DNA from: a virus
IMG/VR virus record: IMGVR_UViG_3300046787_000604
Location: 1 to 64,000 of that record
DNA: 64,000 nucleotides
Reading direction: 5' to 3' (one strand)
The notes beneath the pieces were generated by a model. That model was not told where the DNA came from and did no database searches. It was given only the letters and a program-made list of their open reading frames with translations. Below, piece by piece: positions 1-64,000 of this stretch (position 1 is its first letter; every line of letters starts with the position of its first letter). The position numbers and the translations under genes were made by a program.

Positions 1-3000
1 TCGAGTAAATAATTGTTGTAATGAATTATCCCCTAACGCAATAATTTGTCTTAAAAACCCCTCATCAGTAATTCTTGAAATAACAAATAAATTAACCAAA
101 TCTGATGTATCTGAATAACTCGTAGGGGCTAAACTTTTCATTATGTAACCTTTTGCCGATGGGTCAAAAATTATTTCTTGATAAAAATCATCTTTTATAC
201 CCAAATTAATAATTGTTGTCGGAAATAATAAATTTCTTTTATTCACTGGAGAATTTAATCCTGTAACCGGTCTCCCAATAAAGGTTCCTAACCCTGAAGT
301 ACTTCCAGTTAATCTATACGGAGAACTTCTATAATAAAAATTATTAGTATCTTTTTCATAATATACGACCTCATCCGCAAATCTTGGATATTCGGGTTGA
401 TTTAATTTATTAAAAAAAGTATCAACTTGTATTGGGAAAGCATATAAACTACCATTAACCCAATTATTCATAAATGATTGAGATAAAACTCCTCGACATA
501 ACCCATAAAAAAATCTGAATCTAAATCCCCATTCAGCAAACGTACCTAAATCTTGTACTAAATCCACTAAAGGTTCATTAACCATTATGTAACAACCATT
601 TTCAACAACATCACCATTCTGACAATTAGGGATTACCCCAAAATTAGTACCATTCCCTTGATAACACTCCAAACCAACCATATCTTCACAAGTACCCAAA
701 GTTTGTAAGACATTTGTCGCCGCAATTTGACCATCAATATCGGCAGTGACTAAATCAGCCCCTAACGAAATTGTCGGATTATTAAATGATAACGCACCAC
801 CCGCACCGACAGGATAAACAGCAAAACCAGCATTTTGTTGTAATAAACTAACACTACCCGTCAAAATCTCAGCATCATCAATATAATCTGACGAAGGTAA
901 TCTATCAGTTCTCATAATAAGTCTAGAAGAGTCGGACATATTAACTTCAGTAGTACCGGTATATTTTGGATATAAAATAGGACTAAAATAAACACCAGCA
1001 GTTGCACTAAATCCTTGTATTGACTCTTCACACGTTCTTGTCCCAAGACAAGTTCCAAGGACCGTAGGCCCCTTACAATCATACCGTAAACAAATTGTTC
1101 CTGTTGAGAAATTATTTTTAACCATAATCGCTCCACCGGATAAATCCTCAGAACCATCATAAAGATTATCGGCAATACTTGAGGAATAAAATCGATTAAC
1201 TGTTTTTGACGCAACTCCAGTTAAACCATTTACAGGTATAGGTTGAACATAATTAGTTGAGATTAGTGGGTTTACATCAGCAGGTAGACCCGGAGTACTA
1301 ACTTGTCTTGGAGGTATTGTTGCATCTAATGCCCCATAAAATCCAAAGTTAGGTGTTGTATACGCCGAATAATTAAATCCCGGACCTGTTTGTCCAACAA
1401 GTCCCGGTGTATAAAAATAAGACGAATATGATATATTATCTTGACTACCATGATTTTGAATCGAAATACCATTAGAACTAGGAAGTGGTTGTATTGGAAT
1501 ATTCATTCTTGTCATCGCAGTAAAACTTACCGCATCTTCATTATCATACCCTAAAATACGACCGATTCCAAATTTATTCATCATTAATGGTGAATATGGG
1601 TCAACCCCTCTTTGTAAAATAAGAATTTTTTGATTTTCGTAGTCAGAAAAATTTGATGTCGGTAATGTATAAAACACATTTTGAGGTATCGTACCATCAT
1701 TATTCGCTTCGTAATTAGGGTATGATAATGGAACATATCCACTTTCCCCATCACCCTGTATAAATTGAAAGGTTGCCAATACATTTTCAGCATTTAATGT
1801 TTTCCAAAAACTAGGACCGGTTGTCCCTGTAGAACCCGGAACGGAATACTGTGATTGTCCATTAACAATTGTTTTAGTAATAGTAATCGCAGTTAATACT
1901 TGATAATATTCAATATCAGATGGATAAATATAGTTTTGACAAGCAATACCGTAAGTTACCGCAGAATATTCCGCAGTCCCTCCGGTATTTGTTAAATCAA
2001 TACAATCAAGATTTGTGATACCCGTGGTTAACGGAAATTCAGGACTAATAATTCCTAAAGGATTACTAATTGTCGGTGTTTGGCCTGTAAATGATATAGT
2101 TACTTTTGAACCCGGACAAGTTCGATACGTTACGGTTCCCGGTTCGGTTATATCAATAACTACACTTCTCACACACTCAGAAGGATATGCGGGTATATCA
2201 TATAGAGTAGACCCTGAAGTAGTTTGGGTAAGAGCGTAACGAACATCTGCAGTAAATGATGTTGACTTAAGAACACCATTAATACCATTAACTTTATAAC
2301 CCCCTGATACAGTGGTCGCTGAATATAAATAATTTTTATCTTTAGTTTTCTTTGGGTCAACGAACGTTAATAACGTACCCGGCTCCAAATCAAGACTAGA
2401 TAACACAGTTAATGTATTATCAAAGTGACTCTTAGTACCATTTGTGGGCAATGAAAAAGTAACTTTAATTTTATTTACATTATCAAAGTATTTTTTTCGA
2501 GTATTATAAATATTAACTCTTTCCCCCGGAGGAAGTGTAAATCCGTCAGCAAGTGAGTTACTTTGATTTGGATATGTATAAACATTTGACGTATTAATTT
2601 TAAATTTTGTTGGACTTTTTGGTCTACCTAAATTACCTGCAACTGCTTGAGCCTGCATAGCAGCCTCCATTTCAAAATATGTATCATAGTCCGGATTATC
2701 CTGACCAATTCCAGGCCACACACGATTCGGTATTGATGTATCAGAAATTTGATTATTTTCATAATATAAACCGGAATTAGATAACTGAGATAATACTCCA
2801 GGTGCTGGTGATGATTCATCGGTCTCATCATCTCCACCCGGTTGAGTACTTTCAGGTACACACTCACAAGACTGACAATCAGGATAAGTAATCATCGGTA
2901 ATTTAATTCTTCCAAATTTATAACTAACAATTTTATCAAACTTAAGAAGTAAGAATATCCCTCCCGCAGTATACAATAAAGCCTGTGCCAAAAATCCTGC

Positions 3001-4749
3001 AATCATACCCGCCGTCGCACCAAAAGCTGCGGTACCGGCAATTGCCCCTCCAAATAACGACCAATAATTAACGGCATTTATACTAAAATTTAATATGAAA
3101 TAAGCAATAATTAAAACCGCAAAATTATTCCATATAAACGCTAAAAAATGATAAATTATTAAAACCGGTAAACCAATTAATTGAATAACCTGTAAAAGTA
3201 TTGAGAAAATAAAAAAGAATAAATCAAAATTCCTAAATCCTTCATTTACCGGAAACTTATTAATTGTGGACGCACACTCATTATTATCAATTTCCTTAAT
3301 ACCTATAAACCTACCTTTAGCCCCATTTTTAAATTCATCAATAAAACCTGAAACCGTATAAACTTTGTTAAACTCAAACTGATAAAAAGTGTCTTCACAA
3401 TTTATTTTTTGATTTAATATATTGTTTTTTAATTCAATACTGTTAGCAGTTACCCCATAAAAACCTTCGGTATATCCTGACCAATCAAGACCAAAATAAT
3501 AGGAACTTTTTTGTCTCATTTTATTTTGAGCACTGGCATTTGGATTAGTAGGGTCACTGTTATTCGTAGACCACCCATATTCTTTAACATTAGGGACTAA
3601 GAAATACGCACGTCTTGTTTGTTCCGATAAACTAGGAGATTGTGACCACTTAACTTTAAATCTATATTTCCCTTTAGTTGGAATACCTACCGAGGGGTCA
3701 TTTGAAATTACTTTTTCACCAAATTCATTAGTTATAAAATAATCTAGATTCATTGGTAATTCCGTTAACCAAACTCCGTTACCATCAATAATGTTACCCG
3801 ACTTCTCCAATTGGAATCTCTCAAGTATTGGGTTACCGTCCGCATCATAATTAATCGTTTGTCGTATTGCCAAAATAGACCCAGGACCCGCAGCTAATTC
3901 ACATAAGTTACCCATGTCATCTTTTGGTTTAGCATTTCTCCTAAGTCTTTGAGAATCCGCAGTTGAATAAATAGACCCCATGAATACTGAGGTTGGTTGT
4001 ATGTCAATATTGGCGTCATCTCTAAGGTCAAAGTCAACACGATTAACAGCAATTTGGCAAATGTCAGGGTCACCCCACAATGGAGCAACAGATAAAGTTC
4101 TTGTTAAACTAACAATTTGAGGTAATGACGATAAATCATTTGAGGTTTTAAATCGGTTACCAGCAACTTGACCTTCCGTTGCCAACCCCATTCTAATTAA
4201 GTCTTGAGGTGTTAAAGAAAACTCACCAATATCCGATAAGTCAACATCCATTACTAAAGTTTGTGACCCTAATGGTACACCCATTATCATATAGTCACCA
4301 CTTTCGTTTGTTTTGGTTGTATATTTGTAGTATTTGTCGTAAATCTCAACAACAACATCATCAATTAAAGCGTCATCTCTCGTAGGTAAAGTACCTGTAG
4401 CAGCGTGTGCCGAGTATGACTTTTCATAAGGTAAAAGATTATACCTAAACCCATCTTCATTTTTATCAGTCGGAGACTTGTAAGGGTAGATGCTAGATAT
4501 TAATGGATTAGATTCATCGACGGATGAGATTGGGATAAATACTGATACTCGAGCGTTCGGAATACCAAATCCGTTATTTGCGGTAACTCTTCCAACAACA
4601 ACACCATATTCTGAACAGCTTCTACTATAAACGTCAGTTTGTTGTATTTTTAACGATAAGATTTCTAAGAACTCAAAATCTTGGTCTAACTGAACATTAA
4701 TTGTTTTGTTAATACCTAATTCGGTTCTAATTCTATATGACTGACCCAT
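1..4749 (-). CDS. Giant baseplate-region structural protein, partial (C-terminus beyond window)
   Basis: From the ATG at 4747-4749 the minus strand is open for 1583 codons to base 1, in frame with the edge, so the protein is longer still. It begins MGQSYRIRTELGIN. Residues about 48-70 and 148-170 (VVVGRVTANNGFGIPNARV, GDYMIMGVPLGSQTLVMDVD) look like a carboxypeptidase-regulatory-type beta sandwich. Residues about 505-610 are strongly hydrophobic, with three or four membrane-helix-like stretches and a Gly/Ala-rich segment, followed by a CQSCEC cluster. The rest is beta-rich and Gly/Thr/Asn-rich, as in virion proteins. It follows gp25 and gp6, the position of T4 gene 7 (1032 residues in T4), so a gp7-like wedge or a large receptor-contact protein is plausible. 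Homology to gp7 cannot be shown by eye. A TATTTAT box lies 17 bases upstream. Confidence 0.85.
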   Translation of the reverse strand, partial: MGQSYRIRTELGINKTINVQLDQDFEFLEILSLKIQQTDVYSRSCSEYGVVVGRVTANNGFGIPNARVSVFIPISSVDESNPLISSIYPYKSPTDKNEDGFRYNLLPYEKSYSAHAATGTLPTRDDALIDDVVVEIYDKYYKYTTKTNESGDYMIMGVPLGSQTLVMDVDLSDIGEFSLTPQDLIRMGLATEGQVAGNRFKTSNDLSSLPQIVSLTRTLSVAPLWGDPDICQIAVNRVDFDLRDDANIDIQPTSVFMGSIYSTADSQRLRRNAKPKDDMGNLCELAAGPGSILAIRQTINYDADGNPILERFQLEKSGNIIDGNGVWLTELPMNLDYFITNEFGEKVISNDPSVGIPTKGKYRFKVKWSQSPSLSEQTRRAYFLVPNVKEYGWSTNNSDPTNPNASAQNKMRQKSSYYFGLDWSGYTEGFYGVTANSIELKNNILNQKINCEDTFYQFEFNKVYTVSGFIDEFKNGAKGRFIGIKEIDNNECASTINKFPVNEGFRNFDLFFFIFSILLQVIQLIGLPVLIIYHFLAFIWNNFAVLIIAYFILNFSINAVNYWSLFGGAIAGTAAFGATAGMIAGFLAQALLYTAGGIFLLLKFDKIVSYKFGRIKLPMITYPDCQSCECVPESTQPGGDDETDESSPAPGVLSQLSNSGLYYENNQISDTSIPNRVWPGIGQDNPDYDTYFEMEAAMQAQAVAGNLGRPKSPTKFKINTSNVYTYPNQSNSLADGFTLPPGERVNIYNTRKKYFDNVNKIKVTFSLPTNGTKSHFDNTLTVLSSLDLEPGTLLTFVDPKKTKDKNYLYSATTVSGGYKVNGINGVLKSTSFTADVRYALTQTTSGSTLYDIPAYPSECVRSVVIDITEPGTVTYRTCPGSKVTISFTGQTPTISNPLGIISPEFPLTTGITNLDCIDLTNTGGTAEYSAVTYGIACQNYIYPSDIEYYQVLTAITITKTIVNGQSQYSVPGSTGTTGPSFWKTLNAENVLATFQFIQGDGESGYVPLSYPNYEANNDGTIPQNVFYTLPTSNFSDYENQKILILQRGVDPYSPLMMNKFGIGRILGYDNEDAVSFTAMTRMNIPIQPLPSSNGISIQNHGSQDNISYSSYFYTPGLVGQTGPGFNYSAYTTPNFGFYGALDATIPPRQVSTPGLPADVNPLISTNYVQPIPVNGLTGVASKTVNRFYSSSIADNLYDGSEDLSGGAIMVKNNFSTGTICLRYDCKGPTVLGTCLGTRTCEESIQGFSATAGVYFSPILYPKYTGTTEVNMSDSSRLIMRTDRLPSSDYIDDAEILTGSVSLLQQNAGFAVYPVGAGGALSFNNPTISLGADLVTADIDGQIAATNVLQTLGTCEDMVGLECYQGNGTNFGVIPNCQNGDVVENGCYIMVNEPLVDLVQDLGTFAEWGFRFRFFYGLCRGVLSQSFMNNWVNGSLYAFPIQVDTFFNKLNQPEYPRFADEVVYYEKDTNNFYYRSSPYRLTGSTSGLGTFIGRPVTGLNSPVNKRNLLFPTTIINLGIKDDFYQEIIFDPSAKGYIMKSLAPTSYSDTSDLVNLFVISRITDEGFLRQIIALGDNSLQQLFTR

Positions 4750-4765
4750 TCAATTCTTTTAATTT

Positions 4766-4772
4766 ATAAATA
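4766..4772 (-). promoter_or_regulatory. Late-promoter-like TATTTAT box
   Basis: The minus strand reads CTATTTATAAATT, ending 16 bases before the ATG at 4749. It is one of 18 same-sense boxes upstream of mainly virion genes in this window. Confidence 0.5.
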
Positions 4773-4844
4773 GTTTATGTGTGATTTTTCAAGTTAACAC
4801 ACACCATATTTAATTATAAACTAGTTAAGCCAGAAATAAACCTG

Positions 4845-6683
4845 TTAAGAGAAGGTAACTGATTGGAAATTTTTAACCGATACTCTAATATCTTTGTTAG
4901 GATATCTAACTTGATATACTTGGGATGGTTGCGCGAAGATTGTATCATCAACTGTTGCAATTTCTTTAGTCTCAGCATTTGAATACTCCATAGATGTTTC
5001 GGCCGATGAATATTGACCTCCAACATTATTATAAACATTCAAACCTGCAACGGTCAACACACCATTTTGATTTTGAACAATACTTTTTAATTCAGATAAA
5101 TAAACATTTTGACCTAACTCTCGTGTTTGTGGATTAAAGTAAGTTGAAATTCTATCAACTACATCCGCAATAACTTGTCCTGAATTCTGAGCCGAATCTA
5201 AAACAATTTGAACATCAATACTTAAATCAATAACCTCAGCAGTAAGAATTGAAATGTAATCATTCATCATTCGATAGTTTGATAAATAATTTGCAACGTT
5301 CTGTCTTAAAGTATCCGATACAATACTTGTTAATTTTCCTGAAGTGTCATAAGACAATAATTGAATTAATATCTTATTATTATTTTCCGTAATCGAAACT
5401 TTAGCCGGAGCACCAAACTCCGCAGGCATATTTCTAATAATTGACTCATAGTCTTGAACCGTAACAGCTCTTTTTTGAGCAGAGAAATTAAACGACACAT
5501 AATTCCTAATTTCCTCTAATGAAGGTACACCCGCACCACCAATAGCCGCAGTCACGTTATTACATCTTAATGAATTAACAACAGATGAATTTGTTGTTTC
5601 TGACGGTCCATTCACAAAGAAGTTTACCGTACCAATCTGATTAATAACATTTGTACCTAAATTTGTTGCTAATCCACCACCAACTCTATATTGAATGAAT
5701 AATGTTGAGTTAGGTGTTAATGCAGACCCTAATGAGAAATTGTTTGAGTATCTTTGTAAATCAATTGTAGCACCAACTGTAGTAAATTGGTCTAAAGCAT
5801 CTTGGGCAGTATTAGTACCACCACCAAATGTCATTTTCTTAAATCCTTCCGGAGTATATTCCGTTATAAATCTATTGGAAGTTTGAATATATTTCCCAAC
5901 TTTAATACCAGGTTGGTCCGAAACTTTCGTTGGGTCTTCGATGAATACTCGGTCTTCCGCAAGTGCATCCACCTCATACCATTTATTTTCTGCACCTAAA
6001 AACTCAGCCGTGGACGGAACATTAGTGTACTCAGTACCACTTTTTAATAAAACACTGGTAATTCCTAACACATTTTTCTCAGGTAAAAATAATTCAAAGA
6101 ATGGTTTAACATCATTTGGTGTTATCACTCTTTTGAACACCTTAGTAATACCATTAACAACCAACTCTCGTTTTGTAATGGTGTAGTTAATAAGAACATT
6201 ATTAGAGTTAAAGTTTGGTATTTTTAAACGGTTTGGGAATCCTTGGGCATTATAAGGTGACGTAAAATCAACATCATATATGTTTTCAAATACAATACCA
6301 GCCCCAACAACTTGAGAACCTCTAGTTAAAGTCCCTAAATATCTCTCATCCTCTTTATCTCCAAAAGCAGGAACCGTTATTGAAAAATCAACTAAAGACA
6401 CTGATGGTCTTTGTCCCGGTAATTTTAAACCATAAGTTCGAGCTATGTTATAAATAGAAGACCTTTGTTGTGCGTATTGTAAAACTGTCTCTTGAATACT
6501 TCTATCAATATGGTAGTGTAAGTTATCCGCAACCGCAGCATTCAAGTCTAAGAACACAGAGAACACAGAAGCGTCGTTGAAGTCCTGTATTAATTCAGGG
6601 TAGTAAGTTCTTACATAGTTTAATAATTCAGTTCTTATCCCTTGATAATCTCTTGTAGTATACGATATATTACGATTTGCCAT
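4845..6683 (-). CDS. gp6: Baseplate wedge protein, T4 gp6-like (Baseplate_J type)
   Basis: A 612-residue protein starting MANRNISYTTRDYQGIRTEL. The N-terminal pattern of a DYQGIR-type start, a hydrophobic NAAVADNLHYHIDRS helix and an early-residue region with YGLKLPGQRPS is typical of gp6/Baseplate_J wedge proteins. The central part carries the long beta-rich domain, and SAQKRAVTVQDYESII (about residue 410) is the usual Baseplate_J signature before the C-terminal segment. T4 gp6 has 660 residues, so the length fits. gp6 dimers form the wedge ring of the baseplate. The gene starts 6 bases after the gp25 stop, so the two are co-transcribed. Its leader has TATTTAAT, a one-base variant of the box seen elsewhere. 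Confidence 0.88.
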   Translation of the reverse strand: MANRNISYTTRDYQGIRTELLNYVRTYYPELIQDFNDASVFSVFLDLNAAVADNLHYHIDRSIQETVLQYAQQRSSIYNIARTYGLKLPGQRPSVSLVDFSITVPAFGDKEDERYLGTLTRGSQVVGAGIVFENIYDVDFTSPYNAQGFPNRLKIPNFNSNNVLINYTITKRELVVNGITKVFKRVITPNDVKPFFELFLPEKNVLGITSVLLKSGTEYTNVPSTAEFLGAENKWYEVDALAEDRVFIEDPTKVSDQPGIKVGKYIQTSNRFITEYTPEGFKKMTFGGGTNTAQDALDQFTTVGATIDLQRYSNNFSLGSALTPNSTLFIQYRVGGGLATNLGTNVINQIGTVNFFVNGPSETTNSSVVNSLRCNNVTAAIGGAGVPSLEEIRNYVSFNFSAQKRAVTVQDYESIIRNMPAEFGAPAKVSITENNNKILIQLLSYDTSGKLTSIVSDTLRQNVANYLSNYRMMNDYISILTAEVIDLSIDVQIVLDSAQNSGQVIADVVDRISTYFNPQTRELGQNVYLSELKSIVQNQNGVLTVAGLNVYNNVGGQYSSAETSMEYSNAETKEIATVDDTIFAQPSQVYQVRYPNKDIRVSVKNFQSVTFS

Positions 6684-6689
6684 ACAATA

Positions 6690-7160
6690 TTAAATATTAA
6701 TGATAACGAAATCACTCGGACCAAAAGTCGTATTATTGGTTGAGTAATCTATTTTTATTTTTGCTGTGTATTCTGATGTTCCTTTTCCCGGAAACCTATA
6801 AATTGACGACTCACTACTCCCCACCGTTGCAGTACCCATTGCTAAATCAACTTCCTCCATTGGGTCAGCAGGTGTAATGGATATTTGATTTAATAGTAAA
6901 TTAGGCATAAACGTACCGACAGCCTCTCTAATATCAGACTCAATCGCATCAAAAGTTAAACCATCAAATGGTTCAAATAAGAACTCATAAAGTCTTGTAC
7001 CAAATGTTGGTAAGTAATACCTTGACCCTTTTCGAGTTAGAAGTAAATGAATTAAATCTGCTTTGATTTCCTGTGACTCATACTCAGTAAGTTGTAGATA
7101 GTCACCCTTTACTGAATCTCTAAAAGGAAAATTAATACCATATGTTGTTCCGTCTGCCAT
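6690..7160 (-). CDS. gp25: Baseplate wedge protein gp25 (GPW/gp25 family)
   Basis: A 156-residue protein (T4 gp25 has 132). The N-terminal third holds the family signature: a hydrophobic start, GDYLQLTEYESQEIKADLIH, then LLTRKGSRYYLPTFGTRLYE, with the conserved RKG(S/E)R-x-PxFG core, followed by LFEP. gp25 links wedge proteins and is the sheath-like initiator subunit in contractile tails. The C-terminal 50 residues form an extra beta segment. The gene leads a unit of gp25, gp6 and the giant protein, with its own terminator and TATTTAT box upstream, so the baseplate wedge genes appear to be a separate late operon from the adjoining nrd genes. Confidence 0.92.
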   Translation of the reverse strand: MADGTTYGINFPFRDSVKGDYLQLTEYESQEIKADLIHLLLTRKGSRYYLPTFGTRLYEFLFEPFDGLTFDAIESDIREAVGTFMPNLLLNQISITPADPMEEVDLAMGTATVGSSESSIYRFPGKGTSEYTAKIKIDYSTNNTTFGPSDFVIINI

Positions 7161-7191
7161 ATCTATAATTATAGTCTTATGATTATTTCTT

Positions 7192-7198
7192 ATAAATA
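7192..7198 (-). promoter_or_regulatory. Late-promoter-like TATTTAT box before gp25
   Basis: The minus strand reads GGTATTTATAAG about 31 bases before the gp25 ATG. It lies directly after the nrdA terminator, which is where a new late transcript would start. Confidence 0.5.
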
Positions 7199-7207
7199 CC
7201 TAAAAAT

Positions 7208-7233
7208 AAAAAATCCCGACATTGCCGGGATTA
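7208..7233 (-). terminator. Rho-independent terminator after nrdA
   Basis: The minus-strand stem AATCCCGGC / GTCGGGATT has loop AAT and one G-U pair, and is followed by TTTTTATTTTT. The G-U pair would be an A-C mismatch on the other strand, so it works in the nrdA direction only. It ends the replication/nucleotide operon. Confidence 0.85.
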
Positions 7234-7253
7234 ATATAATTATTCGTATTTTA

Positions 7254-9680
7254 TTATGAACCACATCCAAAACATTCAAATTCTGAATCTGTTGGTTTTG
7301 TTGTAGGGTCAACAAGATTTACTTTTGGTTTCTCTTGTTTAACCGTTGGTTGATTTACTTTCGAAATGTCCACAGCTAAGTGTTTAGCCCCTGTTGATAT
7401 CGCCTTAGTTCTAACATAATAACAAAGAGTTTTCAACCCTTTACCCCATGAATGGAAGTGTGATGATGAAATTTTTGATAATGTTGGTTCTGACATATAG
7501 ATATTCATCGATTGTGATTGGTCAATAAATGGAGCTCTGTCGGCTGCCATATCAATTAATTCTCTTTGAGAAATTTCCCAAATTGTTTTATATTTTGGAA
7601 TTAAATGTTCAATTCGTTTAACTTTCTTGTTGTAGTTTTTATCTTCAACATCAAGGTATTGATTGAAATTAATGTTTTGAATAGACCCTTCATTCATAAT
7701 GATTTCATTTTTCAAATCTTCACTCCAAACACCTAATTTTTCAAAATCATTAATTAAGTACTTGTTCACGATAAGAATTTCACCTCCAACAACACGTCTG
7801 TTAAATAACGCCGAGTGAGCTGGTTCAGTCATTTCAAATGAACCTGTAATCTTAGCCGAAGATGCCACCGGCATTTGAGCAGTGAATAATGAGTTACAAA
7901 CACCATACTCAGCGACTTTATCTTTCAATCCAATCCAATCCCAACGACCTGATAAATTATCTTCATTCATTCCCCACATATCAAATTGGAAAACTCCTTG
8001 AGACATTGGTGACCCTTTGAAAAATTTATATGGTTGATATAAACCTTGTTGACATAAGTATGAACTCTCTGTAATCGCAGCAAAATAGATAGTTTCAAAA
8101 ATATCTTTATTCAATTTTTTCGCCTCTTCTGATGTGAAAATAAAGTCCATCAAATAGAAAACATCTGCAAGTCCTTGAGTTCCAATAGCAATAGCTCTTT
8201 GTTCAAGACCTCCTTTTCTACCTTGTTCAGTAGAATAACTATTAATATCAACAACCTTATTAAGAGCTCTTACCACTTTTCTAACTTCATTATAAAGTAA
8301 ATTAAAATCAAACTCACCTTTAAGAATAAAGTTTTTCAATACCATAGAAGATAATGTACATATCGCAGTCGTATCCTCATCTGTGTATTGGTAAATTTCA
8401 TTACATAAGTTAGATTGTTTAATCACACCTATATTTTGGTGATTAGTTTTTCTATTAGCACTATCTTTAGAACATAAATAAGGAACCCCTGTTTCAACCT
8501 GTGACTCGATAATTTTATTCCAAATAGTTTGAGCTTTCACTTTCTTACCAAGACCCAACTCAACAGCTTTATTATAAGTTTCCTCATACTCATCACCATA
8601 AGTTTCTTGTAATGGTTTAAGACCCGCCTTTAAAATATCGTTAGGACAAAACAAATACCAATCTGAATTGTCTTTAACCGCATTCATGAAATTATCCGGT
8701 AACCAAATTGAAGTGAATAAATCCCTTGCTCTCAACTCTTCAGCACCTGTATTCTTTTTCAAGTCCAATAAATCAAAGATGTCTTTGTGCCATGGTTCGA
8801 TGTAAATAGCTGCACTACCTGGTCTTCTTCCTTGTTGATTAAAGAATCTCAACCCTTCATTAACAATCTTTAGGTATTTCAATAATCCACCTGCAAACCC
8901 ACCTGATGAGTTAATACGACTCTCTTTACTACGAACGTTAGACATACATAATCCAATACCCGCAGCATCAGATGAATATGTCGAAATGTCGTTGAATGTT
9001 TGTAATAACCCTTCTCTTGAATCCCCGTGATTGTATTTCAACACACAAGACGCTAATTGAGGTGTTTTAGTTCCCGCATTAATCATAATTGGTGTTGCCG
9101 GTGAAATAAGTTGGTTTGATAATGAATTATAGTATTCTACCGCCTCTTCAAATGATTTTGTCACCCAAAGAGCAACTCTCATATACATATGCTGAGGTCT
9201 TTCAACCACTTTACCTTCCGGAGTTTTCAATAAATACATTTCTTGTAATGAACGCCAAGCAAAATAATCAAAATTGTAATCATTTTCGTGATTAATTACA
9301 GAATCAATATTTTCCTCACCATATTCTTTAATTGTTGCAATCAAATCAGTGTGAATAACACCTAATTCGTACAAATTTAAAATAGTATTAGAAAAACTTG
9401 CATCAGTTTCTTTATGGTAAGATGAGATAGCAACTGAAGATGCTAATCTTGAGTAGTCATGATGACTACCAGTGTAAGACGCTGCAATTTCATAAACCAA
9501 TTTATCTAATTCTTTTGTAGTGATAAACCCTTCGGTCGGAACTGAAGTTATTACCTTAATAAAAATTTCATCCGAGTTTACATTTAACCCTTTAGCCGCA
9601 CGTTTAACTCTATTGTAAATTTTTTGAGGGTTGAATGAAACTTCATCTCCCCCTCTTTTTTTAATCTTTAATGACATCAT
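7254..9680 (-). CDS. nrdA: Ribonucleoside-diphosphate reductase, large subunit (class I)
   Basis: 808 residues. It reduces ribonucleotides to deoxyribonucleotides with the NrdB radical subunit. Residues about 1-90 resemble an ATP-cone (KIKKRGGDEVSFNPQKIYNR). Catalytic features are visible: an ATPIMINAGTKTPQLASCVL segment with the first active-site cysteine, NLCNEI with the radical cysteine between Asn and Glu, and the C-terminal redox tail ECFGCGS. The start is ATG ATG (9680 and 9677), and either is possible. It lies 10 bases after nrdB and is the last gene of the replication operon. The leader CTAATTAAAAACAT is A-rich with no Shine-Dalgarno, like the other operon members. Confidence 0.95.
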   Translation of the reverse strand: MMSLKIKKRGGDEVSFNPQKIYNRVKRAAKGLNVNSDEIFIKVITSVPTEGFITTKELDKLVYEIAASYTGSHHDYSRLASSVAISSYHKETDASFSNTILNLYELGVIHTDLIATIKEYGEENIDSVINHENDYNFDYFAWRSLQEMYLLKTPEGKVVERPQHMYMRVALWVTKSFEEAVEYYNSLSNQLISPATPIMINAGTKTPQLASCVLKYNHGDSREGLLQTFNDISTYSSDAAGIGLCMSNVRSKESRINSSGGFAGGLLKYLKIVNEGLRFFNQQGRRPGSAAIYIEPWHKDIFDLLDLKKNTGAEELRARDLFTSIWLPDNFMNAVKDNSDWYLFCPNDILKAGLKPLQETYGDEYEETYNKAVELGLGKKVKAQTIWNKIIESQVETGVPYLCSKDSANRKTNHQNIGVIKQSNLCNEIYQYTDEDTTAICTLSSMVLKNFILKGEFDFNLLYNEVRKVVRALNKVVDINSYSTEQGRKGGLEQRAIAIGTQGLADVFYLMDFIFTSEEAKKLNKDIFETIYFAAITESSYLCQQGLYQPYKFFKGSPMSQGVFQFDMWGMNEDNLSGRWDWIGLKDKVAEYGVCNSLFTAQMPVASSAKITGSFEMTEPAHSALFNRRVVGGEILIVNKYLINDFEKLGVWSEDLKNEIIMNEGSIQNINFNQYLDVEDKNYNKKVKRIEHLIPKYKTIWEISQRELIDMAADRAPFIDQSQSMNIYMSEPTLSKISSSHFHSWGKGLKTLCYYVRTKAISTGAKHLAVDISKVNQPTVKQEKPKVNLVDPTTKPTDSEFECFGCGS

Positions 9681-9690
9681 ATGTTTTTAA

Positions 9691-10641
9691 TTAGAAATCT
9701 TCCGTGAATGTTAATGACTCACCTAATTTAGCCTTTTGGTATTCCATAGTTCTTGATTCAAAGAAGTTACCCTTTGTCTCAACAGCAATTTGTTCCATAA
9801 ATTTAAATGGTTGGTCAACATTAAATTGTTTTTTACATCCAAACTTAACCAATAACCCATCAGTTACAAATTCCAAATATTGTTTCATCAAATTAGAATT
9901 CATACCGATTAAAGATACAGGTAAAGATTCTGTAATAAACTCTTTTTCAATCTCTAATGCAGATAATAGAATTTCTCTAATTCTTTTTTCACTTGGTTTA
10001 TTCTCTAAGTGGTTGTTAACTAAGTGGATTGCAAAATCACAATGTAAGTTTTCATCTTTAAAGATTAAAGAATTTGCATTACATAAACCTTGCATAATAC
10101 CTCTTGATTTTAACCAAAAGATTGAACAGAAAGACCCTGAGAAGAAAATCCCCTCAACCGCAGCAAAAGCGACTAATCTTTCTTGGAAAGATGAATTCTC
10201 AATCCAATCAAGAGCCCATTTAGCCTTCTTTTGAACCGCTGGTAATCTATCAATAGCGTGGAAACATTCATCTTTTTCCACTTCATCAGAAACATACGTG
10301 TCAATCAATAATGAATACATTAATGAATGAATATTTTCCATCATAACTTGGAATCCGTAGAAGAATTTCGCCTCAGCATATTGAACTTCTTTTAAGAAAT
10401 TCTCAGCCAAGTTTTCATTTACAATACCATCAGACGCTGCAAAAAACGCTAATATGTTTTTAAGGAAATACTTCTCATTATCTGATAAATTTTCCCAATC
10501 TCTAATATCGTTTGATAAATCAACTTCTTCAGCAGTCCAAAACGCTGCTTGGTGTTGTTTATAAAATTCCCATATATCATTATGTTCAATAGGGAAAATG
10601 ACAAATCTGTCATTATTTGGTTCTAATATTTTTTCGTTCAT
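9691..10641 (-). CDS. nrdB: Ribonucleoside-diphosphate reductase, small (radical) subunit
   Basis: 316 residues. R2 subunit that carries the di-iron centre and tyrosyl radical for NrdA. The ligand motifs are present: [13 protein letters not shown] (Asp), [14 protein letters not shown] (Glu), [10 protein letters not shown] (Glu, His and the radical Tyr), [13 protein letters not shown] (Glu) and DENLHCDFA (Glu, His). The sequence style is that of the eukaryote/Bacteroidota R2 branch rather than Escherichia coli NrdB, although that placement needs a tree. The gene lies 8 bases after the helicase stop and 10 before nrdA. Confidence 0.95.
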
Positions 10642-10649
10642 GTTTTTAA

Positions 10650-12035
10650 TTAAATTTGTTGTTGACCTTGTTGTTCTCTTTGTTTTCTTTTCTCTAATAG
10701 TTCTTTAACTCTATCTCTTTTTCTATCTTCTTGTTGTTCTTCGAACCCTAAGAATGTTACTGAGCTTTCTGTGTCGATTTCAAGTAATTCATTATTGAAT
10801 TTACAATTCTCAAACACAACTCCATCTTGACCTAAACGACTTTTAGTAATCGCAATGGTTGCAAGACCCATTTCTTTTTGTTGTAGTGTTTTTGCCACGG
10901 AAATAATTACGTGACCTACTTGAGCCTTTTTAATTGACCCACCCATTTGGTCTGTAGTTACAACCTCAGCTGAGATTGAAGACCTATTACCTTGTGTTGC
11001 TGTCCAACCAACTAAATCAAGTTCGTGACACATAGCCTCAAAACCTCTCATTACAGACCCTTCGGCTTTCCACTCATCTTTACTACTTGATTCCGGTAAT
11101 ACACAATCAATATAATCCAATAAAACCATATCAATCTTAATACCATCCGCAATCATTTTTCTAACCTGATTTTTAATTTGACTCATAGTCATCGTATCTG
11201 ACGCTAATTTTTTCAAAACCAATCTGTTTTGCATTGTTTCCTTAATCTCAGTAATTTTACCCATCACCTCTTCTTTGTTAAGAACTAAGTTATCCGGTTC
11301 AATTCCTGTCCACATCGTAAAGTGTTTTCTTTGAATAATCTTTGGGTTATCCTCAAAAAATATTTGAAGAACGTTGTACCCAAGATTAAATGCTGAATTG
11401 GCTATCTTAGATAAAATAGTTGTCTTACCAACCCCTGTTGGCGCCAATATAACACCAATCTCACCTTTAGCCAACCCACCTTTAAGTAGTTTGTCAATAC
11501 CTTTAATCCCCATTGGAATTGGATGACGATAATCTTCATCAAGTACCGTATCCAAATTGGCAAAGATATCAGTTTGACCTTTATCTATTTCTCCAACCTG
11601 TAATGCGTCTCTCACAAGTCCTTCTACCTTATCATAAGATTCGAAATCCCCTTGAGTAATTATCTTTTGAGCTTTGTCCATAGCCTTTTGAAGTTCTTGT
11701 TGTTTACAGAACTTCAAGGCTTTCTCCTGAACGAAAGTGGTTCCTTCAAATGGAGCCTCTTTAACTTGAGTTAATGTGTCCAAAACAATCTTGGCAACCA
11801 TCTCTTGGGAGATTTCAGACTTAACTATCTGCTCAAGAGTATCGAAATTAGGTGTAGATTCATATTTCTTGTGATACTCTTTTGTCATTTGTAAAATGAT
11901 TTTAAAGTACTTGTTGTCGAAATAGATTGGCTCAATAACATCCATAATTGAAGATGAAAAGTCCTTATCTAATATAATCTGATTCAGTAATTGTAATTGA
12001 AATGTGTTCCCTAAATAATCGAAATTTTTGTTCAT
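10650..12035 (-). CDS. Replicative DNA helicase, DnaB / T4 gp41 type
   Basis: 461 residues. It unwinds the replication fork as a hexamer on the lagging strand. The N-terminal half (about 1-150) is a helical primase-interaction-type domain. The C-terminal RecA core has [14 protein letters not shown], Walker [10 protein letters not shown] near residue 200, Walker [11 protein letters not shown] near 310, and the late [20 protein letters not shown] segment with an arginine-finger region. The C-terminus is Arg/Gln-rich ([20 protein letters not shown]). A TATTTAA variant lies about 30 bases upstream, but the gene is otherwise embedded in the replication operon. Confidence 0.9.
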
Positions 12036-12072
12036 AAATTGTTTTAAAAGTTACCCTTGTATTATTAAATAC

Positions 12073-12525
12073 TTACTTACTCAAGTCAAGTTCCAAATAA
12101 TTGTAACTTAATTTTTTATCTGAAAAAATGTCAGTTAACCCTCGAAGAGTTTCCTTCAAGAAAGGTCTTACATCGACAGTATAACGAACTTTTGGTGGAT
12201 AAAATTTTCCGTCAAAAATTCTATGACAAATTGTCTGTTCACCTAATTTGATGATAATGTTAAACACTTCCGGTCCATCAGTGAACGATGTGTCCATAAT
12301 ACTTGGGTCGTGAATGATAGAATCTTTATTATCCATCATATAGACCAAAGTCTTCATTTTCAAGTATTCTTGAAGTTCTTCTTTGAACTCACCTACGAAT
12401 TCATATAGTTCAACAGAACTTTTTGCTTTTGGGTTAAACCCTCTTACGTTAAAGAATCTTTGGACTACGATGTTATCGTTTAATGTCAATAAAAATTCCA
12501 TCTTAGTGCTTTCTTGCTCTCTCAT
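12073..12525 (-). CDS. Conserved-looking hypothetical protein in replication operon
   Basis: 150 residues, with no family recognised. It is a mixed alpha/beta, acidic soluble protein (MEFLLTLNDNIVVQRFFNVRGFNP near the start; GEQTICHRIFDGKFYPPKVR in the middle; C-terminus SYNYLELDLSK). No Cys pairs or membrane segments. The first ATG (12525) is annotated; the internal ATG nine codons later (MEFLLTL) is an alternative start. Its place between the Acb2-like gene and the helicase suggests an early or replication-accessory role by context only. Confidence 0.7.
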   Translation of the reverse strand: MREQESTKMEFLLTLNDNIVVQRFFNVRGFNPKAKSSVELYEFVGEFKEELQEYLKMKTLVYMMDNKDSIIHDPSIMDTSFTDGPEVFNIIIKLGEQTICHRIFDGKFYPPKVRYTVDVRPFLKETLRGLTDIFSDKKLSYNYLELDLSK

Positions 12526-12549
12526 AAATTTAAGTTTGTTTGTGTTTAA

Positions 12550-12864
12550 TTATACGATTTGTTTACCTTCAACATTTCTTTTTATTCTGTCTGAAGTTCT
12601 TTTATTTAACCATAAAAGCGCCTCATCTAATTTCGTAATTGCGATTGCGTTTTCACGACATGGGAATTTACTTTGTAAGTAATTCATACGGTCTAACAAC
12701 ATCTCAATTAATTCTTCGTTTGTTGTCCCGTCGGCAATTGTTTTTAATTCAGTTGAACCCTCATTTACCGGTTCTTTTTGAATGAACTGTAATGTTTGTC
12801 CTTGTTCATCTTTGTTTTCAAAATTTGACAACTCATACTTGTGTCCTTCTACTAATACTTTCAT
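12550..12864 (-). CDS. Small protein with Acb2/Tad1-like C-terminal helical hairpin (tentative)
   Basis: 104 residues. The C-terminal half, NEELIEMLLDRMNYLQSK, then CRENAIAITKLDEALLWLNK and RTSDRIKRNVEGK, matches my memory of the helical hairpin annotated in phage proteins as Acb2/Tad1, with its ENAxAxTKLxEAxxWL core. Acb2 proteins such as T4 Vs.4 bind cyclic nucleotides and block CBASS and Thoeris defence. The N-terminal 45 residues are a short beta/polar extension. The gene is 2 bases downstream of the exonuclease stop, in the early operon, which suits an anti-defence role. Many proteins carrying this hairpin have no tested function, so the assignment is tentative. Confidence 0.6.
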   Translation of the reverse strand: MKVLVEGHKYELSNFENKDEQGQTLQFIQKEPVNEGSTELKTIADGTTNEELIEMLLDRMNYLQSKFPCRENAIAITKLDEALLWLNKRTSDRIKRNVEGKQIV

Positions 12865-12866
12865 TT

Positions 12867-13868
12867 TTAATTTTTGTTTGTGTTACGTTTTTCTTTTCTT
12901 GTTAATTTCATAAATGGTCTTAGGAAGTTTACCCAAGCCTCATCATTTTTTGGAAGATATTTGAAGAGTCCGTCCTCCATCATCATCCTCATTAAGTTTT
13001 TGTATCCCCTATCGGTAGGGTCAATCGTGTCAGTGATAATTTGTTCAACTAATTCTTTTCCATCGTCAGTTATTAAAGGGTTAGATAAATCAACTATTTT
13101 TTTGTTTGTAGTATAAAACTCCTCACCAAGTATACCATTTTTACTTTTACCGGTCAAAATATTCTCCAAAACTTTTGATTTTTTTACTTGCGTGAGATTC
13201 CCAGCACTAACACGTATTTCGTCAATAGTGCATGGTTTAACCTGCATTGAAGGGAATAATTTAACCAAAGTTTTTTCACCTAAACCTTCAATACCATTAA
13301 TATTGTCAGAATTATCCCCTGTAAGAATTTTACAAGTTAAGACATTATAATGCGGTATTTGAACTTTATTGATGGTAATCATATCACCCTGTTTAAAGTA
13401 TTGTTTTGAGTTTGGTGAGTAAACGGACACATTGTCCGAGATAAGTTGTGTAAGGTCCTTATCTGATGAAAATATGATGATTTCTTCATCAATCGCCTTT
13501 TGACAATAATAAGCAATAAGGTCATCCGCCTCATTATAAACCATCTCAACTTGTCTAATAAAGACTTCTTCAAGATATTCTTTAATACGAGCATTTTGTT
13601 CAAGATATGATTCAAGTTTATACTCGTTCATATCGTTCTTCCTATTTCCTTTATATTGTGGATATAATTCTTTCCGAGCCGCAGAACTATTTTCAGCATC
13701 CCAAAAAACAACAACCTTATCGTGGTTATGTTCCTCAAGGAATTTTCTAATGGTATTGATAAAGTGGTAAATAGCCCCTAAGTGACTTCCGTCACTATAG
13801 AGGTCTTTTACTCCGTGGAATCCAATCTTCATTAAGTTGGACCCGTCTACTAATAATGTTTTAATCAC
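12867..13868 (-). CDS. 5'-3' exonuclease / flap endonuclease, T4 RNase H-like
   Basis: 333 residues. Removes RNA primers and flaps on the lagging strand. Acidic metal-site motifs occur in family order: LLVDGSN (residues 5-11), VVFWDAENSSAARK (about 55), YNEADDLIAYY (about 111), SSDKDLTQL (about 134) and TGDNSDNINGIEGLGEKT, the helix-hairpin-helix with two Asp (about 184). The start is GTG at 13868: the overlapping ATG is immediately closed by TGA, and in frame a TAA lies four codons upstream of the GTG. The C-terminus is basic (RKEKRNTNKN), possibly for binding the clamp or ssDNA protein. Confidence 0.9.
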   Translation of the reverse strand: MIKTLLVDGSNLMKIGFHGVKDLYSDGSHLGAIYHFINTIRKFLEEHNHDKVVVFWDAENSSAARKELYPQYKGNRKNDMNEYKLESYLEQNARIKEYLEEVFIRQVEMVYNEADDLIAYYCQKAIDEEIIIFSSDKDLTQLISDNVSVYSPNSKQYFKQGDMITINKVQIPHYNVLTCKILTGDNSDNINGIEGLGEKTLVKLFPSMQVKPCTIDEIRVSAGNLTQVKKSKVLENILTGKSKNGILGEEFYTTNKKIVDLSNPLITDDGKELVEQIITDTIDPTDRGYKNLMRMMMEDGLFKYLPKNDEAWVNFLRPFMKLTRKEKRNTNKN

Positions 13869-13895
13869 ATTGGTGATTTAGAGGTGAATAATATT

Positions 13896-14897
13896 TTAAG
13901 CTTCTTTTTCTTCTGTTAAGTCAAAGTCCCCATCAGTTCCGATGATGTCTTTCCAATAATCAGCATATTCCTTTTTGTATTTTTCCAATGAAGCCTTTTC
14001 TTCAGTTGAATCTTTACCACCGATGAATCCGTGAGGTGTAACAATAATCTTTCCGTCATCATAACCTAATCCGTTGATGTGGTTTTTCATAACTGAAACT
14101 TTTGTTCTTGAAGCAAATTTAATTGTTCTCTTGTCTTTTGTTGCAGTAATTTTAGTTGTTCCAGCACCTTTTTGGTTTCCAAATAAATAAACTAATGAAG
14201 AGTTCAACCAAATTGCCTCACCACCTTTAGCTTTAATCTTCGGTTGTCCAAAAGGATTATCCGGTAATTCAACCCATGGTTGATTAACAATGATTAAAGT
14301 GTTTTCATATTTTGAATCCGCTTTACGAGACCCTGAAATTCTTTGGTTAATACCCATACCAATTTTATCCGCTAACGTGGATGCATTGTGTTGTTTACCA
14401 CCTTTACCTTCATAAGTCATCTTACAAGGAACTGAACCAACAGAATCCCACATAAAACATAAACTATAGTCCAAGTTCCCTTTTTCTTGTTCGTCTAACA
14501 AATTATTAATATAATCTGTAATCTGTTCAATGTAGTCAAAATTGTTATTGAAGATGTAAAAACCATCCCATTCCAATTCTCCTGTTTCTTCATCAACAAC
14601 TTCCTCACAATCAAATCCCATCAACTTGGCGTGTTCAAAAGACCATTTCTGCTCCGTGATGATAAACACCGGAAGAATTCCCTTTTTCTGAGCATCTACC
14701 GCAGTTTTCACAAGAGCAGTTGTTTTACCCGTATCCGAGTGACCCAAGAACATATTCAAATGTCCAATCGCCGGTCCCGGTAATCCCACAGCATCCAAGA
14801 AGTCCGGACCTAAGTCAAAAAATCTTTGTGGTTTGTATTTTGCGGATGTTGAGAATTTATCTTTAATTGATTTGAAATCGTTTTTCTTAATCGCCAT
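13896..14897 (-). CDS. uvsX: RecA-family recombinase, UvsX-like
   Basis: 333 residues. ATP-dependent strand exchange in recombination-dependent replication. Walker A GHSDTGKTT is at about residue 52, Walker B SLCFMWDSVG at about 146, and the DNA-binding loop/arginine region ENTLIIVNQPW through KAKGGEAIWL follows. The C-terminus is acidic (DGDFDLTEEKEA), as in RecA and UvsX. The start overlaps the preceding small gene by 11 bases, so translation is probably coupled. The length (333) is shorter than T4 UvsX (391) and close to bacterial RecA. Its neighbours (ssDNA-binding protein, helicase, exonuclease) fit a T4-like recombination/replication module. Confidence 0.88.
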   Translation of the reverse strand: MAIKKNDFKSIKDKFSTSAKYKPQRFFDLGPDFLDAVGLPGPAIGHLNMFLGHSDTGKTTALVKTAVDAQKKGILPVFIITEQKWSFEHAKLMGFDCEEVVDEETGELEWDGFYIFNNNFDYIEQITDYINNLLDEQEKGNLDYSLCFMWDSVGSVPCKMTYEGKGGKQHNASTLADKIGMGINQRISGSRKADSKYENTLIIVNQPWVELPDNPFGQPKIKAKGGEAIWLNSSLVYLFGNQKGAGTTKITATKDKRTIKFASRTKVSVMKNHINGLGYDDGKIIVTPHGFIGGKDSTEEKASLEKYKKEYADYWKDIIGTDGDFDLTEEKEA

Positions 14898-15183
14898 TTT
14901 CTATTCTTTTAATGTGTGGTAATTTATTTGCTTTTCGTCTCTTGTAAACTGAACTATCTTCTTCGTAAAGAGTATCAATCTCTTCCTCATGAAAGGTAAT
15001 CAATTTATAATTTGACATTTCTTCTTCGTCATTCTTTTCGTACAACATTCCAAATAAAACACTATCACCGATTTGTTTACTTCTCCCTGAGAAGTATGTC
15101 TTATCTTTTAGTTGACTCAAAATCTCATAAGACAACATTTTATTGTCCCTCAATTGTAAATCAATTTCTTCCTTAAACGTCAT
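14887..15183 (-). CDS. Hypothetical protein between ssb and uvsX
   Basis: 98 residues, not recognised. Charged and helical at the N-terminus (MTFKEEIDLQLRDNKMLSYE), then a Gly/Ser segment (FSGRSKQIGDSVLFGMLYEK), a Glu-rich middle, and a basic end (RRKANKLPHIKR). No Cys, signal or membrane segment. A hairpin lies just upstream, so its expression may be lower than that of the ssDNA-binding protein. It overlaps uvsX by 11 bases. A UvsY-like mediator would fit the location, but nothing in the sequence shows it. Confidence 0.7.
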   Translation of the reverse strand: MTFKEEIDLQLRDNKMLSYEILSQLKDKTYFSGRSKQIGDSVLFGMLYEKNDEEEMSNYKLITFHEEEIDTLYEEDSSVYKRRKANKLPHIKRIENGD

Positions 15184-15199
15184 ATGATAATATTATTAA

Positions 15200-15234
15200 A
15201 ACTTGGACACTTAGTCGGACCAAATGTCCAAGTT
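15200..15234 (-). terminator. Hairpin after the ssDNA-binding protein gene, probable partial terminator
   Basis: Perfect 10-bp stem AACTTGGACA / TGTCCAAGTT with a 15-base loop. The minus strand continues TTAATAATATT, a weak T tract. It lies inside the operon between the abundant ssDNA-binding protein gene and its neighbour, so it probably attenuates transcription or stabilises the upstream mRNA end rather than stopping all transcription. Confidence 0.6.
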
Positions 15235-15247
15235 TAATTAGTTTTTA

Positions 15248-16102
15248 TTAGAAAGGTAAATCCTCGTCCGGAATGTCATTCGCTTGAGGGTCAACCGGTG
15301 CAGAAGATTGAGATTTTCCACCACCAAATGATTCTGTATTTACTGAATCACTTTCGTAAAGATATCCACCTTTTTCTGAATCCCATCTTGGAGTTTCCCC
15401 ACGAGCAATCGCTTCAAGATATTCAACCGGTTTTTTAGAGTAAACGTCTAACCAAGTTAATTCGTCAGTAATCCACTCATTAGCCTGAGCCGGGTCAGTA
15501 TGTACCGGACCTTGGTCTTCATACATAATTGTAGATACAGTTGTGTATTCTTTTCCTTTTGGAGTTTTCGCCTTAGTCAATTCAATGATTAAGTCTCTAC
15601 CGATTTGAGCGTCAGTAACATCTCCTTTGTTTCTCCAAATTGGGATGATTTTATCTAAGATACCATCATTTTTGTAGTTGTGTTTGAATCTCCAAAATTT
15701 TGGTCCGTCTTCTTCTCTGTCTCGGTCAATTACTTTTACAATGTAAAATTTACGAGAACGGTATTGAGCCGCCAATTGTTTGTCTGATTCTTTTCCGGTT
15801 GAGATTAACTCCTCGTAAACCTCATTCAAAGGTGAACGTTCGTTATCATTTTTTCCCGGGTCATAGAATTTTTGCCATTGTCCACCAACTTGAATCTCAT
15901 GATACCAAGCCTCTTTGAATGGCGATGAACCGTCACCCGTAGGTAAGATTCTAACTCTTCTTTGTCCAGATTGCTCCTTATCACCTAAGATAAGTGCAAA
16001 ATATTTTTTCATTCTTTCGTCTTGCGACATTTTTCCTTGGGCCCCGCCCCCTGATTGTTTTGAATTTTCGTACTGTGCCAATACGGCGTCTAATGAACTC
16101 AT
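15248..16102 (-). CDS. Single-stranded DNA-binding protein, T4 gp32-like, with SSB-type C-terminal tip
   Basis: 284 residues. Coats ssDNA in replication and recombination. The N-terminus (SSLDAVLAQYENSKQSGGG) resembles the gp32-type cooperative-binding arm. The core holds aromatic and basic segments such as FKEAWYHEIQVGGQWQKFYD, KFYIVKVIDRD and KFWRFKHNY. The linker is Gly/Ser/Gln-rich, and the last residues are DIPDEDLPF, like the acidic tip with terminal Pro-Phe in bacterial SSB. No gp32-type Cys/His zinc site is obvious. First gene of the replication operon: a host-like promoter is just upstream and a hairpin just downstream, which fits high, early expression. Confidence 0.85.
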   Translation of the reverse strand: MSSLDAVLAQYENSKQSGGGAQGKMSQDERMKKYFALILGDKEQSGQRRVRILPTGDGSSPFKEAWYHEIQVGGQWQKFYDPGKNDNERSPLNEVYEELISTGKESDKQLAAQYRSRKFYIVKVIDRDREEDGPKFWRFKHNYKNDGILDKIIPIWRNKGDVTDAQIGRDLIIELTKAKTPKGKEYTTVSTIMYEDQGPVHTDPAQANEWITDELTWLDVYSKKPVEYLEAIARGETPRWDSEKGGYLYESDSVNTESFGGGKSQSSAPVDPQANDIPDEDLPF

Positions 16103-16135
16103 GTGTTAAAAATTAAGATTAATTAAATTGTTAGA

Positions 16136-16167
16136 TAAAGATAAGTGATAAAACTAGTGAAGTCAAA
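16136..16167 (-). promoter_or_regulatory. Host-type (Bacteroidota) promoter for the replication operon
   Basis: The minus strand has TTTG (16164-16167), exactly 20 bases, then TATCTTTA (16136-16143). The Bacteroidota housekeeping consensus is TTTG at -33 and TAnnTTTG at -7, so only the last base differs. Transcription would start about 27 bases before the ATG at 16102. No TATTTAT box is present here. Confidence 0.55.
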
Positions 16168-16172
16168 TAAAA

Positions 16173-16196
16173 AAAGGTGTCCGTTAAGACACCTTT
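16173..16196 (-). terminator. Rho-independent terminator at the end of the hub operon
   Basis: 9-bp stem AAAGGTGTC / GACACCTTT with loop TTAACG, then TTTTATTTGAC on the minus strand. It separates the late virion genes from the replication operon; its tail overlaps the -33 box of the next promoter. Confidence 0.88.
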
Positions 16197-16209
16197 GAAT
16201 TTTCTATTA

Positions 16210-16911
16210 TCATTTGAATGATGAACCGAACTCATCTTCCTGAGAACCAGGTTGGAATGAATTTTTAATATCATTCACATTAATATCTTCAACTTCGTCT
16301 GAAGTTAAAACATAATCATTTTTTCCGGTTTTTTCCATCTCATCTTGTTTGTCGTCAAAGAATTGAGATAGTTTTTGGTTGAATGGGTATGAATCGTAAC
16401 TTCTCAACTCTAATTTTTCTTGAGGAGTTTTTTCACGATACTTCTCAATTTTATTTTCAAGTGAATTTAATTTGTTCATTACGTTATCCATCTCACCTAA
16501 TTTAGATTCCAAATTAGAAAGTTGATTAAACAAGTTTTCAAAATACTCCTCTTGTTTTGTCTCAATGCTTTTTTGAGATGTAACCAAGTCAGTAATATCA
16601 AGTTCTTCAGACTCTTCACCTTCAGTTCCTTTTTCTTCAGATTGTCCTTCATCGTCAATTTTCTCAACGTCAGGGTCATTTGCAACATCAATTGGTTCTG
16701 GTGTTGTCGGTGCAACCTCTCCTCCCGGTGGGGGTGGTGGTACCGCTTCTGATGGTGCCGGTGCTGCCGGAACATCTCCTCCTGCCGGTGGAGCTAAAGC
16801 CCCTAAGGTATCTTCTAATGGTGCATCAACCTCTTCAGCTTGCTCCATAATATAGTTATTGATATTATGATATCTTGCAATTTCTTGTATTAATTTTTTG
16901 TCTAAAGCCAT
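16210..16911 (-). CDS. Pro-rich, acidic, coiled-coil hypothetical protein
   Basis: 233 residues, function not recognised. Residues 1-30 are helical (LIQEIARYHNINNYIMEQAE). Residues about 35-75 are Pro/Ala/Gly-rich, including a PPPPPGG run. Residues 75-105 are very acidic. About 110-160 form a likely coiled coil (YFENLFNQLSNLESKLGEMD and following leucine-spaced residues). The C-terminal 70 residues are polar and end in DEFGSSFK. This layout suggests an elongated virion-linked or scaffolding-type protein. It is co-transcribed behind a 74-residue gene with a TATTTAT box and is closed by the terminator at 16173. Confidence 0.75.
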   Translation of the reverse strand: MALDKKLIQEIARYHNINNYIMEQAEEVDAPLEDTLGALAPPAGGDVPAAPAPSEAVPPPPPGGEVAPTTPEPIDVANDPDVEKIDDEGQSEEKGTEGEESEELDITDLVTSQKSIETKQEEYFENLFNQLSNLESKLGEMDNVMNKLNSLENKIEKYREKTPQEKLELRSYDSYPFNQKLSQFFDDKQDEMEKTGKNDYVLTSDEVEDINVNDIKNSFQPGSQEDEFGSSFK

Positions 16912-16916
16912 TTTAA

Positions 16917-17141
16917 TTATCCGTTTAATAATTGTTTAATTCCTCCTGCCGTCTCAACTCTAACTTTTCTGTTAATAGTTGTTTGATGACCTGCTCTCTC
17001 AATAAGACCATCTCTTTCTCTGATTGTATAACAATCTCCTGTGTCTAAATCACAAACTTGTTGTGTTCCGTCACCGTTATCTGTTTGAGAAACTCTAGTT
17101 GATTTCCCAAGATAGTTGTCTAATGCTGATTTTATGTTCAT
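16917..17141 (-). CDS. Small hypothetical protein downstream of the hub gene
   Basis: 74 residues, not recognised. It has two cysteines (QQVCDLDTGDCYTIRERDG) in what looks like a small beta domain, and a C-terminal helix ending GGIKQLLNG. Its start is preceded by a clear TATTTAT box, and it is followed after 5 bases by the Pro-rich protein gene. This suggests a small late, virion-related protein; nothing more can be said. Confidence 0.72.
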   Translation of the reverse strand: MNIKSALDNYLGKSTRVSQTDNGDGTQQVCDLDTGDCYTIRERDGLIERAGHQTTINRKVRVETAGGIKQLLNG

Positions 17142-17156
17142 AAAATTGTTTTTATT

Positions 17157-17163
17157 ATAAATA
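17157..17163 (-). promoter_or_regulatory. Late-promoter-like TATTTAT box
   Basis: The minus strand reads CATAACGATATATTTATAAT, 15 bases before the ATG. The 17-base core CATAACGATATATTTAT occurs identically before the gene ending at 48300. Confidence 0.55.
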
Positions 17164-17173
17164 TATCGTTATG

Positions 17174-20100
17174 TTATAAAGTGAAATTAGGTGATGTCGC
17201 AGTACCCCTCGTAGATTCTGATGTGTACCCAACTTGCAATTGGAACACCCCTAAATTACTAACTTCGATAACGTTTGTATATTTCGTACCTGAATTATTT
17301 GTTATTGTAATATTTTGTTTAGCAGACCCAGGCGTAGAATACACTTCAGGACTTGACTTAGAAATTAGTTTCTCACAAGTAAATTGATATGTAATATATC
17401 CTCCCGCCGGTTTCTTAATATTATAATAGTCAACACCATTAAAATTCGGTAATTCACCGCTTGAGGTTTCAGAAACTTTGGTTAGTGTACCCGGTGGTGT
17501 TTTTATTTCCGCTGCCGACACAGGGTCCCCCGCCTTTTTATCAGTTAAATACACGTTAAACTTATAACTTAAAATAACATCCTTAGGATTCGCAACTCTA
17601 TCAACAGGTCTAGCATATAAACTAATTGTGAAATAACCCCTAACATTATCCTCATCATAATCCTTTAACGTAAATTCATTAATCATTTGAGACTCTGTTA
17701 TTGAGAACACTTGTTGGTCAGGTGAAACAAACCCTACAATTCTATCTCCCTTCCCACTTGAAAATACATCCTCAACGTACTTGTTATTTGGACCAGGTTC
17801 AATATTAACAAGTATAAAGTCTACATCCGGTTGAGGGTCTATTTTCCAAGCCCCCGCCTCAGGATTAACTTTAACGGTTAATAAAGTAGTACTTCCATTT
17901 GGACCCTTAACGTTTTCTGTTTCAATAAGAGTAATAGGTCCTGTTGTTTGTGGATTAGTATTCGCATTATTCGCAGGAACCGCATTTGTTGTTTGGTTTT
18001 CCGGATTTTGGAAACCACCCGGAGATGACGCTTCAGACGCCACTATTGACGGGTCAAATGTGTATTTACCTGAACTTGTTGCAGAACCATAATTAGTCGT
18101 AACAACAATATCACCTTTAGACACTACTTTACCAGTACCTATTTCAGGAGTAACAAATCTTAAGGTTGAATCATCAAATACCGTAACACCCGAAGGTAGA
18201 ACCGTAACCCCATTAACCACAACTGAAGATAAACCATTCAAATTATATCCATTAACTTGAACAATAGTTCCTGTATTTCCGGATAGTGGTGAGAATGAAC
18301 TAATTACAGGTGGAGGACAAGTTTGACCTGGTAATGGTGTCGCCCCAACAGGTGTTGGTGTCGCATTAGGACTTGATTTACCATTTTTCTTACTCTCAGT
18401 AATTGTATTTTTCAAATCATCAACAATAGCTTTAGTTGCAACCCCAACCGTTAACGCCGATTTCAACGATGCGTCAACAGTCAAACCTAATTGTTTATAT
18501 TCGTCAAGATGTGTATCAAAATATGTTGATAGTTTATTATCTTTTGGCCAATAACAAACATAATATTTTAATAAACCAATTTCTGAAATTTGACCAATTC
18601 TTTGAATTAATCTATCTCTCATGAAAATAATATAACTTTCAAGACTTGCAAAATTCGCAAATGGTAATGATTCCGTTGTTGATGGGTTTGATGTCACATT
18701 TACACAAGAATACTTAGGTAAGAACGCAATACTTGATTCACCCCAATCCATATCTAATGTTATCGCGGCTAAGTTATTATCCCACCCATCAAATTTACCT
18801 GACTTATTATTATTGTATTTTTGGAATGATGAAATATATGATAAACTATAAATAATCGTCTGTAATATTGGAAGATTAGGTATAAGTCTTTTAAGTTCAT
18901 TCGCAAATGTTTTTTCAGTAATGTTTGATTGTGTCGCCCCTGTCGCAACAAATCCGTAATTACTTGCGTATGATGGTAATAATTTTGCACTACACGTATT
19001 TGTTGCAGCCTTTGTCGTATCCGATTTTTGTGGAATTTTATTTGATTTAGTCGCATCAGTGGTTGCACCTAACACATTAACAGTATCTTTCTTAATCTTA
19101 AGTAACGCCTCAACTTTAGTTAATAAGTTTTGGTTAATACTTTGAATGAAAGTGTCAATTGCCGGTAAATCGTAAATCCCTTGTCTAATTCCCGTTATTG
19201 TTGTTTGGAATTGACCCGGAGTAATTGCATGGTCAACTTGTTGTATCAAATAAGGACCGTTAAACATCGGTACGTGTCTCAAGTTAAAATACATCGTTGG
19301 TTGTAATAACGCATTCCCTAATGAAACAACCTGACAGGTATAACTTCTTTGTTTATACAAATTGTATAACCCAACATTTTGAGTTGAGGTATTTTTACCT
19401 GTTGACTGGTCAACCATATTAACCATGGTGTTAATAGATTCAGAAGTCGCCTTTCCATTATCTTGAGAAACATTGAATGAATGGAATACCCCTTGATTTC
19501 TTGTCCCAATATCAACATTGAATCCAACACATTTGTTAGAGACAGCCCAATCTTTTTTACCTGATTGATTTTCAATTAATGGGTTTTCAGAAGCACGTCT
19601 CATTTCAAATGAATCATCACGGAAACGAGAACTAACTTTAGGTAATGCCAAATATTGTGATGGTTTTCCCACATAGAAACAAACCATTTTAGAACTAGAC
19701 TTTCTATAATCAACATCTAAAAACGTACCCCATAAACTATTTGCCATTGCCAAAGACCCTTCTGTCCTATTTGGTATTGTAGTACCATCAACATCTTGAA
19801 CATTATAGAAATTAACATATGCCGGTAAATTCATTACCGTGAAGTTATTTTTAATTAAAATTCCACTAACAAACGTAAAAACACTCATCGCCTGATTTAA
19901 CGAATTAGTACTAAACATATTCTTCAAATCAAAAATGTCTAATAAGATAGTATCACCAATATTTCTTGACGCTCTATCTAAAAACAACATATCTTCAAAT
20001 AATGTCTTACTTTTGTAATCACCACCAGCAATCCATTTATCATTAAGTGCCTTAAATACCTCATAATTTTCAACTTTACTCTGTTGTCCATCAATAGCAC

Positions 20101-23100
20101 TTTGTATCGTTTTTTCAGGTAATTGTTGTTGGTTCGGAAGAGCCTTTCTCACCCCCGATAAAACAAGATTCAAAAAGTTATCTTGTAAGACACTTTCATT
20201 TGTCAAATATTGAACGATTTGATTTTGGAATTGAGCAACCGTATTATTTGGATTTCTAAGCAACTGAGTAGCATACATTTTAATAATCGGCGCCAATAAC
20301 ACAACATTATTCACACTAAATTCAATATTATTATCAATAAAGAAATCTGTAATATATGAACCATTACTACTATATTCAACATTACGAATTGTTGAAAATC
20401 CTACCTCCGTTTCAAGAGCAATCCAAGCGTTTGGATTTAATAATTTAGATTGACCAAGAGTTAACGAACTATCTTTACTTGGCAACGTATTTTGCACATA
20501 CGGTAAAAACTTAATTGGGTCTGTAACTCTCGGTGTATTGTTGTGAGATAAATACGAATCAAAAACTCTCCTTTGATAATTTGAAGGGTTTCCATACCTA
20601 AATAAGATATCGTAATTCATAAATGATGTAATACCATTTTGAAATACCTCATATTGATTTCCAATAGCGTTGTTAAAATATTCAATGTTAGTTTCCTTAC
20701 TCTTTTGAGCCGGTATCGTCATTAAACTCTTAAATAATGATTGGAAGTTTCTATACACCGCCTCACCATTAACCGTAGATTCATTAATTCCAACAGGATT
20801 TGTTCCCGAGTCAATATCAGTAATTGGTTTACAAAAATTCAAAAACTCTTGTTCAAATGAATCTAATATCTTTTTCTCAAATACCGAGAATACTTCCTCA
20901 ATTTTACTGTACTTATCAACATTTGACAAATACATTGGTGATTGAGTTTCTCCACTATTGATGAAATTCAAATAAGAATCCGGTTGTGGATATTTGATTT
21001 GGTCAGCATCAAAATAACCATAGTTAGGTGCCGACCATAATGTTCTAACAGAACCGTTATAGACTGCGTTATTTGAACTAACATTAACTTTAGTTGTTTG
21101 TATTGTTGAGAAGTTATCCAAACAAGCATTATTAATTTGATTCACACTATTACCAAAAGACGGAACGATAAAATAATCAACCCCTTTAGTATTATTTGTA
21201 GGGTTACAATTAATATCACTTCCATAATCAACATCTTGTAATAAAACAGAATATGTTTGTAAAGTTAAATCTTTTGTGTCTTGTTTTGCACCAGTAATAT
21301 TTGAATCTTGGAAATTGTGTATTTTCATCCCACCATTAATACTTTGTTGAATCTCGTCACTCGTATACCCACTATACAATTCATACCCATTATAAAACAC
21401 ATTAAAATCGTTAACCACTTTTGGGTAAAACCCAATTTGCATATTAACACTTGTTGTTGTTTCATTTTGAAGAGTTATTGATAATGGAACACTGTCAAAC
21501 TTAACATCATAAGTTTGAGTAATTGAACTTAAAATTGGACTATAGTTAGTCGTATAATTAAAGTTTTTCCAAGCACTTGATAAAATATCTACATTTGACT
21601 CTTTATACTTTTTGTATCTATACCATACCGAACCATACTTTAACACCCATGCGTAAGGTATTTTATGAATTGCACCAAATTTCTTAAAACAAGACGCAAT
21701 ATAATCTAATTCCTCTACAAAAGTATCATTCTTAGTTTTATATCTCTCCCTTAATGACGCTAGTGGTAATGAATTCAAAAATAAATAAGCGGATTGAACA
21801 TATGGATATGGGTCACTTGTTCTCGTATTTTGAACACCATTTTGAATAGAATTAACAAAATAAGGAGTATTCAATATTGAGGTTGTTGTTCTAAACGGTA
21901 ATTCCCCTGTTGGTGTGATATATTCACAATAACCCTCAGTTGCAGTAAAATTACTTGGTAACCTTGTCGTATAAAATGCCCCTAACCCAAACACACCTGT
22001 TGAATTTTTCAACACATTAGTCGGATTTGAATTATCCAAATATGAGAAATTAGTCACCGGTCTATTTGTTGTATAATCATATACATCATTAAAATTCGCA
22101 ATGATTTTTCTATTTTCAAAAACTTTTAGAGTTTTCTTAGTATCATAGACATTAAACCCAATAGATTTATTACTTGAACTTAAATTATTTAATGACCACG
22201 ACGAATCAGTAAATGGGAGAGTATCCACAACTAAGGGCTCATTTGAAGCATTTTTGATTAATTGTAATAAGGCATCTGATTTTGTACTTACTTGAGGTAT
22301 TTTACCAATATCTAAGATATTCATAATACTATAAGAATTTTCTGTTAAATTCTTAATATAAGGAGTTACAAAGAAATCTCTAATATAATCTTGATAAGCT
22401 CTACCAGTTCCTGAATTAGAAATTGTTTTTAAGAAATTTGGATAACTATTTGCAGTTATATCGTAATTTTTAAGTTTCAAACTTAAATAAGGAGAACTAA
22501 CATTAATACTTTGTACAATATTGTTAACTTCAGTCTCACTATTTAATTTTATTAACGAATCAATTTGATTTTGATTAGCTCGATTTAATCCTGAATAATG
22601 TGAAGTAAGAAATTGTCTTTCCCATATTTCATAAAAGAATTTAATCTCCTCTTTATTAGTATATGCAGCACCTGTCGAAGGGAATTCAATCGCATTAATA
22701 TTGATAACATTTGTATATTTGTCGCTATCTAATGGTGGAGGCGATGATGGTTGGTTAAATTTTCTAGTTAACCCTTTCATATATTCCTCAACAAATTCAA
22801 CTTCAGGCCATTTAGCATAATTCCACCCTTGAGTTAAATCAACTACGGTTGGGTCTGCAATATATTTTAATTCAAACCTACCTTTTTTATCATCAGGAGA
22901 TTCAACAAAAAATTGTGGCCATGGATAAACAGGTTCTTTTGAATTACTTAGTCCTGTGTTGGATTGTTGAGCACTATTGGAAATAACAACATCTTGTCTT
23001 GACTCAGTACTAGGTGCCGATGATGGATTATCTAATATCGCGTTTTTTCTTACGGGGTCATATTTCACATCCCAAGCATTTGTATGAACGTCATCTAATA

Positions 23101-24853
23101 AACGAAGGAACGCTTCCGCAGATGCCATAACAACCGCAATCATATTTCTAACAGTAGGCTTAAATCCTAATCCTGTCGCTTTATCTTCAATTTTTCTTAA
23201 TAACTCCGCAGATATTGATGTTTCATAATCAGACAATTTTTTATTCGCTTGGGTTTCCAATGAAGACATTTCTTTATCATATCTACCATTACCCTCAAAA
23301 ATAAAGAAATTTGGTTTTACCGTAACTCGGCTTGTTCTACCATTTAATTCAACCTCATTAAATAGTGGTTTTTTAATTTGATAAATTAACGCTTTAATTT
23401 GTTCAATGTCATCAGCAGTCGGAGCAACTTTACCCGTTTGTAATCTAATTGTTTCTTCCCAATCAATATTCCCATCATTTGGAACATCAATCTCAATCAT
23501 ATTATATTTAATTGGGTTTGGTATTGGTGAAGGTCCTCCAACCCCTAAAGTACCGTTTTCAGCCAATGCTTTATTGAATTTTGTAATATAATCTTTTAAT
23601 TGAGTAATTGCGGTTTCTTTCGCCCCTTGGTCTAAATTAGCCTTAAAAATATAAACCTTGTCTTTACCCCCCTTTAGCATAATAGGTTTTGGGTCCAAGT
23701 ACTTTACAAACCATGAAGAATTTCCTGACCTAACATTTTCAAAATATTGTTTTAATACTTCTTTATAATTTCTCACATTTGTTAGTGGCTCTACTTTCGC
23801 AGGAGGAAACGATGCCATTACGGTATTTTCAAATGTTTGTAATTTGTTCATTAACTGATACAAACTAAGTTCCGGTAAATCCACAGGGATTAAACCTTTT
23901 GATTTGTATTCACTATAAACTTCAACAATTTTTTGATAACCCTTTTCTGACATAATTTGAGTCACAACAGCATCTTGACTTTGAGCGTTATTTTTAGATG
24001 CAACACCCTCAACTTTAGATTGGCTTTCAGCACCTTTATTAGATTCCTGAACACCACCCGGAGTTGTTGTTATATCAAAAGTTTGACCATACATATGGGG
24101 AACAGCCAATAAGTGCCCCATCGACACTTCATTAAGTACATTAAACTTGAAACCCTTGAAAGTTAAACTTATCACATAATTCCCACTGTAAGTATTAAAC
24201 GCCGCGTGAAATTTCTCCAAATTTAATTGGTATCTAATCGCTTGTCCATAATACCCTTTAAGTGTTAAATAAAATGGTGGGTATGGTAAATTAAAAAATG
24301 CTGCATAAGGAGAATTTTCGCCTAATTGGAATAACGCCTTACCTTGTACATCCTCTAATTTTATTTCAACTGATGGTATAAACGAACTATTTGTAGTAAC
24401 ATTAATACTTGTAATGCCTAACAATCCATTGTCAAAAACTCCCGCTAGATTATCCGGAGTATCAAAAGTGTATGCTTGAGTACCATTACCACCTGATGTG
24501 GTTTTTTGTTGCATTTGATTGCTTCCATTAAACTTGGTTGAATCATTACCTGTTAATTCATCATAATACCCAACACCTAAAAACGTATCTTTAGTCGGCT
24601 TTAAGAAATTCATCTTAGCAACTGAAATTGTTTTAATCCTATCTTCAGGACTTCCTCCAACCGCAAGTTTAGTTCTTGGTAAAACATCTGCCTCTAAATT
24701 AGCATACATCACCAAACTCTCATGGTCAATTAATCTTTCTTGGATTTTACCCGCAGAGTCAATGGTCTTATTTGGGTCAACTACAATAATGTTATTGTAA
24801 TCAAATTCTACAAGAATGTCTCCGTTGTTGTCTGCCGTTAAGTTACCTGCCAT
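17174..24853 (-). CDS. Giant baseplate hub protein with gp27-like segment and IPT/TIG domain
   Basis: 2559 residues. The N-terminal part (about 165-260, SVEIKLEDVQGKALFQLGEN, then YPPFYLTLKGYYGQ) is a beta-rich tail-hub style domain. Around residues 1836-1895, SYTCQVVSLGNALLQPTMYF, FNGPYLIQQVDHAITPGQFQ and TTITGIRQG resemble the closing segment of central hub proteins (gp27/gp44 class). Residues about 2180-2270 form a clear IPT/TIG immunoglobulin-like domain (PVISSFSPLSGNTGTIVQV). Three more Ig-like beta segments finish the protein. It starts inside the preceding LysM-like gene (11-base overlap), so the two are translationally coupled. It is several times longer than T4 gp27 (391), so the hub may carry fused peptidoglycan-contact or stalk domains. 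Confidence 0.85.
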   Translation of the reverse strand: MAGNLTADNNGDILVEFDYNNIIVVDPNKTIDSAGKIQERLIDHESLVMYANLEADVLPRTKLAVGGSPEDRIKTISVAKMNFLKPTKDTFLGVGYYDELTGNDSTKFNGSNQMQQKTTSGGNGTQAYTFDTPDNLAGVFDNGLLGITSINVTTNSSFIPSVEIKLEDVQGKALFQLGENSPYAAFFNLPYPPFYLTLKGYYGQAIRYQLNLEKFHAAFNTYSGNYVISLTFKGFKFNVLNEVSMGHLLAVPHMYGQTFDITTTPGGVQESNKGAESQSKVEGVASKNNAQSQDAVVTQIMSEKGYQKIVEVYSEYKSKGLIPVDLPELSLYQLMNKLQTFENTVMASFPPAKVEPLTNVRNYKEVLKQYFENVRSGNSSWFVKYLDPKPIMLKGGKDKVYIFKANLDQGAKETAITQLKDYITKFNKALAENGTLGVGGPSPIPNPIKYNMIEIDVPNDGNIDWEETIRLQTGKVAPTADDIEQIKALIYQIKKPLFNEVELNGRTSRVTVKPNFFIFEGNGRYDKEMSSLETQANKKLSDYETSISAELLRKIEDKATGLGFKPTVRNMIAVVMASAEAFLRLLDDVHTNAWDVKYDPVRKNAILDNPSSAPSTESRQDVVISNSAQQSNTGLSNSKEPVYPWPQFFVESPDDKKGRFELKYIADPTVVDLTQGWNYAKWPEVEFVEEYMKGLTRKFNQPSSPPPLDSDKYTNVININAIEFPSTGAAYTNKEEIKFFYEIWERQFLTSHYSGLNRANQNQIDSLIKLNSETEVNNIVQSINVSSPYLSLKLKNYDITANSYPNFLKTISNSGTGRAYQDYIRDFFVTPYIKNLTENSYSIMNILDIGKIPQVSTKSDALLQLIKNASNEPLVVDTLPFTDSSWSLNNLSSSNKSIGFNVYDTKKTLKVFENRKIIANFNDVYDYTTNRPVTNFSYLDNSNPTNVLKNSTGVFGLGAFYTTRLPSNFTATEGYCEYITPTGELPFRTTTSILNTPYFVNSIQNGVQNTRTSDPYPYVQSAYLFLNSLPLASLRERYKTKNDTFVEELDYIASCFKKFGAIHKIPYAWVLKYGSVWYRYKKYKESNVDILSSAWKNFNYTTNYSPILSSITQTYDVKFDSVPLSITLQNETTTSVNMQIGFYPKVVNDFNVFYNGYELYSGYTSDEIQQSINGGMKIHNFQDSNITGAKQDTKDLTLQTYSVLLQDVDYGSDINCNPTNNTKGVDYFIVPSFGNSVNQINNACLDNFSTIQTTKVNVSSNNAVYNGSVRTLWSAPNYGYFDADQIKYPQPDSYLNFINSGETQSPMYLSNVDKYSKIEEVFSVFEKKILDSFEQEFLNFCKPITDIDSGTNPVGINESTVNGEAVYRNFQSLFKSLMTIPAQKSKETNIEYFNNAIGNQYEVFQNGITSFMNYDILFRYGNPSNYQRRVFDSYLSHNNTPRVTDPIKFLPYVQNTLPSKDSSLTLGQSKLLNPNAWIALETEVGFSTIRNVEYSSNGSYITDFFIDNNIEFSVNNVVLLAPIIKMYATQLLRNPNNTVAQFQNQIVQYLTNESVLQDNFLNLVLSGVRKALPNQQQLPEKTIQSAIDGQQSKVENYEVFKALNDKWIAGGDYKSKTLFEDMLFLDRASRNIGDTILLDIFDLKNMFSTNSLNQAMSVFTFVSGILIKNNFTVMNLPAYVNFYNVQDVDGTTIPNRTEGSLAMANSLWGTFLDVDYRKSSSKMVCFYVGKPSQYLALPKVSSRFRDDSFEMRRASENPLIENQSGKKDWAVSNKCVGFNVDIGTRNQGVFHSFNVSQDNGKATSESINTMVNMVDQSTGKNTSTQNVGLYNLYKQRSYTCQVVSLGNALLQPTMYFNLRHVPMFNGPYLIQQVDHAITPGQFQTTITGIRQGIYDLPAIDTFIQSINQNLLTKVEALLKIKKDTVNVLGATTDATKSNKIPQKSDTTKAATNTCSAKLLPSYASNYGFVATGATQSNITEKTFANELKRLIPNLPILQTIIYSLSYISSFQKYNNNKSGKFDGWDNNLAAITLDMDWGESSIAFLPKYSCVNVTSNPSTTESLPFANFASLESYIIFMRDRLIQRIGQISEIGLLKYYVCYWPKDNKLSTYFDTHLDEYKQLGLTVDASLKSALTVGVATKAIVDDLKNTITESKKNGKSSPNATPTPVGATPLPGQTCPPPVISSFSPLSGNTGTIVQVNGYNLNGLSSVVVNGVTVLPSGVTVFDDSTLRFVTPEIGTGKVVSKGDIVVTTNYGSATSSGKYTFDPSIVASEASSPGGFQNPENQTTNAVPANNANTNPQTTGPITLIETENVKGPNGSTTLLTVKVNPEAGAWKIDPQPDVDFILVNIEPGPNNKYVEDVFSSGKGDRIVGFVSPDQQVFSITESQMINEFTLKDYDEDNVRGYFTISLYARPVDRVANPKDVILSYKFNVYLTDKKAGDPVSAAEIKTPPGTLTKVSETSSGELPNFNGVDYYNIKKPAGGYITYQFTCEKLISKSSPEVYSTPGSAKQNITITNNSGTKYTNVIEVSNLGVFQLQVGYTSESTRGTATSPNFTL

Positions 24854-25166
24854 AATAATAAAAATGATTTTCTAATGCCGCTTTATAGTCTTGTATAGAT
24901 GGTAGTAGCGGAAATGGAATAATCAACACAGCACCATCATATATGTTATTTTCTAACCCTCCAAATTCAGGATTAGCTTGGAGTATTAACCAACTGAAAT
25001 ATGGTGAGTTATAATACTCTTGAGATACCATATCCAATCTACTTCTAGCGACTTTATATATGTAAGCCTTATCTGTCGTTTTTTGAGGTAATGACACATA
25101 AGGTACTACGGTTTGTTCACCGTTAATTAAAAATTCACTATATCTGTTCCAATATTGAAATGCCAT
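24843..25166 (-). CDS. Baseplate wedge protein, gp53/LysM-like
   Basis: 107 residues. The signature ARSRLDMVSQEYYNSPYFSW, then LILQANPE and NIYDGAVLIIPFPL, is the LysM-type fold used in baseplate proteins of the T4 gp53 group (dIS..YY..p.yw..I..aN......I..G..L.IP). T4 gp53 has 196 residues, so this is a compact version. It sits between the hub and the large gp48/54-like protein. Its ATG overlaps the upstream stop as TAATG and its end overlaps the hub start, giving a tightly coupled three-gene set. Confidence 0.75.
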   Translation of the reverse strand: MAFQYWNRYSEFLINGEQTVVPYVSLPQKTTDKAYIYKVARSRLDMVSQEYYNSPYFSWLILQANPEFGGLENNIYDGAVLIIPFPLLPSIQDYKAALENHFYYYGR

Positions 25167-28100
25167 TAATTAAGTTTTACTTTTGAAATAAGTGCCGTTG
25201 AAGATACCCCATCCGGTGAATTCCATTTATTATTATCGTTGTTTGCGTTTGTTGATGCCCCCAAACCAATTATCATATTTTTTTGAGATTTTTTATTATT
25301 CTCACTCACATTACCCTGTGTTGTGAATGTAAATTCTCTTGTTTTTTTATCAAATGGAGTGTAAATAATAAAATCTTTTAATTTGGTTTTTTCCATATTA
25401 TCTATGAAAGATTTTGTAATATTATTCTCACTCTCAAATAAAGGTTTTGCAACTCCAATCCAATACTCATCAAATCGTTTTTCTACTTCATCCGAACCAT
25501 TACCGATTAGACCTTTATTGTTAATAATATTACCAATCATCAAAGTCTTAAATGTTTGATATTTTTTGTCATCAACAATATCATCAGAAATTATCATATA
25601 AACTCGTCTGAAAATATTATCACTAAATTCAGGTTTCATTGTAAATGGAACAAAAACATTTTCAGGTGTTGTATAGTTCGACTTACCCTTAGTATCAACT
25701 TGCATTAGAAACACACCTTTATACTCTTTACTATCACCCGGATAAACAAAGGCATTTTCCGAAAATACTACTTCATTAAACCCTTTAATACCTAAATGAA
25801 TTTTATGTATATCATCCACAAGTTCATTAAGAGTATTTGTCGCCCCACTTGAGGTTATATTTACGTTACTGGTACCACTTGTATTATATATTGTAACAGG
25901 ACCTGTCTTAGTTTGATACCCATCAGTACCATTATTATCACTTAATCCAGCAAAAATAAGTAAATTAGCTCGACCCAATGTTTGAATATAAGTCTGTTCC
26001 ATGTTAACTACGTCTTGTGTTATTTTAGTAACCGCATTTTGGAATGTACCTCTTTTATTTTTAACTAAATTACCATAATTATCCTTAACTTGTCTAATTA
26101 CTTTATTTGAAAACGCAAATACCGGTGAAGACATCCATTTAACAAACCCTTCATTACCACTAACAATATCCTCTCCAAGTGTTTTGAAAATAGTATTGAA
26201 TCTATTTTCAACATTGTTTGGTTTACCAAACAATTCAGTCACATTACTAGTTGTTGCAATATCCCCTTGAGTATATAAACGCTCTAACATCCATTGTTGA
26301 CGAACCGCATTATTATATTGGTTAGAAGTCTCTTTTGTTTTATTAATTATTGTTTGGAAATATGTTTGAGTTTCTTGAACTACTTTAACCATAAAATCAG
26401 AATAATTAATTGTACCTGAATCACCCTCAGTTGTTGCACTATTTGAAGTAACAACCCCAATCGGACTATTATTATTTTGCCCACTATTTGGTACCGCTTG
26501 ATTAAGTGTTGGTACTGATGGTGGTGGGGCCATTTTCAAAAATTCTTGGTCTAATGTTTTCGCATAATTCTCTTGAGAGGTAACATCCGCTCTATCATCC
26601 CAAATTTCAGTATTCGCATAATAATTAAATGTTAATGAATTTTGTAATTTATCAATAGATTGTTTTAATCCGCTACCACCAACAAACTTAAATCCTAATG
26701 TTACATTTGCAATCATTGGTTGAATACCTATACCTTCAGGATTAATGTCTAACATCTCATAAGTTATGTTCAAACTATCCGGAATGATTTTGGTATTATA
26801 GAAATCCCCAACTCGTAACACTAACACCGGTGGTGCACCAAACGCAGTATTAGTCGCATTATCAAACTGTAACGTCTGTGAACCTCCAACATCTTTAACT
26901 GTAGGGATTGTATCACCAGGTCTCATACATTGTTGTAAAAACGTTAAACGAGAGTTTAACCCTTCGGGTGTTGTTGAATGAAATGCCGGTTGGAAAAACT
27001 TCAACTTATCTTTAAGGTTATCAAAAACCATTGGTGTTTCCGCTTTGATTGTTTCAAAATAATCACATTCCGACAACAACGCTCTTAACACACGTTTAGT
27101 TATATTATCTTTTGGTTTGTATTCTTGGGTGACAACATCTTCTTTAACCGTTTTAATTACTTTATTTCCTTCAAGAATTGTTTGTGTCTCAGGGACGGTA
27201 TTATCAACAGGAGCATTTAGATTTGAGTTAATTTTTGAAATATATGCTCTTCTACACGCCATCGCTTGATACGTAAAAATATCTTTAGAACCCGATTGAG
27301 TATCCCCGCCATCAACATTTTGGTCTTTATCAGTACAGGTAACTGATTTACCCGGAGTTAAGGTATACGGAGTACTTGTTGTTGTTGCAACTAATGGAGA
27401 TGATGTTGCAACCTCACCTAAAGCACCCGCACCGGTTGTTGTATCTTCAACTACGGTTAATCGTTTATCACTAACATATTTTGCAGTGTTTGGATTTTCC
27501 GCAAAAAACCGAATTGTTGACGCGATTCTTCGTTTAGATAATTCAAGATTGTACCCTACCGTTGCCGGAGCGGAACAACTAGAACTAATATTAATGGTAA
27601 TCGTACCAGTATTTTGCCCTAATTGTTTTGCCAAGTCAGCAGCCAACTCATTCATCACATTATAGTTTGGTGTAACTACTGTATCAAAAAAATTACTTGT
27701 AGCCCCTGAGTTTGGTTTTGACTTATAATAGTTCTTATTTGATTCACTTGTATAACGATTATACTCGGTAGTATAATTTATTGTTGTATTTGGTTTTGGA
27801 TAATCATTCCCAAAGTAAAAACCTGTTTGAACATATTTCTCAAAATAATCTGTCGGAGTCGCCTGAGCAACTTGAGGTACTGTTTGAACCGTTTTTTTAA
27901 TAAACTCAATTTGTTCTTTACTAACATCTTTAGATGTAATGGCCTCTTGTAATTGATATAAATCGTTTGGATTAACCGTATAATATTTTTTAGCTAATTC
28001 ATATAAATCATATTTTCTACATCCGGCAAAGAATGATTCTAAAATACTATCAACTCTAGCTTTATTTGTTTCATTATTAAGAACTTTATTAACAACCACA

Positions 28101-30190
28101 TTCAATGATGATGGATGGTCAACAACCACTTTCCAACTCAATGAACCAGTACGAGAAGTATTTTTATAAGTGTAAATTGGTTCCGGTCTACCTAAGAATG
28201 CAGTCTCATTCCATCCCGCACTAACAGTTTCACTAAAGGTTAAACCGTAAGGTGCGAACCACATAACCCTACCACCATTAGGACCTCTCTCACAAACAGC
28301 CAAGTCTGAAACAGAATACCCCGGAGTATTTGATGTTCTCCACGCCAAATTTTCTAATGAAAACATATATTTCTTAGCGTGTCCATTATTCATCCCACCA
28401 ATTAAGTTTGTTGAATCTTGTCCACCTTCCATTTTATTAGGTGCAATGTTAAGATTGTAAGTATTATCAAACACAGAATCAGAAAATCTTCTTCCACTTG
28501 TTGTAATACCATCCATCTTTTGAAGGTCATTATATTGTAGATATGGTAAATCTTTAGCAAAAACCCTACAATATTCAGTCCCAACCTCTTGCCCGATAGC
28601 ACCTGTGTATTTATAAACCCTTGAACCTTTGGTTAATTCTTTATACCCATCATGGAATATTTTACTAACTTGGTCAATAGCGTTACCAACGTGTTGTAAT
28701 CTTCTACCACCTTGTGGTTGACTATCAATGATTCTTTGTGTTTGGTCTAATATAGACCCACCCTTAAAGGTTCTTTCTGTTGATTCAGTTGAGTTATAAG
28801 ATGAAGGTCTAAAATCCTCATCTTGATTTGTAATCTCACCACCAATACCAACTTTTTTACCAGCATTACCTTTATACTTTGGCGAAACCCATGTGAATCC
28901 ACCTTCAATACCACCACCATTACTATATGTTGGACCGTTAGCACCTAATCTAATATCCTTACTTGGACCCTCATACAATTGAGCAAGTTCTTGAGGACCA
29001 TAAACCGGAGATTGTAATTCTCTTGCAAATTGGTCAACAGGTAAATCACCACCTGGTGAGAAGATTCTTGAAGGATTTGAAGTTAAATTACCAACATAGT
29101 AGTTACTATTATCGGATACCGTACCCGTTAATACACCGGCAACTCTATCAAATACACCTCTCTCTAAATTTGGCTTGTACTTGTTATAATCAATGTTTTT
29201 GAATAAACGAGATTTTTGACCAGCCCCTGTATTGTTATAAAATATTTGAGACCCTGTCTGAGTACCCCCTAATAATTGATTAAAGAATTTACCAACACCC
29301 GTTTGTTTGAAAGCGTTAGTAATTTGTTGAATCGTTGTTGGCATTCCCGGATTAATACTGGTGTCAAAATATGACCCGGGTATCAAAGAAACCGGTAATA
29401 CACTACCCCCTAATCTAAGTGCAAAATCCGCAGCAGCCGTTATTGGATTGGCAGGAATTGTTATTTGCCAATTTGGTTCTAAAATTGGAACTTGTCCTGA
29501 TAATATATTAACTAAATCAGTACCACTAGTTACGTTTAGAATATTTGCCCTCCCAAGAGTTTCTTTCCTAATTTGAGTGGCTATTCTTTCTTGGAAATCA
29601 CTTCTAAGTTGTTGTGCACCTAATCTAACAATAAATGAGTCATCACTTAAACTACCTCTACTACCTGTAGGATTTGCCGAAAGTAAAATAGATAATGGAT
29701 TATATGTTGAAGCAACCATTCCCGCAGGATATGGTTGTCCATTACCTTCTCTGTCTTGGTCAGGTCTAACTGTTTCTAAACTTGAAAAAGATTCTGCGGA
29801 GTCAAAAACATTTAACCCGTCAGCATAAGCATTTAATGGTCTCCATAACCTTACAGCATCATATCCCTCGTCAATAATATGAGCGTTTTGTTGTCCCGGC
29901 CCATATTCACCTTGATTTGAAATAGAATTTGTTAAACTTCCTGGGTCCGGAACTTGTTCGTAACCACCATCATGCCCATATCTGTTTAACGGATATAACT
30001 TATTTGCAAATGATGATTCATCAATTAGTTGGTCCGGAGTATCCACTACCGAAGCATCTGATTGTATGTATTCATAATTGGTTTGGACAGAAGGTCTACT
30101 TGGAGATTTAGCATAAGGTACTAAATTCCTTGTAATAAGTTTTTTTCTGAAACCATCCGAGCTTATGAAATCTAATGGACTATTTGACAT
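25166..30190 (-). CDS. Giant baseplate/tail-tube junction protein with tube-like and OmpA-like domains
   Basis: 1674 residues. Residues about 590-725 (KYMFSLENLAWRTSNTPGY, MWFAPYGLTFSETVSAGWNE, TSRTGSLSWKVVVDHPSSLN) resemble the tube-initiator/tube-like fold of tail proteins that cap the hub (T4 gp48/gp54 class). Residues about 850-900 (TITINISSSCSAPATVGYNL, then ELSKRRIASTIRFFAENP) follow the OmpA-like pattern N-x-x-LS-x-x-R-A-x-x-(V/I), although the usual GHTD aspartate motif is not obvious. The remaining N- and C-terminal parts are low-similarity Asn/Thr/Ser-rich virion-type sequence. It lies between the tape measure and the LysM-like gene, with a TATTTATAAATA box upstream. The OmpA assignment is by pattern only. 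Confidence 0.8.
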   Translation of the reverse strand: MSNSPLDFISSDGFRKKLITRNLVPYAKSPSRPSVQTNYEYIQSDASVVDTPDQLIDESSFANKLYPLNRYGHDGGYEQVPDPGSLTNSISNQGEYGPGQQNAHIIDEGYDAVRLWRPLNAYADGLNVFDSAESFSSLETVRPDQDREGNGQPYPAGMVASTYNPLSILLSANPTGSRGSLSDDSFIVRLGAQQLRSDFQERIATQIRKETLGRANILNVTSGTDLVNILSGQVPILEPNWQITIPANPITAAADFALRLGGSVLPVSLIPGSYFDTSINPGMPTTIQQITNAFKQTGVGKFFNQLLGGTQTGSQIFYNNTGAGQKSRLFKNIDYNKYKPNLERGVFDRVAGVLTGTVSDNSNYYVGNLTSNPSRIFSPGGDLPVDQFARELQSPVYGPQELAQLYEGPSKDIRLGANGPTYSNGGGIEGGFTWVSPKYKGNAGKKVGIGGEITNQDEDFRPSSYNSTESTERTFKGGSILDQTQRIIDSQPQGGRRLQHVGNAIDQVSKIFHDGYKELTKGSRVYKYTGAIGQEVGTEYCRVFAKDLPYLQYNDLQKMDGITTSGRRFSDSVFDNTYNLNIAPNKMEGGQDSTNLIGGMNNGHAKKYMFSLENLAWRTSNTPGYSVSDLAVCERGPNGGRVMWFAPYGLTFSETVSAGWNETAFLGRPEPIYTYKNTSRTGSLSWKVVVDHPSSLNVVVNKVLNNETNKARVDSILESFFAGCRKYDLYELAKKYYTVNPNDLYQLQEAITSKDVSKEQIEFIKKTVQTVPQVAQATPTDYFEKYVQTGFYFGNDYPKPNTTINYTTEYNRYTSESNKNYYKSKPNSGATSNFFDTVVTPNYNVMNELAADLAKQLGQNTGTITINISSSCSAPATVGYNLELSKRRIASTIRFFAENPNTAKYVSDKRLTVVEDTTTGAGALGEVATSSPLVATTTSTPYTLTPGKSVTCTDKDQNVDGGDTQSGSKDIFTYQAMACRRAYISKINSNLNAPVDNTVPETQTILEGNKVIKTVKEDVVTQEYKPKDNITKRVLRALLSECDYFETIKAETPMVFDNLKDKLKFFQPAFHSTTPEGLNSRLTFLQQCMRPGDTIPTVKDVGGSQTLQFDNATNTAFGAPPVLVLRVGDFYNTKIIPDSLNITYEMLDINPEGIGIQPMIANVTLGFKFVGGSGLKQSIDKLQNSLTFNYYANTEIWDDRADVTSQENYAKTLDQEFLKMAPPPSVPTLNQAVPNSGQNNNSPIGVVTSNSATTEGDSGTINYSDFMVKVVQETQTYFQTIINKTKETSNQYNNAVRQQWMLERLYTQGDIATTSNVTELFGKPNNVENRFNTIFKTLGEDIVSGNEGFVKWMSSPVFAFSNKVIRQVKDNYGNLVKNKRGTFQNAVTKITQDVVNMEQTYIQTLGRANLLIFAGLSDNNGTDGYQTKTGPVTIYNTSGTSNVNITSSGATNTLNELVDDIHKIHLGIKGFNEVVFSENAFVYPGDSKEYKGVFLMQVDTKGKSNYTTPENVFVPFTMKPEFSDNIFRRVYMIISDDIVDDKKYQTFKTLMIGNIINNKGLIGNGSDEVEKRFDEYWIGVAKPLFESENNITKSFIDNMEKTKLKDFIIYTPFDKKTREFTFTTQGNVSENNKKSQKNMIIGLGASTNANNDNNKWNSPDGVSSTALISKVKLN

Positions 30191-30205
30191 CTATGACTTT
30201 TATTT

Positions 30206-30212
30206 ATAAATA
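30206..30212 (-). promoter_or_regulatory. Late-promoter-like TATTTAT box
   Basis: The minus strand reads CTATTTATAAATAAAAG about 15 bases before the ATG at 30190. Here the box is palindromic, so TATAAATA is also present. Confidence 0.55.
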
Positions 30213-30230
30213 GATTAAGGATAATTTTTA

Positions 30231-32060
30231 TTAAGAGTAAACTCCGGTTATTGGTTGTTTTGTTGGATTTTCCGGTGTAACCATCTTAACAATATTATCT
30301 TTGAATTGAGGACTATTGAATATATCCGCAATAAATTTGGTTTGGTCTTGAGTCGGTACACCAATTGGTGTTGTCAAATCAACTTTTATTGTACCTGAAA
30401 CATCCATAGTATTTTTAGTATTCATACTAGTTGGTGCTGTTTGTGTTGATTGTTGGAGTAATTCAGTATTTGTTCTGTTTGATGATATTGGTTCTCTATT
30501 CACTTTATTACTTTCAATAGCATTAACAGCAGCCCCTGAAACATTTTTCAACCCTCTTTCTAACATACTTTTATCTGTAAAAGTATTAGACATATCTCTT
30601 AACGCACCAGTACCTTCTCTTCCCAATGTTGTTTTGAACTCTTGTAAAATACCACCTAATTTACTCGCGACACTTGAAATTGATTCTCCGAGTGTTTTAT
30701 TCCCCTCACTATAATCTTTAATCGCATCACCTATAGTATCTAAAGTTTTTTCAGTAGGCTCCCTAAACATTTTACTTGAAACTCTTTTAGCAATTGCCTC
30801 TGTCGGAACTGATGCTGCTCTTGCAATTGATACGGTACCCCCTCTAACTTGTTTAGAGCCTGCAATTCCGGTTAAAACGGCATTTTTAATTGCCGTAACA
30901 TCATTAGATATTTTAGTTTGAACATCCATTTGGGAACGAGCAATTTCTTCAACACCTTTTGGTTGATTTTTTTGTTCTTCAATAAGATTTCTCATCTCTT
31001 CTTGAGTAACTTCACTTAAGTCTTTATAAACTTTTTCACCTTTAGCATCAGTAACTTGAACTTGATATTTTCCATCTTTCATTGACGCAATGTTTGATAG
31101 ATATTGCTTATCATCTTCATTATCAAATTTAATTGACGGATTGATTGATGAAAGTCTCTTATCCATTTCCGCAGCAGCCAATCCCATTTTACTTAAAGTT
31201 CCACTAGCGATTCCCGCTTGTTGTTCCATCTCTCTAAGAGTTAAAACCCCTTGAGGATTAATTTTGAATGTTTTCGTCTCCTCATCAAAATAAGTGAATT
31301 GTTTGGAAACTTCCGCTAAACTTTTTTGAAGACCTGATGGGTCATTAATAGATTGATTCATTAATTGGAATGGGTCCGCTAAATTTCCAACTGAAACACC
31401 CAATCTTTGGAAAGCAGATGCAACATCAATTGCTTTTTCAGGTGAATATAATTCATCCGCAAAATTTAGAGTAGCACTCATGTCAACCCTTAACATAGAC
31501 GCCTGAGCAGCCATTTTAGTTAAACCTTGAACCCCACCTTGAAATTGATATCGGTTCATTTGGTCCATGTTGTCCTGAACACTTTTCATTACAGTTTTGG
31601 CATTTCCACCAATACTTCTAATATAATTGTACGAATCTTCAAATTGTTTTGGGATTTGTTCTAACCCAATCCCAACATTAAGAAAACTATTACTAATAGA
31701 TTCAACTGTAGTATCTAAAAGTTCCGCACTCGCGAATACTTTACTTAAAGTTTCACTATCTGCGGTAACATTACGTCTTGACGCCTCAGCAATTCCTGAC
31801 ATTGCCTTCTGAACATCAGCCATTGACCCACCCAAACGATTAAATCTAGGTGTTGCGTCAGTTAATGTTCCCATTAACTCAGTTAATCGTTGTTGACTCT
31901 GACCAAAAGTTTTATTAATCTCAACCGAATATTTGTACATATCCGTAATAGTCTTACCTAAACCCGCAGCGCTTAGCTCAATTTTTTCATTTGCTTTTTC
32001 CGTCGCTTCAGCGGCATCTTTCAATTTTTTAGCTTCGTCATCAGTATTTCCTGTTGCCAT
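30231..32060 (-). CDS. Tail tape-measure protein (T4 gp29-like)
   Basis: 609 residues, close to T4 gp29 (590). Long helical, Ala/Ser/Lys-rich sequence with coiled-coil-like stretches (EKIELSAAGLGKTITDMYKY, MADVQKAMSGIAEASRRN, GLTKMAAQASMLRVDMSATL), typical of tape-measure proteins that set tail length and fill the tube. It follows the two tail-chaperone genes and precedes the baseplate junction gene, the usual order. The C-terminal 80 residues are polar and less helical. No zinc peptidase or lysozyme motif and no strong membrane helix were seen. Its own terminator and TATTTAT box lie just upstream. Confidence 0.82.
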   Translation of the reverse strand: MATGNTDDEAKKLKDAAEATEKANEKIELSAAGLGKTITDMYKYSVEINKTFGQSQQRLTELMGTLTDATPRFNRLGGSMADVQKAMSGIAEASRRNVTADSETLSKVFASAELLDTTVESISNSFLNVGIGLEQIPKQFEDSYNYIRSIGGNAKTVMKSVQDNMDQMNRYQFQGGVQGLTKMAAQASMLRVDMSATLNFADELYSPEKAIDVASAFQRLGVSVGNLADPFQLMNQSINDPSGLQKSLAEVSKQFTYFDEETKTFKINPQGVLTLREMEQQAGIASGTLSKMGLAAAEMDKRLSSINPSIKFDNEDDKQYLSNIASMKDGKYQVQVTDAKGEKVYKDLSEVTQEEMRNLIEEQKNQPKGVEEIARSQMDVQTKISNDVTAIKNAVLTGIAGSKQVRGGTVSIARAASVPTEAIAKRVSSKMFREPTEKTLDTIGDAIKDYSEGNKTLGESISSVASKLGGILQEFKTTLGREGTGALRDMSNTFTDKSMLERGLKNVSGAAVNAIESNKVNREPISSNRTNTELLQQSTQTAPTSMNTKNTMDVSGTIKVDLTTPIGVPTQDQTKFIADIFNSPQFKDNIVKMVTPENPTKQPITGVYS

Positions 32061-32081
32061 AATTCAAAAAGGTATTTACAT

Positions 32082-32088
32082 ATAAATA
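32082..32088 (-). promoter_or_regulatory. Late-promoter-like TATTTAT box before tape measure
   Basis: The minus strand reads GTATTTATATGTAAATA about 21 bases before the ATG, directly following the hairpin at 32091-32114. Confidence 0.5.
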
Positions 32089-32090
32089 CA

Positions 32091-32114
32091 AAAGGACTGA
32101 GTTTTCAGTCCTTT
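32091..32114 (-). terminator. Rho-independent terminator after tail-chaperone genes
   Basis: Perfect 10-bp stem AAAGGACTGA / TCAGTCCTTT with loop AAAC, then TTGTATTTATA on the minus strand. The stop codon of the small chaperone ORF lies inside the stem. Confidence 0.8.
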
Positions 32115-32284
32115 GTGTTGTCTTCAATCCATTTATCTAACAAATATTTTCTAACAAAGAGAGGCATCTCTTGGAAATCTTTATATGTTATGTTCATTAA
32201 TTTGTTCAAATAATAAAATTCGTCAAGTTGTCCTTTTCTATAATCAGAAGAAAGGACGAAAAAACTCAACCCCAAATCCGACAT
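32105..32284 (-). CDS. Short overlapping tail-assembly-chaperone-like ORF (possible +1 frameshift product)
   Basis: 59 codons if started at ATG 32284 (MSDLGLSFFVLSSDYRKGQL), overlapping the 3' end of the upstream gp26-like gene by 41 bases in the +1 frame. The second half, FYYLNKLMNITYKDFQEMPL then FVRKYLLDKWIED, matches the general look of second tail-assembly chaperones (YxLxxxM then xxMPxxxRxxxxxKW), which are often made by ribosomal frameshift before the tape-measure gene. A +1 slip at TTT TTT C (about 32258-32264, upstream codons GAG TTT TTT CGT) would fuse it to the gp26-like protein. An independent start at 32284 or at 32197 (MNITYKDF) is also possible. Confidence 0.6.
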   Translation of the reverse strand: MSDLGLSFFVLSSDYRKGQLDEFYYLNKLMNITYKDFQEMPLFVRKYLLDKWIEDNTKD

Positions 32285-32987
32285 TAACTGTCATCTTTTC
32301 TCCTGATGGGGTGATTATAACTCGACTCATGTCTAATCTTGGTTCATTCTCATCCATAAATTTTCTTATGTGTTTTGAATCCGCGATTGGCATTTGTTCT
32401 ATGAACTTGGCAATTTCTGATTTATCGGTACTTCCATTAACCTCTATAATTTCTTTTTGTAATCTCCAAGTAACCTTTGGTACAACTCTACCTTGGGGAT
32501 ATGTATCCGCCATTCTATTAATCTCAGTAATTTCACCATAAGATAATGGTTTTAATTTAACTGTTGCTTGCGATTTTGGTAATGCTGTAATAAATGTACC
32601 ATCCTCATTTGGAGTTTGCCCATTAATAATTGATAAAGAATCAAGTAATACCGTAGTTTTGAATGGGATTCTTGTTACAGGGTCTGTCAAATTTAAGTTC
32701 ATTTCAGGACCAAACGCAGTATTTCTTAAGAAAATTAAAATAGCTTCAACATCCCCTTCCAACATATCCTCAATTCGGATATCCGGTTCGTACACTTTGG
32801 TTCTTAATAAATTTGTCGTCATATCGGCACCACCAGCCATTAAGATATTCTCATCATTAGCCGTTAGATAACCTACTTTGATAGATTTCTTTTTGTTTTT
32901 ATAAAATATTCCTCCCGATGGTAGTGGAACTACATCGTGTGGTAACGTAAAATTTTGTTGTCCGTATTCTGCTGATTGGTTTTCCAT
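32244..32987 (-). CDS. Tail assembly chaperone / baseplate hub protein, T4 gp26-like
   Basis: 247 residues (T4 gp26 has 208). The order HDVVPLPSGGIFYKNKKKSI, KVGYLTANDENILMAG, then DMLEGDVEAILIFLRNTAFG is the gp26-type pattern: a substrate-like LPS(G/K)G-x-Y start, an LTA(N/K)-(D/E)-E helix, and an LL-x-(G/R)-D-x-x-x-(I/L)-LxxLR helix. The Cys pairs of some family members are absent. It acts in tail/hub assembly and lies between the tube and tape-measure genes, as first tail chaperones do. The 3' end overlaps the short ORF in +1 frame (TTTTTTCG near the end). A terminator-like hairpin lies between its TATTTAT box and its start. Confidence 0.72.
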   Translation of the reverse strand: MENQSAEYGQQNFTLPHDVVPLPSGGIFYKNKKKSIKVGYLTANDENILMAGGADMTTNLLRTKVYEPDIRIEDMLEGDVEAILIFLRNTAFGPEMNLNLTDPVTRIPFKTTVLLDSLSIINGQTPNEDGTFITALPKSQATVKLKPLSYGEITEINRMADTYPQGRVVPKVTWRLQKEIIEVNGSTDKSEIAKFIEQMPIADSKHIRKFMDENEPRLDMSRVIITPSGEKMTVNVGFGVEFFRPFF

Positions 32988-32997
32988 ATAAAAAAAT

Positions 32998-33024
32998 AAC
33001 CGTAAAGTTTATGTCTTTACGGTT
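32998..33024 (-). terminator. Rho-independent terminator/attenuator after the tail tube gene
   Basis: Perfect 10-bp stem AACCGTAAAG / CTTTACGGTT with loop ACATAAA, then ATTTTTTTATATGG on the minus strand. It lies downstream of a TATTTAT box (33049) and upstream of the gp26-like start, so it may lower chaperone levels relative to tube protein. Confidence 0.85.
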
Positions 33025-33048
33025 AAATATAATTAGTATTGATTTTTT

Positions 33049-33055
33049 ATAAATA
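33049..33055 (-). promoter_or_regulatory. Late-promoter-like TATTTAT box downstream of the tube gene
   Basis: The minus strand reads TACTATTTATAAAAAATC, starting 4 bases after the tube stop codon and about 62 bases before the gp26-like ATG. The attenuator-like hairpin lies in between. Confidence 0.45.
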
Positions 33056-33058
33056 GTA

Positions 33059-33547
33059 TTAGTAAACTAACACACATCTATCCATTCTCAAAGTCGCTGT
33101 AATATCAGCAAGAGCATCAGTATTGTAAGCCAATGAACCAAAGTTAACCCCTGTTAAGAATGTACCATATAAAATCCATTTCTCAACAACAACTCCTGTT
33201 GGGTCTAACATTTCTAAGTCAATATCTTTTTTATAACCTGCAGCATATCCCATACGTCCTGTAACAGATTCCGCGTGTAAACGAACCCACTCCATAAGAG
33301 CTTGAGAAGCAGAAGGTCCAATCGGGTCTCTAAATTTAACACTTATTTCATCCCAGTTGAATCTACCCGCAACATATGTTGAAGTGTTCAAAAATTGTAT
33401 CTCAGTAGAAGCAATTTTAATTGAAGGTCTTGAAGCACTCTCCACGAACCATTCGTTAATCCCTAAACTTGATGGAAACCTTACAATGAATCGGTTCTGT
33501 CTTTTCGGTTCGTAAGGAATCGGCATTTTCATCAATAAATCAGCCAT
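33059..33547 (-). CDS. gp19: Major tail tube protein (T4 gp19-like)
   Basis: 162 residues (T4 gp19 has 163). Forms stacked hexamer rings of the inner tail tube. Family features: a polar N-terminus then PYEPKRQNRFIVRFPSSLGI, WFVESASRPSIKIASTEIQF, WDEISVKFRDPIGPS (the I-x-V-x-(F/L)-x-DP core), ALMEWVRLHAES, and a C-terminal strand ADITATLRMDRCVL. It sits between the sheath/HAD genes and the chaperone/tape-measure genes, as in T4-like phages. A TATTTATGATAA box lies about 35 bases upstream, and a strong terminator follows, as expected for an abundant protein with its own transcript. Confidence 0.9.
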   Translation of the reverse strand: MADLLMKMPIPYEPKRQNRFIVRFPSSLGINEWFVESASRPSIKIASTEIQFLNTSTYVAGRFNWDEISVKFRDPIGPSASQALMEWVRLHAESVTGRMGYAAGYKKDIDLEMLDPTGVVVEKWILYGTFLTGVNFGSLAYNTDALADITATLRMDRCVLVY

Positions 33548-33581
33548 ATTATTTTAATTTTGTTTTTCTTAGTTTATTATC

Positions 33582-33588
33582 ATAAATA
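33582..33588 (-). promoter_or_regulatory. Late-promoter-like TATTTAT box before the tail tube gene
   Basis: The minus strand reads AGATATTTATGATAATAAAC about 35 bases before the ATG at 33547. Confidence 0.5.
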
Positions 33589-33666
33589 TCTTCATTTGGA
33601 AAATATTTTTCTTGACTAACCAAATTTAATTTACTATAATTATAATCCAGTCTAGTTTATTTAATT

Positions 33667-33727
33667 CTAGTTCTTAATTACTAGTTTTTTTATTTAATTA
33701 TTTAATACTAGTTCTTTATTACTAGTT
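33667..33727. repeat. Two 20-bp direct repeats with internal ACTAG symmetry
   Basis: CTAGTTCTTAATTACTAGTT (33667-33686) and CTAGTTCTTTATTACTAGTT (33708-33727) differ at one base. The half-sites CTAGTT and ACTAGT make each unit partly palindromic. They lie in the 178-base gap between the HAD gene and the tail tube gene, the longest gap in this operon. Possible operator, processing site or terminator; no T tract is present. Confidence 0.6.
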
Positions 33728-34556
33728 AATATTCTTTTTTTATTCCTCCAGCTGTTGAATAAGTTTTTACAATATTGTCTGGCTTATCTTTGAAGTGTTT
33801 ACTCATAACCTCCACGTTTCGGATATCGTCATCAGAAAAACCAATTGTAGGTTTTGATGGAACAAAATTATTACTCACATCCTTTTTAAGAAACGCTCTC
33901 TTATTTAATGTTGACGCAATATTTTTAATATAATCCACAAATTTTTCCATTGCACGAACCTTAGCCTCTTCAGGATTTGCAGCACCTTCCACATCATTAT
34001 AAGAAACGGGGTGAAATCTACACATATCTAAATAAGTTTTGATTAATTCATCATCACTCATCTCATCATCACCAGAAATACTTCTATATTTCTTTAAGTT
34101 TTTAATTAACTCATTTTTATCAATACCATTAAACCCGTCAATAATATAATTGTAAACGGCTTGTTTTAAGGTGTTAGGATTATGTCCACGAGCGGTTATG
34201 ATGGAAAAGATAGAACCTCCGTTAATAGCCTCTCTAAAGTCGTCAAACGCTGGTCCTAGTTTGGCTCTCATCGCATCGATAAGAAAGTCTTTGTCACCCG
34301 GAGTTTGGAAATTCTTAAATGGTTCGTTTCCATAACCAACAACAGTCTCACCGTTATACTCAAAAGGTTCTTTACCTAATTGATGTCTGTATTCCGCAAA
34401 ATCATCAGTACTCATACCAATTTCATCTCCGTCTTCGGTCTTAACCATAATTTTTGTTGGCATATGAACTACGTTATCATCCCAGTCAAATGCATAATAT
34501 TTCATGTCAGGTGTACCCTGTTCATTAATCCCTTCAAGTATTGTAATTTTTTTCAT
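33726..34556 (-). CDS. HAD-superfamily phosphatase-like protein in the tail gene cluster
   Basis: 276 residues. HAD motif I is YYAFDWDDNVVHMPTK (nucleophile Asp, general acid Asp; residues about 20-35). Motif II is FSIITARGHN (about 155). A C-terminal IGFSDDDIRNVEVM (about 238) fits motif IV with its acidic pair. The middle insertion (DEMSDDELIKTYLDMCRFHP) is a cap-like region. Substrate unknown; HAD enzymes hydrolyse phosphoesters. It starts MKKITILEG, resembling the T4 capsid-targeting N-terminus pattern (MK...I/L-x-E). It lies between sheath and tube and follows a UUCG-loop hairpin, so expression is probably below that of the sheath. Confidence 0.78.
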   Translation of the reverse strand: MKKITILEGINEQGTPDMKYYAFDWDDNVVHMPTKIMVKTEDGDEIGMSTDDFAEYRHQLGKEPFEYNGETVVGYGNEPFKNFQTPGDKDFLIDAMRAKLGPAFDDFREAINGGSIFSIITARGHNPNTLKQAVYNYIIDGFNGIDKNELIKNLKKYRSISGDDEMSDDELIKTYLDMCRFHPVSYNDVEGAANPEEAKVRAMEKFVDYIKNIASTLNKRAFLKKDVSNNFVPSKPTIGFSDDDIRNVEVMSKHFKDKPDNIVKTYSTAGGIKKEY

Positions 34557-34567
34557 AATTGGCTAAA

Positions 34568-34589
34568 AAGTGGGGACGAATCCCCACTT
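34568..34589 (-). terminator. Terminator after the tail sheath gene, UUCG loop
   Basis: 9-bp stem AAGTGGGGA / TCCCCACTT with loop TTCG, then TTTAGCC on the minus strand (five T in a row including the stem end). The T tract is short, so partial read-through into the HAD gene is likely. Confidence 0.75.
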
Positions 34590-34601
34590 ATGGTTTTAAT
34601 A

Positions 34602-37600
34602 TTAGATATTTTCAAACGAAGCTCCTGTTGGAGTAATGAAGAATTCAATATCAATGAACTCTAACGCTTTCGTTGGTTTTAAGTAGATTTTACCTACTAA
34701 TCTATTAGCATCTAAATCTTCAGGTGTAGAAGAAACTGTTACACGGAAATCGTATAAACCTCTATCTCTTCTAATTGAGTCTAAGATTGGGTTAACACTG
34801 TCTAAGAATTGTTGTCTAACGATTTGGTCGTTTTGTTCGAACAATAATCTTACCGCCACCGCTGAAATCAACTTACGAGCTTGAAGTAATAATCTTCTTA
34901 CGTTCAATCTGTTAAGAGCTGTGTCTGCAACTTGTAACGTTTTGTTACCCCAAATTACAGTTCCCACATCTGAGAAAGTTGCGATAGGGTTAATTCTACC
35001 TTGGTAAAGTGTATCTCTATCTTCTTGAGTCAACTTACGTCTCGCTTTGATTGAGTTAACAAGACCTCTTGTGTAACCCGCTGACGCGAACCATGGGAAT
35101 GCAATGTTATCTGTCAATGCTAAGTTTCTACAAACCTCACCTGTTGGTGGTAAGTAAATTTGAGTATTGTTTACAGTATCTCTTGTCAAAATCCAAGGGT
35201 AGTAAGTTGCTGTATAGTTAGAGTCAATTCCTGTGTTATCCAAGTTGTCAACAGCCTCTTGTGCGTAAATCACATCTAATTGGTTTGTTGAATCCGGAGT
35301 ATACATTCTATAATCAGGAGTTGTTGTAATATATACTGAGTCAGCTCTTTGATATTGAACCATGTCAATCGCGCCTTCAACTAAGTTAGAGTTGTTAACA
35401 TAATCAATACTTGCAGTTGCAAATACGTTAATGTTAGTTGCCTCAGGGTTAGAGAATGATAAAATTCCAAGTAAGTAAGCGTAATAGTCAGTGTTAGCAA
35501 AATCTTGAGTATTGTTTTGAACAACAATTCTTTTGAATAAACCTTCACCTGTCGCATTAGGGTATCTTGTTGATGGAGAAGTTCCCGCTAAGAAACCTGA
35601 TGCTCCTAATTGGAATCTATCCTCATTTGTACGATACTCTCTGTAGATATCCCAACCGTCAAATCCACCTGCAAAACATACAGTATATTTTCTTGAGTAG
35701 ATGAAGTAGTATGGGTTCTCTTGAGTTTCAGGGTCTGTTCTAAATTCTGCAGAACCACATTCAAATGCCGTTTGTCCACTTGTTAATGAAGTGTTCGCAA
35801 TACTAACAACTGTTGCACCTGAGTCCATGTGGAAACCTTTACTTACATAATTCCAAGCCGCTCCCTCAATAGGTGCCGCTGAATTAACCCAATTTACAGG
35901 GTTTTGTTTACCTTTATAACTTAAGAATGACTCATCAATTCCAAATTGAGTTGAGAAACCTAAGTAACTTCTTCTAACAACATCTCCCGGAGATTCTACT
36001 AAATTGTTACCACCTGTTGACGCCCCAAACGGAGGGTTAGCAATTGTTTCACCAGGATAGTAATATTTTGTTTTGAATTGTGGTACCGGTGATGGGTTAT
36101 CAGTGTTTGCGTATTCTCTTTGAGTGTATCCGTAGAATCCACAAGGAATTGCATCAAACGGAGCCTCATCCGCTAACTCAATCATAATATATTTTGAAAG
36201 TAATGCGTATTCACCGTTTGCGGTACCGATTTTCTTAGCAACGAAGTTGTTAGATGCAGGGTCCATAGTACAGTTAGTGAATTTTTCAATAACAACAGGA
36301 TTTGCATCCGTATCAAAGAAATTTCTTACCAACACATCAAAAGTCATATTATTGAATGATAAATTCGCAATTGACACTTTAACCTCAACATTCGCAGCAT
36401 CCCCATCAGAGATTGAAACGAATTTGAATAATTTATAAACTTGATTACCTCTAAGTTCAGACACTAAAAATGGTGTACTTGGAGATTGATATTGTTCAAG
36501 GTTGTAAGCAATAGATGAAGGGTCTTGAGTTCTCGCCTCAGGTAATGCCACCAATTCAGGGTTAAGACCTTTAATATAACCTTGGTTATATGCGTAAGCC
36601 AATGAACTTGGGTAAATTTCTTCTACAAACAAAGGAACTTCGAATCTTGATTTTCCAAAGTTATCAATACCTAAAACTTTAGTAATATATTTAGATGATG
36701 TTGCAGAAAGATTAGCCTCAAATGAAAAATTATTACCATCTTTAGTTACACCTGACAATGAGAATGTCTCAAATGGTGATTTAGATGTAGTAGTATCATG
36801 GTCAGTAGTTTCAATGATTACGTTATCTAAGTCATTTACTTCATAAGTTTGTCCGTGTTCATCACTAGATGAACTATTAACATATAATGAGATACCTCTT
36901 GAACGAAGTGTTGCAACTACCATGTTATTGTATTCTGTATAAGCAGTACCAATAAATGAATAGTAATTACCTGTTACTTCTCCTGAGAAACTATCACCTG
37001 TTACCTCTAATTCAGAAACAACATAATAGAATGAATATCCTGAGTAAGCGTTACCTGTATAGTTGTTAAAGTTAGCGTAGTACCAAGAATCATTATCACC
37101 CGCAGATAAATCATTATCCGCTAAGTCATTAGTTTGAACACCATAAACGTTCTGTGGGTCAGTGTAAGTACCAACTAAAGACCAATAATCCCCTTCAGGA
37201 ATTGCCCCGTAGATTTCAGCAGTTGTTGCAGATAATGTTGTATCACCAACAAAACTTAAAATTGTTGACGTGAAATCATCATTTAATGTTGATACACTAC
37301 CATCAGATAATCGGTATTGAGAATAGAAGTTCTCAACCACCGCGTCCGGTAACTCTCCACCAATAAAGTTAACAGTACCCGCACTTGTTGAACCTGTAAA
37401 GGTTGCTGAGAACGAAGTTGAACCTGTCGGACTTTGGATTATAGTAGTAGGGTCTACGTTAGCCGTAACTCTAATACTCCAAGATGGACCTGCGTCATAT
37501 CCTGATAAACCTAAGATTCTTGTAACAAACAATTGATTTGATTGTTGCAAGTAAGATTTAGCGATGTAAGCCGCTTCATATTTAGGGATTTGTGTGTTAA

Positions 37601-37811
37601 CAAATTTGGTTGGTTCTGTTCCTCCGAAAAAGGCTTGGAATTCGTCGTAGTTTGTTATGAATACCGGTTCAAAAGCAGGACCTTTAATTGTCTCACCTAC
37701 TAAACCTAGGGTAGTAACACCCACACTTTGTGCTACGAATGATAAGTCAGTTTCAGAAGTGTATACACCCGGTGAAACGAAAACTTTTTGATTTGCTTGT
37801 GCTGTTGCCAT
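34602..37811 (-). CDS. gp18: Tail sheath protein (T4 gp18-like), enlarged
   Basis: 1069 residues; T4 gp18 has 659. The N-terminus KVFVSPGVYTSETDLSFVAQ, VGVTTLGLVGETIKGPAF and ITNYDEFQAFFGGTEPTKF is the conserved sheath start. The C-terminal domain holds TVIWGNKTLQ, LNRLNVRRLLLQARKLISAV and a final FIDIEFFITP. The region from about residue 120 to 560 is a large Thr/Ser/Gly-rich insertion that probably makes surface-exposed domains. Sheath contraction drives the tube through the host envelope. The unit has a TATTTATC box upstream and the UUCG terminator downstream. The start ATG follows AGATA and has no Shine-Dalgarno. Confidence 0.92.
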   Translation of the reverse strand: MATAQANQKVFVSPGVYTSETDLSFVAQSVGVTTLGLVGETIKGPAFEPVFITNYDEFQAFFGGTEPTKFVNTQIPKYEAAYIAKSYLQQSNQLFVTRILGLSGYDAGPSWSIRVTANVDPTTIIQSPTGSTSFSATFTGSTSAGTVNFIGGELPDAVVENFYSQYRLSDGSVSTLNDDFTSTILSFVGDTTLSATTAEIYGAIPEGDYWSLVGTYTDPQNVYGVQTNDLADNDLSAGDNDSWYYANFNNYTGNAYSGYSFYYVVSELEVTGDSFSGEVTGNYYSFIGTAYTEYNNMVVATLRSRGISLYVNSSSSDEHGQTYEVNDLDNVIIETTDHDTTTSKSPFETFSLSGVTKDGNNFSFEANLSATSSKYITKVLGIDNFGKSRFEVPLFVEEIYPSSLAYAYNQGYIKGLNPELVALPEARTQDPSSIAYNLEQYQSPSTPFLVSELRGNQVYKLFKFVSISDGDAANVEVKVSIANLSFNNMTFDVLVRNFFDTDANPVVIEKFTNCTMDPASNNFVAKKIGTANGEYALLSKYIMIELADEAPFDAIPCGFYGYTQREYANTDNPSPVPQFKTKYYYPGETIANPPFGASTGGNNLVESPGDVVRRSYLGFSTQFGIDESFLSYKGKQNPVNWVNSAAPIEGAAWNYVSKGFHMDSGATVVSIANTSLTSGQTAFECGSAEFRTDPETQENPYYFIYSRKYTVCFAGGFDGWDIYREYRTNEDRFQLGASGFLAGTSPSTRYPNATGEGLFKRIVVQNNTQDFANTDYYAYLLGILSFSNPEATNINVFATASIDYVNNSNLVEGAIDMVQYQRADSVYITTTPDYRMYTPDSTNQLDVIYAQEAVDNLDNTGIDSNYTATYYPWILTRDTVNNTQIYLPPTGEVCRNLALTDNIAFPWFASAGYTRGLVNSIKARRKLTQEDRDTLYQGRINPIATFSDVGTVIWGNKTLQVADTALNRLNVRRLLLQARKLISAVAVRLLFEQNDQIVRQQFLDSVNPILDSIRRDRGLYDFRVTVSSTPEDLDANRLVGKIYLKPTKALEFIDIEFFITPTGASFENI

Positions 37812-37845
37812 TATCTAATTATTCTATTGCAGATTTATTTTATAG

Positions 37846-37852
37846 ATAAATA
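37846..37852 (-). promoter_or_regulatory. Late-promoter-like TATTTAT box before the sheath gene
   Basis: The minus strand reads GAATATTTATCTATAAAATA about 35 bases before the ATG at 37811. Confidence 0.5.
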
Positions 37853-37931
37853 TTCAATAGAATATCAAAAAACTTTACTTTTAGATATCTATTTGTAAAG
37901 AGTATGAATTAATTCTACCTTTTTTCTACCT

Positions 37932-38093
37932 ATGAAACAGACAAAAGAAATCAAGAATATTAAAATAGACCCCGCCGTCCACGAGATACTAAAAAAGTAC
38001 TGTGAAAAGCGAGGATTAAAAATTTATAAGTTTTTAGAAAAATTAATTGTAGAAACCTGTAAAGAGAAAAGAGATATCTACGGAGAGGATTAA
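37932..38093 (+). CDS. Small ribbon-helix-helix-like protein
   Basis: 53 residues: begins MKQTKEIKNIKIDPAVHEIL and ends KRDIYGED. The layout of one beta-strand (IKNIKIDPAVH) then two basic helices (EILKKYCEKRGLKIYKFLEK, LIVETC) is that of ribbon-helix-helix (Arc/MetJ-type) DNA-binding proteins. This is a structural guess. It is a lone plus-strand gene within a minus-strand late region, in the 280-base gap before the sheath. It converges on the gp15-like gene, and the two stop codons overlap by 3 bases. A possible regulator of the surrounding late genes. Confidence 0.7.
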   Translation: MKQTKEIKNIKIDPAVHEILKKYCEKRGLKIYKFLEKLIVETCKEKRDIYGED

Positions 38094-39130
38094 ACTAATA
38101 GGTTATCGAACTGAATTGTGGCCTCTTGTTCGTCGTCAATTTTAACAACATCTATTCGTAAAATATCGTTTGTTGTTATCTGAATGTTTTGGACATCTGT
38201 CCCAAAATAATCATCATTGATATACACATCGTATGTGTTAATATTCGATGAAGTTAGGAACGATAGATTTGCCGTGTAAGCAACGATATCATTTAGTGTG
38301 TCATTCCCAATAACAAACAAATAATTCTCCAAAAATTCATTTGGATTTTTTGGATATTTCTGTCTTTTCTTATTTGGTGTTCTTGAATCCAACTCCATAA
38401 TTTGAGCAACCCTTGAAATTGCCGGTTTAACCTCAAATTCATCTTCATCAATCAAATAACCTAACATTGTAAAGTCATAACTTTGAACATAATACTTTCT
38501 TGAATCTAAACTCATTTGTGATTCATCAGAGATATTATTCATAATGATTGGAACATACTGACCCTTAATAAAGGTGTACGCTTGTCTTGAAGAAAACTTT
38601 TGTAATATAATCTTATTCAATTCGTTGAGCTCTCTCATACGATTACAAATAATCTTGACACTATAATTGATATCCACTGGAACCGGTTGAGGTATTGTGT
38701 AGATATCCATCCCCTGTTCGTTTCCGTTCCAAGTCGGAACTGATGCGTAGTAGAATTGTTTTCTATTTGGAATTGTATATTGTAATGACGGATTGGTACC
38801 AAATTTAACTTCGGGACTTCTAACTACCGTGATAAAGGGCGGGGAAGGGTTATAATCTAAATCAACGAATAATGCGGTCTCAACATATTGAGACCAGTTT
38901 TGTGTTGTGATTATAATATCCACCATTGGGACTGTCTTCCCAGCAGTAACCACCTTCAAATCTTCTTTAACAAAATCTAACATTCCTCTGTCCAAATCGG
39001 CGTGTAATACTGATTTCGGTAAATAAGTTCCGTCCTCGTTAATATATTCCAATAGTTGTTCTCTACGAGCAGACAACGTTTTCTTTGGAACTAACGGTAA
39101 TGTTGGTATAACTTTTTTTGGTAATGGCAT
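38090..39130 (-). CDS. Tail completion / sheath-stabilisation protein, gp15-like (tentative)
   Basis: 346 residues. The middle section NYSVKIICNRMRELNELNKI then ILQKFSSRQAYTFI, YVPIIMNNISDESQMS and YYVQSYDFTMLGYLID follows the pattern of T4 gp15 (YELSIFTRYEDDMFQIVEQI and the following strands). gp15 caps the tail and joins it to the neck. T4 gp15 has 272 residues; the extra C-terminal 90 residues here are a separate beta domain (VYINDDYFGTDVQNIQITTN). It lies next to the gp14-like neck gene and the sheath gene, as expected for the head-tail joining set. Homology is judged by pattern only. Confidence 0.65.
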   Translation of the reverse strand: MPLPKKVIPTLPLVPKKTLSARREQLLEYINEDGTYLPKSVLHADLDRGMLDFVKEDLKVVTAGKTVPMVDIIITTQNWSQYVETALFVDLDYNPSPPFITVVRSPEVKFGTNPSLQYTIPNRKQFYYASVPTWNGNEQGMDIYTIPQPVPVDINYSVKIICNRMRELNELNKIILQKFSSRQAYTFIKGQYVPIIMNNISDESQMSLDSRKYYVQSYDFTMLGYLIDEDEFEVKPAISRVAQIMELDSRTPNKKRQKYPKNPNEFLENYLFVIGNDTLNDIVAYTANLSFLTSSNINTYDVYINDDYFGTDVQNIQITTNDILRIDVVKIDDEQEATIQFDNLLV

Positions 39131-39131
39131 T

Positions 39132-39668
39132 TTATTTCTTAACTACAAATAATTTATTTTGTGAATTTATCATATCAACTTCAGTTGCGTGATAAACCGG
39201 TTCACCTGTTGATTTATAAACAAACGAATCGTACTTGTATGGGTTGTAAGTAACAACCATATCTGACGGTGGATTTGGAATATTATCACATGGATATTCA
39301 CAAAAATCCATTAAATCACCAATAACAAATGCGTGAACATTTTTTGATTTTTCCGTTCTAACACGGTCTTTACCACCTTTTCTAACTCTAAATTCAACAT
39401 CACCTAATTTAACATAATCAGCGTGCATAATGACTTTAGATTTATATGTAACAGAAAATGTGTGTTTGTGAAGGTTATAGTACACCATAACTCTTTTCCC
39501 GATATGATTTTCTCCGGAATTGTCATGACCACATTTATGACAGATGTAAGGGTCGTCACCACCATCAGTCAAATCCCATGACCAACCACACTTGTCACAA
39601 ATTACTTCTTTATTTGTGACAATTTCTAATATTCTTTTTAATTGAGATTCTGTTACTAAAACTTTCAT
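39132..39668 (-). CDS. Zinc-ribbon protein with N-terminal ES-x-L motif
   Basis: 178 residues. Begins MKVLVTESQLKRILEIVTNK. A zinc ribbon is clear at about 24-48: CDKCGWSW, then YICHKCGHD, giving CxxC-x17-CxxC plus a terminal His. The second half (GKRVMVYYNLHKHTFSVTYK then KVIMHADYVKLGDVEFRVRK) is a small beta domain that I cannot name. It sits between the gp15-like and gp14-like genes but is not a usual neck component. The N-terminal helix shares its motif with the next gene and the SOD fusion, and could be a capsid- or virion-targeting signal. Confidence 0.75.
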   Translation of the reverse strand: MKVLVTESQLKRILEIVTNKEVICDKCGWSWDLTDGGDDPYICHKCGHDNSGENHIGKRVMVYYNLHKHTFSVTYKSKVIMHADYVKLGDVEFRVRKGGKDRVRTEKSKNVHAFVIGDLMDFCEYPCDNIPNPPSDMVVTYNPYKYDSFVYKSTGEPVYHATEVDMINSQNKLFVVKK

Positions 39669-39670
39669 TG

Positions 39671-40063
39671 TTAATAATGTACTGATAGGGTGTTAACCGG
39701 TAAGTTTATATTATCTTGGAACCATTTTTCCATTGATTCTTGCCAATGTACTCCAAACATATTATCTAAATGTTCCGCGTATCCACCCATAACCTCTAAA
39801 ATTGGTGCGTTATTTTTGAAAGATTTTGAACTCGCCTCGTCTCCATAATATTCTTTTGTGAAATAATTAAAAACAATATCGGAATCATCTTCCCCATCCC
39901 AATCTCCTTTATAAAAAATTATAAAGTTTTCATCTTCTTCATATTCACCATTTTCATCAAAATCCATTCCGTGAGTCCAATTAAGTTCATTTGGTTTCAA
40001 ATATTCATCAAGATACTGATAAATGGCGTTATTTAATTTACTTTCTGTTATTACGTATTTCAT
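39671..40063 (-). CDS. Acidic hypothetical protein with N-terminal ES-x-L motif
   Basis: 130 residues, not recognised. It starts MKYVITESKLNNAIYQYLDE, sharing the TES-x-L-x-x-x-(I/L) motif with the zinc-ribbon protein next to it. The remainder is acidic and aromatic (NWTHGMDFDENGEYEEDENF, IIFYKGDWDGEDDSDIVFNY, VHWQESMEKWFQDN). It has no Cys and no membrane segment. Its start overlaps the gp14-like stop, so it is co-translated with neck genes and probably expressed late. Confidence 0.72.
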   Translation of the reverse strand: MKYVITESKLNNAIYQYLDEYLKPNELNWTHGMDFDENGEYEEDENFIIFYKGDWDGEDDSDIVFNYFTKEYYGDEASSKSFKNNAPILEVMGGYAEHLDNMFGVHWQESMEKWFQDNINLPVNTLSVHY

Positions 40064-40575
40064 TATATTCCTCTAAATTCGTTTTCACTTACATAAGTTG
40101 CAACAATACTTCGGTAGAATGGTTTATACCCACCATAAGTGTGTTTATTATCCGACCTAACATATCCATCGTCACTCACCACATAATACCTAACTCTATC
40201 TTCAGTTTCATAATACCCAAGATAATCTCCTTGATATATTTCAACACCTAATTCATCAAGAGTTTTTTGATATAATGAGAATTTCATATTACCCGGTTCT
40301 TGCAATTCAACTCGTGAATTACCATAATTTTTAGATGATGGCGCCATCACCTGAACCAAACCTTGTAATTCAACAGGGGCCATGAATTGGATACCATCTT
40401 CGCTCACCTCACCATAAACATCGTCTGTTTTGGTTTTATATCTGTCGATACGATAAAGGATTACTGTGAAATTCATATCACCTAATAACCACTCCTCACC
40501 CATACCGATGTCTAAAGCGTAATCCTCCGCTCCGAAGAATTTACCTAATCTTGTAATTGGAACTAATTTTTGCAT
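40063..40575 (-). CDS. Neck protein, gp14-like (tentative)
   Basis: 170 residues. MQKLVPITRLGKFFGAEDYA, then MNFTVILYRIDRYKTKTDDV, DGIQFMAPVELQGLVQV, VEIYQGDYLGYYETEDRVRY and YKPFYRSIVATYVSENEF. This follows the order of T4 gp14 (a Y-x-P-R start, GED-x-x-x-x-F, a long beta core, KEGDLIYFP, PYDPFYQLGQ), though it is shorter than T4 gp14 (256). gp14 with gp13 seals the head and binds the tail. The gp13-like gene is 3.4 kb away on the other strand. A TATTTAT box lies only 6 bases before the ATG, so the transcript would be almost leaderless. Confidence 0.55.
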   Translation of the reverse strand: MQKLVPITRLGKFFGAEDYALDIGMGEEWLLGDMNFTVILYRIDRYKTKTDDVYGEVSEDGIQFMAPVELQGLVQVMAPSSKNYGNSRVELQEPGNMKFSLYQKTLDELGVEIYQGDYLGYYETEDRVRYYVVSDDGYVRSDNKHTYGGYKPFYRSIVATYVSENEFRGI

Positions 40576-40581
40576 ATATTG

Positions 40582-40588
40582 ATAAATA
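40582..40588 (-). promoter_or_regulatory. Late-promoter-like TATTTAT box, very close to its start
   Basis: The minus strand reads GTATTTATCAATATATG: the box ends 6 bases before the ATG at 40575. Confidence 0.5.
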
Positions 40589-40630
40589 CTTCAATATCAA
40601 CTATATTTAATTCAAATATTTTTTGTATAG

Positions 40631-42382
40631 ATGGATGTAAGTCTCGAGTCAAAAGCATTGTCCCTATTGGAAACCTATGAAGGTGGTAATAATTACCTGA
40701 TTGAACTGAAACGAAAGTCTCAATTAAATAGAAAGTTTTATCCAACAAGGAGTCAATCAGAATACATTATTAACAATCACGATAAACAACCCAAAGTCGC
40801 TAAGAAATGGGTAATTCTTGATGCCTACTTCGCACAGAAACTTGCGGATGATAAACTATACACCGAAATTCCTCAAAAAGTTTGGGTTGAAAAACTATTG
40901 TCCGATAAGGAAAAAGCATTCCATATTTGGGGTAGAGTGTTTGAGACTGAGGAACTACATCACTTTTGGTTACCTAAAGCTGCAATCATCAAAGACAACA
41001 CAGTTAAAGATGTTGTGATTGATTACACCAAATATTCCAACCGACCACCACTTGACCATCAAAAAGAAGCAATCCAAAAATTAGTTGAGAATAAAAAGTT
41101 TATCCTTGCCGATGATATGGGTCTTGGTAAAACAACATCAACTATTATTGCAGCGTTAGAGACCGGTGCTAAAAAGATTTTAATTATTTGCCCGGCAACC
41201 TTAAAAATTAACTGGAAAAGAGAGATTGAAAACTATTCCGACCGACCAATTTTTATCTCAGAAGGAAAACAATTTAGTACGGAACATGATTTTGTTATTG
41301 TAAATTACGATATCATGAAGAATTTTCACGACCCAAAAAAGAAAGACGAATCATTAATATTAATGTCAAAATTTGATTTGGTTATTATTGATGAAGCTCA
41401 TTATATTAAGAATGCCCAAGCACAACGAACAAAACTCATCAACGATATTACAAAGAGTGTTGATAGATTATGGTTGTTAACCGGTACACCGATGACATCC
41501 CGTCCAATAGATTATTTTAACTTACTTAGTTTGATTGATTCACCTGTTGCCAAGAATTGGATGGCTTATGTTATTCGTTATTGTGCCGGTTTTCAATTCA
41601 AAGTCGGACCAAGAAAAATTTGGAATGTTCAAGGTGCGTCAAACCTTGAAGAATTACGAGATAGAACTGCTGGTCTTACTTTGAGGAGATTGAAAGAAAA
41701 TGTTTTAGATTTGCCGGACAAAATTATCACACCTGTTTATTTGAGATTAAAATCAAAAGTGTATGAAGAGGTGATGGGAGACTACTACAATTGGTATGAA
41801 AAAAATCCTGAGGAATCAAAATCACTTACGGTTCAGTTCACCAAGTTAACCAAAGTTCGTCAAATTATTGCTGATGAGAAAATATCACAGACTATTGAGA
41901 TTGCAGAAAATATTATTGAACAGGATAAAAAAGTAATCATCTTTTGTAATTTTACCGATTCGTTAAATAAAATTACGGAACACTTCGGAAAATCGGCGGT
42001 TAAGCTTGATGGGTCTATGTCAAAACATGAGAGACAATTTAGTGTTGACCAATTCCAAGAGAATGATAAAATAAAAGTGTTTGTCGGTAATATTAAAGCT
42101 GCCGGTGTCGGAATTACATTAACCTCTGCGGAGGCGGTAATCTTCAACGACTTATCATTTTTACCGTCTGACCACGCACAAGCTGAAGACCGAGCATACC
42201 GATACGGTCAAAAAAATAATGTATTAGTTTATTACCCAATTTTTGAGAACACTATTGAAGGAATTATTTACGACATACTTCACAATAAGAAACAAGTTAT
42301 TGCAACTGTTATGGGTGATAATCAAAATACTGCCGATGCTGCGGAAGAAATTCTAAAGAGAATTAATGAAATGCGTCGTTAA
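40631..42382 (+). CDS. SNF2-family DNA helicase/translocase
   Basis: 583 residues. Superfamily 2, SNF2 (SMARCAL1-like) motor. Motif I DDMGLGKTTSTIIAA is at about residue 160, motif II DLVIIDEAHYIKN at about 250 and motif III LLTGTPMTSRP at about 283. The C-terminal lobe has KVIIFCNFTDSLNKI and motif VI AQAEDRAYRYGQKNNV at about 510. The N-terminal 140 residues include a small HARP-like or beta region (FYPTRSQSEYIINNH). In T4-like phages UvsW and related helicases remodel forks and recombination intermediates, and this protein could replace UvsW. The start region has neither a TATTTAT box in sense nor a clear host promoter. Confidence 0.9.
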   Translation: MDVSLESKALSLLETYEGGNNYLIELKRKSQLNRKFYPTRSQSEYIINNHDKQPKVAKKWVILDAYFAQKLADDKLYTEIPQKVWVEKLLSDKEKAFHIWGRVFETEELHHFWLPKAAIIKDNTVKDVVIDYTKYSNRPPLDHQKEAIQKLVENKKFILADDMGLGKTTSTIIAALETGAKKILIICPATLKINWKREIENYSDRPIFISEGKQFSTEHDFVIVNYDIMKNFHDPKKKDESLILMSKFDLVIIDEAHYIKNAQAQRTKLINDITKSVDRLWLLTGTPMTSRPIDYFNLLSLIDSPVAKNWMAYVIRYCAGFQFKVGPRKIWNVQGASNLEELRDRTAGLTLRRLKENVLDLPDKIITPVYLRLKSKVYEEVMGDYYNWYEKNPEESKSLTVQFTKLTKVRQIIADEKISQTIEIAENIIEQDKKVIIFCNFTDSLNKITEHFGKSAVKLDGSMSKHERQFSVDQFQENDKIKVFVGNIKAAGVGITLTSAEAVIFNDLSFLPSDHAQAEDRAYRYGQKNNVLVYYPIFENTIEGIIYDILHNKKQVIATVMGDNQNTADAAEEILKRINEMRR

Positions 42383-42395
42383 ACCAATTTTTGAT

Positions 42396-42402
42396 TATTT
42401 AT
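42396..42402 (+). promoter_or_regulatory. Late-promoter-like TATTTAT box before the SOD fusion
   Basis: The plus strand reads GATTATTTATATGTAATG, 22 bases before the ATG at 42425. It shows that the box keeps the sense orientation on the plus strand too. Confidence 0.5.
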
Positions 42403-42424
42403 ATGTAATGGTTAAACCAAACAT

Positions 42425-43957
42425 ATGAAAAAAATAGAAACTAAAATTCAACAGATTGAAACAAAAATCCTTGAAAACAAAATCACAAAGGAAAAAAATC
42501 TGTTAATTACCGAAATGAAGAAAATTGGGATTGAGAAACTTCCATATTCTTACACAGCCTTGAAACAATTCATTGACCCTGAGACAATGGAATTTCACTA
42601 CAACAAACACTATAAGGGTTATGTTGATAAATTGAATGACGCACTCTCAAAGAAAAAGTACGGGGATTTAGAATTAGAACAAATCATCAAAACAATCAGC
42701 CGATTCGATAAAACAATCCGAAATAATGCCGGTGGTGCTTTTAACCACGCATTGTTTTGGAATATGTTATCACCAAAAACAACAAAACTTAAAGGGGAAT
42801 TATTAAAGAAAATTACCAAACAATATGGTAGTTTCCCAACGTTCAAAAAAGAATTTGAGAAAATTGCAAAAGAACGTTTTGGGTCCGGATGGGTATGGTT
42901 AGTCCTAACTTCAAGAAATACCTTGAAAATTATGTCCACACCAAATCAAGACAATCCTTTAATGAATGTAATTGAAGGTGGTGGATTCCCACTATTAGGT
43001 TTAGATTTATGGGAACACGCTTATTATCTTAAGTATAGAAACAAAAGAGACGAATACATCACCAACTTTTGGAAAGTAGTGAATTGGGATTTTGTTTCCA
43101 AATTATATGAAATGAAGACTGAGACAAAACTTCTTGAGTCTACTAAATTAAGAGAAATATTGAGTGAGGGAAAATCGGAAATGTGCTCATCATCCGAAAA
43201 CGAATTTTACAGAACATTATTTAACACCAACCAAGATGTTAAATGGATTTACATGAACGGAATTAATAAAATAATGAGAGAAGTATTCTCCGAGAATTTT
43301 ATTGAAAAACCGGGTAATAACCAAATGTCCGGTGTTTATGACTTAGAAGGCCCGGGTAGGTCAGTGATTAATAAATTGAATACGAACTACACATCATTCT
43401 GTATTTTACTTAACGATTTGAATAAAGTCATTAAAAAATTAACAAAGAGACAACCTATTAACTTTAGAGATAAGAATACGGAAGAACAAAAGAAAGAAGC
43501 GTCAAGATTTATATCGGCAATTGAGTATTATAAATTCCAAATCTTCAATAAAGAGAGTGCAACATTCCAAAACTTATTGAGAGTTTTAATTGAAAAGAAT
43601 GCCGCAGGTTCAAAACGAGAAGAAATCACGGCAGCAATATTAAGAAGATATCTTGGTAGAGATTATAAAGTTGATATTGTTGGAGAACTCGGGAGTAAGA
43701 AAGATGCAATCAGTGGTGTTGATTTAGAAATAACTAAAGATGGGATTACAAAAACTGCACAGGTTAAACCTTTCAGAAATAAAGTAATCACCGATGATGG
43801 GATATTACTTGAAGGTACTGCTAGCGTAAAAATTTATAAAACAGACTTGATGGTTTTCCAAAAAGGTAAAAATGTTTTAGTTTTTGATAAAAAACCGATA
43901 ATAGTTAATGGTAATTTTCTTTTCCCATTAGACTCATTATTATATGATATACAATAA
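42425..43957 (+). CDS. Mn/Fe superoxide dismutase fused to a PD-(D/E)XK-like nuclease domain
   Basis: 510 residues. Residues about 36-230 are a complete Mn/Fe SOD: metal ligands His58 (MEFHYNKHYKGYV), His108 (AFNHALFW), Asp194 and His198 (GLDLWEHAYY), with Gln175 in STPNQDNPL typical of Mn enzymes. Residues 235-250 (KLLESTKLREILSEGKSE) form a linker with the ES-x-L motif of neighbouring genes. Residues 380-470 look like a PD-(D/E)XK nuclease fold: GSKREEITAAILRRYL, KKDAISGVDLEI, then TAQVKPF (Asp and Gln-x-Lys). It would convert superoxide to peroxide and oxygen; the nuclease role is inferred. It lies between a helicase and a neck gene and has a late-type box. An SOD fused this way is unusual in a phage. 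Confidence 0.88.
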   Translation: MKKIETKIQQIETKILENKITKEKNLLITEMKKIGIEKLPYSYTALKQFIDPETMEFHYNKHYKGYVDKLNDALSKKKYGDLELEQIIKTISRFDKTIRNNAGGAFNHALFWNMLSPKTTKLKGELLKKITKQYGSFPTFKKEFEKIAKERFGSGWVWLVLTSRNTLKIMSTPNQDNPLMNVIEGGGFPLLGLDLWEHAYYLKYRNKRDEYITNFWKVVNWDFVSKLYEMKTETKLLESTKLREILSEGKSEMCSSSENEFYRTLFNTNQDVKWIYMNGINKIMREVFSENFIEKPGNNQMSGVYDLEGPGRSVINKLNTNYTSFCILLNDLNKVIKKLTKRQPINFRDKNTEEQKKEASRFISAIEYYKFQIFNKESATFQNLLRVLIEKNAAGSKREEITAAILRRYLGRDYKVDIVGELGSKKDAISGVDLEITKDGITKTAQVKPFRNKVITDDGILLEGTASVKIYKTDLMVFQKGKNVLVFDKKPIIVNGNFLFPLDSLLYDIQ

Positions 43958-43969
43958 CATTTAACAATA

Positions 43970-43976
43970 TATTTAT
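43970..43976 (+). promoter_or_regulatory. Late-promoter-like TATTTAT box before gp13-like gene
   Basis: The plus strand reads AATATATTTATAGTTATGGC: the box ends 4 bases before the ATG at 43981, so a transcript would be near-leaderless. Confidence 0.55.
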
Positions 43977-43980
43977 AGTT

Positions 43981-45105
43981 ATGGCAGTTATACCGGAACC
44001 AGAAAGAAGTAAAATATATACGAGAGTCAAACATCAATTAGGAGCACCACTTAGAAGTGTTGAACTTGAAGATGAAATGATGGACTCGTTAATGGAATTA
44101 TCTATTGGAGATTACGAAGAATACATTCTTCAGTGGTTAATAGATAGTCAATGGGTTAATTTAGTTAACCTAAACATGAATGAAAAATCTGTGGCCAAAG
44201 CGTTGGTTACTAGAACGATGGACTTTGAACAACAATTTAGTTATTCATATTCAAAAATTGTTGGTTTACAAACCGAAGGTCCTTGGGTGTTGAAGAAAGA
44301 TTATTTTGTTTTAAGTGCTAACACTCAAACTTACGAAATCCCTGCAGGTCGTGAGGTTAATGAACTATTATGGTTTAGTGACCAAGCGTGGTCAGCATTT
44401 GGATTAGGTGGTATGGCCGGAGGATTCGGTGGTGTTGGATTAGGTGCTAATGAGGCGGGATTTGCACAAATGGGTTATCAAGGTTCATACTTCATGATGT
44501 CAGGTTTTGATTACTTGATTAGAATGCAAGAGGCCAATATTCTTAACAGAATTTTAGGTGGTTCATTAACTTATAGAATTACCGGTTTACCTGATGGTAA
44601 GAAAAACATTCACTTATACAACACACCGGGTGGTAAATTCAACTGGTCTAATTATAATGCTTATGTTGGTAAAGCGGTGTGGTATTGGTATTATGATGTG
44701 ACACCTGATAATAGAGCGGATTGTTTGAAAAATAACCCGGATATTATCAAATTACCAACAGATGTACCATTGGAAGAATTGACTTGGGAAGAATTAAATG
44801 TACCGGGACAACAATGGGTTAGAAGATGGTTTACAGCGTATTGTAAAGAAACTTTAGCGAGAGTTAGAGGAAAATATAGTGGTAACCTTAAAACACCTGA
44901 CAGTGAATTAACCATGGACTATCAATCTTTGGCAACTGAAGCAAAAGATGAAAAATCAAAATTAATTGAAGAATTGACAGGGGCTGAAGGATGGTTAACA
45001 AGAATGAGACCCGAGAAAGTAATGGAACGTGAAGCATTAATTGCGGAAAACTTAAACAAACAAATGAAATTTAGAGCAATGCCTCGTCAAATTTACGTAA
45101 TATAA
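43981..45105 (+). CDS. Neck protein, T4 gp13-like
   Basis: 374 residues (T4 gp13 has 309). The start VKHQLGAPLRSVELEDEMMD followed by a helix is the gp13-type N-terminus (xLGxPxxxxELxDxxxxxxI). The C-terminal QQWVRRWFTAYCKETLARVR, GKYSGNLKTPDSELTMDYQS and KDEKSKLIEELTGA match the helical C-terminal region of gp13. The middle has a Gly-rich insertion (GLGGMAGGFGGVGLGANEAG). gp13 with gp14 completes the head after packaging. The gene is plus strand, unlike the other neck genes here, with its own TATTTAT box, and is followed 4 bases later by a small beta-rich gene. Confidence 0.75.
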   Translation: MAVIPEPERSKIYTRVKHQLGAPLRSVELEDEMMDSLMELSIGDYEEYILQWLIDSQWVNLVNLNMNEKSVAKALVTRTMDFEQQFSYSYSKIVGLQTEGPWVLKKDYFVLSANTQTYEIPAGREVNELLWFSDQAWSAFGLGGMAGGFGGVGLGANEAGFAQMGYQGSYFMMSGFDYLIRMQEANILNRILGGSLTYRITGLPDGKKNIHLYNTPGGKFNWSNYNAYVGKAVWYWYYDVTPDNRADCLKNNPDIIKLPTDVPLEELTWEELNVPGQQWVRRWFTAYCKETLARVRGKYSGNLKTPDSELTMDYQSLATEAKDEKSKLIEELTGAEGWLTRMRPEKVMEREALIAENLNKQMKFRAMPRQIYVI

Positions 45106-45109
45106 GAAT

Positions 45110-45445
45110 ATGGCAATAGTAAAAACAATACCATCAAGAAAAATTATAAATGGAATATCAATCAACACATCTGAAATTTCAGTCGTGTCGGAAACAAATT
45201 ATAAAACTAACGGAGAAAGTTGTATCATCGTCAGAGGTGTTACTCAATCAACGGTAATTTTAGATTCTACAACAACAGACCACGTAGTTATTAAATCAAT
45301 GACCAGTATTACAATTAGACCTGATGTTGGTAAAATTGATGAAGATTATGATGAAATAGTTGCCGACCAATACGCCTGTATTGAATTTAGATTTGTGTCC
45401 GGAAATTGGTACATTCTTTCATCCGATGGATTGAAACAATCATAA
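45110..45445 (+). CDS. Small beta-rich hypothetical protein after gp13
   Basis: 111 residues, not recognised. Beta-strand-rich with alternating hydrophobics (ISINTSEISVVSETNYKTN; STVILDSTTTDHVVIKSMTS) and an end, CIEFRFVSGNWYILSSDGLK, like the closing strand of small virion-surface or fibre-tip domains. Its ATG is 4 bases after the gp13-like stop, so it shares that late transcript, and a bidirectional terminator follows. It may be a head or neck decoration protein (inference from context). Confidence 0.72.
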   Translation: MAIVKTIPSRKIINGISINTSEISVVSETNYKTNGESCIIVRGVTQSTVILDSTTTDHVVIKSMTSITIRPDVGKIDEDYDEIVADQYACIEFRFVSGNWYILSSDGLKQS

Positions 45446-45450
45446 AAAAC

Positions 45451-45477
45451 AAAAGTGGTCTTATGACCACTTTTTTT
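45451..45477. terminator. Bidirectional terminator between convergent units
   Basis: Stem AAAAGTGGTC / GACCACTTTT with loop TTAT is flanked by A-rich and T-rich tracts (AAAAAAC on one side, TTTTTTTATA on the other), so it can terminate the plus-strand gp13 unit and the minus-strand polymerase gene. The minus-strand stop codon (45476-45478) overlaps the tail. Confidence 0.88.
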
Positions 45478-48202
45478 ATACCATTACCCCTAATTTTTCT
45501 TCCCAACCCTCTTCGGCTAAGTCGTACATATAATCAGGTGATAATCCTCGTTTTTCCCAATATTTTAATTCTTGTTCCGTAACGTCAAGAACATCTTCCT
45601 GTAATCTATCTTGAGACCCTTCATCTAATGGATGTCCATTAATCAACTCACATTGAGATTTTGTAAAGATACCTCTCTTTTCAGGTTCATTAACCAATAA
45701 ATTATTTCTAACCTCGTCTTGGAAAACCACCATCAATGGTTGTAATTTTTTATTAAATGTTGTCACAGCTCTCGCAACGTTGTAATCACCTTTCAAATCA
45801 GGATTATCGTCTAAAATATTCTTGTCTAACATATAACAGTTTAATTGTAATCCGTCACCCTTTTTCTGTACATCACCATGAGATGCTCTAAGTCCATTAT
45901 TCACATACATAATAACATCACCCAAGTTAACTTTTAAGTTTTCCTGTAATGCCAATTCCATGTGAGCCATTCTTGACATACTGTTACCCGCCTTTGTTTT
46001 CGTATTCAAACGTTTTTGGTAATCCTCTAATGATAATTTAACTCTCGCTCTCTGAGCAATTTTACTTAAAGAAATCTCTTTATCGTAAATCTTTTGTAAG
46101 TACTCATAGTAGTATTCCACAAATGATTGCCCATCACCCTGAAGTAATAATTTAATTCCTTTATCCAAAAACTCCTCAATATATAACGGAAGTTTCTTAG
46201 ACTTAATACTATTACCCGTCAATTTGATTTTACCTTTAGAATCCATAACCGCATAATTCTTACGTGCTAAGTTAATGGTTGATGGCCAAACACCATCGGT
46301 ATCAAGAGCCATCTCACCTCTCATAAACACGTCGTTATATTCCGCAACATCCGCCTCAGGTCCGTAATATTCTTTACCCTCCTTAACTTTCCAATTCAGA
46401 CCACGACCAACATATACTCGGTCATTTGCTTCATCTGGTGTGGAAAAGTTGACACCATCCGTATCCATAACCAAAGGAACATATCCTTTTGCCATGAAGA
46501 ATTTAATCATCTGACGAAGATATTGTCTACCGGTACAAGTAATTTGTTCTCCCATATACATATCACCCCAAGCATATACCTGTGGTGCGGATAACGCACC
46601 GAACATTGAGTTGATGAAAATCTTAATTGGTAATTGTTTATTACCGTATGATTCTGATTTTGCCCTGTCTGTTTCGTAAAACTCCTCCGCTAATTGTTTG
46701 TACTTGATACGGGTATTACGGAAATAGGTTAACATACCTTTCATTGCTCCCGTAACATCACAATCAGGGAATACATCGTGCACCAACTGAATTGAGGGGT
46801 ATAGGGAACTAAAGTCAAGTTTTAGTACATTCTTACTATAACCAACTTTTAAGAGTCTTGAGAGGCCCCCTACGAAGTCAGTCTTAGCTTCTTTAGCAGG
46901 AATCGCCAATCCATTTTTGTATGACCAAGCTAACATTAACATTTTCCATAATGTTGCGGTACCCATGGTTGAAACCCTTTCGTATGTTGTCGGAATCATT
47001 GCCGCCAACAAGAACGAACCTTGGTTGAACTCTTGGTCCACCTTAAGGGTTTCATCTAAGTCATCGTCAAGATACATCTCAACTAACTTATCTCCGGTAA
47101 TTTTTTCATAAGTGTCAGTTCGTCTTTCACAGATTTCATCAATCTTAGGGTCAACACCAACTTTCTTATAATTACCGTTGGTGGTATTCAACCAAAAATC
47201 TTCTTTATTTGCATAGAATGGACCAATATCTAAATGGTCAATATAAACACGACTTGGTGACTCTGCGTTAATGAACTTGGTAATGTATTTCAAACCAGCC
47301 GCTTTAATACTTGAGTTAATCGCTTGGGCTCTACGAACCGCGTGGATAATATCAATTACATTATAACCCCAAATAGAAGTTTGGGTATATGTTTCAACCT
47401 CATTAGCCAATTTTAACATGCCATCTTTACGAGTGTAAGAATGGTTAGGGTTTAATGACTTACAAACTTTTTTCAAATCAATACCTAAGATTCTACTTCT
47501 CTCAAATATCCAATGCCAGTCAAAGTTTGCCGAGTTATATCCACCAATGATAGATGGTTTGAGGTCGTTAATTACTTTGAAGAACTCGATGATTGCACCT
47601 TTCTCTTCGTTTTCATCTGTACACTCAATAACTCTATGGAATCCTTTATTGGTTTTGATTCCAATCATGAAGATACGACCGTCCTTTGGTTCAAGAGCGG
47701 TCGTCTCCAAGTCATATACCATTCGGGTTACTTCGTTATAATTTTCAAACCCCTTAAATAATCGTTTTTCTTTGGAAACAAGGTATTGTTCCACCGGAGG
47801 TAGAATAGTTATCTTATCCTTGGTTTTATCACCCCATGGGTCACATCCACCATCTCTAAAGAAACTAATAAGTTCTCGGTAGCCCTTCATTGATTTAACC
47901 ATATAGGTCAATCCTTTCTCAAGACGTTCGTTTCCGTGGGTTTCTAATTTTTCAATCATAATCCCGTACTTGGTCATCGCCTCTTTCTGAGCCGCCTTTG
48001 AGTCGTTATAAAATTTTAGATTTCTTAAATCACCTACCCACGCGAATGGGGTAAATGTGTCTTTACGGATTTCTTTCCCTTTACCGGGAATCTCCTTAAC
48101 TTTGTAGATACAGTTGTCTCGGTAGTCATACTCGATAGCAACTATAAATTCTTCCGGGTCATTTCCATGTAGGAATGACTCAATTTCTTCACTGTTAATC
48201 AT
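45476..48202 (-). CDS. DNA polymerase, family B (T4 gp43-like)
   Basis: 908 residues (T4 gp43 has 898). Replicative polymerase with proofreading. Exonuclease motifs: MVYDLETTALEPKD (about 165) and IIGGYNSANFDWHW (about 215). Polymerase motif A is KLDFSSLYPSIQ (about 460), motif B PIKIFINSMFGALSAP (about 525) and motif C LVMDTDGVNFS (about 580). The C-terminus is acidic and ends GWEEKLGVMV, where a clamp-binding peptide would be expected. The nearest TATTTAT box is 65 bases upstream, with a 9-codon ORF and a small hairpin in between. It is separate from the main replication operon. Confidence 0.95.
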   Translation of the reverse strand: MINSEEIESFLHGNDPEEFIVAIEYDYRDNCIYKVKEIPGKGKEIRKDTFTPFAWVGDLRNLKFYNDSKAAQKEAMTKYGIMIEKLETHGNERLEKGLTYMVKSMKGYRELISFFRDGGCDPWGDKTKDKITILPPVEQYLVSKEKRLFKGFENYNEVTRMVYDLETTALEPKDGRIFMIGIKTNKGFHRVIECTDENEEKGAIIEFFKVINDLKPSIIGGYNSANFDWHWIFERSRILGIDLKKVCKSLNPNHSYTRKDGMLKLANEVETYTQTSIWGYNVIDIIHAVRRAQAINSSIKAAGLKYITKFINAESPSRVYIDHLDIGPFYANKEDFWLNTTNGNYKKVGVDPKIDEICERRTDTYEKITGDKLVEMYLDDDLDETLKVDQEFNQGSFLLAAMIPTTYERVSTMGTATLWKMLMLAWSYKNGLAIPAKEAKTDFVGGLSRLLKVGYSKNVLKLDFSSLYPSIQLVHDVFPDCDVTGAMKGMLTYFRNTRIKYKQLAEEFYETDRAKSESYGNKQLPIKIFINSMFGALSAPQVYAWGDMYMGEQITCTGRQYLRQMIKFFMAKGYVPLVMDTDGVNFSTPDEANDRVYVGRGLNWKVKEGKEYYGPEADVAEYNDVFMRGEMALDTDGVWPSTINLARKNYAVMDSKGKIKLTGNSIKSKKLPLYIEEFLDKGIKLLLQGDGQSFVEYYYEYLQKIYDKEISLSKIAQRARVKLSLEDYQKRLNTKTKAGNSMSRMAHMELALQENLKVNLGDVIMYVNNGLRASHGDVQKKGDGLQLNCYMLDKNILDDNPDLKGDYNVARAVTTFNKKLQPLMVVFQDEVRNNLLVNEPEKRGIFTKSQCELINGHPLDEGSQDRLQEDVLDVTEQELKYWEKRGLSPDYMYDLAEEGWEEKLGVMV

Positions 48203-48267
48203 ATGTTTTATTTAGGAGTGGTTTATTAGCAATCACTTAATTGTGAAGTTCGCCTTACTCATCGTAA

Positions 48268-48274
48268 ATAAATA
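48268..48274 (-). promoter_or_regulatory. TATTTAT box far upstream of the polymerase gene
   Basis: The minus strand reads TATATTTATTTACGATG, where that ATG opens a nine-codon ORF (48233-48262). The polymerase ATG is 65 bases further. It is the only box with such spacing and may serve polymerase or the leader. Confidence 0.35.
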
Positions 48275-48299
48275 TAATTAAATTATGTCAATAGTCAAA

Positions 48300-48677
48300 T
48301 TAGCAACAAGCAGTTTCAGAAATAAAACTTGGTTGAATGTTAATATACAATTCCTCTCTAATTGGAAGAATTAAATTACCTTCATCATTCTTAATTAAGA
48401 ATTGACCTTCGTATCTACCCGGAGTGTTAGTGTCTCTTGAAGTGAACTTGAAGTAGATGTAATATTCAGGGTCGGCACCTTCGGGTAAAATTAGATTTAC
48501 GATTTCGGCGGGAGCGGATACAATTTTAGGTATACCCGTCTCCACGTCAATCATTGTAAAAAATATTGTAGATACCTCTAAATCACGCATTAGTTGTTGA
48601 TATCCGGCTCTACCGTCTTTAACAACTTGCATTTTTAGTACAGGTAATGTTGCGTTTTGTTTAATAAAGAATTCCAT
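48300..48677 (-). CDS. Hypothetical beta-sandwich virion-type protein
   Basis: 125 residues from ATG 48677 (MEFFIKQNATLPVLKMQVVK). The longer reading from 48731 would place the TATTTAT box inside the coding region, so the shorter start is preferred. It is beta-rich: YQQLMRDLEVSTIFFTMIDV, YYIYFKFTSRDTNTPGRYEG, GNLILPIREELYINIQPSFI, and a terminal CC. The N-terminal Ig-like pattern with TPGRYEG resembles baseplate upper-protein (BppU)-type domains, but this is a pattern guess. It lies between polymerase and the glycosyltransferases; its late-type promoter ties it to virion genes. Confidence 0.65.
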   Translation of the reverse strand: MEFFIKQNATLPVLKMQVVKDGRAGYQQLMRDLEVSTIFFTMIDVETGIPKIVSAPAEIVNLILPEGADPEYYIYFKFTSRDTNTPGRYEGQFLIKNDEGNLILPIREELYINIQPSFISETACC

Positions 48678-48681
48678 AACA

Positions 48682-48688
48682 ATAAATA
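48682..48688 (-). promoter_or_regulatory. Late-promoter-like TATTTAT box
   Basis: The minus strand reads CATAACGATATATTTATTGT: the box ends 4 bases before the ATG at 48677. The 17-base upstream core is identical to the one before the 74-residue gene at 17141. Confidence 0.55.
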
Positions 48689-48693
48689 TATCG

Positions 48694-50373
48694 TTATGAC
48701 TCTTTACGTAAATTACTATTATAATGTTCAAATCTATCGTGTTCCGTTGGTGTTAGAAGTAATAAACCGGGGTGTAATTCTTCTTTTTTAACCAATTGGT
48801 ACATATGACTCATCCAAGTTTGTTCAAATGGATGTCCCCACGTAGTATCTAAAAACATCTTTTTATTACCCGGTCTACTAACAATTTGAGGCCAGTTACA
48901 ATAGTAAACCTCACCAAACGTATATGGTAATCCTTTGTGGGATAACACCGCAGTGTATTTTGTTTTAGGAGCATTAGGGTCTAATCCCATCTCAGGTAAT
49001 CTTGGCTTGTCCGGCCAAAATTCAGACCTTACACTTTGAGGGACATTATACCACGACCATTGAGTTCCATTATCCCCATAAAATTCAGAATAATTGAGTT
49101 TTAAGAAATCAAAATTTTCTTTTTTAATTATCTCTAAAGATTTTGAATATAAATTTGGAACATATCTATTGAATCCATTTCTACAAACAGTCCCTTCATT
49201 CGGGAAGAAAAACATATCATCTTCAAAGAATAGGTAGTAATCCAAATCTGTTGTTTCAAAATGTTCTGCAATCCATTGTCTACCACCACAAATTCCAAGG
49301 TTCTCTTTTTTAATATGTTCAAACCCATGTTCTTCACATAATTTCAAATATTCCTCGGTTGTTCCTAAATCTGTTGAATTATCTAAAAGATATTTTGTTG
49401 TTTTTAACAAATAATCATTGTCGTAAGCCTGCATTGATTTAATCAATGTTCTAAACTGATTAGGACTATTAAATGTTAAAACGTAAAGACCTACTTTGTT
49501 GGTGTCCAAACTATTACTAGTATCAAACTTGGATTCGTTTTTAACTTTAAGTTCGTCATTTTTCAAATCCTCAAAAAATTTCCCAACTAATCCGTTAGAT
49601 TCAATCTCAAAATAATTAATTAAATCAGAATGTTTATAACTCATAATACTGAAGATAGATTCTTCAGTTCCCATATAACCATCCTCTAATGTTGATTTTA
49701 GTAATCCGTAATAAATCCCATTAATATCCCCAATTGTATGAATCGGCCCACCAAAAAACCCACCACGGGCAACTTTGTTCACTTTACTACCCGCAAGTGA
49801 ATTTAATTTGGGATAATTAAACCCATGTATTTCAGCCTCAGCATCATAAGGGAACGATATGAATGAGAATTTAGAGATGTATTTTGATAAATTATTAAAG
49901 ACTTTATCGTGAGTGAAATACCCCGGATGAACTGTATTGGTTAATCCACCATCAATCCAAAACATATATTCTGAGTTGAATTGGTCCATAATCTTGGCAT
50001 CGTGTAATAAAAATACTTTAGACATAACCAATGGGTTATAGTTATCTAATCGGGCTTGAGTTGATTCTCTTAACCACCCAACCTGATTATACCAATCAGG
50101 ATTAGTTCTAATCTTTTGAATCATTGGGAAGAATTCAGATTCGGTAAACCAACTTAATGGTCTTAAAATAAATTGAGTATTTTCATGGTTTCTTTTTTGG
50201 AAAACAAACTCTCTTAATTCTTCATCACCAAAGATTATCATATTCTCTTCAGCATCTAATAATTGACTAAATTTATCTAAATAGTGTTGGTATGGTCGTG
50301 ACCAACCTTCAGTTAAATCATTTCTCCCAATATCCCAAATACCGGTAACCAATGTAATATTATTTGAACTCAT
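48694..50373 (-). CDS. Two-domain glycosyltransferase (HtrL/YibB-like + GT-A)
   Basis: 559 residues. The N-terminal half (ITLVTGIWDIGRNDLTEGWS, NTQFILRPLSWF, MFWIDGGLTNTVHPGYFTHD) resembles HtrL/YibB-type glycosyltransferase-like proteins. The C-terminal half (about 300-559) begins KVGLYVLTFNSPNQFRTLIK and has YLFFEDDMFFFPNEG, an acidic D/E-rich GT-A metal site, then KTKYTAVLSHKGLPYTFGEV. It would transfer sugars from nucleotide-sugar donors, with two activities in one chain. Last gene of a six-gene glycosyltransferase cassette. No membrane helix was seen, so it is probably cytoplasmic. Confidence 0.78.
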   Translation of the reverse strand: MSSNNITLVTGIWDIGRNDLTEGWSRPYQHYLDKFSQLLDAEENMIIFGDEELREFVFQKRNHENTQFILRPLSWFTESEFFPMIQKIRTNPDWYNQVGWLRESTQARLDNYNPLVMSKVFLLHDAKIMDQFNSEYMFWIDGGLTNTVHPGYFTHDKVFNNLSKYISKFSFISFPYDAEAEIHGFNYPKLNSLAGSKVNKVARGGFFGGPIHTIGDINGIYYGLLKSTLEDGYMGTEESIFSIMSYKHSDLINYFEIESNGLVGKFFEDLKNDELKVKNESKFDTSNSLDTNKVGLYVLTFNSPNQFRTLIKSMQAYDNDYLLKTTKYLLDNSTDLGTTEEYLKLCEEHGFEHIKKENLGICGGRQWIAEHFETTDLDYYLFFEDDMFFFPNEGTVCRNGFNRYVPNLYSKSLEIIKKENFDFLKLNYSEFYGDNGTQWSWYNVPQSVRSEFWPDKPRLPEMGLDPNAPKTKYTAVLSHKGLPYTFGEVYYCNWPQIVSRPGNKKMFLDTTWGHPFEQTWMSHMYQLVKKEELHPGLLLLTPTEHDRFEHYNSNLRKES

Positions 50374-50374
50374 C

Positions 50375-51235
50375 TTATAATGTTATTATTTTTTTTAATA
50401 AGTTGTACTCCTTGAAGTATCTTTCTTTTATTTTTCTTGCTCCGGTTATTTTTTGATTATAAATTTCTTCAGAGTTTTCATTGATATGATGTAAAGTTTT
50501 CTCAATCCCATCAAAATCGTTAATATCGTCAATTAAGATATACCCATCTTCCGGATAGATATCTTTAATGTTTTTACATCCAAAATAAATTGGGATAGTA
50601 TCAGTTAATATACTATCGTAAAATTTCTCGGTAATCCAATTATTTTGATGTTCATTCTCAACAGCAATGTTAAATCTATAATCAATTAACGCATCGTGTC
50701 TTTTTGGACTACAATTACCTCCACCAAAAAAATCAACAAATGGAAGTTCTTGAGTCATCTTTGATATTATGTGTCTTTGAGGATATAAACAAGTTTCACC
50801 CATATTATCCTTCAAATCAGTAATGGAACATGAAATTCCCTTAGTTTTATCAAATGTTTTATCTTTCAAATTATCATAACACCAAAATTCAATTGGGTCA
50901 ACCCAAGGACCTCTACCTCCGTAAAACGTATGTGCTAATGTCTCAAGACAATTACCTTCGTATAATTTTTCATCAAACCCTAAAACGGTTGTACCATCTC
51001 TAAAGTTTTTTTGATGAGTCCCTGACCAACTTGGTTCATGTGGAAAAACAAATGACCTTGCACCACTTTTAATTTCCATATTAACGTGATTGAAGAATAC
51101 GATAATATCGTACGATTCGTCATAAACAAATTCAATATCGGTTAAATCAATTTCAGGTGTCTTAAATTCTTTAATAACCCTCTCAGTTAATTTTTCCGAA
51201 GTGTCCCAATTTGCAGATATTCTAATTTTCTTCAT
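50375..51235 (-). CDS. GT10-family fucosyltransferase-like enzyme
   Basis: 286 residues. The alpha-1,3-fucosyltransferase (GT10) signature is clear: YRFNIAVENEHQNNWITEKF then YDSILTDTIPIYFG, equivalent to YKF-x-(L/I)-(A/C)-(F/V)-EN...(Y/W)-(V/I)-TEK-x-(Y/F)-D-x-x-x-x-x-x-(I/V)-P(I/V)Y-(F/W)G. An N-terminal acceptor-side domain has SFVFPHEPSWSGTHQKNF. The family transfers fucose (or a related deoxy sugar) from GDP-fucose. It overlaps the upstream gene by one base and lies 1 base before the two-domain enzyme, so the cassette is one transcript. The donor and acceptor here are not known. Confidence 0.85.
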   Translation of the reverse strand: MKKIRISANWDTSEKLTERVIKEFKTPEIDLTDIEFVYDESYDIIVFFNHVNMEIKSGARSFVFPHEPSWSGTHQKNFRDGTTVLGFDEKLYEGNCLETLAHTFYGGRGPWVDPIEFWCYDNLKDKTFDKTKGISCSITDLKDNMGETCLYPQRHIISKMTQELPFVDFFGGGNCSPKRHDALIDYRFNIAVENEHQNNWITEKFYDSILTDTIPIYFGCKNIKDIYPEDGYILIDDINDFDGIEKTLHHINENSEEIYNQKITGARKIKERYFKEYNLLKKIITL

Positions 51236-52179
51236 TAATCCTGAATTAATTTTCTAAACTTATCCATTACTATCTCAGGTGAGAATTGTAGATAAGGTTC
51301 GTAATAATCATCATACTTAATATAATTCTTCAAATTGTTAAATATGTCGTATAAATCTTCAAAACCTTTATAATAAATTCCTCTCTCACCTAAAATCTCA
51401 ATATGACTTCTTTCTCCGGATAACTCATAAGTTATTACAGGCTTGTTTGATAACGCAAATTCAGAAACGGCTAAACCAAATGTTTCACCACCACTTCTTG
51501 CGTGTATCATAGCATCACAAGCATTAACAAACGATGATTTCTCATACAAATCATAAGACCCATCTAAAAATATCACCGATGGATGGTCAACAAATTTATT
51601 AACATTCATAAAAATGAATTTCAAATCATTTCTCTCGGTAACAATTCTTCTAATAACCTCTTTAACAAATTCTATATTAAACTCTGTTGAACCTCCGTAA
51701 TACCCAAAAACAGTACAACTATCATCAATGTTTAATTTCTCCCTCAAACTATATTTTGGTTCAGGTAGTTTCTCACAAATATGAGGTAATGAATGAGTTT
51801 CAATAGGATACCCTTGGTCTTTACATAACCAGTCTGAAACATAAAAATATTTATGTCCGTGAGGTTCGTTATATCTAAACACGGCATGAACTAATGTTGG
51901 AACACTATTAACAGTATACCCATCGTTACTACCCATTTTTAGTAGATATAAGTAATCAAAATCATTTTCCTTCAAATAGGATTCATATTCCCAAAAATGT
52001 CTTAATTGAACCTCAAATCGTTCTTGGAACTTTGGCAATGCGTCTAAGTTTCCGTTAGGTGAACTAAAGATTACACTTTTATTACCTAAAATCTCTTCGT
52101 TATATTTTGCATAAGCATATAACGCAATCTCGGTACCTCTTAACGATAGTTGATTACTATGGAACGCAATCTTCTTCAT
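51235..52179 (-). CDS. GT-B fold glycosyltransferase (GT4/GT1-like)
   Basis: 314 residues. The C-terminal Rossmann half has CTVFGYYGGSTEFNIEFVKE and DAMIHARSGGETFGLAVSEF then ALSNKPVITY, the donor-binding E-x7-E-type motif of retaining GT-B enzymes. The N-terminal half (KIAFHSNQLSLRGTEIALYA) is the acceptor domain with the usual RGTE-type glycine turn. It uses a nucleotide-sugar donor of unknown type. Third or fourth gene of the cassette; it overlaps the fucosyltransferase start by one base (TAATG). Confidence 0.82.
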   Translation of the reverse strand: MKKIAFHSNQLSLRGTEIALYAYAKYNEEILGNKSVIFSSPNGNLDALPKFQERFEVQLRHFWEYESYLKENDFDYLYLLKMGSNDGYTVNSVPTLVHAVFRYNEPHGHKYFYVSDWLCKDQGYPIETHSLPHICEKLPEPKYSLREKLNIDDSCTVFGYYGGSTEFNIEFVKEVIRRIVTERNDLKFIFMNVNKFVDHPSVIFLDGSYDLYEKSSFVNACDAMIHARSGGETFGLAVSEFALSNKPVITYELSGERSHIEILGERGIYYKGFEDLYDIFNNLKNYIKYDDYYEPYLQFSPEIVMDKFRKLIQD

Positions 52180-52182
52180 AAA

Positions 52183-52965
52183 TTATATTTTAACTTTTTC
52201 CCAATTATTGTGGTTAAATCCTACCTTAAGAATTTCATTTTGGTTTTGCCACCCCATTTCACCCATATTATATCCAGCCAATTTCGCAGATACTCCAATC
52301 TCAAACGCCTCCATATCAAAAGTGATAATGTTGTTTGGGTCTTGAGTTTCAAACAACGTACAGAATCTTTCAAATTCGTAAGCCATTTTTTCTAACTTGT
52401 CATCATTCTTAATTAACAAGATGTGTTCACTTGGTAATTTAGAACCTTTCCATTCAGGGTGTAGTCCATAGAATCTAAATTTAGCATCAAATAATTTACT
52501 ATGAGTACCATTATTAACACTGTCCAAATATTCTATTTCAGCCCAATCGTAAGTTGCATCAGTTCTAAGTGCCACCATATCAAACCCTTGAGATTCCCAA
52601 AAATCAATTTGTCTCTCTAACGCGTCAACATCAATCGGTCCCGTAAATCCAGCATCACAATCAAGGTATAAAACCCAATCATATTTTTTATCAATCCCTT
52701 TGATTGCATTAAATTTTAATAACTGATTAAATGCACCAACATGGGTTTTATGGTTTTCTAACTTTTCGTGTCTTATCGTAACTCTTTCATTATTCTGTTG
52801 GATAACATCACTGAAGTTGTCAATATTGTTCGTATTTACCAATACATCGTATGGTGTTTTAGTTAGTACATCATCTACCAATCTTTTGGCAAATGTCGCG
52901 TAAATTTCTGAACCTTGTTTAGTGTTGTTCACAAATGAAATTGTTGATACTAATATATTTCTCAT
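52183..52965 (-). CDS. GT-A glycosyltransferase
   Basis: 260 residues. It starts MRNILVSTISFVNNTKQGSE, then YDWVLYLDCDAGFTGPIDVD with a DxD metal-binding motif (DCD at about residue 100), KLPSEHILLIKNDD and ITFDMEAFEIGVSAKLAGYN. The layout suits GT-A enzymes that open with nucleotide-sugar contacts and use a DxD to hold metal and donor phosphates (GT8/GT34-like style). No membrane segment. Donor, acceptor and family are not determined. Confidence 0.72.
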   Translation of the reverse strand: MRNILVSTISFVNNTKQGSEIYATFAKRLVDDVLTKTPYDVLVNTNNIDNFSDVIQQNNERVTIRHEKLENHKTHVGAFNQLLKFNAIKGIDKKYDWVLYLDCDAGFTGPIDVDALERQIDFWESQGFDMVALRTDATYDWAEIEYLDSVNNGTHSKLFDAKFRFYGLHPEWKGSKLPSEHILLIKNDDKLEKMAYEFERFCTLFETQDPNNIITFDMEAFEIGVSAKLAGYNMGEMGWQNQNEILKVGFNHNNWEKVKI

Positions 52966-52968
52966 GTT

Positions 52969-53694
52969 TTAAGACCATCTTGGATGGTAATATGTTGTTT
53001 GTTTATTTGTTATTCTATAATAATTATTTGTGATTAAATAAGAATAGACTCGTTTTTCAAAAGAGTCCCCCGCATAGTCCGGATAATGTAAATTAGCGAA
53101 TGGGTGTTGAGTATTATAAATCCTTTCTTTGAAGACCTTTGGTTGAATTAAAAAACATTGGTCCGAAAATCCTCTACCGTACCACCATTCATCATTCTTA
53201 AGATAAGATTTAAGTTCAATCTCTTGTCTTTCCGCATTCACCGAATCATTATTCCATAAAGGATTCACAATTTTAATGTCAGAATTAGATGATAACATCC
53301 CAATTCCTTTGGAAATCCAATCCACATTACTCTTTTCAACTAAAGAATCTGCAGTTTGATAAACCATATAATCAGTGTCACAAAGATAAACCGATAATAA
53401 TGGGGCTATTGAGTACCAATAACCACCATTAAACGATTCTTTCTGTATGTCAAAATGAGATAAGACTTTGTCGGAATAATCATCAGTAAAATAATAACCA
53501 TCAATAATATTTTTGGATATTAAATTTTTAGCCGAGTTTTCAACAATTTCACGATTATTAACATTTGTAATTATTAATATCTTCTTATCAAAATGATGAT
53601 TTAGATTTTCAAGTTTCTTCTCTAAACCTCCTTGGTTAATAATAATATTCCAATCTCCCTCCCAACATTGAGTGAAAAATGTAATATTACTCAT
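52969..53694 (-). CDS. Probable glycosyltransferase in the cassette
   Basis: 241 residues. MSNITFFTQCWEGDWNIIIN, HHFDKKILIITNVNNREIVE, YLCDTDYMVYQTADSLVEKS (possible metal-site Asp residues) and a C-terminal GFSDQCFLIQPKVFKERIYN, SFEKRVYSYLITNNYYRITN. The layout follows GT-A type enzymes, but no family-level signature is certain. The ATG overlaps the previous stop (TAATG). Cassette membership is the main support for its function. Confidence 0.62.
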   Translation of the reverse strand: MSNITFFTQCWEGDWNIIINQGGLEKKLENLNHHFDKKILIITNVNNREIVENSAKNLISKNIIDGYYFTDDYSDKVLSHFDIQKESFNGGYWYSIAPLLSVYLCDTDYMVYQTADSLVEKSNVDWISKGIGMLSSNSDIKIVNPLWNNDSVNAERQEIELKSYLKNDEWWYGRGFSDQCFLIQPKVFKERIYNTQHPFANLHYPDYAGDSFEKRVYSYLITNNYYRITNKQTTYYHPRWS

Positions 53695-54959
53695 TAACTA
53701 ACGTGATTATGTGTTAATCTACCTGTAATTCTATCACACCAACCTTTTGATGTTGAGAACGGCCAAACAACCCAATACGATGGTAATTCATCCGTTTGAA
53801 ATTCTCTCCATACTTTACAATATTTGTCAGGGTCATTTAACATACCTCTAATTTCATTTGCATCCGCATCTTTTCTAAATAAAGTCTCATCTTTATCGTT
53901 ATGGAATGCAACAACCCAAAACTCATAATCTTTTTCAGGAACTTGAGAATACCCGATATCAATACAATGTTTGAACATCATACAGAAACTATCTTTCCAT
54001 TCTTGTTCAGTCTCAAAATTGTAAGGGTTTGGTGGGTATTGTTTATCTAAAGTATATTTGTCAATTGCTCGTTTCTCAAAAAGAATTCCCGCATATTTTT
54101 CGTAGTCAGTTAAAGTTCTAACCGTACCAAATCCAAATGGACCATCATGACCTTCTTGAGTTTCACCATCCATACCAAATAACTTTCTATTAGTTAAATG
54201 TGAATGAGAATTCTTTTGTCCCCAGGTTTTGTCATCATCCCATTGTTTAGTTCTACCCTTACGAGTGTATTCGTGGAAAACAACCGGAAGATGTGGGTGA
54301 AATAAATCATAACCCCAAGTGTAAGCTCTCGCAGCTATTGAAATTTCTTCTCCATGAAAATAGTATTCCGGGTTATGTTGAACCTCAGTTGAGAATTCTC
54401 CAAGTGTGAAACAGAAGTGGGCAGAATAAAATCTTGAAGGAACCGGTTTTGTCATTTCTCTCCATCCCGGAATTGTTTCAGGTAAAAAGAAAACAGCACC
54501 TTCAGGGATAAATCGGTCAAACGACATTCTCCACGCCTCATTAACTCTTCCTGCTGGGTCATTTTCAGGGTCAAAGGATGGGACATAACCCGTAAGTAGA
54601 GGCTTCTTGTATCCATCCTTTTGTAACCCCTTAACCATTTTGATTAGAATATCATCCCAATCTTTGGCAAATCTCATGTGAGAATCAATTTGAAGTGTAT
54701 AGGTTTCACCGCTATACAACTGTTGGGTTAAATTACGTGCCCAACAAACTCCTTTTGATTCTTCATAAGGAATATCTAAGATTCTAAATCTTTTGTCTTT
54801 TCTATAATCTTCTAATTTATCAAACCCGTCTTCCTCACTAAATTGTCTTGCAATTCCAAATGTGATGTTTTTGGGTTTCTTGGCATTCTCTAACATATCT
54901 TTAATTGTTAGCTCTAATTGTGGGTCTCTATACGACGCGATTTGAACAAATATTTTCAT
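53694..54959 (-). CDS. GlcNAc-type glycosyltransferase (PF11397-like)
   Basis: 421 residues. The N-terminus MKIFVQIASYRDPQLELTIK with a following AKKPKNITFGIARQ, then ESKGVCWARNLTQQLYSGET, YTLQIDSHMRFAKDWDDILI and PVPSRFYSAHFCFTLGEFST, is the full signature of the GlcNAc glycosyltransferase family (PF11397), related to Skp1 hydroxyproline GlcNAc-transferase. IDSH is the metal/donor site. The family adds GlcNAc to protein hydroxyproline or Thr acceptors in eukaryotes, and similar genes occur in phages. It is the first gene of the cassette, just after the terminator of the Thr-Pro-rich fibre gene, which makes virion-protein glycosylation a reasonable hypothesis. Confidence 0.85.
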   Translation of the reverse strand: MKIFVQIASYRDPQLELTIKDMLENAKKPKNITFGIARQFSEEDGFDKLEDYRKDKRFRILDIPYEESKGVCWARNLTQQLYSGETYTLQIDSHMRFAKDWDDILIKMVKGLQKDGYKKPLLTGYVPSFDPENDPAGRVNEAWRMSFDRFIPEGAVFFLPETIPGWREMTKPVPSRFYSAHFCFTLGEFSTEVQHNPEYYFHGEEISIAARAYTWGYDLFHPHLPVVFHEYTRKGRTKQWDDDKTWGQKNSHSHLTNRKLFGMDGETQEGHDGPFGFGTVRTLTDYEKYAGILFEKRAIDKYTLDKQYPPNPYNFETEQEWKDSFCMMFKHCIDIGYSQVPEKDYEFWVVAFHNDKDETLFRKDADANEIRGMLNDPDKYCKVWREFQTDELPSYWVVWPFSTSKGWCDRITGRLTHNHVS

Positions 54960-54986
54960 ACTAATACTTTTTAGTGTAAAAATAAA

Positions 54987-55012
54987 AAACCCTCCGTAAA
55001 AGTGGAGGGTTT
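54987..55012 (-). terminator. Terminator between the fibre genes and the glycosyltransferase cassette
   Basis: Minus-strand stem AAACCCTCC / GGAGGGTTT with loop ACTTTTAC, then TTTATTTTTACAC. The cassette start is 28 bases further on with no clear promoter, so it may depend on read-through. Confidence 0.87.
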
Positions 55013-55034
55013 TATTAAGTTATTTTATATTAAT

Positions 55035-56021
55035 TTAACAAGAGGTTGGTCCACTTTGGATACCACTTGAATTATAAACGTATGAAACAGTACCGTTAGA
55101 AACGAATCCATCATATGAGAATGGAGTTGATAATTCTGAATCAGTGTAAATAAAGTCTCCGTTTTCTAACGCTCCGAAAATTTTACTTGTGTAATAAATT
55201 GTACCACCTGTTGTGTAATTAGAACAAGACGCCGCATATGCCATAATATCAGTACCTAAATAAGTTTCAAATAATATTTGACTTGGTGAAGGAGTATTTG
55301 TTGGTGTTGGGGTTGGTGTTGCGGTTTCAGTGTTAGTCGGTGTTGGAGTTGGAGTACTGGTTGGAGTACTTGTTGGTGTACTTGTTGGGGTTGGAGTTGG
55401 CCCACACATACCATAAACACTTAATGTCGAACCTGTAGTACAACCCGGTCCACAACCTGTCGATGCCTCATAAACAATTCCATCAACAACATACCATCCT
55501 ACTGCGTCACCGGTATTCGGACCTGTTGGGTCTGAGAATATCACAGTACTTGCACTGAACGAAGGATTATTTGTCCAAACTGTTGCAACACCCGGACAAT
55601 CACAAGCATCCTCCCCATCAGATTCATCATGACAAATATCTTCAAAAATATATCTAATAGGTTCCGTTGGAGACGGTGTATTAGTTGGTGTGTTAGTTGG
55701 TGTGTTAGTTGGTGTACCTGTCGGAGTTTGAGTTTGAGTTGCAGTTACCGATGGTGTAGGTGTTGTTGTAGTTGTTGGGGTCGGTGTAGGTGTCGGAGTT
55801 TGCGACGCACTAACTACTGGAAATATACCGGTATTAACTAAGTCAACCGAAGTTCTAAACGCCGGTGCAATTGAATATGTGTTATCAATCAACCAAATAT
55901 TCTTAGTTTGATTTGGTGCCAATTCAACCTGATACTCCCACATAGAGTCATCACATCGTCTATAATTAAAGTTCACATATGTTGAACCAGTGTTTGTTAA
56001 AATATATTTACTACATGCCAT
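55035..56021 (-). CDS. Fibre/adhesin-type protein with Thr-Pro-rich linkers
   Basis: 328 residues. The N-terminal domain (1-75: CSKYILTNTGSTYVNFNYRR, then SMWEYQVELAPNQTKNIWLI) is a beta-rich, two-cysteine module shared with the 189-residue fibre protein at 58.7 kb. Two Thr/Pro-rich linkers follow (about 74-120, [19 protein letters not shown]; and about 209-248). They separate a Cys-rich middle domain (CHDESDGEDACDCPGVATVW) from a C-terminal beta domain ending SSGIQSGPTSC. It has no signal peptide, so it is a virion protein rather than secreted. The repeats look mucin-like and offer many Thr acceptor sites next to glycosyltransferase genes. Confidence 0.75.
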   Translation of the reverse strand: MACSKYILTNTGSTYVNFNYRRCDDSMWEYQVELAPNQTKNIWLIDNTYSIAPAFRTSVDLVNTGIFPVVSASQTPTPTPTPTTTTTPTPSVTATQTQTPTGTPTNTPTNTPTNTPSPTEPIRYIFEDICHDESDGEDACDCPGVATVWTNNPSFSASTVIFSDPTGPNTGDAVGWYVVDGIVYEASTGCGPGCTTGSTLSVYGMCGPTPTPTSTPTSTPTSTPTPTPTNTETATPTPTPTNTPSPSQILFETYLGTDIMAYAASCSNYTTGGTIYYTSKIFGALENGDFIYTDSELSTPFSYDGFVSNGTVSYVYNSSGIQSGPTSC

Positions 56022-56039
56022 GTTATTTCTGTTTTATAT

Positions 56040-56046
56040 ATAAATA
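56040..56046 (-). promoter_or_regulatory. Late-promoter-like TATTTAT box
   Basis: The minus strand reads GTAGTATTTATATATAAAAC, 18 bases before the ATG at 56021. Confidence 0.5.
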
Positions 56047-56087
56047 CTACGATTTATTCTAATTTTTTAATTTCGTTTTTATTTTTT

Positions 56088-58184
56088 TTATACTATTATC
56101 GGTTGAACTGTAAATGTTCCTCCACTTAAGAAAGTTACATATGCCTCACCATCTAACGCATCTCTTGTAACGTCTACTGTTATATCGGTATATAGTATTG
56201 GATTTCCACCAGTACCACCGGATAATGTTAAATCATCGTTAAATGAGGTAAACGTAAAATTATTATTTCTACATTGACCTGATGAATCAAAATTCGCAAA
56301 TGTCGTACTATACATTCCGTAAGAAATTTTATTATTTATAAAAAAATCAGGAATTACATTAAAATTAACTCGGTCACCGATTGTGTTGTCGTAGAAATAT
56401 TCTCCAATGGTATTACTTTGGAATCCATTACCAATTACATTACCTCTATAGTTTCCTCCACCATAACCAAAATCACTTGCAATCGTATTACTTGTGAAAT
56501 AATCACCAATTTGGTTATACGAGAAATTTGTTGAGATTGTGTTATTATTAAAGTAATACCCAACTTTATTATATTGTGTATTACCGGTAAAAGTGTTTCC
56601 TCCGCACTCACCCTGAAATGAATTGTAGTCAAAAATAAAAGCTTGAAGCTGGCTCTCATTACCTATGTTGTTATTATAGAAATTAGAACCTAAATTATTT
56701 GTTGTTACAACATTGTAAAAGTTATTTCCGTAAACAAGTGGTCCACCAGTGTTTGTTGTAAAATCCCCATAGAAATTATTTTGATAAACATTTTCTCCAA
56801 GTACATTATTAGTAAAAAGTTCTTTAATTTCATTAGTACTAAACCCAGCTCCAATTTGATTATTATCAAAATTATCATACATTATATTATTATCGAATGA
56901 TTGAACATTGTTATAATTAAAGCTATTTAATATTTTGTTAAATGAAAAATTTCCATTTATTGTGTTATATCGAAAAGTATCATACCCAGTATAAAAATTA
57001 CCGTTGAATGCTCCGTTTATTGTATTATCAGCAAAAAAGGTTCCGTCATCGTTACCTAAATTATTATAATTAAAGTTATTTTGTACGTAGTTGTCATTAA
57101 AGGCAACAACAATCATATTATCATTAAAATTTGATGTGATAATATTATTATCAAAATCATTATCAATTACGTTATTATAGAAACGGTATTTAATTGAATT
57201 ACCTGTACAGTCATCGTTAAATGTATTATTTCTAAAATCACTTCCAAATGTGTTATCAATGTACGGGCCACTCCTAAAAACGTTATTAGATAAAATGAAA
57301 GTATACTCTTCATATAATGTAAATGACGTTGTATTTCCACAGGTGTTGTTAAAACAACTGTCGTAACTTGTAAAAGTGTTATATTCGGTAAATCCCGTAT
57401 TAGAAATAATATTACTTTGTTTATAAGACATACCACTCTCATTTGTTGAGGGTGTATACAAAGTATTAGTGATAGAATTAAATGAATGTCCGGTAACCGT
57501 CATAACCGTATCTGAATCAATAGAAACAACTTGATAAAAATCTACCCCGTATGGTCTATTTGGGTTCACAATACCAATAACGTTTTCTACTGAAGTCGTA
57601 TTTGTAAATAATGTTCCAACACCTGTAACATTACCTGAACCATCAATACTAACGGTGCCACCATAAAAATTATTTGCACTGTAGGTGTTATATCTCTTGA
57701 ATAAAACTTCTCTAAAGTCATAGTCAAACGCATTTCCTTTATCATCAATCCTATACGTAATTCTACCAAACGCCTCTCCACCTGTAACTTCAGTGACTGA
57801 GAAATATGGGTCGTAATAAATCGTATCACCCGAATATTGAGGTTGATAAGCAAATTGAGAAATTGTGTCTACCCCTGTTGCCAACACAAGTATTGGTGAA
57901 ACACTACCTTGTTTGTAATTACCGGTTGTGATTGTGCCACCATATACGTCATAATCAGGTTGGTCATAACAAGTCTTGAAATCTGTAATTAAGTAGTATT
58001 GTCCCACTATTAGTTGACCTACATTCATTAAAAATGTTAATCCCGAATATACAATTTCAGTATGGTTTATCCCCGAAAAAGGAATGTGATAAGTAGTGCC
58101 CGCCTCCTCAACCGGAATCAAAAGGGTGTTTGTGGTATAATCTAATGCGGTTAATTCGCCAATAGTTTTTCCTGTTAGTGCCAT
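56088..58184 (-). CDS. Asn/Phe-rich beta-helix-type fibre protein
   Basis: 698 residues. The N-terminal 130 residues are an attachment or head domain (GKTIGELTALDYTTNTLLIP). From about 255 to 640 runs an irregular repeat of about 10-11 residues of form N-x-I-x-x-x-F-x-x-N-x-(I/V) (for example FNDNYVQNNFNYNNLGNDDG, IGEYFYDNTIGDRVNFNVIP). Such aligned N/F/I repeats usually build right-handed beta-solenoids in phage receptor-binding proteins. The C-terminal 60 residues (NPILYTDITVDVTRDALDGE) are a beta cap. It is probably a tail-fibre or receptor-binding protein; no enzyme motif was seen. There is no TATTTAT box directly upstream, so it is probably transcribed with the 168-residue gene. Confidence 0.78.
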   Translation of the reverse strand: MALTGKTIGELTALDYTTNTLLIPVEEAGTTYHIPFSGINHTEIVYSGLTFLMNVGQLIVGQYYLITDFKTCYDQPDYDVYGGTITTGNYKQGSVSPILVLATGVDTISQFAYQPQYSGDTIYYDPYFSVTEVTGGEAFGRITYRIDDKGNAFDYDFREVLFKRYNTYSANNFYGGTVSIDGSGNVTGVGTLFTNTTSVENVIGIVNPNRPYGVDFYQVVSIDSDTVMTVTGHSFNSITNTLYTPSTNESGMSYKQSNIISNTGFTEYNTFTSYDSCFNNTCGNTTSFTLYEEYTFILSNNVFRSGPYIDNTFGSDFRNNTFNDDCTGNSIKYRFYNNVIDNDFDNNIITSNFNDNMIVVAFNDNYVQNNFNYNNLGNDDGTFFADNTINGAFNGNFYTGYDTFRYNTINGNFSFNKILNSFNYNNVQSFDNNIMYDNFDNNQIGAGFSTNEIKELFTNNVLGENVYQNNFYGDFTTNTGGPLVYGNNFYNVVTTNNLGSNFYNNNIGNESQLQAFIFDYNSFQGECGGNTFTGNTQYNKVGYYFNNNTISTNFSYNQIGDYFTSNTIASDFGYGGGNYRGNVIGNGFQSNTIGEYFYDNTIGDRVNFNVIPDFFINNKISYGMYSTTFANFDSSGQCRNNNFTFTSFNDDLTLSGGTGGNPILYTDITVDVTRDALDGEAYVTFLSGGTFTVQPIIV

Positions 58185-58205
58185 AGTTATTATTTTTTTT
58201 TGTTG

Positions 58206-58712
58206 TTAATTAAATTCTAAATATTCATTATCCCCCACACTCAAATATTCATTTTCGCCCATTAAGACGGCATTAATTAATATTTCTTGAGTTGATGTTG
58301 GAGTGTTGGTTGGAGTTGGTGTAGAAGTCTCAGTATTCGTAGGTGTCTGAGTTGGTGTCTCTGTATTTGTCGGAGTTACCGTTTGAGTTGGTGTTTCAGT
58401 TGGTGTTGGTGTTTGAGTCTCAGTTGTAGTATTTGTAGGTGTGGGTGTTGATGTTGTTGTTGGAGTCATTGTAGGTGTTTCCGTAGGAGTGGGTGTTGGT
58501 GTGGGGGTAACACTTGCAACAACAATGGTGAATGTACTATTATATGTTGGGACATAACAACTGTATGTTCCGTAATAATAATCCTCAACATATTCAAATG
58601 GAAAAGTCTGAACCCCCAAGTTAATCGTACCTCCCGTTTCAGGATAGAACGTAACTTCGGTTGTTAACCCACTTAAACTATTACTTGAAATTATTACACC
58701 ACAATCTGCCAT
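58206..58712 (-). CDS. Small Thr-Pro-rich fibre protein
   Basis: 168 residues. The N-terminal domain (1-66: ADCGVIISSNSLSGLTTEVT, EDYYYGTYSCYVPTYNSTFT) is a small beta fold with two or three Cys. Residues about 68-140 are Thr/Pro/Glu repeats ([20 protein letters not shown]). The end (VLMGENEYLSVGDNEYLEFN) is a short duplicated -NEYL- tip, similar to [16 protein letters not shown] in the large adhesin at 60.3 kb. This arrangement of base domain, mucin-like stalk and tiny tip suggests an accessory fibre. Own TATTTAT box. Confidence 0.75.
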   Translation of the reverse strand: MADCGVIISSNSLSGLTTEVTFYPETGGTINLGVQTFPFEYVEDYYYGTYSCYVPTYNSTFTIVVASVTPTPTPTPTETPTMTPTTTSTPTPTNTTTETQTPTPTETPTQTVTPTNTETPTQTPTNTETSTPTPTNTPTSTQEILINAVLMGENEYLSVGDNEYLEFN

Positions 58713-58716
58713 GTTA

Positions 58717-58723
58717 ATAAATA
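58717..58723 (-). promoter_or_regulatory. Late-promoter-like TATTTAT box
   Basis: The minus strand reads AAGTATTTATTAACATG: the box ends 4 bases before the ATG at 58712. Confidence 0.5.
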
Positions 58724-58740
58724 CTTAAAAATTTTATTGT

Positions 58741-59310
58741 TTAACATACACCAACATTGATGATGAGATTTCCACTAAGTTGAATGAATCTTCCTCCATT
58801 CGAAATCGTAAAATTAGCTCCAACAGGAGGAATGGTTAATGTTGCATTACCATATACGTAATCACCAACCACTAAATCTTCAAATGGTTTTGGAATATAG
58901 ATTGTTACGTTTGCGGGATTTGCAATCATATTAACAGAATCACAAACATTTTGGTACCATCCACCTGTTCGTAGATTGTACTTATAAAATGTCGTTGGCG
59001 TGAGAGTTGGTGTTGATGTGGGAGTTGGCGTTATTGGAGTTGATGTTGGTGTTGGTGTTATCGGTGTTGATGTTGGTGTCGGAGTAGTTGTTGGGGTCGG
59101 TGTATTTGAAGGACATAACCCCACAAATGTTATGTCTAATGGCGCACTGTAACTTTCAACGGATACGTCTTTTGCACAAAGGTATTCAGTTTCCAACGGA
59201 TTGATAGTACTAACACTAATAATGTCAGTACATCCTGTCCACTTATAATACCCTTCTTGAGTATTATTATAATTGGTTATCCTAAAATAGTTACAGTCTG
59301 TTGTATACAT
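58741..59310 (-). CDS. Thr-Pro-rich fibre protein with Cys module
   Basis: 189 residues. The N-terminal module (CNYFRITNYNNTQEGYYKWT, ETEYLCAKDVSVES, DITFVGLCPSNTPTP) parallels that of the 328-residue fibre: one Cys near the start, one mid, one before the linker. The linker (about 70-105, TPTSTPITPTPTSTPITPTP) is a near-perfect 9-residue repeat. A C-terminal beta domain (WYQNVCDSVNMIANPANVTI) ends in Cys. The ATG overlaps the upstream collagen-like gene stop (TAATG), so it is co-translated with that gene. Confidence 0.75.
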   Translation of the reverse strand: MYTTDCNYFRITNYNNTQEGYYKWTGCTDIISVSTINPLETEYLCAKDVSVESYSAPLDITFVGLCPSNTPTPTTTPTPTSTPITPTPTSTPITPTPTSTPTLTPTTFYKYNLRTGGWYQNVCDSVNMIANPANVTIYIPKPFEDLVVGDYVYGNATLTIPPVGANFTISNGGRFIQLSGNLIINVGVC

Positions 59311-60227
59311 TAATAAATTTTATTTAAGACAAAAATATCTGAATAGATAGAGTTTCCAGTGTTATTAGACCCCCACTCTACGGTAATATCTAAAGTATTA
59401 CTAACCGTAGTATCAAAAGTTGAGTTGTTCACAGTATTAAAAGAGAATCCTTCAACAGTTCCATTACTTGTTTTTGTATAATGGAATGCACCTAAAGTTA
59501 CAATTGACGCAATACCAGGTCCCCCAATCTGTCTTATTGTGAAATTAATCGATAATCCCCAAATATCGTTAGTTATATTTGTTATTGCCTGAGTACCACT
59601 ATCTAATAATATTACTGAACCAGCCTTAACCCTAATTCTAATTGTTTGATTATTACCGACATTCAACACTCCCGCCATATCAACCCTAAAACTGTCTCCA
59701 ACTGTAAATCCACTTGCGGGTACGGATAAAGTTCCAACACCTCCGTCAATTAAAGTTGATTCAGTTGTTGTCCCGCTAACAGTAATACTATTCCCTGTTT
59801 GAGAAAATAACCCATAGACAAATGGGTATGGTGGTGTTGGAGCCGATGTTCCACTTGTTCCTGATGTTCCGTCAATTCCGCTCGTTCCTGAAGTTCCATC
59901 AATTCCACTTGTTCCTGATGTTCCGCTTGTTCCTGATGTTCCTGATGTTCCTGATGTTCCGTCAATTCCGCTCGTTCCTGAAGTTCCATCAATTCCGCTT
60001 GTTCCTGATGTTCCGTCAATTCCGCTTGTTCCTGATGTTCCGTCAATTCCGCTCGTTCCTGAAGTTCCACTAGTTCCTGTTGAACCTGAAAACTGTTCAG
60101 TTAATGCTGAAAAATATATTTTATTAGTTATTCCTGATGGGTCTACATCATAGTTCACAATAGCCATCCAAGATTCTGGTTGTCCTGATATTGCTAATGG
60201 TAATTGGGATATTGGTAAATTTGGCAT
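59310..60227 (-). CDS. Collagen-like (Gly-Thr-Ser / Gly-Ile-Asp repeat) fibre protein
   Basis: 305 residues. The first 50 residues are a head or attachment domain (MPNLPISQLPLAISGQPESW). Residues about 51-129 are uninterrupted G-x-y triplets: GTS repeated with GID inserted, plus one GST. These are collagen-like triplets without proline. C-terminal residues about 135-305 form a beta-rich trimer-tip-type domain (FRVDMAGVLNVGNNQTIRIR). Phage collagen-like repeats form trimeric stalks of fibres. At DNA level the repeats are near-identical, so length variation between isolates is likely. TATTTAT box upstream. Confidence 0.82.
   Translation of the reverse strand: MPNLPISQLPLAISGQPESWMAIVNYDVDPSGITNKIYFSALTEQFSGSTGTSGTSGTSGIDGTSGTSGIDGTSGTSGIDGTSGTSGIDGTSGTSGTSGTSGTSGTSGIDGTSGTSGIDGTSGTSGTSAPTPPYPFVYGLFSQTGNSITVSGTTTESTLIDGGVGTLSVPASGFTVGDSFRVDMAGVLNVGNNQTIRIRVKAGSVILLDSGTQAITNITNDIWGLSINFTIRQIGGPGIASIVTLGAFHYTKTSNGTVEGFSFNTVNNSTFDTTVSNTLDITVEWGSNNTGNSIYSDIFVLNKIY
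59842..60081 (-). repeat. Coding tandem repeat of GTS/GID collagen-like triplets
   Basis: Near-identical units such as GTTCCTGATGTTCCGTCAAT recur across about 240 bases with only a few third-base changes. They encode G-x-y triplets in frame and give an antisense open frame that is an artefact. Confidence 0.85.
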
Positions 60228-60241
60228 TTTCTTTTTATTTT

Positions 60242-60248
60242 ATAAATA
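60242..60248 (-). promoter_or_regulatory. Late-promoter-like TATTTAT box
   Basis: The minus strand reads ACATATTTATAAAATAAAAA, 14 bases before the ATG at 60227. Confidence 0.5.
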
Positions 60249-60253
60249 TGTTT

Positions 60254-63200
60254 TTATAGTCCGTATTTGGATTTATCTGCGTTGAAGTTTTGTAATACTT
60301 GGGATGAAGTAAGAGCTGAGTTATACAAACGTGTTATACCAATTTTTCCATCAAACCATTGAGAGTACTCCCCTCCATTATAACTACCTATGTAAAGTGG
60401 TCTAACAGTATTTAATATACTTGGTAAACTATGACTTACAGTTCCAATACTCACACCATTAACAAAAGTTTGGAGTGTGTTTGCCGTAATATTTGTAAAC
60501 ACATAAACTATTTGGTACCACGTACCAATTGTTCCGACTTTAAGTGAGCTGTCAATATATAAAGATGACCCAGAACCACTACCCGAACCTAATTGAGCGT
60601 AGTAAGTGGTATTAGTTGTTCTAATACTGTAACTAACATCTTGAGTTAACCCACCATTATCAAACTTTCCAAGTACTACGTCATTACCCAATACAGATTG
60701 GTTAACCCAAACCTCCATTGTCCAGTCACCACTTCCTGGTTCTAATAGCGTATTATCAGCAATTTGGATTTGTGATGAGGTTCCATTATATGTGAAGTAT
60801 GGTGATGTAAATGTAATGTTGGACATTGTTCCATTTAATCCATTACCCGACAAGTCATTTATTACAGTACCAGTTCCTGAATATGAACTTGAATTACTTG
60901 GGTCATAATAAAGAACTAAATTACTTAAAACGGGTGACGAAGTTGCGGTAGATGTTGGCGTAGTCGTTGTTGTAGGTGTTACGGTTGGAGTTGAAGTTTG
61001 AGTTGTAGTGACTGTAGGTGTTGGAGTTGGGGTAGGTACTTCGATATAAAGACCATACCCGTCTTCCTGTAATAACATGAAGTAATCCTCTTGTAACAAG
61101 AAGTTATTGTCAGGTAAGGTTGGTGTTGGAGTAGATGTTTCTGTCGGAGTTGGTGTAGGCGTTTCACTCTCAGTTGGAGTAACCGTTGGTGTTGAAGTTT
61201 GAGTCACAGTAGGACTTGGTGTTGGAGTTGAGGTTTCCGTATTTGTAGGTGTTGTGGTAGGTGTTTCAGTTGGGGTTGAGGTCGAAGTTGTGGTAGGTGT
61301 TGGGGTTGGAGTCTCAGTTTCGGTATTAGTTGGGGTATTAGTTGGAGTTTCTGTCGGTGTCTCGGTTGGTGTTGGGGTTTGAGTTGCGGTTGCAGTCGGA
61401 GTTAACCCTTCAGTAGCTGTCACACTTGGAGTTGGAGTTTGAGTTGCTGTTTCCGTATTTGTTGGTGTTGGAGTTGAGTTTTCCGTATTTGTAGGTGTTG
61501 GTGTCTCAGTACTTGTAGGGGTTGGAGTCGCGGTTTCCGTATTTGTTGGCGTTGACGTTTGAGTATTTGTTGGGGTTGGTGTTTCAGTACTTGTAGGGGT
61601 TGGAGTTGACGTTTGTGTTAAGGTGGGAGTTGGAGTCGATGTTTGTGTTGACGTTTGAGTCGGCGTTTGAGTTGCCGTTTCGGTATTAGTTGGTGTATTA
61701 GTCGGAGTATTAGTTGGAGTTGTTGTAGGCGTAACTGTTGGGCAAGGATAGAAATTATAAGTTAAATCATTATTAGGTATTAAGATTCTACAATTAACAC
61801 AATTAGGGTCTAATAGGTCGTATTTGTTTTTTAATAATCTAAAGTTGTGTTTAATTTGTGAAGCATTTAATGGTTCGGTATACATTCTAAATGCACTGAT
61901 GTCACCAATCATACTACCACCAAAAATTTCTTCTAATCTAATATTAGTGGTAAGTCCTGAATATTCTGTATGGTCAAGGTCGTTAGTTGTTAAACATTCC
62001 GGGTCTTGTTGATAAACCATATCATTCAAGTCCACAGGGCATCCACCTGAAAATGTTAAGTTATCATGAAGTCCTTGGGTCCCCCCACCTAATGAAATAT
62101 TATACCCAACCCCAATTTGTTTTTCTTTTGGAGTGTTAAGTAATCTTGGGATAATTTCTTCAAAGTTTTCCGCAACCAAGAACAATTTACCATTCACATA
62201 GAATTTCATTGTCCCTAATCTAAACTTTTCTTCAGCAGTCCAATTATCATTAAAGGTAACCACTTCGGTTGTTGCTGGGTCATATTTCTCTTGATGAGTT
62301 GTTGGTGGTTCAATTAAACTAATACTATTATTTGCAGTTGTTGCAGTATAAACATCTTTTACTAGTAGACCTAATCCACCCATATTGTATAGTTCACAAG
62401 TATCAAACCATTCGTTTCTTTGGAATACAGCATCAATCTGAGCCCAATGTTCAACATTTGAATAAGTTGTACCACTACAGTCATCAAAAATCCCCCTTGT
62501 TGAGCACCATTCTGTTACTGATGTTCCGGTAGTATAAGTAATCCCTGTTAAACAAGTTCCTGTAGTCTCACATCCACCAGTAATTCTATACGTCTTAACA
62601 CATAATCTTGGACTTCCGGTATCACCACTTAATCTTAAAGATAACGCATTTGAAACACCGTCATATAATGGGTCTGTTTCCGGGTATTGTGCAGTAACCG
62701 CACAAGAACAAGGACACCCACAACTACAATTATATGATGTACCACCCGATTGTTGATAAACTTTCAAACAATCGTGAGGATTACTATCCAATAAACCACA
62801 AGCACAAGTATCCATACAAGTTAAACCTGAAGTAACTCTTGTATAACCCGAATCTTGTTTTGGAGAACCATCCGGATAATGATAAAATTTGTTCTCGGCT
62901 CTCGCACCCATATAAAAGAAAGTTCCTTTATTTTCCGGGTATCTAACATTTAGACCAACTGAGGTATCCCCTGTCCATCGATATCTCAACATAAATTCGG
63001 CACTCCAACCTAAATTTGGTCTTTGTGGGAATACTTGGTAATCATAACCAGCAACTTTGTAAAATCCTTGGAAAAACCCACCACTCAAATTCGCAACGTA
63101 TCCAATATCACCTCCAATATTTGAGTAAGATAAATCGTATGAATAAGAGTTATCATCCCATAATCTATTTTCTGATGTTGTGAACCCTGTGATTGGGTGC

Positions 63201-63640
63201 ATCTTCATCCTTCTATCATATTTGTATCTACTAAACTTATCCAAATCATCTTCGTAAAGACCTGTATTGATTTGAATTGTTTCTCCGGACATATTTTGAA
63301 CAAGTCCATTGTCTATACCCGTTAAACCAACATCGCATAAATCAGTGATGATTGGACAAAAGTTTGGGTCAATGTTATCAGGATTCCAATAATTTTCTGA
63401 AACAATAGTATCATTATCAAAATCACAAGAACCATCTTGACATCTTGTTGTTCCTGAACTATTAAAATTAAACTTGAACGGCATACGATTACCGTCATCC
63501 TCACCAATCAATAACGGTGAGAATACAACCTCTTGGTCATAGTCTTTTTCGTCTGAAGCAAGACAAATATCGGTGATTTCATTCGCCGGTTTTAGACCCC
63601 ATCGTCTAAAATTATACTGATTAATGTTTTGATATGCCAT
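60254..63640 (-). CDS. Large adhesin: LamG/ConA-like domains joined by a Thr-Pro-rich mucin-like region
   Basis: 1128 residues from ATG 63640 ([20 protein letters not shown]); a TTG two codons further upstream is not preferred. The N-terminal 630 residues include several Cys pairs ([34 protein letters not shown]) and a lectin-like beta-sandwich region ([40 protein letters not shown]). About 640-845 is Thr/Pro/Glu/Ser repeat, then [17 protein letters not shown], a second short TP stretch, and a C-terminal LamG-like domain (905-1124: [40 protein letters not shown]). LamG domains bind glycans, which suits host-surface recognition. Largest protein of the fibre cluster. Confidence 0.85.
60930..61735 (-). 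repeat. Coding Thr-Pro-rich low-complexity repeats
   Basis: Degenerate repeats of ACTCCAACTCCAACA-like units encode PTPTxTxTxT stretches for about 210 residues, interrupted at about 61040-61105 by the LLQEDGY segment. The same repeat type occurs near 55.3, 55.7, 58.4 and 59.05 kb, so recombination between genes is possible. Confidence 0.85.
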
Positions 63641-63649
63641 ATACAATTG

Positions 63650-63656
63650 ATAAATA
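63650..63656 (-). promoter_or_regulatory. Late-promoter-like TATTTAT box (minus) in the divergent region
   Basis: The minus strand reads GGTATTTATCAATTGTATAT, 9 bases before the ATG at 63640. Confidence 0.5.
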
Positions 63657-63669
63657 CCTTCATTCGTAG

Positions 63670-63676
63670 TATTTAT
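63670..63676 (+). promoter_or_regulatory. Late-promoter-like TATTTAT box (plus) in the divergent region
   Basis: The plus strand reads GTAGTATTTATAGTTAAAAA, 15 bases before the ATG at 63692. Together with the box at 63650 it forms a back-to-back pair, each facing its own gene. Confidence 0.55.
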
Positions 63677-63691
63677 AGTTAAAAAGAATAG

Positions 63692-64000
63692 ATGATTACC
63701 GTAGACACAGAATTTTTTTCATCACCGTATTATTTTCTTCTTAGAGATAAAGGAGACAAATATTCCTTGTATTTCTCTGCAGAGGAGACTTTAACCGAGG
63801 CTCGTAAAAAAGATGAGGTTATCCACTTTGATAAAAAGAAGGGTAAAAAGGTTAAAAATTATTTGGAAAAAACCGTAAAAGATAAAAAAAAGAAATCCAC
63901 TAAAACAATTAAAACTGATTTGGAAGAATTGGTTAATGCTGATGGTGCGATGTCTAACTCAGCAATTCCAATTCTTGACCCAAAACTTCACCCAAAGAAA
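63692..64000 (+). CDS. Partial hypothetical protein, Lys-rich N-terminus
   Basis: 103 codons from ATG 63692 to the window edge, still open. It starts [20 protein letters not shown] and continues with a very Lys-rich stretch ([20 protein letters not shown]) and a more conserved-looking end ([20 protein letters not shown]). No family recognised from the visible part. It has a late-type box and is divergent from the large adhesin, so it is likely a virion or virion-assembly protein. Confidence 0.75.

Follow-up and report, generated by a model that had tools for sequence, protein, structure and literature searches.

The open reading frame at 42,425–43,957 on the plus strand of the window, that is, the whole 64,000-nucleotide stretch of DNA analysed, starts with ATG and encodes a protein of 510 residues. 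Its parts and flanking genes are listed in Table 1. As the original prediction had it, the frame lies between a helicase gene (phrog_62, upstream) and a neck gene (phrog_211, downstream), and the same two neighbours also flank several relatives of other architectures.

Table 1. Features of the locus in window coordinates; a slash follows the motif glutamate
Feature	Coordinates	Strand	Basis or remark
UvsW-like SNF2 helicase, upstream neighbour	40631..42382	+	phrog_62, E 4e-114
TATTTAT element, TATTTATA-type candidate late promoter	42396..42402	+	29 bp before start codon
N-terminal extension, residues 1–30, ending ...LLITE30/M	42425..42514	+	Candidate capsid-targeting propeptide
Mn-type superoxide dismutase (predicted)	42515..43108	+	Pfam matches at residues 37–226; ligands invariant
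Linker, residues 229–252, with KLLE238/S and ILSE248/G	43109..43180	+	Conserved motif positions
Helical subdomain, residues 253–390, GRSxxNxLNTNYxxFC motif	43181..43594	+	Model pLDDT ~92
PD-(D/E)XK-like nuclease core, residues 391–510 (predicted)	43595..43954	+	Foldseek, VIA, invariant catalytic set
E399 codon, long helix ahead of sheet	43619..43621	+	Invariant, including stand-alone homologues
D433 codon (GVD)	43721..43723	+	Invariant
Q446-V-K448 codons (QxK)	43760..43768	+	Q and K invariant
Neck/head-tail adaptor (gp13-like), downstream neighbour	43981..45105	+	phrog_211, E 6e-10

The TATTTATA element ahead of the gene is read as a candidate T4-type late promoter. In the window and two relatives, TATTTAT shows 13- to 21-fold enrichment ahead of genes. 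It precedes genes for sheath, tube, baseplate wedge, fibre-like, portal, protease and scaffold proteins, and is not found before those for ribonucleotide reductase, replicative helicase, UvsX-like recombinase, ssDNA-binding protein, DNA polymerase or UvsW-like helicase. It is kept before 120/122 genes for superoxide dismutase (SOD)–nuclease proteins and 28/29 genes for sibling proteins with a zincin-like domain (zincin-SOD). The sharing of this element between SOD-nuclease and virion genes is consistent with the late expression that had been proposed for the locus.

An inverted repeat, GGATTAT...ATAATCC, flanks the TATTTATA element upstream of the SOD gene in many relatives (e.g. L029, L156) and could be an operator or a hairpin. 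Ribosome-binding sites are few, preceding 2/41 window genes, which we take as a hint of a Bacteroidota-like host. The tail sheath protein of the window (34,602–37,811, minus strand) has 1069 aa, presumably long for its family.

The reading frame and its dismutase part

Both the reading frame and the joining of SOD to its C-terminal half are real. The same fusion recurs in 120 distinct full-length proteins of 508–517 aa, the window's own included, on independent contigs from many samples; all records are metagenomic, and the proteins form a large family in uncultured T4-like phages. So many independent fusions of near-equal length indicate that the joined frame reflects neither chance nor the assembly error raised in the original prediction as a possible source of two merged genes. 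SOD and nuclease do occur as separate, overlapping genes in some relatives, as an artefactual join would allow, but with 120 full-length fusions in hand that explanation is already refuted and its probability negligible. More than 600 viral contigs match the window SOD, and the best 80 of these matches are all SOD-nuclease fusions or their fragments. The view that phage SODs are uncommon is accordingly not supported: beyond these contigs, SODs of freshwater phages have been published and were read as lowering oxidative stress in the infected cell (PMC6802176). Bacterial genomes scanned with the SOD half yielded bacterial SODs at 37–44% identity.

The SOD part matches Pfam Sod_Fe_N (E 7.7e-23; 81.2 bits, cut-off 27) and Sod_Fe_C (E 2.8e-40; 136.9 bits, cut-off 20.9), and the NCBIfam Mn-SOD model with E 1.2e-60, yet below that model's cut-off. 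Across 52 representatives at <90% identity, the metal ligands His58, His108, Asp194 and His198 are invariant, which bears out the claim that all four are intact; the second sphere (His62, Tyr66, Gln175, Glu197 and Tyr201) is equally fixed. The part also contains NNAGG and NQD, which we take to be marks of the Mn type, and it is assigned to that type on this assumption. From its sequence, the window SOD is thus predicted to be an intact Mn-type enzyme.

With a mean column entropy of 0.34 versus 1.4 in the C-terminal half, SOD is the slowest-evolving part of the protein. This constraint, together with the published reading of freshwater phage SODs, would suit an ordinary auxiliary metabolic gene, in which SOD eases oxidative stress and the C-terminal half serves as an accessory DNA-binding or regulatory part. 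Such a role sits poorly with the invariant catalytic set of the nuclease, the late-type element before the gene and the occurrence of the nuclease on its own, and we regard it as quite improbable.

The C-terminal half (~260 aa) is indeed also found without SOD, as a stand-alone protein, with homologues in phages of 635 and 735 kb. IMG/VR scans with these two megaphage homologues returned no relatives, and no match was found in plasmids. In addition, a 501-aa UniProt entry named superoxide dismutase (A0A6J5L953, BFVD) matches the window C-terminal half with a TM of 0.91; because of this structural match and the SOD name, it is very probably the same fusion. It is recorded only as SOD, and no mention of its nuclease half was found in open-licence papers.

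Predicted fold of the C-terminal half

The nuclease family named here is absent from Pfam, PHROGs and NCBIfam, none of whose models names the C-terminal half, and searches of these collections, PADLOC and the PDB gave only weak or sub-threshold sequence matches. Among these, DUF6602 (E 0.005), PADLOC PD_DExK (E 0.0045) and ShosA (E 0.004) were left unused for their weakness. By phmmer and profile search of the PDB, no sequence relation to I-Ssp6803I, Hjc or DREN emerged.

The structural comparison recommended in the original prediction was carried out. An AlphaFold2 model of the C-terminal half, built from 56 homologues, reached a pLDDT of 93.3 and a pTM of 0.85. Foldseek placed I-Ssp6803I first among PDB structures (2ost, prob 1.0, E 2.4e-3), with Hjc among the best, and VIA gave matches of moderate Z to Hjc (Z 8.1), SPARDA DREN (Z 7.0), I-Ssp6803I (Z 6.9) and NhoI (Z 6.8). 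PD-(D/E)XK enzymes account for the top seven Foldseek rows and the vast majority of the leading VIA rows, with matches that span model residues ~142–261, corresponding to protein residues ~391–510. The preceding helical subdomain is conserved in two alignments (A1, A4).

In an alignment that includes the stand-alone homologues of the 635 and 735 kb phages, E399, D427, G431, D433, T444, Q446 and K448 are invariant. GVDLEI and TAQVK, earlier proposed as the acid and QxK of a nuclease, are both present, with D433, Q446 and K448 among these fixed positions. Residues 391–510 are therefore predicted to adopt a PD-(D/E)XK fold with an intact E...D...QxK site. Because the leading rows come almost entirely from one superfamily and the catalytic residues fit, the C-terminal half is likely a nuclease, and fold matches and catalytic set agree with the proposed fusion of SOD to a PD-(D/E)XK-like domain.

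I-Ssp6803I and Hjc share the PD-(D/E)XK fold with the window nuclease, and the former presumably also has QxK. SPARDA DREN resembles it in both fold and D...QxK set, its catalytic residues being D41, Q60 and K62 (PMC12205087). Unlike all three, the window nuclease carries an extra helical N-terminal subdomain and lacks a clear second core helix; DSSP of the model assigns strands and a loop, without that helix, after the QxK strand (model residues 192–231).

That the nearest Foldseek structure is a homing endonuclease, I-Ssp6803I, raises the question of whether this half arose when a homing-type or otherwise selfish nuclease inserted beside SOD. We consider this highly improbable, since the domain is present as a single copy in 11 large records and is in frame, conserved across the family and located at the same helicase-neck place in the loci inspected.

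Junction motifs and sibling architectures

The N-terminal extension forms a helix at residues 2–32 in the model and contains two conserved [IL]-x-E motifs, ending at E17 and E30, with the middle residue free. At I28-T-E30, both the glutamate and an I or L at position 28 are kept in 52/52 representatives. Two further motifs lie in the linker: L236 and E238 are invariant around a free position 237 (L/T/A/M/S/N), and E248 is near-invariant with I or L at 246. SOD-nuclease thus has five conserved [IL]-x-E motifs, the fifth (E197) being inside the SOD metal motif, and the four at the junctions tolerate different middle residues. Shuffling of columns within the N-terminal extension and linker gave p = 0.014 for four conserved motifs, which is suggestive and not strong alone. 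More broadly, the residue before SOD (P1) is E in 188/189 sequences, with P3 nearly always I or L and P2 free; in zincin-SOD proteins P1 is E in 28/28, and P2 takes seven residues.

The [IL]-x-E motif is short and common, and the capsid protein has seven such conserved motifs. In the major capsid protein of these phages, [YF]LINE/A occurs near residue 60, which we take to be about where T4 gp23 is cut. A prohead protease of the S77/gp21 type is encoded in 9/11 larger relatives; the window's own record, a 65.8 kb fragment, shows neither protease nor terminase. T4 gp21 cleaves after L/I-x-E and removes N-terminal targeting propeptides of 10–19 residues from the internal proteins (PMC9026906), compared with 30 residues for the extension of SOD-nuclease.

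Possible leaders occur elsewhere as well. The stand-alone nuclease of the 635 kb phage begins with MKKFTEYIKE/S, resembling a T4-type leader. General enrichment of N-terminal [IL]-x-E[SAG] is weak (49 vs 28 expected), and that of [ILV]TE..[LIF]..[ILV] is stronger (10 vs ~0.6 expected). At 39,132–40,063 on the minus strand of the window, two adjoining genes begin with MKVLVTESQLKRIL and MKYVITESKLNN, and relatives show similar leaders (MKTLKLTESDLNRIVKKVLLEQ and others), in which [ILV]TE is followed by an amphipathic stretch. These leaders have the appearance of a capsid-targeting signal used by this phage group.

Siblings of the window protein, found by scanning IMG/VR for the SOD motif and sharing 66–80% SOD identity, fall into several architectures. 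One type has a ~150-aa N-terminal domain with HEWVH followed by SOD (360–367 aa); another adds a further C-terminal module (466–736 aa), and five proteins of this type share a cluster with the large SOD-nuclease group. A third consists of SOD alone, with a leader. The HExxH domain is recognised by its motif only, without a Pfam match. The same SOD is also fused to other C-terminal domains in relatives, and eight loci encode SOD and nuclease as two neighbouring genes, at the same position ahead of the neck gene. An [IL]-x-E-type motif lies at nearly every domain junction of these siblings. In one relative (L412), the C-terminal module fused after SOD is also present as neighbouring free genes; the leader of the free form ends in LIKE/N, and the fused form has LNE/S at the same alignment position. 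Together, siblings and motifs fit protease-punctuated modules better than a single fused enzyme.

Other combinations were noted among relatives. Zincin-SOD proteins of L344, L442, L338 and L391 carry two further C-terminal families, with motifs SFFEVKK and ISCKIIRN and each possibly another PD-(D/E)XK-like domain, and ~710-aa proteins of L345, L353, L337 and L365 seemingly combine an HExxH domain, SOD and a D...QxK nuclease. Tandem copies of small genes with TATTTATA elements stand beside the SOD gene in two relatives (L412:10639-12049 and L456:2278-3269); they have leaders MKIIISESQYKLIKE or MKVKVTEEKLYPVFKKFME and form a variable cassette in the helicase-to-neck interval.

The chief rival reading takes the protein for a late, unpackaged, cytoplasmic Hjc-like resolvase. 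Like T4 gp49, it would trim branches from phage DNA ahead of packaging, and the tethered SOD would shield DNA or nuclease from superoxide late in infection. Archaeal Hjc as the best VIA match and the late-type promoter element both accord with this, as does the finding that none of nine related records has RuvC, RusA or endonuclease VII above the Pfam cut-off. However, one relative encodes an HNH protein matching the PHROG endonuclease VII (E 2.8e-14), Foldseek ranks I-Ssp6803I first, and a resolvase would leave the junction [IL]-x-E sites and the swapping of zincin and other modules unexplained. We consider a resolvase unlikely.

A putative head-cargo precursor

We instead judge it somewhat probable, from these sequence patterns, that SOD-nuclease is expressed late as a modular head-cargo precursor and processed by the prohead protease. 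In a precursor made late in infection, the N-terminal helix would serve as a capsid-targeting propeptide that draws the protein into the prohead. Cleavage by a gp21-type prohead protease on the C-terminal side of E30 (and E17) and of E238 and/or E248 would then yield a free SOD (~31–238) and a free nuclease (~249–510) within the head. SOD could protect the packaged DNA, or the cell just infected, from superoxide, and the nuclease could attack host or rival DNA following injection. Packaging, which the original prediction had raised, gains indirect support from the [IL]-x-E sites, the gp21-type protease and the sibling architectures. The fuller claim, that the particle carries both SOD and nuclease from one precursor cut by the prohead protease and that these proteins form a new modular cargo class with the zincin-SODs, is held more tentatively, as quite possible.

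Two points bear on how such cargo would work. Delivery into the cell is doubtful because a folded SOD dimer may not pass the tail tube; with a dimer of this size, a role within the particle is plausible. A nuclease enclosed with its own genome requires a safeguard, and none was found. A lasting physical link between oxidative defence and DNA cleavage, as the original prediction had suggested, appears doubtful, because the linker has conserved putative cut sites and some relatives encode the two parts as separate genes.

The protein shares with the T4 internal head proteins (IPI–III, Alt) a late-type element, a helical N-terminal extension ending in [IL]-x-E, a gp21-type protease (encoded in relatives) and variable cargo. 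It differs in that its putative cargo would comprise SOD and nuclease, separated by a second candidate cleavage site. SOD as head cargo was not found in open-licence papers. Polyvalent proteins (Iyer et al. 2017, PMC5512222) likewise combine unrelated enzyme domains in one chain and shuffle modules, and their zincin-like HExxH domain occurs in sibling architectures, though not in the window protein; unlike in polyvalent proteins, the cutting enzyme would be the prohead protease. SOD is absent from the domains listed in that paper, where the word superoxide does not occur. SOD-nuclease resembles both groups and is at most a candidate member of either.

Three things appear to be new: the nuclease family, the conservation of the SOD-nuclease fusion, and the use of SOD as a module in protease-punctuated late proteins. 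If the head-cargo reading is true, antioxidant phage genes, long read as host help, would here be parts of the virus particle, and junction [IL]-x-E motifs combined with the TATTTATA element would provide a predictive rule for head-carried proteins, applicable to T4-like phages of uncultured aquatic bacteria.

Separately, a 1113-aa protein of an uncultured marine phage (BFVD A0A8D9CCA0) contains the C-terminal domain with a TM of 0.87 and is perhaps another multi-domain cargo protein.
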